Source of the DNA: Longilinea sp.
Lineage (GTDB): Bacteria; Chloroflexota; Anaerolineae; Anaerolineales; Anaerolineaceae
Direction: 5' to 3'
NCBI GenBank assembly: GCA_026645875.1
Contig: JAPKMQ010000004.1
Span: 1 to 37,573, forward strand
Length of the DNA: 37,573 nucleotides
Shown here: positions 1-37,573 of the stretch, one piece after another
How the letters are laid out: every line of letters begins with the position of its first letter
Position numbering within the stretch: the first letter of the stretch is position 1
Notes under the pieces: model-generated
The model's input: only the letters and a program-made list of their open reading frames with translations
Databases searched by the model: none
What the model was told of the DNA's origin: nothing
Program-made: the position numbers and the translations under genes

Positions 1-301
1 CTTCGGGCCCGGCGTGGATGTCTATGAGGGCATGGTTGTGGGCGAAACTCCACGGCCGATGGACCTGGTGGTGAACGTTTGCAAGAAGAAACACCTGACC
101 AATATGCGTTCGTCAAATAAGGACATTGAAATTCGCCTGACGCCGCCGCGCGTCCTCAGCCTGGATGAGGCGCTGGAGTTCCTGGCGGAGGATGAGCTAT
201 TGGAAGTTACCCCGGCCAATTTCCGCATCCGCAAGCGGATTTTGAACACCGAAGAGCGCGGCAAGCAAGCAAAGAAAGATAAAGAAGTGCTGGGCGAGTG
301 A
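1..301 (+). CDS. typA: TypA/BipA ribosome-associated GTPase, C-terminal fragment
   Basis: Only the last 99 or so codons are inside the window; the frame is open from base 2 and ends with TGA at 299-301. The peptide contains the conserved C-terminal block of the TypA/BipA translational GTPase family: VYEGMVVGE, then DLVVNVCKKKHLTNMR, RLTPPRVLSLDEALEF, DELLEVTP and RIRKRIL. TypA binds the ribosome and supports 50S assembly and growth under stress; this region belongs to its family-specific C-terminal domain. The GTPase domain lies upstream and out of view. A strong hairpin terminator follows directly. The identification is secure, but this fragment says nothing about whether the rest of the gene is intact. 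Confidence 0.93.
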   Translation, partial: FGPGVDVYEGMVVGETPRPMDLVVNVCKKKHLTNMRSSNKDIEIRLTPPRVLSLDEALEFLAEDELLEVTPANFRIRKRILNTEERGKQAKKDKEVLGE

Positions 302-305
302 GTAT

Positions 306-345
306 GAAAACGGCAGCGGATCACCTATCGACCGCTGCCGTTTTC
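306..345. terminator. Bidirectional hairpin terminator between typA and the dynamin-like gene
   Basis: A perfect 14-bp stem (306-319 pairs with 332-345) with a 12-nt loop. The arms begin with GAAAACGGC on one side and end with GCCGTTTTC on the other, so a short T tract follows the GC stem on both strands. It sits between two convergent genes and fits a bidirectional Rho-independent terminator. Confidence 0.8.
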
Positions 346-367
346 CTCTAAACCTGGTTTACAGGCT

Positions 368-2098
368 TTATTGCCAGTTTGCAATGATTGAGCGCAGGTT
401 CTCCAGTTCCAAGCGAGCGTTTTTTAGCTCCTGTTGCACCTGGTCGGAGCGTGAAGTCTCAGCGCGCACGAACCGGGTGTAGGGCGAAATAGCTTCAGAC
501 ATTCGCAGAAGGCTGCGTTCGATTTCTTTTTCAAACTCCGCGCGCAGCGATTGGATCAAATCCGTGCGCAATTTGGCGAGTTTGTCGTGCAGTTCATTCT
601 TTGCCTGCCGTCGGCGGGCCGGAATGATAAACAGCCCAAGCGCGGCGATGACACTCGCTGCGATGACACCGGTGACGTCAGCCGCCATGGTGGTGGCCAA
701 CGCAGTGATGAGCGCACCCAGACCGACCGCGCCGACCTCGACTGCCACAGAAGCGGCAACCGCGTTCTTGGCGCTATCCGCCATCTCAGAGGATTCAACA
801 CGCTTGTCGTAGGTATCCACAACCCGGTTGGCTTCCCTACCCAGAGCGTCCAGCAACCGGTTGCGGTCATACGTGAAGCGGTCGCTGGCCCCTTTGCCAA
901 TGATCCGGTCCTTGTATTCTCTCTGCCGGTCTGCCAGGTAGTCATTGACAGATTTCCATTGGCGCAAATCAGAATCCACCAGCCAATCGATCAGTTCATT
1001 GACCTTGCGGTCAACGCGCTGGGGGACGTCAGAAACAACCTGGGTTTCAAATTGCTGTTGAATCCGGTCTCTGTTCAGTAGATCGAGCACGCGGGCGAGC
1101 CGGAAAATATCTTCAAAGAAATCGTCTCCGCGCTTCTCCATCTCAAAAAAGATATTTTCGATGTCCGCCATGCGAAAAGCAAAGTTTTTTTGCATGTCTT
1201 CTTTATAAACGGTTTGCTGCGTTTCCACATTCTGCAGCATGCTGCGGTCTTCTTCCAGCAATTGCCTTTGGGCTTCATTTTCCGCGTAGTATTTATCAAC
1301 CAGGTGAATGCCGACGCCAAGCGGATTGGAAAATTTCAGCTTGACCTGGCTGGCCTGGTCGAGTGAAGATTGAATGTACGTCTCGAGTGCTCCGAACCGG
1401 CTGCCTTCCCAAAGTTGCGGTTCGCCACTTTTAGCGCGCAAAGCCATGCGCGCGCTCACCGGGAAAATTTCCGGCGTGATGCCGAGCAAGGCCAATGCGT
1501 TTTCCTTCAAAAAAGTGACCACTTGGTTTAATTCATCCTCATCCTGGAAGAGATCCACCTTGTTGAGGACCAGGATGACCTTCTTGCCCCAGTTGCGGAT
1601 GCGTTCCAGAAAGTTGCGCTCGCTTTCGGTGAATGGCCGGTCGGCGGAGGTGATGAACAGCACCAGGTCAGCGCGGGGAACGAAGTGAGTGGTGAGTTCC
1701 TCGTGTTCGCGGATGACGGCGTTCGTTCCTGGCGTATCGACGATGCTGATTTCTAAAAGCAAATCGATTGGTAAAAACACCACCTGGTGGTTCTGTTCCA
1801 CCAGATTCTGTTCGGACCTGTCGCCAAAGCGCAGTATGTTGATCTGAGCTGTCGTTGGCGTAACCCCTTCTTTCAGTAGCTTTTGCCCCAAAAGCGCGTT
1901 GATGAATGCACTCTTGCCCGAATTAAATTCTCCCACGATGACCAGTAAGAACAGATCATCCAGTTGCCGAATAGAATGGCCCAACGTGTCCAGGTCTTCA
2001 CTGGCAGCTTTCATGTCAGCCAGTTTCACTCGCAGGTCATTGAGAAAGGCGCGCTCGCGTTGTAAGATATCATCTTGTTCGGGGGTAAGAATTTTCAT
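368..2098 (-). CDS. Bacterial dynamin-like GTPase
   Basis: A 576-residue large GTPase of the dynamin superfamily. Visible GTPase motifs are the P-loop GEFNSGKS (residues 56-63), the switch threonines in PTTAQ (81-85), DTPG (121-124) and NKVD (179-182). A long helical stalk region follows. Two adjacent hydrophobic stretches at about 445-495 (AAVSVAVE-like, then TGVIAASVIAALGLFII) resemble the membrane-inserting paddle of bacterial dynamin-like proteins, followed by a basic ARRRQ and a C-terminal coiled coil. The family binds and remodels membranes; the cellular job here is unknown. The ATG at 2098 has the Shine-Dalgarno AAGGAG just upstream. It appears to be a single-gene transcription unit, although bacterial dynamins often occur in tandem pairs. 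Confidence 0.85.
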   Translation of the reverse strand: MKILTPEQDDILQRERAFLNDLRVKLADMKAASEDLDTLGHSIRQLDDLFLLVIVGEFNSGKSAFINALLGQKLLKEGVTPTTAQINILRFGDRSEQNLVEQNHQVVFLPIDLLLEISIVDTPGTNAVIREHEELTTHFVPRADLVLFITSADRPFTESERNFLERIRNWGKKVILVLNKVDLFQDEDELNQVVTFLKENALALLGITPEIFPVSARMALRAKSGEPQLWEGSRFGALETYIQSSLDQASQVKLKFSNPLGVGIHLVDKYYAENEAQRQLLEEDRSMLQNVETQQTVYKEDMQKNFAFRMADIENIFFEMEKRGDDFFEDIFRLARVLDLLNRDRIQQQFETQVVSDVPQRVDRKVNELIDWLVDSDLRQWKSVNDYLADRQREYKDRIIGKGASDRFTYDRNRLLDALGREANRVVDTYDKRVESSEMADSAKNAVAASVAVEVGAVGLGALITALATTMAADVTGVIAASVIAALGLFIIPARRRQAKNELHDKLAKLRTDLIQSLRAEFEKEIERSLLRMSEAISPYTRFVRAETSRSDQVQQELKNARLELENLRSIIANWQ

Positions 2099-2116
2099 CG
2101 TGGCTCCTTAGGGATG

Positions 2117-2125
2117 ATTATAGCA
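2117..2125 (-). promoter_or_regulatory. Extended -10 promoter for the dynamin-like gene
   Basis: On the minus strand the sequence TGCTATAAT is an extended -10 element (TGn followed by a perfect TATAAT at 2122-2117). No good -35 hexamer is seen at the usual distance, which is acceptable for extended -10 promoters. The start codon lies about 19 nt downstream, so the leader would be short. Confidence 0.5.
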
Positions 2126-2206
2126 CTCCGCCTTGACAAAACCCTGGCTGCAGACAGGCGATCGACAAGAATGAGAGTTTGACTGGATCGTCAAGCAGGG
2201 AAGTTG

Positions 2207-2215
2207 TGCTACAAT
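2207..2215 (+). promoter_or_regulatory. Extended -10 promoter for the DHA2 exporter
   Basis: TGCTACAAT is an extended -10-like element about 40 nt before the chosen ATG at 2255. The upstream TTGACT (2179-2184) is 25 nt away, too far to be its -35 partner. Confidence 0.35.
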
Positions 2216-2254
2216 TCTTCCCTCATTCAAACTTTGGAAGAGCAAAATAGTTCC

Positions 2255-3688
2255 ATGCCCAACGAAATCGATTACAGCAAGAAGTGGTTTGTCATGGCCG
2301 CCGTGGCCATGGGCATTTTTCTGGCAACCATCGACGGAAGCATCGTCAACATCGCGCTTCCAACGTTGGTAAAAACATTTAATCAACCCTTGTCTGTGGT
2401 TGAATGGGTTGTGCTCGCTTATTTGTTGACGGTGACCACTTTGATGATCAGTATGGGCCGCCTGGCCGATATGATCGGCAAGAAACCCCTTTACGTGGCC
2501 GGTTTTTCCATTTTCATTCTTGGATCCATGCTTTGCGGCATGTCCAGTTCGGTGGGCATGTTGATTGGGTTCCGTGTGTTTCAGGCCATCGGGGCTTCGA
2601 TGATGATGGGCCTTGGCATGGCGATCGTCACGGAGGCATTTCCACAGGACGAGCGCGGAAAGGCGCTTGGGATTACCGGGGTGATGGTTTCGTTGGGCGT
2701 CATCGCCGGACCTTCCATTGGTGGAATAATTCTGGAAAGCTTGAGCTGGCATTGGCTCTTTTTTGTGAATATCCCCGTGGGTTTGATTGGAATCCCTATG
2801 GTGTTGCGGTTTGTTCCCTTTATCCGACCGGCTGGAAAACAGCAGTTCGATTATTGGGGTGCAATTTTATTGTTCGTCAGCCTGGCGGGATTGTTGCTGG
2901 CCTTATCCCTGGGACAGGAAATGGGGTACGGATCACCTCTGATCCTCGCGTTGTTTGGCATCTTCCTGATTGGTCTGGCGGCTTTCCTGTGGGTCGAGCG
3001 GAGCGTAGCTCAACCCATGGTGGAATTGCGGCTGTTCAACAATGCATGGTTCAGCATCAGCCTGCTGACCGGCTTGATGACGTTTGTTGCCAGTGCCGGC
3101 ACGGTTCTACTGCTGCCGTTCTTTTTGCAGGATATGTTGGGCCTTTCGCCCCGAACGGCAGGGCTGTTGATGGCGGTGAACCCGGTCGCAATTGGTATCT
3201 TTGCGCCGATTTCCGGCGCACTTTCCGACCGGATCGGTTCACGCAAGTTGACTACCCTGGGACTCTTTGTATTGATTGCCGGTTACTGGTCTGTGTCGGG
3301 GGTCACGCAGGACACATCGTTATTTGAATTTGCCCTGCGCGCTTTACCGATCGGCATCGGCATGGGCATTTTTCAATCACCCAATAATAGCGCGGTGATG
3401 GGCGCCGCGCCAAAGGAGCGCCTCGGCATCGTGTCGGGCATGCTTTCCATCAGCCGGACCCTGGGCCAGATGATTGGTATCTCGCTGGTGAGCGCTTTAT
3501 GGGTATTTGGAACCCGGCGCGCGCTCGAAGCTGGCTTTACGGGAGCCAATCAGGCCGAGGTGGCAGGATTTCAACAAACCGCCTCACTTTTGGTGGTGTG
3601 GATCAGCATTGCATTTTTGCTCAGCGTCTGGGCGCTAATCCAGGAGCAAAAGGCAGCAAAAACGAGTGTGAATCCTGTGGTCGAATAA
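2255..3688 (+). CDS. MFS drug exporter, DHA2 (EmrB/QacA) type, 14 TM
   Basis: A 477-residue integral membrane protein. The DHA2 signature appears near the N terminus (LATIDGSIVNIALPTL), followed by motif A of the major facilitator superfamily (MGRLADMIGKKP) and a motif-C-like stretch (GVIAGPSIGG). Length and hydrophobic pattern fit 14 transmembrane helices, as in proton-coupled multidrug exporters. The open frame extends 17 codons upstream, but the ATG at 2255 (MPNEIDYSKKW) is preferred because it follows GGAAGAG and yields the usual short cytoplasmic N terminus before helix 1. No regulator is adjacent. Substrate unknown. Confidence 0.85.
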   Translation: MPNEIDYSKKWFVMAAVAMGIFLATIDGSIVNIALPTLVKTFNQPLSVVEWVVLAYLLTVTTLMISMGRLADMIGKKPLYVAGFSIFILGSMLCGMSSSVGMLIGFRVFQAIGASMMMGLGMAIVTEAFPQDERGKALGITGVMVSLGVIAGPSIGGIILESLSWHWLFFVNIPVGLIGIPMVLRFVPFIRPAGKQQFDYWGAILLFVSLAGLLLALSLGQEMGYGSPLILALFGIFLIGLAAFLWVERSVAQPMVELRLFNNAWFSISLLTGLMTFVASAGTVLLLPFFLQDMLGLSPRTAGLLMAVNPVAIGIFAPISGALSDRIGSRKLTTLGLFVLIAGYWSVSGVTQDTSLFEFALRALPIGIGMGIFQSPNNSAVMGAAPKERLGIVSGMLSISRTLGQMIGISLVSALWVFGTRRALEAGFTGANQAEVAGFQQTASLLVVWISIAFLLSVWALIQEQKAAKTSVNPVVE

Positions 3689-3690
3689 AA

Positions 3691-3722
3691 ACACCCCGAC
3701 AGGTTTGGATCTGCCGGGGTGT
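3691..3722. terminator. Terminator between the exporter and the aldo/keto reductase
   Basis: A 12-bp stem with one A-C mismatch (3691-3702 with 3711-3722) and an 8-nt loop. Read on the minus strand the stem ends in a run of five T, so it best terminates the aldo/keto reductase transcript; in the plus direction the T run is poor. It lies between convergent genes. Confidence 0.7.
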
Positions 3723-3730
3723 CACGTTGA

Positions 3731-4693
3731 TCAGGGCTTGTTGGCCAGAATATCGTCGATCTTTTGCATTACCTCATCGGTGAGTTTGTCCACCAGGTCC
3801 AGGGCTTTCATATTCTCGTGAACCTGCTGAGGCCGACTGGCTCCGGTGATGACGGTGCTGACGTTGGGGTTTTTCAAGCACCAGGCCAGGGCCAACTGCG
3901 CGACGGTTCCGCCCAGCTCATTGGCGATAGGTTCGAGCAACCGGACTTTGGCAATCTTCTCAGGATTCAGCACCGTATCTTTCAGCCATTCAAAGCCCTT
4001 GGTGGTCACGCGACTGTCGGCAGGGATGCCGTCGTTGTATTTGCCCGTGAGCAGGCCGGATGCCAGCGGGCTCCAAATGGTGGTGCCGTATCCCAACTCT
4101 CGAAAAACGGGCAGCAATTCTTTTTCCATGCCATCCCGCACGAACATGTTGTATTGCGGTTGCTCCATGCTGGGCGGGGTGAGATGGTTCTGGCGCGCGA
4201 AACTGTCGGCGCGAATGATGTCCGCGGCGTTCCATTCTGAGGTGCCCCAGTAGAAGGCCTTACCCTGCCTGATGACGATATCCATGGCCCGCACAGTTTC
4301 TTCGATGGGGGTCTCAGGGTCAGGACGGTGACAGAAGACCAGATCCACGTATTCCATCTGCAGCCGACGCAATGAATTATTCACGCCCTCAATGATGTGC
4401 TTGTGGGACAAACCGCGGTCGTTGGGGCCATTGCCGCCCCAGAATATTTTAGTGGATACGACCAGATCCTCCCGCCGCCAGCCAGCTTTATTGATAACAT
4501 TGCCCATGACGATTTCGGCGTTTCCACGCGCATAGGCCTCGGCATTGTCAAAAAAATTAACCCCAGCATCATAGGCTGCGCGCATGCACTGTTCCGCTAC
4601 CTCTTCCCCGACCTGCCCGCCATAGGTTACCCACGCGCCCAGGGAAAGCTCACTGACTTTGATTCCCGCCTTACCCAAATGTCGATACTTCAT
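3731..4693 (-). CDS. Aldo/keto reductase, YghZ / Kv-beta-like
   Basis: A 320-residue NADPH-dependent oxidoreductase with the AKR barrel. The catalytic tetrad is visible: D49 and Y54 (FFDNAEAY), K82 (STKIFWG) and H122 (VFCHRPD). The N-terminal [17 protein letters not shown] and the late [13 protein letters not shown] (nucleotide-binding loop) fit the potassium-channel beta subunit and YghZ branch. These enzymes reduce aldehydes and ketones, including methylglyoxal in some members. The ATG at 4693 is preferred over an in-frame GTG at 4705: it has GGTGGGA at proper spacing and gives the conserved MKYRHLG start. Single gene with its own terminator. Confidence 0.9.
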
Positions 4694-4874
4694 GATTAAT
4701 CCCACCCTTGATTGGTTTTTATTCTAGAAACTTCAATTCCAAAAGCTGAGTATACACGAATTGCATCATGTTTTCCATGTCCCGCATGATCTGTTACAGA
4801 GTAATTGTGGTATTATTGTCTTCTTTGAAGATAAAGGTCGAATAATCTGTAATGACCTTTTATGAGGTTGTAAA

Positions 4875-6281
4875 TTGAAGAGTATACCTGTAATAGATAG
4901 AAGCATTCTGGATCAGTTAACCGCCAACGGTATTACCTTTCGTACGGGATCACCCAGGAGAAGTTTTACCGATCTCAAACTAACAATCGGCACTAACCTT
5001 TTAGCGACCGTTTTGAAGAATGTAACCCAGAAGTACCTGGATCTCAAACCCGCGGATATTGAAAAAATACCCGCTCCGCGTGCCGGGCGCAAGTATGTTT
5101 TATATGCTCATGTCCCTTTTTGTGAGAGCCTATGCCCGTATTGTTCCTTCAATCGGTTCCTGTACCAGGAAGACCGGGCGCGGACCTATTTCCGAAATCT
5201 TCGCAAGGAATTACAGATTGTGGCGGATCTGGGCTATCAGTTTGAGTCGCTCTATTTTGGCGGCGGCACGCCAACCATTCTGGTGGATGAACTTGTGGAA
5301 ACCATCGACCTTGCCAAGCGGTTGTTCGGCATTCGTGAGGTGTCATGCGAGACCAATCCGAACCACTTGACCCCTGAAATTCTAAACCAACTCAAGGGTA
5401 GGGTGGACCGGTTGTCGGTCGGCGTCCAGAGTTTTGATAACACTCTATTGAAGCAGATGAGTCGGTTGTCCAAATTTGGCACTGGCGAGGAAGTACTACA
5501 ACGGATCAAGGACGCAGTCGGCATTCTGCCATCTATCAACGTGGATATGATCTTCAACTTCCCAAGCCAAACGGAAGAGATCTTACGCGAGGATATACGG
5601 AAAACGATCGACTCAGGCGCCAATCAGGTCACCTTTTACCCGCTTATGAGCGCGCCATCGGTGTCCTTTGCGATGGATCGGGCGATCGGTAAAGTGGATT
5701 ATTCGCGTGAACCGGCGTTTTACCGCATTGTGAATGAGGAACTGGGGCAGGTATACCGGCCCATGTCAGCCTGGACTTACGCCCGCAAGGATATCACCAT
5801 GATCGACGAATACATCGTGGAATACGAGGAATACGTCGGCGTGGGTTCTGGTTCGTTCAGCTACCTGGACGGTTCACTTTACGTGAACACCTTTTCCCTG
5901 GGCGATTATGACCGCCTGGTGAATTCCGGCCGGATGGGAATCTCAGCGATCCGCAAATTCGAGAAACATCAGCAGATGCAGTATCGCTTCATGATGGAAT
6001 TGTTTGACTTGAAGCTTAACCGGACGCAATTCAAAAAGGACTTCAATCAATCCATCGAGCGCAGTCTTTGGCTGGAAATGTTGTTCATGCTCATAATGGG
6101 CGCTTTCTCGAAGGCCAGTACCCGGGACCTTTTGCGGATTTCTACGGATCGAGGTTACCTGATGGTGGTCATGATGCGCGAATTCTTTGCCGGGGTTAAC
6201 ATCCTGCGCGAGCAGGCGCGGCAGGCGCTGGCTCCCAACGAGCGGCTGATGTGCCTGGTAAATGACAAGGTGATTTCATAG
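4875..6281 (+). CDS. HemN/HemW-like radical SAM protein
   Basis: A 468-residue radical SAM enzyme of the coproporphyrinogen III oxidase / HemW superfamily. The [4Fe-4S] motif CESLCPYC places cysteines at 83, 87 and 90, followed by FNRF. FGGGTPT (about 128-134) is the SAM-binding glycine motif; CETNPNHL, RLSVGVQSFD and VDMIFNFPSQT are further family blocks. The C-terminal half differs from canonical HemN, so a heme chaperone, heme-degrading or other porphyrin role is possible; no heme gene adjoins it. TTG is the likely start: GAGG lies about 9 nt upstream, and the alternative ATGs at 4852 and 4862 are out of frame. A terminator follows. Confidence 0.82.
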   Translation: MKSIPVIDRSILDQLTANGITFRTGSPRRSFTDLKLTIGTNLLATVLKNVTQKYLDLKPADIEKIPAPRAGRKYVLYAHVPFCESLCPYCSFNRFLYQEDRARTYFRNLRKELQIVADLGYQFESLYFGGGTPTILVDELVETIDLAKRLFGIREVSCETNPNHLTPEILNQLKGRVDRLSVGVQSFDNTLLKQMSRLSKFGTGEEVLQRIKDAVGILPSINVDMIFNFPSQTEEILREDIRKTIDSGANQVTFYPLMSAPSVSFAMDRAIGKVDYSREPAFYRIVNEELGQVYRPMSAWTYARKDITMIDEYIVEYEEYVGVGSGSFSYLDGSLYVNTFSLGDYDRLVNSGRMGISAIRKFEKHQQMQYRFMMELFDLKLNRTQFKKDFNQSIERSLWLEMLFMLIMGAFSKASTRDLLRISTDRGYLMVVMMREFFAGVNILREQARQALAPNERLMCLVNDKVIS

Positions 6282-6288
6282 AGGTCTC

Positions 6289-6314
6289 ACCGCCCGGTAC
6301 AACCGGGCGGTTTT
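6289..6314 (+). terminator. Rho-independent terminator after the radical SAM gene
   Basis: A perfect 10-bp GC-rich stem, ACCGCCCGGT (6289-6298) pairing with ACCGGGCGGT (6302-6311), with a 3-nt loop and then TTTTCTTC. A textbook intrinsic terminator 8 nt after the stop codon. Confidence 0.9.
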
Positions 6315-6357
6315 CTTCGCTATAATGATTGCAGATTGAAATTGTAAGAGGCGTCGG

Positions 6358-6681
6358 ATGGAAGAAGAGCGCAGCCAAAATGGTCCCAGGTTGTATGAAC
6401 GGATTTACGCGGCTGTCCGGCAAATCCCAGTCGGGCGCGTGGCGACCTACGGGCAAATTGCCCGGCTCGTCGGGGGCTGCTCGGCGCAGATGGTGGGGTT
6501 TGCGCTGGCTGCGTTGCCAAATGGATCGGATGTGCCATGGCAGCGCGTCATCAATGCGAAGGGAAAAATCAGTCCGCGCGGAATCGGGTTTGGCAGCTTG
6601 ATACAACGCACGTTGCTGGAAGAAGAAGGTATTGTCTTTATGCAAGATGAAATCATCGACTTGAACACGTACGGCTGGTAA
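6358..6681 (+). CDS. Alkyltransferase-like (ATL) DNA damage recognition protein
   Basis: A 107-residue protein with the DNA-binding fold of O6-methylguanine-DNA methyltransferase: VGRVATYGQIARLVG (25-39) and VPWQRVINAKGKISPRG (59-75). The methyl-accepting cysteine of the PCHRV motif is replaced by tryptophan (PWQRV, W61), which defines the ATL family. These proteins cannot remove alkyl groups; they bind O6-alkylguanine and hand it to nucleotide excision repair. The residue aligned with the base-flipping arginine finger (usual ARxVG) reads AQMVG, so Q44 appears to replace it. It lies 9 nt upstream of the LOG gene in an apparent two-gene operon. ATG start at 6358; the Shine-Dalgarno is weak. 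Confidence 0.88.
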   Translation: MEEERSQNGPRLYERIYAAVRQIPVGRVATYGQIARLVGGCSAQMVGFALAALPNGSDVPWQRVINAKGKISPRGIGFGSLIQRTLLEEEGIVFMQDEIIDLNTYGW

Positions 6682-6690
6682 GGAGCGCAA

Positions 6691-7281
6691 TTGAAAACGG
6701 TGTGTGTTTTTTGCGGTTCAGCGGATGGTATTCACCCCGATTATTATGAAGGCGCGGTCGGCATGGGGCGTCACCTCGCGGAAAAGGGGATTCAGCTTGT
6801 TTATGGCGCGGGAAAGACCGGCTTGATGGGCGCGGTGGCGGATGGGGTGCTGGCAGCCGGCGGCCAGGTGACTGGCATCGTTCCAAGCAGCCTCAATTCG
6901 CCGGCCCTCATCCATGCCAACCTGACCCGCCTTGAGGTCGTCGGCGACATTCACACGCGCAAGGCCCGCATGAACGCACTGGCCGATGCCCTGATCGCCT
7001 TGCCGGGCGGTTACGGTACGTTTGACGAGCTGTTCGAAGCGCTGACCTGGGCGCAAATTGGCATACAGCTGAAGCCGATTGGCTTGCTCAACCTTCGCGG
7101 ATACTTCAACCCGGCGATGGCTCTGATCAAGCATGCCCTGGCGGAGAAGTTTATTTATCCCGAGCATGTTGAATTATTGCGAATTGCCGACACTCCCGAG
7201 CAGTTGATCCAGTTGTTGGAGGATTTCCGCTTCCCGGAAAATATGGACCGCTGGGTTAACCGGGAAGAAAAATCAACCTAA
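6691..7281 (+). CDS. LOG-family (TIGR00730) nucleotide phosphoribohydrolase
   Basis: A 196-residue Rossmann-fold protein of the LOG / lysine-decarboxylase-like family. The diagnostic motif PGGYGTFDEL (105-114) carries the catalytic glutamate E113, and R90-K91 in HTRKARM supplies the conserved basic pair. The N terminus VCVFCGSADG is typical. Family members cleave nucleoside 5'-monophosphates to free base plus ribose 5-phosphate (cytokinin activation in plants; general nucleotide metabolism or purine salvage in bacteria). TTG start at 6691 with AGGAG six bases upstream. The 3' end overlaps the convergent neighbour by 9 nt. Older annotations call such genes lysine decarboxylase, which is misleading. 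Confidence 0.9.
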   Translation: MKTVCVFCGSADGIHPDYYEGAVGMGRHLAEKGIQLVYGAGKTGLMGAVADGVLAAGGQVTGIVPSSLNSPALIHANLTRLEVVGDIHTRKARMNALADALIALPGGYGTFDELFEALTWAQIGIQLKPIGLLNLRGYFNPAMALIKHALAEKFIYPEHVELLRIADTPEQLIQLLEDFRFPENMDRWVNREEKST

Positions 7282-8349
7282 ACGGGCAGGCGGCTTCACG
7301 GGGGTGTAGGGCATCAAAAAGAAGCCGTGGATGGTGCATAACCGCTGATTTCCCAACCACTGCTCGCAAAACAGACCGTAAACAGGTTGTGCGGCCTCAT
7401 AGTCAAGTATACGCCGCTCGACCTTGATGCGGATGTCGTCACGCTCCGGGTAATTAGGATCGTAGATCCGGATGGCATAATGGTCAGCATCCTGCGTTTC
7501 CAGGGCGTATCCCAACACCTGGTGATTTAAGAAAAGGTGGCTGATTTTTGTGCCTTTTGCGTAGAGAATGCCAAGCACCGAACTGAGGTTGTCGTCCAGC
7601 CGCTTGCGAAACTGGTCAAATTCGTGCATGGTCAACGAACACAACCCGTCAGAGGCGTCATCTGGAAGCTTCATCCAGGAGGCGAACTTGAGGATGTATT
7701 CACCCAGCGTGCCAAAGGTATCCATCTGGCGGCGGTAGAGATGGCGGTGAAGAACAGACCCCGAGCGCGGAATGTCAATATTTTGTGGCTGTCTCTTGCC
7801 AAACAGAAAATGGTCGTACGCGCTGGAAGTCATCCCACCGCATAAGCCGTAATGTCCCGAAATCCGGTGCAGCCCGGGTATTTCAGGAACGCTGAATGGC
7901 AGCGCAATTCCCTTGAAGAGATTGATGAATTTATATCCATTCTGGCTGGGCAGGAATGGCAACGTGGAATAGACTTGGGGCAGCATATACTGGGTGGAGA
8001 ACCAGTTTGGGGTTGTGCTCCAGGTTCTGGCCTGACCCTGGAAGGTGTAATCAAAGCGCAGATATGGCAGGAAGAGATCCGACCAATCTGTTCGGCGGCT
8101 TACGTGGCGCTCCAGGGTCCAATCGTAGGGTGGATTTCGTGGCGCGGTGTGGATGATCGTGGCGGTATCGCGAAAACTGCCCGGCTCATAGACCACTTCG
8201 AAATCGCCTTCGGAATTGCTCAGGCCGGCAGCAATGGTGAGATCGTCATCATTGTCTGGACCAGCATCCTTGTCGAACACCCGCACCTGCACCCCGGATG
8301 CCGGGATGCTGTTGGCAAACAGGACTCTTCCTCGAATGGTTCGTGGCAT
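7273..8349 (-). CDS. Unrecognised protein with papain-like Cys/His/Asp signature and N-terminal beta-sandwich
   Basis: A 358-residue protein that I do not recognise as a named family. Residues 4-70 (IRGRVLFANSIPASGVQVRVFD, then SNSEGDFEVVY) resemble a transthyretin-like or carboxypeptidase-regulatory beta-sandwich. The C-terminal part has, in order, GHYGLCGGM (C170), LNHQVLGYAL (H276) and RIYDPNYP (D297, N299). A cysteine heading a helix, a histidine heading a beta strand and a YDPN turn are the layout of papain-fold cysteine peptidases, so a catalytic triad is plausible. There is no signal peptide. It is the last gene of a minus-strand unit with the LarA-like gene (18-nt gap) and the recombinase. 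Catalytic function is inference only. Confidence 0.6.
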   Translation of the reverse strand: MPRTIRGRVLFANSIPASGVQVRVFDKDAGPDNDDDLTIAAGLSNSEGDFEVVYEPGSFRDTATIIHTAPRNPPYDWTLERHVSRRTDWSDLFLPYLRFDYTFQGQARTWSTTPNWFSTQYMLPQVYSTLPFLPSQNGYKFINLFKGIALPFSVPEIPGLHRISGHYGLCGGMTSSAYDHFLFGKRQPQNIDIPRSGSVLHRHLYRRQMDTFGTLGEYILKFASWMKLPDDASDGLCSLTMHEFDQFRKRLDDNLSSVLGILYAKGTKISHLFLNHQVLGYALETQDADHYAIRIYDPNYPERDDIRIKVERRILDYEAAQPVYGLFCEQWLGNQRLCTIHGFFLMPYTPVKPPARLG

Positions 8350-8367
8350 CAGTGGACCTCTGTAGAA

Positions 8368-9636
8368 TTACACCGTGTAAGGGATGGTTTGTGGGCCTTG
8401 AGGCAGCACGCATATGCGGGCTGGATGGGGCAGTTTTAGGATTTCCTGCGAAATCGTACCGGGAATGTCATGCGTTGGCTTCAGCAGGGCGCTGCAGATT
8501 TCTGCGTCAGAAAGGTGATCGCTGTATAGATAAACGCGTGCCCTCTGCAAAACCTGGGCCAGGATCTGGACCTGCCACTGATCTTGCATTCGAAATCCTG
8601 GAGTCATGATGGTTTTCAGGATACTCTCCGGGTTGTCAGCCTCTGCCAGAAATTGTTTAAAATGGCCGTGATCTGGAATGCCATCCCAGCAGGAGGCCGC
8701 CAAGCAGATCATACCGCCCGGGCGGACAATCCGACTGGCAGCGCTTAGCCCTTTTACTGCTTGGTATAAATTCAGGTCGAGTGGGTGGCCAGAATTGCCG
8801 GTGACGACAATGTCAAAGAGGCCGTCGACGGCAACCATCGCGGACTGGCGGACGAATTCCACTCCCACCGCATGGGCCAATTCCAGATCGCCGGCAAAGA
8901 CACCGGTGATTTCCTGACTGCGGTTGAGTGTTACATTAACCAGGAAGCTGGCGTTGGCTGTGCGGGCCACCTCACGGATTTCCTCCCAGATTGGGTTGCC
9001 GTGAGTGGAACCAAAGGTGGATTTTGGATGGGCAATATTGGCAGCGCAATGGTTGCCCAGGATCGTTTCCAAACCGGTCATGCCGGGCATGATGGCCTTG
9101 CCGCCGCCGGAATAGCCGGCAAAAAAATGCGGCTCAATAAAGCCCGTCAGGATCTTGACATCACAGTTCATCAAATCACGATTGATCCAGATCTTGTGAC
9201 CTTGCGAAGACTTACCCAGGTACGTCTGGGTTTCGCAATTAAAGGCATTGTTTTGGATGATTTTGAATTTCTCATAATTCTCAACACCCACCAGTTCAAT
9301 CAATTCCGGGTCAGACATCAATCGATGGGTGCCCAGGGCAATAAAAAGAAGTATGTTCTGTTTTGGCAAAAAAGACAAATGTTCTAACAATGCATCAAGG
9401 ATGAGCGCATTTGGGGTAGCGCGGGTCATATCGTTGAGGATGATCCCCACCGTGCTGTGAGGTTTGACCTTCTCCCGTAAGGCAGAGGTCCCAATCGGCT
9501 GCTCCAGCGCCGCGCCTAATTGGCGCAACGGCTCCGGTAGAGCGGGGGGGAAGGCCGGCTCAACCACCTGAGCGTTCCATGCGTCGGGCAGGTCAAGCGT
9601 CAGCTCCGTTTTTCCATAAGCAAGGTTTGCCCGCAT
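8368..9636 (-). CDS. LarA-like nickel-pincer racemase family protein (paralogue 1)
   Basis: A 422-residue member of the LarA/DUF2088 family. LarA interconverts lactate enantiomers with a nickel pincer nucleotide (NPN) covalently bound to lysine. The family residues are in place: D69 and R72 in LNDMTRATP, H104 in ALGTHR, H170 in GFIEPHFFAGYSGGGK, K180 (the NPN-attached lysine) and H196 in ILGNH. Spacing matches Lactobacillus plantarum LarA with a constant offset of about four. Many LarA homologues act on 2-hydroxyacids other than lactate, so the substrate is open. The cofactor genes larB, larC and larE are not in the window. It starts 2 nt after the recombinase stop codon; ATG with GGGGGAA upstream. 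Confidence 0.88.
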   Translation of the reverse strand: MRANLAYGKTELTLDLPDAWNAQVVEPAFPPALPEPLRQLGAALEQPIGTSALREKVKPHSTVGIILNDMTRATPNALILDALLEHLSFLPKQNILLFIALGTHRLMSDPELIELVGVENYEKFKIIQNNAFNCETQTYLGKSSQGHKIWINRDLMNCDVKILTGFIEPHFFAGYSGGGKAIMPGMTGLETILGNHCAANIAHPKSTFGSTHGNPIWEEIREVARTANASFLVNVTLNRSQEITGVFAGDLELAHAVGVEFVRQSAMVAVDGLFDIVVTGNSGHPLDLNLYQAVKGLSAASRIVRPGGMICLAASCWDGIPDHGHFKQFLAEADNPESILKTIMTPGFRMQDQWQVQILAQVLQRARVYLYSDHLSDAEICSALLKPTHDIPGTISQEILKLPHPARICVLPQGPQTIPYTV

Positions 9637-9638
9637 GA

Positions 9639-10658
9639 TTATTCCCCCGCGCTTTCTTCGATTGCACGCCAGTAGCCTTTGTCCAGTTCATCGTTTGTCA
9701 GGTGCGCATAGCGTTGAGTGACGGCGATGTTGCGGTGGCGGGCCAACTCCTGGGCCAGCTTTAGGTTGTTGGAGCTGCGCAGCACACGTGTGACAAAATA
9801 ATGGCGAAATGAATGCGGCGTGATCGTTCCGACAGCTTCATCCCCGAGAATTTCGCGCACGCTATCCGTGACGATGTTCCGGCCGGTGGCCGTTGTGATT
9901 GGCTTGACCTTTTTTCCGGCACCCTTATCGTGGCGCGCAAACAAGGGCAGCGCGCTCAAAGACCGACCGCTGGAACCGTCGAAGGCCGCTCTGGCCGTCA
10001 GGTAAGTCTGCAGCGCGGTTTGCGCCCGGCGGGAAAAGCGCACAATGTCTTCTCGGTTTCCTTTGCCGATGATGACGGCCTGCCCGTTGGGCCAGTCTAA
10101 ATCACCCCGGCGCAGCCCGCAGGCTTCGTGGACACGCAGCCCGGTATCGGCCAGGGTAAGCAGGAAAGCCCGATCGCGCAATGCGCGCAGCTTTTCAGGG
10201 CCGTCAAGTGCATCATAATTGCGTGTAGCAGTGATTTCTGTAATGATTTTATCAATCGCGTCGGCTGGGAACTGGGGCAGGCGGATGCCTGGGCGGCGGG
10301 CACGCTGGCGGATCAACATACGGACGCGAGCCAGGTTGATGGGCAGCAAGTCTTCCGCGGCCAGGTATTCATAAAAGCCGGTGGCCGCCGTCAGATATAA
10401 CCGCTCGGTGGTGGGGGAGTAGCCCTTGAGAAATGCTGAAAACCATCCGATCGCATCTTCACGCAAGCTCGTAACCGGCGCTCGTTCAGAATCCAGATGG
10501 TTGGTTTGCAGGCAGAGGAGAAAAACCTGAATACCGTTTTGATAGGTGCGGGCGGTGTTTTTGCTGCGCGCCAGTGCAACGCTGTCGAGGTAAGCAGAAG
10601 CTGCCTGAGAAATGCTCAGAGATCGCTGCGGCGGTGGGATAATGTCGTCGTCGGACAT
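9639..10658 (-). CDS. Tyrosine recombinase, XerC/XerD-like
   Basis: A 339-residue site-specific recombinase. An N-terminal SAM-like DNA-binding domain (about 14-105) is followed by the catalytic domain with a full set of residues: R175 (DTGLRVHE), K199 (GKG), H282 and R285 (HSFRH), H308 (ARH) and the nucleophile Y317 (QRYAHL). The open frame continues 88 codons upstream, but that segment is low-complexity AT-rich DNA and the ATG at 10658 gives the normal family length. It heads a tight minus-strand unit with a LarA-like gene. An 11-6-11 inverted-arm site lies about 60 bp upstream, as seen for single-recombinase systems such as XerS and XerH with their sites. It could instead be an integrase left by an element, but no phage genes accompany it. 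Confidence 0.88.
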   Translation of the reverse strand: MSDDDIIPPPQRSLSISQAASAYLDSVALARSKNTARTYQNGIQVFLLCLQTNHLDSERAPVTSLREDAIGWFSAFLKGYSPTTERLYLTAATGFYEYLAAEDLLPINLARVRMLIRQRARRPGIRLPQFPADAIDKIITEITATRNYDALDGPEKLRALRDRAFLLTLADTGLRVHEACGLRRGDLDWPNGQAVIIGKGNREDIVRFSRRAQTALQTYLTARAAFDGSSGRSLSALPLFARHDKGAGKKVKPITTATGRNIVTDSVREILGDEAVGTITPHSFRHYFVTRVLRSSNNLKLAQELARHRNIAVTQRYAHLTNDELDKGYWRAIEESAGE

Positions 10659-10716
10659 AGCTTTATTATCCCATACATTATCAAAAACATTCCCATCTTC
10701 TGGCGAAATTAGGCAA

Positions 10717-10744
10717 AATATTATTCGCATAACCGAATATTCAA
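10717..10744. repeat. 28-bp inverted-arm site, candidate Xer/dif-like core
   Basis: Left arm AATATTATTCG (10717-10727), 6-bp centre CATAAC (10728-10733), right arm CGAATATTCAA (10734-10744). The inner five bases of the arms are perfectly inverted (ATTCG / CGAAT) and 7 of 11 positions match overall. A further arm-like copy CGAATATTTCG lies at 10747-10757. The 11-6-11 architecture equals that of dif sites, and the tyrosine recombinase starts 59 bp away. The bases do not match the proteobacterial dif consensus in the right arm. An alternative is an operator for autoregulation. Confidence 0.4.
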
Positions 10745-10831
10745 GACGAATATTTCGTATAGTTGAAAATATGCCAGAAATTTGATAAGGCAAATTCGTT
10801 GTATGTACAAGGAGAGGGAAACTAAAGATTA

Positions 10832-10886
10832 AGTGGTTACTTTTTCTGTGATTGGACTGGGGTGGCTTTGATTTGCTGTAACCACT
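10832..10886. repeat. Inverted repeat of 9 bp with 37-nt spacer
   Basis: AGTGGTTAC (10832-10840) and GTAACCACT (10878-10886) are perfect inverted copies. They could be the ends of a degraded small element or an RNA stem; no coding sequence lies between them. Confidence 0.4.
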
Positions 10887-11281
10887 GTTTCGGTTTATAG
10901 CGATCAATCCATCATCTGTCAAAGTGGTGCGTGATGGATCGTTATCTGCATGTGAGAGCTGTATGCAAGCTGCGCAGCATCAAGGATCCTGTTGGATTAG
11001 GTTTGAACGCCGAAAACACCTTTTTGGGGGTTTGTTATGAGAATTAATATTGTTTAGTATAATAATAGTTATCAAAAACATTACTGATCATAAACACAAT
11101 TTGCCTCCCCTCCACCATCTCCTTACGTCAAATGCGCAGGGTAGCCCAATTGCCATTCATATTTTGAATTGCCAGGATTTGATTTCACCTAGTGCGGTTC
11201 GACAAAATTGTTTCCACCGCAACTGTGGCACTCCCCCACTGAGGTGATAAAATCAATTCAACTCGAACAAAGGAAAAGTAG

Positions 11282-12331
11282 ATGGAACGCCCCGACCTCG
11301 TAAATATCAACCCGGATGTGATTGCTTATGTCGAATATCTTGAAGCGCGGATTGCCGCGCTGGAGGGAAAACGCAGCCGGCCTGTGGCCCCTTTTGAAGA
11401 TGATCGCCGCTCAGAGACTGCTTTGCCCCAGGAAACCGCCAGCACGGACAGTCTGTTCACGCTGAGTGCTGCCGGCAAACTCAAACGTACCTTTCGACAT
11501 CTATTCAGCCGGCAGCACCGCGGCGGGATGGGCATTTTTGATCTGGACGTTGACCCGCCTGATTTGCCCGTGGCCGTTCAAATCATCCCGGAAGGCGCCA
11601 GTTTGCTGCTTTTCACCAATTTCGCGCGGGTGTTCCGTCTGCCCGCGAGCCGGTTTGAAGCCGGCGATGTGCGCGCCAAAGGCGAGGAACTGGCGGTCCG
11701 ATTTCCCCTTGAAGCAGGCGAGCGGTTTGTCGCATTGTTACAAGACCGGGCCACTGGCTACGTTGCACTGGGGTCGCAACGCGGACGTGTTCGCGTGTTG
11801 CGCCACCATCTATTCGGCGAGCACATGCGACCGGGAACGGCCATGTTCCGGTCGGATGAGTTTGGCGAGCTGGCAGCCGTGTGTTGGACCCCCGGCAACG
11901 CTGACTTGTTGCTTCTCACCCGCCGCGGCATGGGCATCCGCTTCTCTGAAAAATTGCTCAATCCACAGGGCGACCTGGGCATCAAACTGTCGGACGGCGA
12001 TCAACTTGTCGCCACCCTCTCGGTCGATGAAGACAGCCAGGTCTTTTTGGCAGGCGCAGATGGACGCGGCACGCTGCGCTCCATGAAAAGTTTCGCGGCA
12101 AATAAATCGGCCGGTGGCATGGGAAAGCTGGCCATGCGAACGGATCAGCTTACTGGCGGCCTTGTGGTCAATTCTGCGGATGATATTTTCATGATTTCGC
12201 GCCTCTCAAAGCTGATCCGGTTCCCGGTCAACGAGGTGCCGGAAACCGACGGCGTGGTTCAGGGCGTAGCGTGTATGCAACTGCGAGCGGATGAGGTTGC
12301 CGCCTTAAGTATCGGCCGAGGGCTTTCCTGA
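11282..12331 (+). CDS. Stand-alone DNA gyrase A C-terminal-domain-like beta-propeller protein
   Basis: A 349-residue protein that matches only the DNA-wrapping C-terminal domain of GyrA/ParC, with no topoisomerase breakage-reunion domain. An N-terminal helix (14-30, YVEYLEARIAALEG) and a variable linker are followed by propeller-type repeats. QHRGGMG (78-84) resembles the GyrA box QRRGGKG, and later blades show the usual pattern, for example LLLFTNFARVFRLPA, LLLTRRGMGIRF and SAGGMGKLAM. The family wraps DNA and could act as an accessory to gyrase or topoisomerase IV. ATG at 11282 with AAAGGAAAAG upstream. The LarA-like gene follows 23 nt later. Confidence 0.82.
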   Translation: MERPDLVNINPDVIAYVEYLEARIAALEGKRSRPVAPFEDDRRSETALPQETASTDSLFTLSAAGKLKRTFRHLFSRQHRGGMGIFDLDVDPPDLPVAVQIIPEGASLLLFTNFARVFRLPASRFEAGDVRAKGEELAVRFPLEAGERFVALLQDRATGYVALGSQRGRVRVLRHHLFGEHMRPGTAMFRSDEFGELAAVCWTPGNADLLLLTRRGMGIRFSEKLLNPQGDLGIKLSDGDQLVATLSVDEDSQVFLAGADGRGTLRSMKSFAANKSAGGMGKLAMRTDQLTGGLVVNSADDIFMISRLSKLIRFPVNEVPETDGVVQGVACMQLRADEVAALSIGRGLS

Positions 12332-12354
12332 TCATTTTAGAAAGGCGCTGAAGG

Positions 12355-13620
12355 ATGCAATCGTTTTCCCTGGCATATGGTAAAGGCTGGCTGGATTTTT
12401 CTTTCCCTGATTCCATTCACGTGCAGCAGATCGCGCCTGGGTTTGTGCCCGGCGCTGTGGATCCTGCTGCCGAGGTCGAACGTGCTTTGGATCACCCCCT
12501 GGGCGGGATCAACCTGGATCAATTCCATAATGCCAAATCAGCCGCTATTGCGGTGAATGACAAAACCCGGCCGGTCCCCCTGCACCAGTTGCTGCCTCCC
12601 TTGGTCGCGCGCCTGGAACGAATGGGCATCTCTTCTGAAAATATCCGTTTCTATTTCGCGACCGGCACGCACACGCCCATGACGCCATCGGAAATGCGAT
12701 CGCTGCTCCCCCCTGCCCTGGCGGAACGGTATCCAGTGTACTCGCACGATTGCGACGATGTCGCCGGGTTGGTTGATCTGGGGAGGACCAGTTTTGGAAC
12801 GTCTGTTCTGTGTTCAGGTCATTTTTTGCAGAATGACCTTAAGATAGTTACCGGGAACATCGAACCGCACCATTTTGCCGGTTTTTCAGGCGGCGCGAAA
12901 ACCTTTTCAATCGGGTTAGCCGGCCGCGAAACAATCAACCGAAACCACAGTCTATTATTGGATTCGTGCTCCCATACGGGCGAATTTGATCACAATCCAC
13001 TCCGCCAGGAGATCGAAGAAATCGGCCGTCTGGCAAAAATCGATCTTGCCCTGAATGCTGTCCTTAATGAAAAGAAGGAAATCGTCAAAGCGTTCTTTGG
13101 GCCGCCATTCGACGTCATCCGGGCCGGCATCCCCATTGCCCGACAGGTTTGCCAGACGCCTGTGCGCGGTAGATATGACCTGGTGATCGCGTCGGTTGGC
13201 GGGCATCCCAAGGATATCAACCTGTACCAGGCGCAAAAGGCGCTCACGCACGCTTCCATGCTCACGCGCGACGGCGGCGTGGTGATTTTGGTAGGCGCCT
13301 GCCCTGAAGGCAGCGGCAGCCAGGGCTTCGAAGAGCTGATGACGTCAGCCGCCTCCCCGGCGGTTGTGCTAAAAAAATTCGACCGGGTAAATTTCCGGGT
13401 TGGCCCGCATAAAGCCTTCCAATTTGCACGTGAATTGGTACGCATCCGCGTGATTCTGGTTTCTGAACTGCCGGCAGAGCTGGTCCGGCGATTGTTTCTG
13501 ATCCCGGCCGGAACGCCGGTACAGGCCTTGGACGCGGCTTTCGAACTGCTTCCCGCGAATCCAACTATTGCAATCCTGCCGCGGGCGATCAATACTATTC
13601 CACTGATTGAATCTGTTTAA
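12355..13620 (+). CDS. LarA-like nickel-pincer racemase family protein (paralogue 2)
   Basis: A 421-residue LarA/DUF2088 protein, clearly diverged from the copy at 8368-9636 but with the same key residues: D69 and R72 (VNDKTRP), H106 (ATGTH), H172 (GNIEPHHFAGFSGGAK), K182 (predicted site of the nickel-pincer nucleotide) and H198 (INRNH). The region after the lysine differs between the copies (AIMPGMTGLE in copy 1, TFSIGLAGRE here), which suggests different substrates. It is followed after 14 nt by an alpha/beta hydrolase and then an MFS transporter, so an operon for uptake and processing of a hydroxyacid or its ester is conceivable. That link is inference. Confidence 0.87.
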   Translation: MQSFSLAYGKGWLDFSFPDSIHVQQIAPGFVPGAVDPAAEVERALDHPLGGINLDQFHNAKSAAIAVNDKTRPVPLHQLLPPLVARLERMGISSENIRFYFATGTHTPMTPSEMRSLLPPALAERYPVYSHDCDDVAGLVDLGRTSFGTSVLCSGHFLQNDLKIVTGNIEPHHFAGFSGGAKTFSIGLAGRETINRNHSLLLDSCSHTGEFDHNPLRQEIEEIGRLAKIDLALNAVLNEKKEIVKAFFGPPFDVIRAGIPIARQVCQTPVRGRYDLVIASVGGHPKDINLYQAQKALTHASMLTRDGGVVILVGACPEGSGSQGFEELMTSAASPAVVLKKFDRVNFRVGPHKAFQFARELVRIRVILVSELPAELVRRLFLIPAGTPVQALDAAFELLPANPTIAILPRAINTIPLIESV

Positions 13621-13634
13621 GGGTGAGGAAGGAA

Positions 13635-14414
13635 ATGCAGGCATCACCGTTGATCGAAAATCCCGAGTTGGAAGGCGGCGCGTTTTACTGGCCGGGAGGC
13701 CCCAATGGAATTCTGCTGATGCACGGCTTCACGGCCACCAGCGTGGAAATTCGGCCGTTGGCGCATGCGTTTCAGCAGGCCGGGTTCAGTGTAGCTGGCC
13801 CTTTGCTGCCGGGGCACGGCACCACGCCGGACGACCTGAATGCTCAACGCTGGCAAAACTGGGTTGCCGCCGCCGATCAGGCCTATCAATTGCTGGCTTC
13901 CAATTGTGCGCGAGTGTTTGTGGGTGGCGAGTCGCTAGGTGGATTGTTGACCCTTTACCTGGCCAGCCGGCATCCTGAAATAAATGGAATCCTGCTTTTC
14001 GCCCCGGCGATGAAGGTGAAGAACCTGTGGAGAACCTGGTTCGCCCGATTCTTTATAACAACCAGGCTCAAAAAACCGGGCAGCGGACCGCCCAATCCCC
14101 TGCCCTGGCAGGGTTATAAGGTCTTCCCGGTCAAAGGTTCCTACCAGCTCTGGCGCTTTCAAAAACAGGTTGGCAAACGCCTGTCTCTGGTCACTCAACC
14201 GGCTTTAATATTTCAGGGGAAAAAAGACCGTACCATTCTTCCGGTGAGCTCGCAAATCATCTTTGAAGGTATCCGTTCAAAGCAAAAAGAACTGGTCTGG
14301 CTGGAAAACTCCGGACATTGCGTCTTGCTGGCTCCAGAGCATGAACAGGTGATAACCCAAAGCCGCGCATTTGTTGAAGCCATCCTGCAGGAACACGGAG
14401 TGTACGCATCATGA
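13635..14414 (+). CDS. Alpha/beta hydrolase, carboxylesterase/monoacylglycerol lipase type
   Basis: A 259-residue serine hydrolase. The oxyanion motif HGFTAT (30-35) and the nucleophile elbow GESLGG (S100) are visible; D198 (GKKDRTI) and H228 (NSGHCVLL) complete the triad. The pattern LPGHGTTPDDL and the compact size match the Est30 / thermostable carboxylesterase group. There is no signal peptide, so it acts in the cytoplasm. The ATG at 13635 follows AGGAAGGAA and is preferred to the in-frame GTG at 13623. Its stop codon overlaps the start of the MFS gene by 4 nt (ATGA), indicating translational coupling. Confidence 0.87.
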   Translation: MQASPLIENPELEGGAFYWPGGPNGILLMHGFTATSVEIRPLAHAFQQAGFSVAGPLLPGHGTTPDDLNAQRWQNWVAAADQAYQLLASNCARVFVGGESLGGLLTLYLASRHPEINGILLFAPAMKVKNLWRTWFARFFITTRLKKPGSGPPNPLPWQGYKVFPVKGSYQLWRFQKQVGKRLSLVTQPALIFQGKKDRTILPVSSQIIFEGIRSKQKELVWLENSGHCVLLAPEHEQVITQSRAFVEAILQEHGVYAS

Positions 14415-15883
14415 ACCGTTCCATCCGCTGGTATGATTATTTGACCTTCAATGCCTACTGGCTCGGATTATCGGCGCTCTCAAACACGATGACGCCGCTG
14501 GTCGTGCCATTGCTGGTTCAGCAGTTCATCGGCGAAGAGCTGAAGGGCACCTATTATGGCAACCTGCGGTTGTGGACGCTGATGGTTGCGATCCTGGTCC
14601 AGTCGCTGGCGGGCCTGCTCTCTGACCGTTCGACCTCCCGTTGGGGGCGCAGGCGGCCATTTATCCTGTTGGGCACACTGGGCGACCTGGTGATGATCGC
14701 GTTGATTGGATTTTCCGCCGGCATGGAAGGCCCTGCGGGCTACTGGTTTCTCTTCACAATGGTCATCTTGATGATGGTGACCACCAATGTTGCCCACGGT
14801 GCGACGCAAGGGATCATTCCGGACCTGGTGCCGGCTGAAAAACGCGGACGCTTTTCGGCGGTGAAAGCCCTGCTGGAAATCCCCATTCCACTCATCATCG
14901 TCTCATTCACGATTGCCCGGATGGTCAGCAAGGGAAACCTGTGGGGAGCGTTGATCACCCTGATGGGCATCCTCGTGGTCGTGGCACTCATCGCCATGTT
15001 CATCCCAGAACAACAAAACAAGTCCAGCTCGTCGCCGCTGGCGTGGCAGGATTTTGTGCGCCTGGCGGCCATGACCAGCGCTTTTACATTGATTTTGCTT
15101 GGCATCGGGTGGGCAGTGAAACTTGCGCATCCTTTGTTATGTAAAATGGAGGCAGCGCCTTTGTTGGTTACCACAGGGGTGATCAGCCTGATTGGCATGG
15201 CGCTGGCGGTTTTTGGCGGAGTCACGGCCAGCCTGCGCATCGGCGTGGATAGCGAATCCTTGCGGAAGGACCCCTCATTTCGCTGGTGGGTGATTAACCG
15301 GCTGGCTTTTCTGATCGGCGCTAATAACCTGGCCGGTTTTACGATATATTTTTTGCAGGGTAGGCTGGGGTTTGTTCAGGCCGAGGCAGCCGGCCCGGCT
15401 TCCCGCCTGACGATGTTCGTCGGGGTCGCCATATTGCTTAGTGCTCTGCCTAGCGGCTTCCTGACCGATCGGTTTGGCCGCAAACGCATTGTCGCCTTGG
15501 CGGGCTTTCTGGCTGCCGCTGGTACGGCCCTGGCCGTGGCCGTGCCCAACCTGACGGTGATCTACATCGGTGGAGCCATCATCGGCATTGGCATGGGACT
15601 TTTTTATACCGCCAACTGGGCTTTGGGCACTGAAATCGTCCCGAAAGCGCAGGCTGGCCGATTCCTTGGCATTTCCAACCTGGCAGGTGCCGGGGCTGGC
15701 GCTATTGGGGCGTATATTGGTGGACCCATGGCGGATTTTCTCGCCGCACAGATGCCGCAATCACCTGGATTGGGGTATGTATTGCTGTTTGTCCTGTACG
15801 GCTCCCTGTTCTTGCTATCCATCGTTGCGCTCACTCGCGTGCGCGAGCCTTCACGCGCCACCCAGATTGCTCAGATTGAATAA
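14411..15883 (+). CDS. MFS transporter, SLC45/GPH-like sugar or organic-acid type
   Basis: A 490-residue membrane protein with about 12 transmembrane helices. GLLSDRSTSRWGRRRPFILLG is a motif-A-like loop with the triple arginine typical of the SLC45 and glycoside-pentoside-hexuronide branch; GFLTDRFGRKRIVALAG is its counterpart in the second half. The C-terminal region GTEIVPKAQAGRFLGISNLAGAGAG is also family-typical. It is translationally coupled to the upstream esterase. The transported compound cannot be deduced. Confidence 0.82.
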   Translation: MNRSIRWYDYLTFNAYWLGLSALSNTMTPLVVPLLVQQFIGEELKGTYYGNLRLWTLMVAILVQSLAGLLSDRSTSRWGRRRPFILLGTLGDLVMIALIGFSAGMEGPAGYWFLFTMVILMMVTTNVAHGATQGIIPDLVPAEKRGRFSAVKALLEIPIPLIIVSFTIARMVSKGNLWGALITLMGILVVVALIAMFIPEQQNKSSSSPLAWQDFVRLAAMTSAFTLILLGIGWAVKLAHPLLCKMEAAPLLVTTGVISLIGMALAVFGGVTASLRIGVDSESLRKDPSFRWWVINRLAFLIGANNLAGFTIYFLQGRLGFVQAEAAGPASRLTMFVGVAILLSALPSGFLTDRFGRKRIVALAGFLAAAGTALAVAVPNLTVIYIGGAIIGIGMGLFYTANWALGTEIVPKAQAGRFLGISNLAGAGAGAIGAYIGGPMADFLAAQMPQSPGLGYVLLFVLYGSLFLLSIVALTRVREPSRATQIAQIE

Positions 15884-15897
15884 ATCGCGTGTATAAT
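15867..15897 (+). promoter_or_regulatory. Candidate sigma-70-type promoter for the Asp23-nusB genes
   Basis: A perfect TATAAT (15892-15897) lies 45 bp before the ATG at 15942. TTGCTC (15867-15872), 19 nt upstream of it, is a possible -35 element. The promoter would overlap the 3' end of the MFS gene. Confidence 0.4.
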
Positions 15898-15941
15898 ACA
15901 GTTATTCTGTCATTGAGTTGATTACGATTTGCGGAGAAGCT

Positions 15942-16295
15942 ATGTCTGATCAAACGCGACCACCCGGCAAGACCACAATTGCACCGGTTGTTCTGACGCA
16001 GATTGCGAAATTGACCACGCTGGGCGTTCCCGGCGTCAATCGATTGACTGTTGCTCCCCCTGACGTCAACCGCCTGTTCAAACCAGGCGCGAACGAAGGG
16101 GTGAAAATCAATGTTGAAAATGACATGGTCTACGTTGACCTGTATGTAATTTTGAATCGGGACGTAAATGTGCGCGATGTGAGCCATGCCATTCAGAGCC
16201 AAGTGGCCCGCGCAATTGTTGATATGGTCGGCATGGAAATTGGCAAGGTGAATGTCCATGTCGAAGACATCGATTACTCTGAACCGGTTAAATAA
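15942..16295 (+). CDS. Asp23/Gls24 family protein
   Basis: A 117-residue member of the Asp23/Gls24 (DUF322) family. Recognisable features are TTIAPVVLTQIAKLTTLGVPGV near the N terminus, a central DMVYVDLYVILNRDVNVRDVSHAIQSQV and the C-terminal VNVHVEDIDY. In Gram-positive bacteria these are envelope-stress or membrane-associated proteins; a copy immediately before nusB is a common conserved arrangement. The ATG at 15942 has GGAGAAG upstream and is preferred to the more distal TTG at 15918. nusB begins 6 nt after the stop. Confidence 0.88.
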   Translation: MSDQTRPPGKTTIAPVVLTQIAKLTTLGVPGVNRLTVAPPDVNRLFKPGANEGVKINVENDMVYVDLYVILNRDVNVRDVSHAIQSQVARAIVDMVGMEIGKVNVHVEDIDYSEPVK

Positions 16296-16301
16296 AAACA
16301 C

Positions 16302-16769
16302 ATGAAGTCACGCACCAAGGCGCGCTATGTTGCCTTGCAAGTCCTTTACGAATGCGATATGACCGGCCATTCTGCTGTGGAAGCAATGGAAGAACGGCTG
16401 GTTGCCGAGGAACTGGATGACAGCCTGGCCGATTTCAGCCGGCAAATCGTCCGTGGGGTATTGCCCATCTCGGAAAAGCTGGACGGGTTCATCGCCGAAC
16501 ACGCACCCGAATGGCCGATGGATCAGGTTGCGGTTGTCGATCGTAACATCATCCGTATCGCTTTGTGGGAGTTTGCGGTTGAAAACTGCACGCCTGTCAA
16601 GGTGGCCATTAACGAGGCTATTGAACTGGCAAAAATGTTTGGGTCTGACAGCACACCGCGATTCGTGAATGGCGTTCTTGGTAGTCTGGCAAATCGGCAG
16701 CAGGAAATTCTACATAAATTGCATTCGACGCTAAAGGATGACCTCAAAGGCTCGCAGCAAGAAGGATAG
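16302..16769 (+). CDS. nusB: Transcription antitermination factor NusB
   Basis: A 155-residue all-helical protein of the NusB family. The N-terminal KARYVALQVLYECDM, VDRNIIRIALWEF in the middle and VKVAINEAIELAKMFGSDSTPRFVNGVLGSL at the C-terminal end are diagnostic. With NusE (S10), NusB binds boxA RNA and supports antitermination of ribosomal RNA transcription. It follows the Asp23 gene by 6 nt with no clear Shine-Dalgarno, suggesting coupling. A hairpin terminator overlaps its 3' end. Confidence 0.94.
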   Translation: MKSRTKARYVALQVLYECDMTGHSAVEAMEERLVAEELDDSLADFSRQIVRGVLPISEKLDGFIAEHAPEWPMDQVAVVDRNIIRIALWEFAVENCTPVKVAINEAIELAKMFGSDSTPRFVNGVLGSLANRQQEILHKLHSTLKDDLKGSQQEG

Positions 16770-16793
16770 CCTTTGAGTTTTGTTGCATTTTTC
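16743..16793 (+). terminator. Terminator overlapping the 3' end of nusB
   Basis: CTCAAAGGCT (16743-16752) pairs perfectly with AGCCTTTGAG (16768-16777), 15-nt loop, followed by TTTTGTTGCATTTTT. The upstream arm lies inside the nusB coding sequence and the loop contains its final codons. Confidence 0.75.
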
Positions 16794-16814
16794 TAGACCC
16801 ACTGGAGGGGAACA

Positions 16815-19286
16815 ATGAGAACCGTTGGCCGTCGGTCTTTCTTGATGGTTGTTTGCGTCGTGCTGACCCTGGCTTTTGTGCTGAGTTCGTGCCAACCAAC
16901 GGCTGTTCCTGTCCCGGAGGCTGAAACCGTCTCCGCAGGCCCGCTGGCACAGGTGACCTTTGTGGTTACTCCGCCGGCGGGTACTGATTCATCGGCCAAA
17001 CTTACGTTGGAAATCCTGGACGAAGTGACCGGGCTGGCGCTTAACCCCTCGCGTTTATCCATGACCGCAACCTCTGACGGCCGCTTTACCGTTGAAGCAG
17101 CCTTTTCTGAGGGCAGCCTGGTGAAATATCGTTATTTGCGGGAGGGCACACCTCCGGCTGTGGAATATGGCAGCACCAATCAACAGATCCGCTACCGCAT
17201 TTTTCGGGTGTACGGCTCGGACCAGGTGGAAGACATCATCGCAGCGTGGAACGATCAGCCTTTCACAGGCGCGGTTGGCCGGATTCGCGGCCAAGCGATC
17301 GATAACACCAACAACACTCCCTTGCCCAATCTATATGTCACCGCGGCAGGCATCAGCACGCTGACCTCCTCGGATGGCAGTTTCTTATTGGAAGGCATCC
17401 CTGTCGGCACACATCAACTTGTTGCCATCAGCCTGGACGGCGCGTATAAAACCTTCCAGCAAGGCGCCACCGTCGCCGCGGGGGCTACCACGCCGGCTGC
17501 GATAGCGTTATCGCCGGTGCAAATGATCGCGGTCAATTTTGTCGTCAAACCGCCGGAAGGAAACCTCACCGGCGTTCCAATTCGCATGGTGGGCAATCTT
17601 TTCACGCTCGGCAATACCTTTGCTGATCTTTCCGGCGGGATGAGCGTCATTGCCAGCCGGGCTCCTTTGTTGACTTTGCGGGATGATGGCACCTATGCCA
17701 TTTCTCTTTCCCTGCCTGTTGGTTTTGATCTCCGTTACAAATACACGCTGGGCGATGGTTTTTGGAACGGCGAATTGAACGCCAGCGGCAATTTCCGCAC
17801 CCGGCAATTGATTGTGCCTGCTGCCAGTACAACAGTCGAGGATCAAATCGACACCTGGCAAACTGGAACGGCTGCACCGATTACCTTTACCGTAACCATA
17901 CCCGACAATACGCCGGCAACCGATTCAACATCGATCCAGTTCAACCCGTTTGGCTGGATGGAGCCCATCCCGATGTGGCCGCTGGGGAACCACCGCTACA
18001 CCTACATCCTTTACAATCCGTTGAGTATGCTTGGCGATGTGGGCTACCGCTATTGCCGCAACGAACAGTGCGGTGTCGCCGACGCGGAGGGCACGCAGGG
18101 GCCTTCCTCTGCCGGTTATACCTTCACGCCCTCGCCGATCACGCAAACCTTCGAGGACACAGTATCTTCCTGGCAGTGGTGGCAACCGGCATCCACGCCG
18201 ACCACGGTCATTGCGCCTGAAATTCGCGCCCGCGACACCTTCTTCTGGGCCGGAGTTGAATTCCAACCCGGTTACAAACCCAGCTGGCAATCGCATTACT
18301 CGGCCAGCTTCCAGACCCTCAAGGGCATTGGCTCAAATTGGGTAGTGATTCCAATGACCTGGACGTTCACCCGCGACGCGATGCCGGTGTTGCAGGCGGA
18401 CCCGGGCAACGATGCACTGTGGCCTGATTTGGTCCAGCAGGTAGCCCTGGCGCGGCAGAGCGGACTAAAGGTTGCGCTTGTCCCGTCCGTGCGATATGAA
18501 ATTGCCAGCCAGGATTGGTGGAGCAATGCCTCAAAAGACCTGAGCTGGTGGGATGGCTTCTTTGACCAGTACGGCACCTATCTTCGCAACGCCGCCGATT
18601 TTGCATCTGTCAACGACGTGGGAGCCATCCTGGTAGGTGATGCCGCCATTTTGCCTGCTTATCCTGGAATGGGGTTGGTCGACGGATCCCCTGCCAATCA
18701 GCCGGATGACATTCAAGATCGCTGGGACAACATGATCTCCGATGTTCGTACTCGCTATTCGGGGCAGTTGTTGTATCAGGTTGAATTCACGGGCAGCAAT
18801 CCGGCGGCTGCCCTGCCGGCCAGCCTGTTCGATGGGATTTATATGATCTGGAACGCCCCCTTGACCACCTCTGACGAACCCGCGGCGGCTGATCTTGAAG
18901 TGGAGATGGGGCGGCTACTGGATGAGGAAATTGCGCCGTTCCAGGTTGAAGCTGGAAAACCAGTGATCCTTGCGCTGCAATTTGCATCCGCAGCCGGATC
19001 TGCCCGGCAATGCGTTAGCCTGAGTGGCAATTGCCTACCAGGAATCGCGCTTTCCCAACCCTATCTTGAGTTGCAAAGCATTCCTGTGAACTTGCAAGCC
19101 CAGGTCGATCTTTATAATGCCGCCCTGGGTGCGATCAATGGCCGGGATTGGATTTCAGGCGTGATATCTCGCGGTTATTATCCGCCCGCTGCCTTGCAGG
19201 ATGGTTCCTTTTCGATCCATGGAAAACCCGCCATGGATGTTCTTTGGTACTGGTTCCCCAGGATGACCGGGGCGATTACACCATAA
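16815..19286 (+). CDS. Modular lipoprotein with starch-binding-like repeats and a C-terminal TIM-barrel-like domain
   Basis: An 823-residue exported lipoprotein. The signal peptide MRTVGRRSFLMVVCVVLTLAF ends in the lipobox LSSC (C26). About 45-150, 240-350 and 355-455 are three related beta-sandwich modules. Each starts with a VTFVV- or ITFTV-like strand and ends with a D-x-I/V-x-x-W signature (VEDIIAAW, VEDQIDTW, FEDTVSSW), like CBM20/starch-binding-fold domains. Between the first two is a carboxypeptidase-regulatory-like domain (156-235, GRIRGQAIDNTNNTPLPNLYV). Residues 470-823 (GSNWVVIPMTWTF, LKVALVPSVRY, ISGVISRGYYP) resemble a glycoside-hydrolase TIM barrel of the GH113 kind, but no clear catalytic glutamate pair is visible. 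Likely surface glycan binding or degradation. Strong Shine-Dalgarno GGAGGGGA. Confidence 0.75.
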   Translation: MRTVGRRSFLMVVCVVLTLAFVLSSCQPTAVPVPEAETVSAGPLAQVTFVVTPPAGTDSSAKLTLEILDEVTGLALNPSRLSMTATSDGRFTVEAAFSEGSLVKYRYLREGTPPAVEYGSTNQQIRYRIFRVYGSDQVEDIIAAWNDQPFTGAVGRIRGQAIDNTNNTPLPNLYVTAAGISTLTSSDGSFLLEGIPVGTHQLVAISLDGAYKTFQQGATVAAGATTPAAIALSPVQMIAVNFVVKPPEGNLTGVPIRMVGNLFTLGNTFADLSGGMSVIASRAPLLTLRDDGTYAISLSLPVGFDLRYKYTLGDGFWNGELNASGNFRTRQLIVPAASTTVEDQIDTWQTGTAAPITFTVTIPDNTPATDSTSIQFNPFGWMEPIPMWPLGNHRYTYILYNPLSMLGDVGYRYCRNEQCGVADAEGTQGPSSAGYTFTPSPITQTFEDTVSSWQWWQPASTPTTVIAPEIRARDTFFWAGVEFQPGYKPSWQSHYSASFQTLKGIGSNWVVIPMTWTFTRDAMPVLQADPGNDALWPDLVQQVALARQSGLKVALVPSVRYEIASQDWWSNASKDLSWWDGFFDQYGTYLRNAADFASVNDVGAILVGDAAILPAYPGMGLVDGSPANQPDDIQDRWDNMISDVRTRYSGQLLYQVEFTGSNPAAALPASLFDGIYMIWNAPLTTSDEPAAADLEVEMGRLLDEEIAPFQVEAGKPVILALQFASAAGSARQCVSLSGNCLPGIALSQPYLELQSIPVNLQAQVDLYNAALGAINGRDWISGVISRGYYPPAALQDGSFSIHGKPAMDVLWYWFPRMTGAITP

Positions 19287-19309
19287 ATCAATAGGAGGAA
19301 TGCAAACGA

Positions 19310-20917
19310 ATGCAGAATCTAGGAATTCCGAGTGAGATTGATCTTGCCCAGGTTCAAATTGTTAACATCAAAACAGCTCATTGGAATTTCAGTTCGCCCG
19401 CCTTGGTTGAACAGGTAATCCTGCGACAGGAAGGGGATTTATCAAATGACGGCGCGGTGATGGTCAGCACCGGTCAGTACACCGGACGGTCCCCAAACGA
19501 TAAATTCATTGTAAATTATGGCAACGAAGATGATGAATCTATCTGGTGGGGAAAGGTTAACCGCCCCATTTCACCCGATAAGTTCGACCAAATTTTTCGG
19601 AAAGTGACAGCTTATTTACAGAATCGGGATGTCTTTATCCAGGATTTGCAGGTCGGCGCGCACCCGGTGCACCGCCTGAGCATCCGGGTCATCACCGAAA
19701 AAGCCTGGCATAGCCTGTTTTCCCGCGACTTGCTCATCCGCTTGTCACCTGAGAAATTGGCTGAGTTTAGACCGGAATATACGATCATACACGTCCCGGA
19801 TTTCCTGGCGATCCCGGCCGAAGATGGAACCAGTTCTGGCACTTTCATCATCGTGAATTTTACCAAGCGGCTGGTGCTCATCGGAGGCACGGGGTATGCC
19901 GGTGAAATCAAAAAGTCAGTCTTTACGTTGATGAATTACTTGATGCCTCGACGCGGAATTCTCTCCATGCATTGTTCCGCCAACGTTGGTGACCGCGGTG
20001 ATGTTGCTCTCTTCTTTGGCCTTTCCGGAACGGGCAAGACCACCTTGTCGTCTGATCCAGACCGGCGATTAATTGGGGATGATGAGCACGGCTGGGCGGA
20101 TGACGGTGTCTTTAATTTCGAGGGCGGTTGTTATGCCAAGACGATTCGGTTAAAACCCGAACTTGAGCCGCTCATCTGGCAGGCAACCCACCGGTTTGGC
20201 GCTGTGCTGGAAAACGTCGTTTATAACCCGCTCAACCGCAGCATTGATTTCGATTCCGACCGCCGGACGGAAAATACCCGCGGGGCCTACCCGATTGATT
20301 ACATCCAGAATCATGTTCTCGAAGGACATGCGGGCCACCCCAAAAACATCTTCTTCCTGACCGCGGATGCATTTGGCGTTCTGCCACCGTTGGCAAAGCT
20401 CACCTCCGAACAGGCGATGTATTACTTCCTTTCGGGGTACACCTCCAAACTTGCGGGTACTGAAAAAGGGCTCAGCAAAGAACCTCAGGCCACTTTCTCA
20501 ACCTGTTTTGGCGCGCCTTTCCTGCCGCTGGAACCCGGTGTGTACGCTTCCCTGCTGGGAGATAAAATTCAAAAACACGGCGTGCAGGTCTGGCTGATCA
20601 ACACTGGCTGGTCCGGAGGCGCTTTTGGCAGTGGTAGCCGCATCCGTCTGCCCTACACGCGTTCAATGATTCGAGCTGCGCTCACCGGGCAGCTCGACTA
20701 TGCGGCCTTTCAAACGGAAGACTACTTTGGGCTGTCCATCCCCCGGTCCTGCCCGGGGGTCCCGCCGGAAATCCTTTCACCGGCCAATACCTGGCAAAAT
20801 CGTAGCGAATATGATGTGCTAGCACGCGCGTTGATCGAGCGGTTTACCGAGAATTTCGAGCAGTTCCGGTCCAACGTGAGCCCTCAAATCATGGATGCCG
20901 CGCCAACCGTTCATTAG
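19310..20917 (+). CDS. pckA: Phosphoenolpyruvate carboxykinase (ATP)
   Basis: A 535-residue ATP-dependent PEP carboxykinase, which interconverts oxaloacetate plus ATP with PEP, CO2 and ADP in gluconeogenesis or, in some anaerobes, in the carboxylating direction. Visible motifs are TGRSPNDKF (58-66, substrate site), H220 in SMHCSANVG (metal ligand), the kinase-1a P-loop GLSGTGKT (237-244), LIGDDEHGW (metal-binding aspartates), FNFEGGCYAKTI and NTGWSGGAFG near the C terminus. Length is normal for the family. ATG follows AGGAGG; the lipoprotein gene ends only 23 nt upstream, so it may be co-transcribed. A strong terminator follows. Confidence 0.96.
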   Translation: MQNLGIPSEIDLAQVQIVNIKTAHWNFSSPALVEQVILRQEGDLSNDGAVMVSTGQYTGRSPNDKFIVNYGNEDDESIWWGKVNRPISPDKFDQIFRKVTAYLQNRDVFIQDLQVGAHPVHRLSIRVITEKAWHSLFSRDLLIRLSPEKLAEFRPEYTIIHVPDFLAIPAEDGTSSGTFIIVNFTKRLVLIGGTGYAGEIKKSVFTLMNYLMPRRGILSMHCSANVGDRGDVALFFGLSGTGKTTLSSDPDRRLIGDDEHGWADDGVFNFEGGCYAKTIRLKPELEPLIWQATHRFGAVLENVVYNPLNRSIDFDSDRRTENTRGAYPIDYIQNHVLEGHAGHPKNIFFLTADAFGVLPPLAKLTSEQAMYYFLSGYTSKLAGTEKGLSKEPQATFSTCFGAPFLPLEPGVYASLLGDKIQKHGVQVWLINTGWSGGAFGSGSRIRLPYTRSMIRAALTGQLDYAAFQTEDYFGLSIPRSCPGVPPEILSPANTWQNRSEYDVLARALIERFTENFEQFRSNVSPQIMDAAPTVH

Positions 20918-20932
20918 CGGTTGGGGTAAAAC

Positions 20933-20969
20933 GACAAAAAAAGCAGAGACAAGTCTCTGCTTTTTTGTC
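20933..20969. terminator. Bidirectional terminator between pckA and the prepilin peptidase gene
   Basis: GCAGAGAC (20943-20950) pairs with GTCTCTGC (20953-20960) over a 2-nt loop, flanked by seven A on the left and six T on the right, extended by GAC/GTC. It serves both convergent genes. A separate 7-bp hairpin CCAACCG/CGGTTGG spans the pckA stop codon (20903-20924). Confidence 0.9.
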
Positions 20970-20974
20970 GGTGC

Positions 20975-21733
20975 TTACGCCAGGTAGATTAAGACCACTG
21001 CCCCAATCAATAAAAATGGGCCGTATGGGATGGCGGTGAACGGCAGGTATTTTTTCCTTGCCAACATCGTCAGCAGGTACAGGCTGGATGCCAGACCGGC
21101 CAGAAGGATGGCTGTAATGATGGCAAAGGTGATCTTCGGCCAGCCCAGCAACAAACCCAAAACCGCGCTCAGGGTGACATCGCCGAAACCTAGAGCCTCT
21201 TCCACCACCTCTTCATGCCTGGCCCGCGAAATCCACCTTCTAAAGAGTTCACCCAGGTAATAGAGCAGAAACATGATCACCGCGCCGGCCACGCCGCCGA
21301 TCAGCGTGGAAACCAACCCGTTCCAGATCAGGCCAATTGGAATCACAATGACAGCCCCGGCCATGCTCACAACGTGCAGGATAAGGTGGTGTTCGATATC
21401 GATTACGGCCACGAGAGAAAAATAAAGCATGCACGGCAGGATCATCCAGAAACCAAATCGATCGGGGGGATAGATCCACAGTACGAGGACGGCGGCGATA
21501 CTTCCGATCTGCGTGATCCAGGTGCGCAAACTTCGCTTAGCGCCGCAGGTTCCGCACCGTTTAAACAGGAAATAATCGCTCCATCTGCGCGCTGTTTGGC
21601 ATTGTGGGCAAACCGCACTCCACCTGCGCGGTTCGGCTGGCAGGATATCGGCCAGATAATTCAACAGCGATCCCACCAGCCATCCCAGGGCCGTGATGCC
21701 AATCAATATTACCAGTTTCTGCAGGCTTAACAT
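20975..21733 (-). CDS. Prepilin peptidase, A24 family
   Basis: A 252-residue polytopic membrane aspartic peptidase that processes type IV prepilin-like leader peptides. The two catalytic aspartates are present: D112 in VAVIDIEHHLI and D185 in the GFGD motif. Two zinc-type pairs, CPQC (42-45) and CGTC (60-63), form the cytoplasmic loop of the bifunctional PilD type. The N-terminal part is compact, so N-methylation activity is uncertain. The ATG at 21733 overlaps the stop of the upstream MFS gene (TGATG), showing translational coupling. No pilin or assembly genes lie in the window. Confidence 0.88.
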   Translation of the reverse strand: MLSLQKLVILIGITALGWLVGSLLNYLADILPAEPRRWSAVCPQCQTARRWSDYFLFKRCGTCGAKRSLRTWITQIGSIAAVLVLWIYPPDRFGFWMILPCMLYFSLVAVIDIEHHLILHVVSMAGAVIVIPIGLIWNGLVSTLIGGVAGAVIMFLLYYLGELFRRWISRARHEEVVEEALGFGDVTLSAVLGLLLGWPKITFAIITAILLAGLASSLYLLTMLARKKYLPFTAIPYGPFLLIGAVVLIYLA

Positions 21734-22971
21734 CAATCACCCGCTCCGCTGCTGGTCGCCGCGCTTTCAATCGACGCCCGATCCTTAAGTTGGGATCGGA
21801 GGGTGTCGATGTCCTTGGGGAGCAGGTAGATGGCGCCCAGGAGGAAGAAAAAGCACAGGATCCAGGCGGTGACACAGATCACAAGGATGGAATTTTCGAG
21901 GGATGAGTTCATCGCGATGATCCCGGCCAGGGTTGGCGCAATTGCCGACCCGCCCTGCTCAATGAAATATTGAACTGAATTGGCGGTTGAGCGCACTTCC
22001 GGCAGGGTGATGTCATACACCGTGGAGAGAACATTCGGCGACGCAAACGGGATGAAGAGAGTGGTCATTGACATCAAGATCATGAATAATACCTTGTTGT
22101 CATATGGAATTTTGATCGATATGAACAACAAAACGGCGCCGGTGATCACACCCACCGCGGAACCAGCCGCCAAAAGGATGATTGCAACAACCATCGTGAT
22201 CATGACTTCGTTGCCGGAGAACCCCCGCTCGGTTTCAAGGTACCGGAAAAACCAGAAGGTGATCACCTGCCACGGGAAAACACCAATGAATCCCTGCATG
22301 AAAAGCATAATCAGGCTCTTCTTTTTGAACAGATCGCGGGCAATTTTCCACTCGAACCGGTATTTGCCGGTCTGTTCGATGTTCTCAAGCTCAGGTTCCG
22401 AGGTGCCGCGTGCCGGCTCCTTGACGCCGAAGAAAATGACAAAGGCCATCAATATGCCCAGCGATCCGGTGATGTAAAAGATGGAGCGCCAGCCAATGGC
22501 CCCGCCTAGCAACAAGGCCATGACCATGCCGATCATATAACCGAGCGGCATGGCAATTTGCAGGATGCCATACACCTTGCCGCGATTTTTGGGCGGGAAA
22601 TAATCGCCGATGAGCGAGTATAACCCCGGATAGCTGGAATCATCGATCCCCGTGCTGGACCGGGTGACCATGAATGTCGGGTATGTAGGCGCGATCGCGC
22701 TCAACCAGGTGGTGGCACCCCAGATAAAGGATGCCAGCGATAACAGCTTGGCGCGCGAAAACCGGTCGCAAAGATATCCCCACAGTGGGTAAAATATCGC
22801 GCCGACGATGATCGCTCCGGAGGATAGCAACCCCATCTGGGTCTCGTTAATCCCGAATTCATCCATGATCGGCGTCGTCAATGGCCCGACCAGCAGTTTA
22901 TCCGCTTGATGTAACAGCATAAAGAAAAAGAAAACTCCAACCACGAACCAGCGATATTTGCCTGTCTTCAT
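21733..22971 (-). CDS. MFS transporter
   Basis: A 412-residue, 12-helix major facilitator protein. The N-terminal half shows LLHQADKLLVGPLTTPIMDEFGINETQMGLLSS and a motif-A-like GYLCDRFSRAKLLSLASF, a pattern seen in spinster-like and anion:cation symporter relatives. A TGIDDSSYPGLYSLIGDYFPPKNRGKVYGI stretch follows helix 4. The substrate is unknown. The ATG at 22971 is preferred to a TTG at 22992 because GGAGC is well placed and it gives MKTGKYRW directly before helix 1. A promoter is visible upstream. Confidence 0.82.
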   Translation of the reverse strand: MKTGKYRWFVVGVFFFFMLLHQADKLLVGPLTTPIMDEFGINETQMGLLSSGAIIVGAIFYPLWGYLCDRFSRAKLLSLASFIWGATTWLSAIAPTYPTFMVTRSSTGIDDSSYPGLYSLIGDYFPPKNRGKVYGILQIAMPLGYMIGMVMALLLGGAIGWRSIFYITGSLGILMAFVIFFGVKEPARGTSEPELENIEQTGKYRFEWKIARDLFKKKSLIMLFMQGFIGVFPWQVITFWFFRYLETERGFSGNEVMITMVVAIILLAAGSAVGVITGAVLLFISIKIPYDNKVLFMILMSMTTLFIPFASPNVLSTVYDITLPEVRSTANSVQYFIEQGGSAIAPTLAGIIAMNSSLENSILVICVTAWILCFFFLLGAIYLLPKDIDTLRSQLKDRASIESAATSSGAGD

Positions 22972-23009
22972 AGAAGCTCCGATTTGTTTCAAGGATTGGA
23001 ATAAGAACC

Positions 23010-23037
23010 AGTATATCCAAAAAGGAGAACTTGTAAA
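23010..23037 (-). promoter_or_regulatory. Sigma-70-type promoter for the MFS-prepilin peptidase operon
   Basis: On the minus strand TTTACA (23037-23032) and TATACT (23015-23010) are separated by 16 nt, a good -35/-10 pair, about 40 nt before the ATG at 22971. It lies in the 129-bp gap shared with the divergent helicase gene. Confidence 0.5.
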
Positions 23038-23100
23038 TCCAACAAGACCTATGGATTGCTTAGACTTGCTTTACAATGCCATTTGCGGTAAAAATGTTCT

Positions 23101-25656
23101 ATGAATTGGCCGGCCCGTCCCCCATCCATCCAAACCAACCTGGATCAATTGCTCAACCGCTGGACAAGCGATCCGGACATTCAGGAAAATGTTGTCCATT
23201 GGGAGATTAAGCCGCCCAGGGAAGCGCAGGTCTATCCGGTTCCGTCGGAAATTTCACCTGCCCTCGCCCAGGCCCTGGGAACCCTTGGATATTCCGGCCT
23301 TTATCAACATCAACTTAAGGCGTATGAACAGGCCAGCGCCGGAAGGTGCGCGGTCATTGCTACCAGCACGGCTTCAGGAAAAACGCTGTGTTATAACCTG
23401 CCGGTGTTTGACGCGCTGCTTCGTGATCCTGCCGCCACGGCGATTTATATCTTCCCAACCAAGGCGCTCGCCCACGATCAACAGGAAACGCTGACCCAAC
23501 TGAGCGAACAGGCTGGCGGCCAGGTCACCGTGGGCGCTTATGACGGCGACACGCCAGGAAACCACCGCGGTTTCATTCGCACGAACGCGCGAATCCTGCT
23601 CACCAATCCGGACATGGTACATATGGGCATCCTGCCCCAGCACACTGCCTGGGCGGATTTTTTTCGCAACCTGCGCTTTGTCGTTTTGGATGAATTGCAC
23701 GTCTACCGGGGTGTGTTCGGATCGCACGTGGCCAATGTGCTGCGGCGGCTGAAACGGATTACCAGCCATTACGGCGCTTATCCCCAGTTTATATTGACCT
23801 CAGCCACCATTTCTAATCCGCGCGAATTGGCGGAAAAGCTGGTCGAGCAGAAATGTGAGTTGATCGACGAGGATACCTCCCCGGGCGGCCGGCGGAATTT
23901 TATTCTCTATAACCCGCCTATCGTCGATCCCGAACTTGGGCTGCGGCGCTCGGCGTCCTCCGAAAGCGTCCGTCTGGCCGGCGACTTGCTGGCCTATCGC
24001 GTACAAACGATTATGTTTGCCCGTGCCCGGCGGTCGGTTGAAATGATTCTAAGGGCCTTGCATGACCGCTATCCCGCGGAAAGCGAAGCTGTTCATGGCT
24101 ACCGCAGCGGATACCTGGCAGGCGAGCGACGCAGCATCGAACGCGGTCTGCGGTCTGGAGCGATTCGGACCGTTGTAGCGACCAGCGCGCTTGAATTGGG
24201 CATCGATATCGGCAGCATGGACGCATCCATCGTGGTTGGTTATCCGGGCACGTTGGCCTCGCTGCGCCAACAAATCGGCCGTGCTGGCAGACGCCGGAGC
24301 TCATCCGTCGGCATCATGGTGGCATCCGCCGCGCCTATTGACCAATACCTGGTCAGGCATCCAGAGTATATCCTCGACCGTTCACCCGAAAATGCACTGA
24401 TCAACCCGGATAATCCGCTGATCCTGCTTCAACATATCCGCTGTGCCGCATTTGAGCTGCCATTCAAACCTGGCGAAAAGCTGGGTGCAATATCGTGGGA
24501 GACGTTGAAGGAGTTCCTGGATCTGTTGGCACAAACTGGTGTACTGAATACTTCTGCCAACCGGTATTACTGGATTGTCGATCAATATCCCGCCCAGGGG
24601 GTTTCGCTGCGGAACGCAACCGCGCAGAATGTAGTTCTGCGGGTGGAAGGCGAAGACCAATCCCATATCCTCGGCACCGTGGACCAATCCAGCGCGCTAT
24701 GGATGGTTCATCCAGGTGCAATTTATCTCCATGAAGGCCAAAGTTACCGCGTCAACCGCCTGGACCTGGATCAGTCCGAGGCGAGCCTGCAACCGGCGAG
24801 CGAGGAATATTTCACAGAACCGAAGAACCAGACTGAAGTGGAAAAGATTTTGGAACTCGAGACCTTAAAAGTACTCAGCGCAGAAAAGACCTGGGGTGAA
24901 ATCAAGGTATCCATGCAGGTGGTTGGTTTCAGGAAAATTCATTGGATCACGCGGGAAACGCTTGGGCAGGAAGCGCTTGACCTGCCATCCAACCAATTAC
25001 GCACCACCGGATACTGGTTTACGATCAATGATGAAACGATTGAATTTCTTCGCACGCACCAATTGTGGTCCAATGACTCGAATTATTACGGCCCACAATG
25101 GTCTGCAATTCGCCAGTTGGTACGCGAGCGGGATCAATTTACCTGCCAAATGTGCGGTGCTTTGGAAGTGGACCGGGCGCATCATGTGCACCATAAGATA
25201 CCTTTGCGTTCGTTCACTTCATTGGAGCTGGCCAACTCCCTGGACAACCTGATCACTTTATGCCCGAATTGCCATCGCAAGGCAGAATTGGTTGTGAAGA
25301 TGCGAAGCGGGCTTTCAGGGGTTTGCTATGTCCTCAATCAACTGGCGCCTTTGTTTGTCATGTGCGATACCGAGGACCTGGGTGCAATATCAGATTTTCA
25401 ATCGCCGCTGTCCGACGGCCAGCCCTCGGTATTGTTGTATGATAAGGTGCCCGCGGGCATTGGTCTGAGCGAGTCTCTGTATCATATGCACGACCGGTTG
25501 CTTGCTGAAGCATTGGAACTGGTCAGTCATTGTCCATGCCAGGACGGTTGTCCATCCTGCGTTGGGCCGGCTGGAGAAAATGGCTCTGGAGGCAAGAATG
25601 AAGCCCTGGCACTTTTACAAATTCTGGTGCAAGGTCCACAGAGTGTAACCGTATGA
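23101..25656 (+). CDS. mrfA: MrfA/YprA-type DEAH helicase with an inserted HNH nuclease motif
   Basis: An 851-residue superfamily 2 helicase of the MrfA/YprA/Hrq1 group. The helicase core has the P-loop ATSTASGKT (87-95), DELH (197-200), SAT (234-236), ATSALELGID (360-369) and QIGRAGRR (391-398). The C-terminal DUF1998-type zinc domain ends with C811, C813, C817, C820 (CPCQDGCPSC), as in MrfA. Between them at about 660-732 is an HNH nuclease motif: CQMC (682-685), HHVHHKIP with H698, N716 (DNLITL), CPNC (721-724) and H725. B. subtilis MrfA, which repairs mitomycin lesions with the exonuclease MrfB, has no HNH motif that I know of. The 3' end overlaps the mrfB-like gene by 4 nt. ATG start at 23101; Shine-Dalgarno unclear. 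Confidence 0.88.
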   Translation: MNWPARPPSIQTNLDQLLNRWTSDPDIQENVVHWEIKPPREAQVYPVPSEISPALAQALGTLGYSGLYQHQLKAYEQASAGRCAVIATSTASGKTLCYNLPVFDALLRDPAATAIYIFPTKALAHDQQETLTQLSEQAGGQVTVGAYDGDTPGNHRGFIRTNARILLTNPDMVHMGILPQHTAWADFFRNLRFVVLDELHVYRGVFGSHVANVLRRLKRITSHYGAYPQFILTSATISNPRELAEKLVEQKCELIDEDTSPGGRRNFILYNPPIVDPELGLRRSASSESVRLAGDLLAYRVQTIMFARARRSVEMILRALHDRYPAESEAVHGYRSGYLAGERRSIERGLRSGAIRTVVATSALELGIDIGSMDASIVVGYPGTLASLRQQIGRAGRRRSSSVGIMVASAAPIDQYLVRHPEYILDRSPENALINPDNPLILLQHIRCAAFELPFKPGEKLGAISWETLKEFLDLLAQTGVLNTSANRYYWIVDQYPAQGVSLRNATAQNVVLRVEGEDQSHILGTVDQSSALWMVHPGAIYLHEGQSYRVNRLDLDQSEASLQPASEEYFTEPKNQTEVEKILELETLKVLSAEKTWGEIKVSMQVVGFRKIHWITRETLGQEALDLPSNQLRTTGYWFTINDETIEFLRTHQLWSNDSNYYGPQWSAIRQLVRERDQFTCQMCGALEVDRAHHVHHKIPLRSFTSLELANSLDNLITLCPNCHRKAELVVKMRSGLSGVCYVLNQLAPLFVMCDTEDLGAISDFQSPLSDGQPSVLLYDKVPAGIGLSESLYHMHDRLLAEALELVSHCPCQDGCPSCVGPAGENGSGGKNEALALLQILVQGPQSVTV
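25078..25296 (+). other. HNH endonuclease domain embedded in the helicase
   Basis: This segment encodes about residues 660-732 of the helicase. All HNH-fold hallmarks are intact: two CxxC zinc knuckles (682/685 and 721/724), the HH-x-x-P strand with H698, the asparagine of DNLITLC (N716) and the final H725. The reading frame passes through without interruption, and base composition looks like the flanks, so it is a real domain fusion and not an assembly join as far as can be seen. Confidence 0.85.
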
Positions 25657-26810
25657 CAGAATCGCTGAGTGACCGGCTAAAATCCCTTGGTGTGCAATTA
25701 GGCGCGCAGAACCTGAAGCTGCGTCCTGAACAGACCCGATTCCCGATCGAGGTTGTCGTCGAAGGCGTCGAAATTGACACGCCGCTCGGTGCTGTCTATC
25801 AAATTACCCAGGATTTTGATATTCATTATCAGCACGGTCTGGTCCACTTTGATTCTCCACTCAACCTTGAAACGCTGCGGGAATGGGGAAAAACGCCTTC
25901 TGAAAAGACCAGTTCTGTGGATCAACTGCTTTTCCTCGATACTGAAACCACCGGGCTGGCCGGCGGGGCTGGATCGTTTGCTTTTTTGGTTGGGTTGGGA
26001 ATCTGGAATGCGCAAGGGTTTCGCCTCGTGCAGTTGTTCATGCGTCACCCGGCCGAAGAACCGGCGATGCTGGCTGTGTTAGCGCGCATTGTGAATTCCT
26101 TTCAAACCGTGGTCACGTTCAACGGAAAGAGTTTTGACATTCCCCTGCTGAACTCGCGCCATCTGATCAACAGCATGCCCACGCCTTTTACCGATATGGC
26201 GCACCTCGATTTGCTGCCACTGGCGCGAAAATTGTGGCGCAACCGGTTGCCCTCCCGAGCGCTGGGGGACTTGGAGAGGGATATTCTTCGAGTAAGCCGC
26301 TCTGGAGAGGAAATTCCCGGCTGGATGGTGCCGCAAATGTATGTGGAATACCTTCAAACGGGCGACGCGCGGCCAATGAAGGGCGTACTTTATCATAACG
26401 CCATGGATATTCTTTCGCTGGCGGCGCTGCTGCACTATGACGCTCATTTGTTGGATAATCCACAGGAACTCCAACCGGAACAAGGGCTCGATTTGGTGGC
26501 GGTTGCACGCATATATGAGGAAATGGGGAATATCGAAAAGTCAGTCAACCTCTACGAAGCCGGTTTGGATGCTGGTTTGCCCCGCCCAATTTTCATCCAA
26601 ACGCTGCATCGTTATGCGGCCATTTATCGAAAGCAAGGCAAATGGCCTCAAGCAGTGGCGCTGTGGGAGCGTGCCGCGCAATTTCAAGACCTTCCTGCGG
26701 CGATTGAGCTGGCTTCAGAGCGGCGTTACTGGAAGGAAGAATTGGTCCACCGCCAGAACCGGCTACGTAAAAAGACTCAGGCCGAGAAAGCTGGCCATGT
26801 CAGCGGATGA
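25653..26810 (+). CDS. mrfB: MrfB/YprB-type DEDDh 3'-5' exonuclease with TPR-like C terminus
   Basis: A 385-residue protein of the YprB ribonuclease-H-like family. The exonuclease motifs are FLDTETTGL (D96, E98), FNGKSFDIPLL (D162), HLDLLPLAR (D186) and YHNAMDILSL (H248, D252), a DEDDh arrangement with metal-binding acids. Residues about 280-345 (VARIYEEMGNIEKSVNLYEAGLDAG, then RYAAIYRKQGKWPQAVALWERAAQ) are TPR-like repeats. B. subtilis MrfB works with MrfA in excision repair of interstrand crosslinks independently of UvrABC. The ATGA overlap with the helicase gene means the two proteins are probably made together. Slightly overlaps the next gene. Confidence 0.85.
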   Translation: MTESLSDRLKSLGVQLGAQNLKLRPEQTRFPIEVVVEGVEIDTPLGAVYQITQDFDIHYQHGLVHFDSPLNLETLREWGKTPSEKTSSVDQLLFLDTETTGLAGGAGSFAFLVGLGIWNAQGFRLVQLFMRHPAEEPAMLAVLARIVNSFQTVVTFNGKSFDIPLLNSRHLINSMPTPFTDMAHLDLLPLARKLWRNRLPSRALGDLERDILRVSRSGEEIPGWMVPQMYVEYLQTGDARPMKGVLYHNAMDILSLAALLHYDAHLLDNPQELQPEQGLDLVAVARIYEEMGNIEKSVNLYEAGLDAGLPRPIFIQTLHRYAAIYRKQGKWPQAVALWERAAQFQDLPAAIELASERRYWKEELVHRQNRLRKKTQAEKAGHVSG

Positions 26811-27291
26811 TGCCGGCCGTTGGAATGCCCGTTACCAGCAGGGATGGCATAGTAACGAGTCCAAACCGCGCGAAGTTCTCTCGCGCGCCGCGCAACTGTT
26901 CCAACCAGGCAGCCTGGTGTTGGACCTGGCAATGGGCATGGGCACCAACGCACATTGGTTGCTCCAGAATGGATTTCGCGTGGTTGGCGTGGATGTGTCG
27001 AGCGTGGCTGTCCAATCTGCAAAACGCCAGAACCAGGCCCTGATGGCATTTGTCGGGGACCTGTGTGAATTTCATTTTCCTCTGGCTGTTTTCTCAGCCG
27101 CAATCAGTTTTTACTTCCTGGACCGAAAAGTGTTGAGCAATCTTCCGCGGATATTAATTCCAAATGGTTTTGCAGTCATCGAAACGCTTACTGCGGACAT
27201 GCTGGAAATCCGCCCCGAACTCCCGGCTGGTTTTTTATTACATGCGGGCGAACTCCGCGATTCCTTTTCCGGCTGGAAAGTGCATTATTAA
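26797..27291 (+). CDS. Class I SAM-dependent methyltransferase, C-terminus cut by an in-frame stop
   Basis: A 164-residue Rossmann methyltransferase, TehB-like in type. Motif I is VLDLAMGMGTNA, followed by the acidic post-I strand VVGVDVS; SFYFLDRKVLSNLPRILIPNGFAVIET covers motifs IV to VI. The frame ends in GWKVHY then TAA (27289-27291). If that codon is ignored, the same frame continues for 28 codons as GWRVSEHGGRKAIASIIAQ... to a second TAA at 27373. That stretch matches the usual C-terminal beta hairpin of the family (Y-E-x-G...GGR-x-AIA). A single G-to-T change (GAA to TAA) would explain it. The ATG at 26797 overlaps the mrfB-like 3' end by 14 nt. Target unknown. Confidence 0.75.
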   Translation: MSADDAGRWNARYQQGWHSNESKPREVLSRAAQLFQPGSLVLDLAMGMGTNAHWLLQNGFRVVGVDVSSVAVQSAKRQNQALMAFVGDLCEFHFPLAVFSAAISFYFLDRKVLSNLPRILIPNGFAVIETLTADMLEIRPELPAGFLLHAGELRDSFSGWKVHY

Positions 27292-27375
27292 GGCTGGCGC
27301 GTTTCGGAGCATGGCGGCAGGAAAGCAATCGCAAGCATCATTGCGCAGTTGCCAGGCGATGCGGCTAAGTGCTAA
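27292..27375 (+). pseudogene. Separated C-terminal tail of the methyltransferase
   Basis: In the same frame as the methyltransferase, directly after its TAA, 27 sense codons and a TAA encode a peptide beginning GWRVSEHGGRKAIASIIAQ. It has no start codon or ribosome site of its own. See the methyltransferase entry. Confidence 0.6.
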
Positions 27376-27406
27376 AATGGGATCGTATCATGGAGGAAGG
27401 AATTTC

Positions 27407-27709
27407 ATGCAACCTGATTATGAATTGGCATATCGAGTCACAGGGCATATCCTGGCACAATCCATCACAGCACTGTTAAAATCCTTTGGAATCGACGCTT
27501 ACCTGAGCCAGGAAAGCGCTGGCATCGCCTACGGCCTGACCATCGGCCCGCTTGGCGAGGCGCGCATTTATGTCCCCGCGGATCAACTGGAGGACGCCAA
27601 ACGCCTCTTGGAACAAATGGAGCGCGGCGAGTTGGAGATCGATCAGGAAGGGAATCCGGATGACATAATGGAAGATGTCAACCCGGAGGATGGCGAAAAC
27701 CTAGATTAA
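27407..27709 (+). CDS. DUF2007-like putative signal-transducing protein
   Basis: A 100-residue small acidic protein. The first 70 residues (GHILAQSITALLKSFGIDAYLSQESAG, then ARIYVPADQLEDAKRLLEQM) fit the ferredoxin-like DUF2007 / putative prokaryotic signal-transducing protein family; the tail is strongly acidic (about 74-100). Function is not known. The ATG at 27407 has an excellent Shine-Dalgarno (GGAGGAAGG); the longer upstream frame is the shadow of the methyltransferase. Its 3' end overlaps the convergent aminotransferase gene by 9 nt. Confidence 0.75.
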   Translation: MQPDYELAYRVTGHILAQSITALLKSFGIDAYLSQESAGIAYGLTIGPLGEARIYVPADQLEDAKRLLEQMERGELEIDQEGNPDDIMEDVNPEDGENLD

Positions 27710-28552
27710 TTCTAGCGCCGCGTCCAGGTTTTTCTGAAAAGCGATCTGCAGTTTTCGGGTGGTGTTCCCCACCTTGCCAGTGCCAACCAGCCGGTTGTTG
27801 ATTCGTGTCACCGGCAGAATGGCCCGGCTGGCACTGGTGATGAAAGCTTCGTCCAGTTTCGGCAATTCTTCCCGCTGGATATTCCGGTAAACGACAAAAT
27901 AACCCAATTGGCGGGCAATTTCTATGGTCATTTTGCGGGTGATGCCAGGCAGAATGCCCTCTTCAGCCGTGATGAGGACTTCATTTTGTATGCCAAAGAA
28001 GTTGGAACTCAGCCCTTCCAGGACGTGATCATCCTCGGAGATCATCAACACTTCGTTGATTTCCTGTGGGTTTATTTCGTGGCGTACTTTTTCTGCTTCC
28101 AGGATGAAATTGGTAGCCTTCGCCTCCGGGTTTTCTCGGTGCATTTTTCGAGTAATCACGGCTACGCCATCCCGGTATTGATCAACTGTGGGTGTGTGCA
28201 ATTCCTCAAGTGAAAGGTATACATCGCCAGGATTAACTGTCAAATCGACGGAAATGCGGACGCGGGCTTCAGTTGGTTCAAAATAGTTCAATGCGCTTCT
28301 CAATTCCTGCCGCAGCCTTTCATGATCAAGTGAGATGGCTGTTCCTGATAATCTGGCTGAACTTTCCAAACGATCAAAATGCTCCAGCAGTGATACCGCA
28401 TAGCGTTTCTGATATGTTCGAAAGGTTGTATATACTCCAGCAGGCAATTGCCTGGAGGCATCGTCCAGGCTGTTGATTTGGTTTTGCAGCCGCAGGATTT
28501 CAGATCTTTGCCCGACCCGGAGCGGTATTATGATCGTAGTTATTAGTGACAT
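27701..28552 (-). CDS. Class IV PLP-dependent aminotransferase-fold protein
   Basis: A 283-residue fold-type IV PLP enzyme (branched-chain aminotransferase, D-amino-acid transaminase or aminodeoxychorismate lyase group). K145 in EAKATNF is the predicted PLP lysine; E179 in LEGLSSNFF and the loop GILPGITR (199-206) are the usual cofactor-binding elements; HFDRLESSA (58-66) is the N-terminal substrate-side motif. The precise reaction cannot be assigned. It is the last gene of the long minus-strand molybdenum-hydroxylase operon, 13 nt after the second MocA-like gene, but a role in that pathway is not obvious. ATG start with a weak Shine-Dalgarno. Confidence 0.8.
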   Translation of the reverse strand: MSLITTIIIPLRVGQRSEILRLQNQINSLDDASRQLPAGVYTTFRTYQKRYAVSLLEHFDRLESSARLSGTAISLDHERLRQELRSALNYFEPTEARVRISVDLTVNPGDVYLSLEELHTPTVDQYRDGVAVITRKMHRENPEAKATNFILEAEKVRHEINPQEINEVLMISEDDHVLEGLSSNFFGIQNEVLITAEEGILPGITRKMTIEIARQLGYFVVYRNIQREELPKLDEAFITSASRAILPVTRINNRLVGTGKVGNTTRKLQIAFQKNLDAALELI

Positions 28553-28565
28553 AACTTTTCAGCTG

Positions 28566-29177
28566 TTATCCTCGTAGGTGTTTTTTCTTCAGTTGTTGAT
28601 ATTCTTCAGGTGAATCCATGTCTTCAAGGATGCTGTCGTCGCGGATCAGCAGGTATTGAATATCCTCCTCATGGTTCGCCAGAAATATTTTCATACTGGC
28701 GTCGTTGGGCATGTCCAGAATTTCCTGAAAATGCCGCCTGTGCAATAGAATGGGATGGCCGCGCCGCATATTGTAACTCGGAATCAAGATACTGGCGTTT
28801 TGATTGGTAAATAGAGCAACCATATCAGTTATGGTCTGCACGGAAATGTGCGGTTGATCTCCCAAAAAGAGCATCGCGGCGTCGCATTGATGAATTGCCT
28901 CACGAATTCCCAGTTTGATGGAAAAAAACATTTCCAGGTTCTCATACTGGTCATTCAGAACCACCTGGATGCGATCAACAAATTGGGCAAGCTTTTCATT
29001 AAGCAGCGATTGATTCGCGCCTGTGACCACGATGACTGGTGATAATTCCATGTCAAGGACGTGCTGAAGCACCGTTTCGATGACGGAACTTGATCCCCAG
29101 GGAAGCAGCATTTTAGGCACGCCCATTCGGGTTGATTTTCCGGCAGCCAGGATAATTGCTGCGATTGCGGTACTCAA
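28566..29177 (-). CDS. MocA-like molybdenum cofactor nucleotidyltransferase
   Basis: A 203-residue nucleotidyltransferase of the MobA/MocA family. The nucleotide-binding N terminus reads IILAAGKSTRMGVPKMLLPW and the metal site is FLGDQPHIS; RRGHPILL and the C-terminal DMDSPEEY are also family features. MocA transfers CMP to molybdopterin, giving the cytosine dinucleotide cofactor and pyrophosphate. A TTG at 29177 is chosen as start: it gives MSTAIAAIILAAG, standard family length and a 4-nt gap to the upstream gene. Longer frames run into that gene. A second MocA domain sits in the fusion protein encoded just upstream. Confidence 0.82.
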   Translation of the reverse strand: MSTAIAAIILAAGKSTRMGVPKMLLPWGSSSVIETVLQHVLDMELSPVIVVTGANQSLLNEKLAQFVDRIQVVLNDQYENLEMFFSIKLGIREAIHQCDAAMLFLGDQPHISVQTITDMVALFTNQNASILIPSYNMRRGHPILLHRRHFQEILDMPNDASMKIFLANHEEDIQYLLIRDDSILEDMDSPEEYQQLKKKHLRG

Positions 29178-29181
29178 TGAG

Positions 29182-30504
29182 TTATTCCAATTCCAACAGG
29201 CGCGAATAGTCTTCGGGGGTATCCACGTCCAGAAGAATGCTGGCGTCATGCCACGGCACATACTCTACTGGGAATTTTGCAAAAATTCCCCGCCCACCCA
29301 CATCGCCCTGTAACTGCTCAAGGTCCTTGAAGGTGCTGCGGTCAAATAAAACCGGGTTGCCACGCCTGCCATCTACAAAAGGGGCAATCACTGCAGCGTG
29401 CGTGCAGGCGTGGTGGCTGATAAGCTCTTGTACCAGCCGCTCTGGTATCTGAGGTTGGTCACCCAGGAAGAACACCACCCCGCCTACTTCGCTGGGTAGA
29501 GATTTCACTCCCAGTCGGATCGAAGATGCCTGACCCTCTTGCCAGTTAGGGTTTGTTAATGTGGTCAAGTTAGGAGGTCTGGTAATATTAATTAATTGGC
29601 TATGCGCATTATTAAGAACAAGAACCGCCTGCGAAAAAGTGCATCTCGAGATGGTATCCAGGATATTGTCAATGAAACTCCTACCCCGCCAGGTCAAGCC
29701 CAATTTCGGCGCGCCGAACCGGGTTGATCCACCCGCTGCCAGGATTACGCTCGCGATGGGTTCGCACACATAAAGTACCTGGGCATTTTCATTTTCGGTC
29801 GCTAGCCGCGCAATCATCACGGCGTCGTAAGTCGGCAACAATTGATCCGCCAGCCGCCGGCCTGCTGATGCTAACCTCTCATCATCGGCCTGATTCAGGA
29901 AAAGCACCTTGCGGGAATGCTCTGGGATATTTTTCAAACCACCAGTGCTGCTACGCAGCACAGCCAGCAGATGATTCTCCCCCACCCTCTCGCCGGGCTG
30001 CAATCCTGAAAGACTGGCGAACCGGTCAGCATGATGGATATGTACATTATCACAGCTCGCGCCAAGCCCCGTCAACCCAGCCACGACCACCACCAAGTCC
30101 ACCCACGCCGGGATCACGGGTTCATGTTCGGCAGGCGCTTTAAGTGGCAGTTGCTTTGCGCCATCGGCTTCGATCAACAGACTCCAGCCCTTCTGCTGGC
30201 AAATTCCGTGTAACTGATCGAGTTGTTTCGCGGATAAGCCACCGACCTTTTCGCTTTCATCCGGTGCGCTGGTGATCACACTCACACCATTTGCCATCAG
30301 CTCCAGTTGACCCGAATCAGGCATCCCCACAATCCAGCGGTCGCCCCATGGCATTTGCCAGAGGCCCATGTGCGTGGTCGTGGTGACCACTACAGGGTGC
30401 TTCAGCGCCCGCGCCAACAGAAAAATACTCGTGGTCTTACCACCCGCGCCCACAAAAGCGGCCGCACAGGGCTCATTCAATCGCAAAGCCTTTTGAAGAT
30501 TCAC
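29182..30504 (-). CDS. yqeC: YqeC-MocA fusion for selenium-dependent molybdenum hydroxylase maturation
   Basis: A fused protein of about 440 residues. The N-terminal part is YqeC-like: the P-loop GAGGKTT lies at 25-31 when counted from the GTG at 30522, with TTTTHMG and EADGAK (118-123) downstream. YqeC is a marker protein of selenium-dependent molybdenum hydroxylase loci. From about residue 256 onward is a MocA nucleotidyltransferase domain (SVILAAGGSTRFGAPK, FFLGDQPQIP, RRGNPVLF, LDVDTPEDY). Two GTG starts are possible: 30522 without a clear Shine-Dalgarno, and 30504 with GGTG five bases upstream, which I prefer. The gene sits tightly after yqeB; the next gene starts 4 nt after its stop. 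Confidence 0.83.
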   Translation of the reverse strand: MNLQKALRLNEPCAAAFVGAGGKTTSIFLLARALKHPVVVTTTTHMGLWQMPWGDRWIVGMPDSGQLELMANGVSVITSAPDESEKVGGLSAKQLDQLHGICQQKGWSLLIEADGAKQLPLKAPAEHEPVIPAWVDLVVVVAGLTGLGASCDNVHIHHADRFASLSGLQPGERVGENHLLAVLRSSTGGLKNIPEHSRKVLFLNQADDERLASAGRRLADQLLPTYDAVMIARLATENENAQVLYVCEPIASVILAAGGSTRFGAPKLGLTWRGRSFIDNILDTISRCTFSQAVLVLNNAHSQLINITRPPNLTTLTNPNWQEGQASSIRLGVKSLPSEVGGVVFFLGDQPQIPERLVQELISHHACTHAAVIAPFVDGRRGNPVLFDRSTFKDLEQLQGDVGGRGIFAKFPVEYVPWHDASILLDVDTPEDYSRLLELE

Positions 30505-30508
30505 ATAC

Positions 30509-31327
30509 TCACCAGGAGCCACGCAACGGGCCGAATGATAAAATCGCCTCCAAAACCGCGCCGCCGATTGCCAGTGACTTATCCGAGACCAGGCGGCTAA
30601 TCAGCGGGTCATCTCTTGGATCTACATCGCCAATCTTAAGTTTCTGGCTGACCGTAAGCCCATCATGGACCAGTCCACGTATCACGCCAGAGAATGGTGC
30701 GCGAACCGCCGACGCGCCGATCCATCCAATTACGTCGCCAGCATCGACGTGCGTTCCAATGGATGCCGCTGAAATAAAAACACCATCCGCGTCAGCGCGC
30801 AAGACTCGCTCGCCGGTGAAACTGGCGACTTTCTCCGGAAGCCCAGAATCTGGTTCAGCAGAGCCGTTCCAAATCACCCGACCGAGAAAGGGGCCGCGTT
30901 TCGTCTCAATGACGGCGTGACAATTCCCGCCGCCCACAAATCCCGGTCCTAATCCAATCGAAAGCATTGCTGCCGGATGAGCCAACTCGGGAGCGGTTTT
31001 CAGCATGCGACCGTCGATTAATACATCCGGCGCAAACCATTCCATGGCACGTGCGCTCGGATCAACAATCACGGGAATGTTACCCCGGGATAATTCTACG
31101 AAAGTCTCCACCGGATTCGATACCCTCACGCCGTCTACTTCTTCGACCTGACACCGACTTGCGTAGACGGCTTCAGAAAACGAAACCAGTCGTCGGACGG
31201 TAAGCGGCGCTGGAAGTTCGCAAATGAGAACGTCCCAGCCGGCCCGGTGAAGCCGCAAGGCAACCCCGCTGGCCAAATCACCGCCGCCACGGATTAATAT
31301 TTTCAACTTCTTCGGTGCCGTCATCAT
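30509..31327 (-). CDS. yqeB: YqeB / EF2563-type selenium-dependent molybdenum hydroxylase accessory protein
   Basis: A 272-residue protein of the EF2563/YqeB family. The N terminus ILIRGGGDLASGVALRLHRAGWDVLICELPAPLTVRR is characteristic: a Rossmann-like start followed by the PxxVRR block. The middle has IGLGPGFVGGGNCHAVIETKRG, and the C-terminal part (DAGDVIGWIGASAVRAPFSGVIRGL) looks like a biotinyl-lipoyl-type beta barrel. The family co-occurs with selD and YqeC and is thought to help install the labile selenium ligand on the molybdenum centre; its biochemistry is not established. It starts 3 nt after the catalytic-subunit gene, with two possible ATGs (31327 and 31324). Confidence 0.87.
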   Translation of the reverse strand: MMTAPKKLKILIRGGGDLASGVALRLHRAGWDVLICELPAPLTVRRLVSFSEAVYASRCQVEEVDGVRVSNPVETFVELSRGNIPVIVDPSARAMEWFAPDVLIDGRMLKTAPELAHPAAMLSIGLGPGFVGGGNCHAVIETKRGPFLGRVIWNGSAEPDSGLPEKVASFTGERVLRADADGVFISAASIGTHVDAGDVIGWIGASAVRAPFSGVIRGLVHDGLTVSQKLKIGDVDPRDDPLISRLVSDKSLAIGGAVLEAILSFGPLRGSW

Positions 31328-31330
31328 TGC

Positions 31331-33541
31331 TCAGGAGGAGAGACCCTCCAAAACCCTTTCCGGGATTAATGGGAATTGATCAAACCAACAACCAGAGGCG
31401 TTATGCACGGCAGAAACCAATGCGGGCACAAAAGGAAGGTAAGGCATTTCACCCATGCCGCGCGCACCAAAAGGCCCAATGGGATCTGGGTATTCCAGGA
31501 TAACAGATTCAACCCGGGTAGGCACATCCAGAACGGTTGGAATCAGGTAGGTGGAAAGCGTTTTGGTCAGCGACAGCCCGTCTTTCTGTAAAAAGTTTTC
31601 CAGGATGCCGTAACCAGCTGCCTGAACCACAGCCCCCTCTATTTGCCCCTGCACCTGCTGCGGATTGACGGCTTTACCAACATCGTCCGCACAGATGACG
31701 TTGATCACCTGAAGCTGCCCGGTCTCAACATCCACCTCAACTTCAACCGCTTCAGCAACATACCCATATGAAAAATTCGGTTCGGATTTACCAGTTTCAG
31801 GATCGTACGGCGTTGTGCGCGGCGGCAGATACTGATAAGTAGCCACTGCGGGCCGTTCCTCGTTTTTCCACTTTTCCAGTGCCTGTGCGGCGGCGCCTCG
31901 AATGGAATTGCCCGCCATAAATGTCATTCGCGAGGCTGAAACGCTGCCCGAGTTGCGGGTATAAGCGGTATCCGAGGCCACCAGCACAATTTTCTCAAAC
32001 GGTAAGCCAAGCGCTTCAGCGGCCATCTGGATGAAGGCAGTGTGCGCCCCCTGCCCAACCTCCGCTCCGGCATGATACAAGATCGCTTGATCGATTTCCT
32101 CTTTCCCGCGTAACTCGATCGTCGCCCAGCAATTTTCCGGCGCGCCAAAAGAAAAGCCAACGTTCTTAAACGCACAGGCAAATCCAATTCCGCGCTTTTT
32201 GTTTGCCTGTTCCGGCTGATTCACTACCGGTCGCTGCCAACCACGCGCCCCGCGTACCCACCCGGCCTTGAGCGCGCATGCTTCCAACACCTTATCCATC
32301 GATACGCCTTTCGGCAACGGCGTGCCAACCGATAGCAGCGAACCCTCGCGGAGAATATTGCGCTCGCGTATCTCGACCGGATCCATGTCCAATGCTTCCG
32401 CCAACTTGTCCATCTGTAATTCTGCCGCGAACGCCCCCTGCGGTCCGCCGAACCCGCGGAATGCCCCGCCGGGGATGTTGTTGGTGTACACCGCGTAAGA
32501 ATCAACATTGACGTTAGGGATCTCATATGGCCCGGTACACATCAAGGTTGCATTTCCGAGGACCTTCGTGGAGGTGTACATATATGCGCCGCCGTCGGCG
32601 ATTAACTCAACTTCGGCCGCAGTAATTTTGCCATCACGAGAGGCACCCCACCGGGTGTGGATGTAGTATGCATGCCGCTTGTGATGCCCAATAATTGACT
32701 CCTCGCGACTCCAGACGATTTTTATCGGCCGGCGGATACCTTTCTGGGATAACCGGTAGGTTGCCAGGGCCAAAACAATTTGAACAGACATGTCTTCGCG
32801 GCCACCAAATGCGCCGCCAATTGCCGGATAAATCACCCGGATTTTTTCGAGCGGCAAACCTAGTGCGTGTGCGATTTGCTCCTGATCTTCATGGACCCAC
32901 TGCCCGGCTACGACCACGGTGATGCGATCTTCCTCATCGAGGTAACTCACGCCGGCTTCCGGCTGTAAATAAGCATGCTCCTGGACAGGCGTCTGGTAAT
33001 ACCCTTCTACGATCACATCCGCGTTCTTGAAACCGTTTTCGATGCTACCCTTGCGGATGCGGTAATGGCCAAACACATTTGAGTCACGATCCGGGAATAA
33101 TCGAGGCGACTGGACTTTCATTGCTTCCCGTGGGTCAGAAACAACCGGTAAATCCGCATAATCCACGTCAATCAAGGAAATCGCCTGAACAGCAATGGCT
33201 TCACTTTCGGCAACCACCAACGCCACCTGATCGCCGATAAAACGGACATGATCTGCGTGCGCTTTGTTTGACCCTGGGCCGCACAGGACAGGTTGATCGG
33301 GTGAAATCAGTCCGTATTCGTTGTTGGGCACATCTTTGGCGGTAAAAACGGCAAGCACGCCAGGAAGCTGTTCAGCCCTGGAAACGTCAATTCTTTGAAT
33401 GATGGCATGGGGGCGGTTGGCAAACAATATCTTCATGTAAGCCATATCCGGCATTTCTATATCGCCAGGGTAAACCGCCTTCCCCTTTACCTTAGCCTCT
33501 GCATCCACGCGAATGAGCGATTGTCCAACAGTAAGGGTCAT
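31331..33541 (-). CDS. Molybdenum hydroxylase catalytic (molybdopterin-binding) subunit, xanthine dehydrogenase family
   Basis: A 736-residue large subunit of the xanthine oxidase family. Active-site residues can be placed: Q214 (AGQW, beside the Mo oxo/sulfido group), GGAFGGRED (242-250, with E249 at the substrate-binding glutamate position), FRGFGGPQ with R362, and E698 in GARGMGEMP, the catalytic base. Both the hammerhead N-terminal domain (1-125) and the Mo-binding domains are complete. The family hydroxylates purines, nicotinate, aldehydes and other heterocycles; the substrate here is open. Neighbouring yqeB and yqeC suggest a selenium-containing centre. ATG at 33541 with GAGG upstream; yqeB begins 3 nt after the stop. 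Confidence 0.92.
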   Translation of the reverse strand: MTLTVGQSLIRVDAEAKVKGKAVYPGDIEMPDMAYMKILFANRPHAIIQRIDVSRAEQLPGVLAVFTAKDVPNNEYGLISPDQPVLCGPGSNKAHADHVRFIGDQVALVVAESEAIAVQAISLIDVDYADLPVVSDPREAMKVQSPRLFPDRDSNVFGHYRIRKGSIENGFKNADVIVEGYYQTPVQEHAYLQPEAGVSYLDEEDRITVVVAGQWVHEDQEQIAHALGLPLEKIRVIYPAIGGAFGGREDMSVQIVLALATYRLSQKGIRRPIKIVWSREESIIGHHKRHAYYIHTRWGASRDGKITAAEVELIADGGAYMYTSTKVLGNATLMCTGPYEIPNVNVDSYAVYTNNIPGGAFRGFGGPQGAFAAELQMDKLAEALDMDPVEIRERNILREGSLLSVGTPLPKGVSMDKVLEACALKAGWVRGARGWQRPVVNQPEQANKKRGIGFACAFKNVGFSFGAPENCWATIELRGKEEIDQAILYHAGAEVGQGAHTAFIQMAAEALGLPFEKIVLVASDTAYTRNSGSVSASRMTFMAGNSIRGAAAQALEKWKNEERPAVATYQYLPPRTTPYDPETGKSEPNFSYGYVAEAVEVEVDVETGQLQVINVICADDVGKAVNPQQVQGQIEGAVVQAAGYGILENFLQKDGLSLTKTLSTYLIPTVLDVPTRVESVILEYPDPIGPFGARGMGEMPYLPFVPALVSAVHNASGCWFDQFPLIPERVLEGLSS

Positions 33542-33571
33542 ACCGCCTCTCGTTGCTTATGGTAAATCACT

Positions 33572-33943
33572 TTATCGGCTCTTTTTCGGTCCTTTATAAG
33601 CGATAGGAGGAACATCCAAGGGCCCATAGCGTGATGGGCCAAAAACACTGTAAAGGATAAAAGTGATCAATCGAAAAAATGCATTGACGACCACGAAAAT
33701 CACCAGACCAACGATGATTTTCACATACAAATTTGGATCGCCAACGCCCTTTGCGATCAGGTCTTTGGGAATTTGAACCCAACCCTGCGTGGCATTCGCT
33801 TCAACCAGCGCGATTGCACCAAACACCGCAATAACGGTTGTCAGGATGAGTAAAACAAAACCAACGCCGCGCCAGATGGGATGGGCCTGCCGGTTTCGAT
33901 CCCGCAAAGGTTCTTGAACCATACGGCCGGAATACTTTCCCAT
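33572..33943 (-). CDS. Small two-helix membrane protein of unknown function in the Mo-hydroxylase operon
   Basis: A 123-residue protein that I do not recognise. Two hydrophobic helices are clear: about 26-48 (VGFVLLILTTVIAVFGAIALVEA) and about 73-98 (VKIIVGLVIFVVVNAFFRLITF). Both termini are basic and hydrophilic (MGKYSGRMVQEPLRDRNRQ; AYKGPKKSR) and should lie on the same, cytoplasmic side. It starts 3 nt after the FAD/FeS subunit gene with a strong Shine-Dalgarno (AAGGAGGA) and precedes the catalytic subunit gene by 30 nt, so it is made with the enzyme. A membrane anchor or redox tether is plausible, but there are no cysteine or heme motifs. Confidence 0.75.
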   Translation of the reverse strand: MGKYSGRMVQEPLRDRNRQAHPIWRGVGFVLLILTTVIAVFGAIALVEANATQGWVQIPKDLIAKGVGDPNLYVKIIVGLVIFVVVNAFFRLITFILYSVFGPSRYGPLDVPPIAYKGPKKSR

Positions 33944-33946
33944 ATT

Positions 33947-35368
33947 TCATCCTCCTTCTTGGTGATGAGCCGCTCTGTCAATAGCTTCGACAATCTTATA
34001 ATAACCCGTGCACCGGCATAGATTGCCGGTGATCGCCTGTTGAATTTCATTTTTGGTAGGGTTTTCACGTTCCTCAAGCAATTTCGCCGCTGACATTACA
34101 AACCCGGGGGTGCAATAACCGCATTGCACCGCGCCCGCTTCGATAAATGCCTGCTGAACGGGATGTAATTCACCTTCGCCAGAAATTCCCTCAATGGTGA
34201 CGATCTCAGCGTTGTGTGCGCGAGGTGCGGGCACCATACAGGCCATCACCGCTACGCCATCCAGGTAAACCGTGCAGGCACCGCATTCGCCTTCGGCGCA
34301 GCCTTCCTTAGTCCCCACAAGATGGGCATCTTCTCGAAGCAAGCGCAGAAGCGTTTTATCCTGACCGGTTGAAAATTCATACGGGATGCCGTTGATGCGG
34401 GTGGCAATGCGTCCGCCGCCGATTATCGTGCTAGATGGGGTTGGCTCTTCAACAATGTGGTTGGATTTTCCCCAAAGAAGGATGGGAGCAGCTGGAAGAT
34501 CAGCCTTTTCGGAGCGAGCAGCCAGGGATTGCAGCCCTCGGCGCATCATTACACGCACCATGCTTTCCCGGTACGTTTTTGAACTGCGCACGTCAGAAAT
34601 GGGCCTGGCAGCCTGCTGCGTCATCTCAGCCGCCGTTTCGATCACGTCCTGCAACAGGGCTTGACCGATCAGATACTTCTCAGCCGCCACGGCATGAATG
34701 ATCGTCGGGGCCACAGCGCCCAAAGTAATGCTGGCCGAGCTGATCTTGTCCTGATCAAAGGACAAGATCAAGGTGATATTGAGCAATGAAATGGCTTGTG
34801 CCCGGCGAAGGGCATATTTGATAAATGTGCCACGCTGGTTCATTTTTAAGGCCGGGAACGAAATATCTGTGAGCAATTCGTCTTCCGCCATCACAGTTTT
34901 GCGAACGCCGGTATAAAAATCCTGCAAGGCCACTTCGCGGCTGCCCCGTGCCGAGACAAGCGTCACCTGGGCGCCCAGTGCCATCAACGGAGAGATTGTG
35001 TCATTGGCGGGCGATGCCGTGATTAAATTCCCAGCTACCGTACCGCGGTTGCGGATTTGCGGCGAGCCCACTTCCCAGGCTGCCCGAACTAACGGGTAGG
35101 CATACTCCCTGAGCAGCGCCGATGCAACACAATGATTGTGGGTCACATTGGCACCGAGGTGGATCCAACCGTCCTCATCCAAAGAAATAATGTCCAGGCC
35201 GGGGATCCGGCTGATATCCACCAGTGTTTCGATGCCTTTACGGACACCGCGTTCCATTTCCAGGATCAAATCGGTGGCTCCGGCCACTACTCTAGCAGAT
35301 GCCTTCTTTTGACTCAACACATTGACCACTTCATCAATTGAAGAGGCGTTCACATATTGTTTCCACAT
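33947..35368 (-). CDS. Fused FAD-binding and [2Fe-2S] subunit of the molybdenum hydroxylase (FAD domain first)
   Basis: A 473-residue fusion of the medium and small subunits. Residues 1-285 are the FAD-binding domain (VVAGATDL at 27-34; GSPQIRNRGTVAGNLITASP at 101-120). After a linker, residues 315-473 are the iron-sulfur subunit: plant-type ferredoxin cysteines C357, C362, C365, C377 and the second-cluster set C416, C419, C451, C453 (QCGYCTPG, CRCTGYY). All eight ligands are present. In most fused xanthine dehydrogenases the iron-sulfur domain comes first; here the order is reversed. Electrons would pass from Mo via both clusters to FAD. ATG at 35368 with GGAAGC upstream; the gene is 9 nt from the XdhC gene. 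Confidence 0.92.
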   Translation of the reverse strand: MWKQYVNASSIDEVVNVLSQKKASARVVAGATDLILEMERGVRKGIETLVDISRIPGLDIISLDEDGWIHLGANVTHNHCVASALLREYAYPLVRAAWEVGSPQIRNRGTVAGNLITASPANDTISPLMALGAQVTLVSARGSREVALQDFYTGVRKTVMAEDELLTDISFPALKMNQRGTFIKYALRRAQAISLLNITLILSFDQDKISSASITLGAVAPTIIHAVAAEKYLIGQALLQDVIETAAEMTQQAARPISDVRSSKTYRESMVRVMMRRGLQSLAARSEKADLPAAPILLWGKSNHIVEEPTPSSTIIGGGRIATRINGIPYEFSTGQDKTLLRLLREDAHLVGTKEGCAEGECGACTVYLDGVAVMACMVPAPRAHNAEIVTIEGISGEGELHPVQQAFIEAGAVQCGYCTPGFVMSAAKLLEERENPTKNEIQQAITGNLCRCTGYYKIVEAIDRAAHHQEGG

Positions 35369-35377
35369 AAGTGCTTC

Positions 35378-36175
35378 CTATTCCTTCATACTCTTGCCAC
35401 TGGCGTCGCGCCGCAGCATGAGTATTTCTGCGAGTATGCTGACCGCGATTTCTTCAGGGGTTTCAGCCTGCAACTCCAGTCCGATAGGCGAGTGAATACG
35501 GCTAATCACTTGCTCGGGAACCCCAGCATCCAATAAACCCTGCCTTGTTGTCAACCAGCGCTTGCGCGATCCGATGATGCCGATATAGCCAGGTTCGCAT
35601 TTGCGCAATAAATCCGGCAGACCGGCAATATCCACGTTTGCGCCGCGCGTCGTCAGGACGATGGAAGTGAACGCGTTAATCTCAATGTGATCCGGCAAAG
35701 CCCCCATCGGGATGTTGAGCAGCACATCCGCGTCTGGATTCATCTCGGGCGTGGTAAATTCCGATCGGTCATCACACACCACCACCCGGTATTCCAACCA
35801 CTTCGCCAGGTGCGCGACAGCTTTGCCCACATGTCCCCCACCGATAATGATCATGGATGGGGCTGGAAGAATTGGCTCGATATAGATTTCCATGGTTCCG
35901 CCGCAGATACCTGGATCCCCTCGCTTAGGGTCAACCATCGAATAGGTCAGCCTGCGCGTTTTTCCATCCTTCAATGAGGTTACCGCCTCTTGAATGACAC
36001 GATTTTCAATTTCACCGCCACCAACGCTTCCGGTAAATTTACCATCCGGATATACGACCATTTTACTGCCAACATGGCGCGGCGTTGAACCGTGACTTTC
36101 TATGATCGTGCAAAGCGCAGCAGCGCGGTATTGCGCTGTAAAGTCAGCCAGGAGTTGCCAGATTGACTCTTTCAT
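35378..36175 (-). CDS. XdhC/CoxI family molybdenum cofactor maturation factor
   Basis: A 265-residue protein of the XdhC/CoxI family, which binds molybdenum cofactor, aids its sulfuration and inserts it into xanthine-dehydrogenase-type enzymes. The N-terminal XdhC_CoxI domain reads IIESHGSTPRHVGSKMVV and SVGGGEIE, then GICGGTMEIYIEP. The C-terminal Rossmann domain starts SMIIIGGGHVGKAVAHLAKWLEYRVVVCDDR, with GIIGSRKRW and IHSPIGLELQAETPEEIAVSI at the end. Its start codon overlaps the stop of the pyrophosphatase gene by 4 nt. Its position before the structural genes agrees with a maturation role. Confidence 0.9.
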   Translation of the reverse strand: MKESIWQLLADFTAQYRAAALCTIIESHGSTPRHVGSKMVVYPDGKFTGSVGGGEIENRVIQEAVTSLKDGKTRRLTYSMVDPKRGDPGICGGTMEIYIEPILPAPSMIIIGGGHVGKAVAHLAKWLEYRVVVCDDRSEFTTPEMNPDADVLLNIPMGALPDHIEINAFTSIVLTTRGANVDIAGLPDLLRKCEPGYIGIIGSRKRWLTTRQGLLDAGVPEQVISRIHSPIGLELQAETPEEIAVSILAEILMLRRDASGKSMKE

Positions 36176-37518
36176 CGTTCCAATAATCCCAGTACCACCG
36201 GCAATAATTGTTTCTTGCGTGAAACCACCCCTTCCGCTAGCCGGGTACCATCGGTTTGCGGAGGATACGGCAAGTCCTCAAGCACTGGAGGTTGGTTGGC
36301 GACCAGCAACCGACTGGAACCGCGAACTACATCCGTTACCATCAACATCGCGAAATCCAATCCTTTTTGTTCCCGTAAATCTTCCAGGGCCCGATTCAAC
36401 GGAACCAGTCGCTCGCTGACTTCATAAAGATCGCTGACTTCAGCCTGGGCAACCGCGAACTGGTAGTCGCCAGACCGATAGATTTTCATATCGCTGGAAA
36501 CCACATCACGAGGCTCCCGCGTGCCAAGACCGGCGCTGGCTGATAGCACCTTTTCACCATACGATCGGATCGTCTCTCCAGCCAGCGCGCTTCCGCCTAC
36601 AAACGCCCACCTTGAAAGCCGTTCCGCAGCGGTATGATCCCGGTCGGTAGTGGTTGGCGAGGTTAAAATCAAGGTATCCGAAAGCAGTCCAGCCAACATT
36701 AAGCCAGCGAGGTTTGGAGGAGCGGACAAACCAGCATCTTCGATACGCTCAGAAACCAGCGTACTGGTGCTGCCAACGATGTCCACCGTGAAACGGATCG
36801 GCGTGCGGGTGGATGGGTTGCCCAGACGGTGGTGATCCAGAATTTCCAACAGATCGGCCTCATCCAACGACCCAACCGCCTGCGAGGTTTCGTTGTGGTC
36901 CACCAGAACAATCCGGATGCGGGGCGGATTGAGAAGATCGCGCTGCCGGCAAACGCCCACATAACGACCGGCATCATCCGTCACGATGAACTCATCGCCT
37001 TCCTCGCGCAAAATCCGGTTGAGAACATCGCGGATCCGCGTAGACGATTGAAAGCGGGCAACTTTTGTATTCGCCGCCCGATGACACGGGAAGTCGAGGA
37101 TGTCGCTGATTTTGGCATCCTGTTGCTTAATATGCGGACCAACCAGGTGGAAGAGGAAATCGAACAGGCTGCGCCCGTTGACCAGACCAAATGGCGTGCC
37201 ATCCGCATTCACCAACGGAGCAATCCCGCCGGTGCGAGAGGCCACGGACCAGGCGTCCCGCAGTGGCTTGTCCGGCAGGGTTGTGTCGTACCTGCGCATG
37301 ACCGACTCAAAGCGTGGAGACGCATCATTCAGCAGCAACGGCGCATCCAGCCCCAGGTGTTTCAGCACCCAGGATGTTTGCGCGTTGACCGCCCCGGCGC
37401 GGGCAGCGATCGTGTCCATCCCATCGCGCTCGCGTAAAACCCAGGCATAGCCCATCGCGGAAGCAATCGAGTCCGTATCCGGATTCACATGGCCGATCAC
37501 ATAGACAGGTGCTTGCAT
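36172..37518 (-). CDS. ppaC: Family II (Mn-dependent) inorganic pyrophosphatase with CBS domains
   Basis: A 448-residue DHH-superfamily enzyme that hydrolyses pyrophosphate. Metal ligands are visible: H10, D14, D16 (GHVNPDTDS), D207 (LVDHNE), H229 in the DHH motif (228-230) and D281 (LLSDTLIL). The C-terminal DHHA2 domain ends with SRKKQLLPVV (substrate-binding RKK). About residues 68-200 hold a CBS pair inserted in the DHH domain, as in CBS-PPases regulated by adenine nucleotides. The ATG at 37518 is preferred to the frame start at 37545: AAGGA lies 8 nt upstream and the conserved N terminus begins at once. It is the first visible gene of the Mo-hydroxylase operon, 4-nt overlapped with xdhC. 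Confidence 0.92.
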   Translation of the reverse strand: MQAPVYVIGHVNPDTDSIASAMGYAWVLRERDGMDTIAARAGAVNAQTSWVLKHLGLDAPLLLNDASPRFESVMRRYDTTLPDKPLRDAWSVASRTGGIAPLVNADGTPFGLVNGRSLFDFLFHLVGPHIKQQDAKISDILDFPCHRAANTKVARFQSSTRIRDVLNRILREEGDEFIVTDDAGRYVGVCRQRDLLNPPRIRIVLVDHNETSQAVGSLDEADLLEILDHHRLGNPSTRTPIRFTVDIVGSTSTLVSERIEDAGLSAPPNLAGLMLAGLLSDTLILTSPTTTDRDHTAAERLSRWAFVGGSALAGETIRSYGEKVLSASAGLGTREPRDVVSSDMKIYRSGDYQFAVAQAEVSDLYEVSERLVPLNRALEDLREQKGLDFAMLMVTDVVRGSSRLLVANQPPVLEDLPYPPQTDGTRLAEGVVSRKKQLLPVVLGLLER

Positions 37519-37573
37519 CAGTGTCCTTCTATCCTCATGGAGCAAAAATCTTTCTATAATTGATTGATTGCCC

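Follow-up and report, generated by a model that had tools for sequence, protein, structure and literature searches.

The window, the whole 37,573-nucleotide stretch of Longilinea sp. DNA analysed here, contains a same-strand run of genes in the order CBS-DHH, XdhC, FAD-FeS, membrane gene, Mo, YqeB, YqeC-MocA, MocA and aminotransferase. The FAD/FeS gene (33947-35368, reverse strand) encodes a 473-aa fusion subunit (PF00941, PF03450, PF00111, PF01799), with FAD at the N-terminus and [2Fe-2S] at the C-terminus, whose cluster motifs C357/C362/C365 and C416/C419 are intact. The Mo gene (31331-33541, reverse strand) encodes the 736-aa molybdopterin (catalytic) subunit (PF02738, PF20256, PF01315), in which the GGAFGG, GGAFRG and GMGE motifs are likewise intact. 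With Mo-pterin, two [2Fe-2S] and FAD domains all present, the pair is assigned by domain content to a Mo hydroxylase of the xanthine-oxidase family. The best PDB matches of the two subunits are nicotinate dehydrogenase (3hrd), 4-hydroxybenzoyl-CoA reductase (1rm6) and xanthine dehydrogenase (1jro). The FAD-then-FeS order of the fusion reverses that of the XdhA small subunit, and its FeS residues 337-468 match the start of 1jro_A. Purification and modelling have treated Mo hydroxylases of the xanthine-dehydrogenase type as soluble. None of the PDB matches listed includes a named membrane subunit, and inspection of both window subunits by eye revealed no export signal.

Also on the reverse strand are genes encoding a XdhC-type maturation factor (35378-36175; PF13478, PF02625), YqeB (30509-31327; TIGR03309 above cut-off, 285 bits), a marker of selenium-dependent Mo hydroxylase maturation, a YqeC-MocA-like fusion (29182-30522; TIGR03172 above cut-off, PF19842, PF12804) and a second MocA-like nucleotidyltransferase (28566-29261; PF12804, with TIGR03310 slightly below cut-off at 168.5 bits). 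Upstream of XdhC, a position kept in many relatives, lies a gene for a CBS-DHH-DHHA2 Mn-dependent inorganic pyrophosphatase-like protein (36172-37545, reverse strand; PF01368, PF02833, PF00571). YqeB and YqeC have been proposed as markers of selenium-dependent Mo hydroxylases, according to the accessible part of that report (PMC2276186). SelD is encoded elsewhere in the window's genome (L161, G000:C68:300-1235; 352 bits) and, given an in-frame TGA, is probably itself a selenoprotein. Taken together, YqeB, YqeC and SelD suggest that the window's Mo hydroxylase system is probably selenium-dependent. In many relatives (L052, L055-L058 and others), a second, distant Mo hydroxylase of about 31-36% identity is encoded upstream of XdhC.

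Between the two subunit genes lies an ATG-initiated ORF (33572-33943, reverse strand) encoding a 123-aa integral membrane protein with two predicted helices (residues 22-53 and 72-101). The ORF begins 3 nt after the TGA that closes the FAD/FeS gene, has its AGGAGG ribosome-binding site (AAGGAGGATGAAATATG, 33951-33956, reverse strand) within the end of that gene, and is followed after 30 nt by the start of the Mo subunit gene. The first-pass annotation had described this ORF, its position between the subunit genes, the 3-nt spacing and a strong ribosome site, all of which were confirmed. Compared with L002, the nearest relative, with which it shares 89% aa identity, the ORF shows 55 synonymous and 14 non-synonymous codon differences, with 65 of 82 base changes at third codon positions; compared with Longilinea arvoryzae (L003), 48 codon differences are synonymous and 35 non-synonymous. 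Since the changes in both comparisons are mostly synonymous or at third positions, the ORF appears to be under coding selection. The closest named relatives are Longilinea. The FAD/FeS, membrane and Mo genes of the window share one reading frame across 31331-35368, with only stops between them. An in-frame arrangement of the FAD/FeS and membrane genes is not general, as only 13 of 84 relative loci passed the in-frame test.

The 123-aa protein could be placed in no Pfam or NCBIfam family; matches to Pfam EI24 and Colicin_V were far below cut-offs and were rejected. A Pfam search of 87 relatives (alignment A2) gave three hits, each in one member, and no family. PDB sequence and fold searches returned nothing credible (best Foldseek E 7.4), and no relatives were found in a scan of viral contigs. 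AlphaFold2, run with the 87 sequences, predicts a helical hairpin (mean pLDDT 83.9) in which helices 22-53 and 72-101 reach pLDDT of about 85-98 and the ends are less certain. The net charge averaged over the 87 homologues is +2.6 at the N-terminus, +0.2 in the loop and +4.5 at the C-terminus, a bias from which both ends are predicted to be cytoplasmic. A motif HP[IV]WRG[IV]G precedes helix 1, a W...P pair lies in the loop, and the basic tail carries GPxRYGPxDxPP. Conserved residues (H21, P22, W24-G26, G28, W55, P59, D110 and the proline-rich tail) are mostly at the membrane edges and in the tails, with little sequence conservation beyond the HPIWRGIG start and the GPxRYGPxDxPP tail. In two relatives the gene has apparently been duplicated internally to give two hairpins (L043:5904-6560, 218 aa; L046:5791-6420, 209 aa).

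The first-pass annotation had asked whether homologues neighbour Mo hydroxylase genes, and the answer is strongly positive. A context-blind scan of an 84,980-species genome collection with one sequence motif gave 138 relatives, from which 80 named-genome loci were kept; the FAD/FeS gene is directly upstream on the same strand in 79 of them. The remaining locus, L124 (identical with L034), has a membrane homologue without neighbouring enzyme genes. Within 300 nt downstream of the membrane gene, the 79 linked loci carry a Mo gene (54), DUF6909 (9) or EamA (2), while in the remainder the next recognised gene is farther away (8), the locus ends (3) or no gene was seen (3). With membrane-gene starts chosen by rule, the gap from the FAD/FeS stop is -20 to +24 nt in 77 of 84 loci, and the genes overlap in 35 of 84. 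The maturation genes XdhC, YqeB, YqeC and MocA vary among loci, while the FAD/FeS neighbour stays fixed. In deeper branches, DUF6909 (PF21850) separates the membrane gene from the Mo subunit gene (L031:2881-4590, L043:4197-5900, L044:1888-3633, L046:6420-8126 and others); the window's genome contains DUF6909 pieces on other contigs.

Across 101 relatives, including the window's genome, a membrane homologue is present in 69 and the FAD/FeS subunit in 80; both are found in 64, the membrane gene alone in 5, the FAD/FeS gene alone in 16 and neither in 16 (Fisher P 2.8e-6, a value that ignores ancestry). By locus reading or coordinate comparison, the genes are side by side in 60 of the 64 co-occurring genomes. 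The other four comprise G058, where they are split over contigs, and G057, G070 and G086, where the two genes are apart; the unlinked homologues score 145 bits in G086 and 40 bits in G070. Of the five membrane-only genomes, G068 has an adjoining truncated FAD/FeS gene; in G061, G075 and G088, which belong to one family, the homologue is weak and lies next to a gene judged NERD-like by eye; and the fifth, G095, was left out of the locus reading. In two FAD/FeS-only genomes, G063 and G076, the slot proved to contain a divergent gene for a two-helix protein, which the first search had missed. In the remaining 14, the FAD/FeS gene is directly followed by the Mo gene, and a profile search of these genomes (E 0.01) found no copy of the membrane gene elsewhere. 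Weak homologues away from the enzyme occur at L039, L042, L050 and L049; at L042 (4628-6315), L050 and L039 these distant relatives sit beside a NERD-like gene, representing the family without the enzyme.

Family hits were obtained only within the order Anaerolineales (23 of 297 genomes in a class sample and 14 of 201 in a phylum sample); the FAD/FeS subunit is found class-wide in Anaerolineae (173 of 249 genomes). Outside the order, the slot is occupied in a number of enzyme clusters by a protein with two helices and about 95-160 aa, and in others it is not. These slot proteins were compared by hhalign with a family profile built from the 87 sequences of A2 and five divergent in-order members, giving 96.7% for group A (9 sequences) and 83.1% for group B (4 sequences). 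Reversed controls gave 24.4 and 1.1, 20 block-shuffles of each reached at most 62.2% and 15.5%, respectively, and six EamA windows reached at most 0.5%. Group A is therefore likely to be homologous to the family, and homology of group B is possible. An earlier tree of the FAD/FeS subunit held too few gene-lacking loci and was replaced by one built on the Mo subunit from 103 distinct loci, excluding those in which this subunit is incomplete or missing. Presence or absence was scored by a hydropathy rule, with three states set by hand: 67 in-order loci have the membrane gene and 10 lack it, and outside the order 7 have it, 14 lack it and 5 are unclear. Parsimony requires 12 changes on this tree, against a mean of 21.6 and a minimum of 15 in 300 label shuffles. 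The membrane gene is inherited, yet has been lost or gained repeatedly, and it is therefore dispensable for catalysis.

We propose that the membrane gene product is a putative tether that holds a cytoplasmic, probably selenium-dependent, xanthine-oxidase-family enzyme at the inner face of the membrane, a reading to which we give somewhat more belief than doubt. It is the best reading because a dispensable hairpin is locked to the FAD/FeS gene. Enzyme clusters lacking the gene in several clades fit a tether rather than a catalytic part, and this repeated absence implies that the enzyme works without the membrane protein. The anchoring role raised in the first-pass annotation thus stands in part: the linkage in 79 of 80 loci, the tight or overlapping spacing, the two-helix fold and the occupation of the same slot outside the order speak for it, and the few unlinked homologues, the many clusters without the gene and unordered tails in a read-through model speak against it.

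In the proposed arrangement, the conserved HPIWRGIG start and GPxRYGPxDxPP tail would act as docking sites. The docking partner would most likely be the FAD/FeS subunit, since this is the near-invariant neighbour even where DUF6909 or EamA separates the Mo subunit. Co-translation may provide matched amounts of membrane protein and enzyme. The protein carries no recognisable redox centre of its own, and the membrane site would probably serve closeness to a non-menaquinone partner, either a transporter or a ferredoxin/NADH complex. Contact was approached with a read-through fold, in which the FAD/FeS subunit and the membrane protein were modelled as a pseudo co-fold. Both folds were kept (pTM 0.77), with the tails at pLDDT of about 40 and 14 of 65 alignment rows covering the membrane part; in the membrane protein folded alone, the C-terminal tail has pLDDT 67-72. 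The model gave no indication of contact and does not speak against it. A mixed alignment (A3) was not used, as its membrane-only rows were seemingly misplaced, with near-invariant columns in the FAD part. When clusters having the membrane gene were compared with those lacking it (FAD/FeS, 95 against 16; Mo, 64 against 10), the enzyme residues showed no clean patch; Mo-subunit residues 397-414 form a loose grouping for which ancestry is a confounder.

A precedent is provided by CoxG, which, in the accessible part of PMC11962113, recruits the Mo-CO dehydrogenase of Oligotropha, a xanthine-oxidase-family enzyme, to the membrane; the same part of that source describes CoxG-like proteins that anchor archaeal glycerol-3-phosphate dehydrogenase. 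Both CoxG, whose membrane-holding role is shown there (PMC11962113), and the window protein are small proteins encoded with a soluble dehydrogenase. Unlike CoxG, the window protein is predicted to consist of two helices and short tails with no globular domain, and Pfam detected no CoxG/SRPBCC domain in it (E up to 1) or across the 87 A2 sequences (E up to 0.001). By analogy, the best reading is that the protein resembles CoxG in its proposed role and is unrelated to it in sequence. If the tether reading holds, this is a new protein family in a known kind of role. A literature search, mostly outside subscription journals, returned no paper on the membrane gene or its DUF6909 neighbour and no text joining Anaerolineales with molybdenum hydroxylase, and no title or abstract opening pointed to such a membrane subunit. 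A dedicated, unannotated membrane partner would, if true, alter the place and coupling of the enzyme in abundant, poorly understood anaerobes, and a named gene with natural pairs of species having and lacking it makes the idea testable. More tentatively, and with clearly less confidence than in the tether itself, we suggest that an unnamed two-helix family across Anaerolineae makes a selenium-type Mo hydroxylase membrane-bound in seemingly menaquinone-less hosts, with a non-quinone partner for electrons or substrate.

Alternatively, the protein might be a membrane-bound assembly or maturation helper, acting in Mo/Se cofactor insertion or subunit assembly and absent from the finished enzyme. 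The cluster is rich in maturation genes (XdhC, YqeB, YqeC, MocA) and many lineages do without the membrane gene, as a helper would allow; we nevertheless consider this unlikely, as the gene is fixed beside FAD/FeS while the maturation genes come and go, and no step in Moco maturation is known to require a two-helix membrane protein. It is more doubtful still that the protein is a scaffold keeping the enzyme at a transporter for substrate channelling, for example of purines or other N-heterocycles: an EamA-type transporter gene is next in some loci, but in most loci, the window included, no transporter is seen. We give equally little credence to an unrelated passenger whose gene is translationally coupled and kept by descent. 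Homologues that are weak or stand apart from enzyme clusters speak for it, as do the many clusters that lack the gene. Against it, the linkage spans many families and includes gene overlaps, and beyond the order the same slot is filled by divergent relatives.

The tether could also hand electrons to the quinone pool, as the first-pass annotation had suggested; this part of its proposal is not supported by the genomes. Among 26 genomes, none had a MenD hit above cut-off and two had one for MqnA/D (PF02621), both weak at 29 and 38 bits; in 14 control genomes, MenD was above cut-off in 7 and PF02621 in 4. Neither marker was found in the window's genome (G000) or in Longilinea arvoryzae (G002), and a menaquinone link for the window's genome is unlikely, although the genomes may be incomplete (completeness is 90.6% for G000) and other routes may exist. 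Small helical membrane partners of flavin/FeS or Mo enzymes, of the SdhC/D and NarI type, carry a bis-His heme. The window protein differs from succinate dehydrogenase C/D and NarI in having a sole conserved His, located at the edge of the membrane, and neither sequence nor fold searches gave a match. Across the 87 sequences there is no conserved His pair or Cys, and H21 is the sole His conserved in at least 60%; with one His and no Cys conserved, no bis-His heme pattern is present. Later CoxG work has reportedly shown quinone delivery. Despite the predicted membrane location and the recruitment of the aerobic Mo-CO dehydrogenase by CoxG (accessible part of PMC11962113), a quinone-linked anchor is the least probable of the readings considered. 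Elsewhere in the window are two lactate-racemase-like (LarA) genes, at 8368-9636 and 12355-13620.
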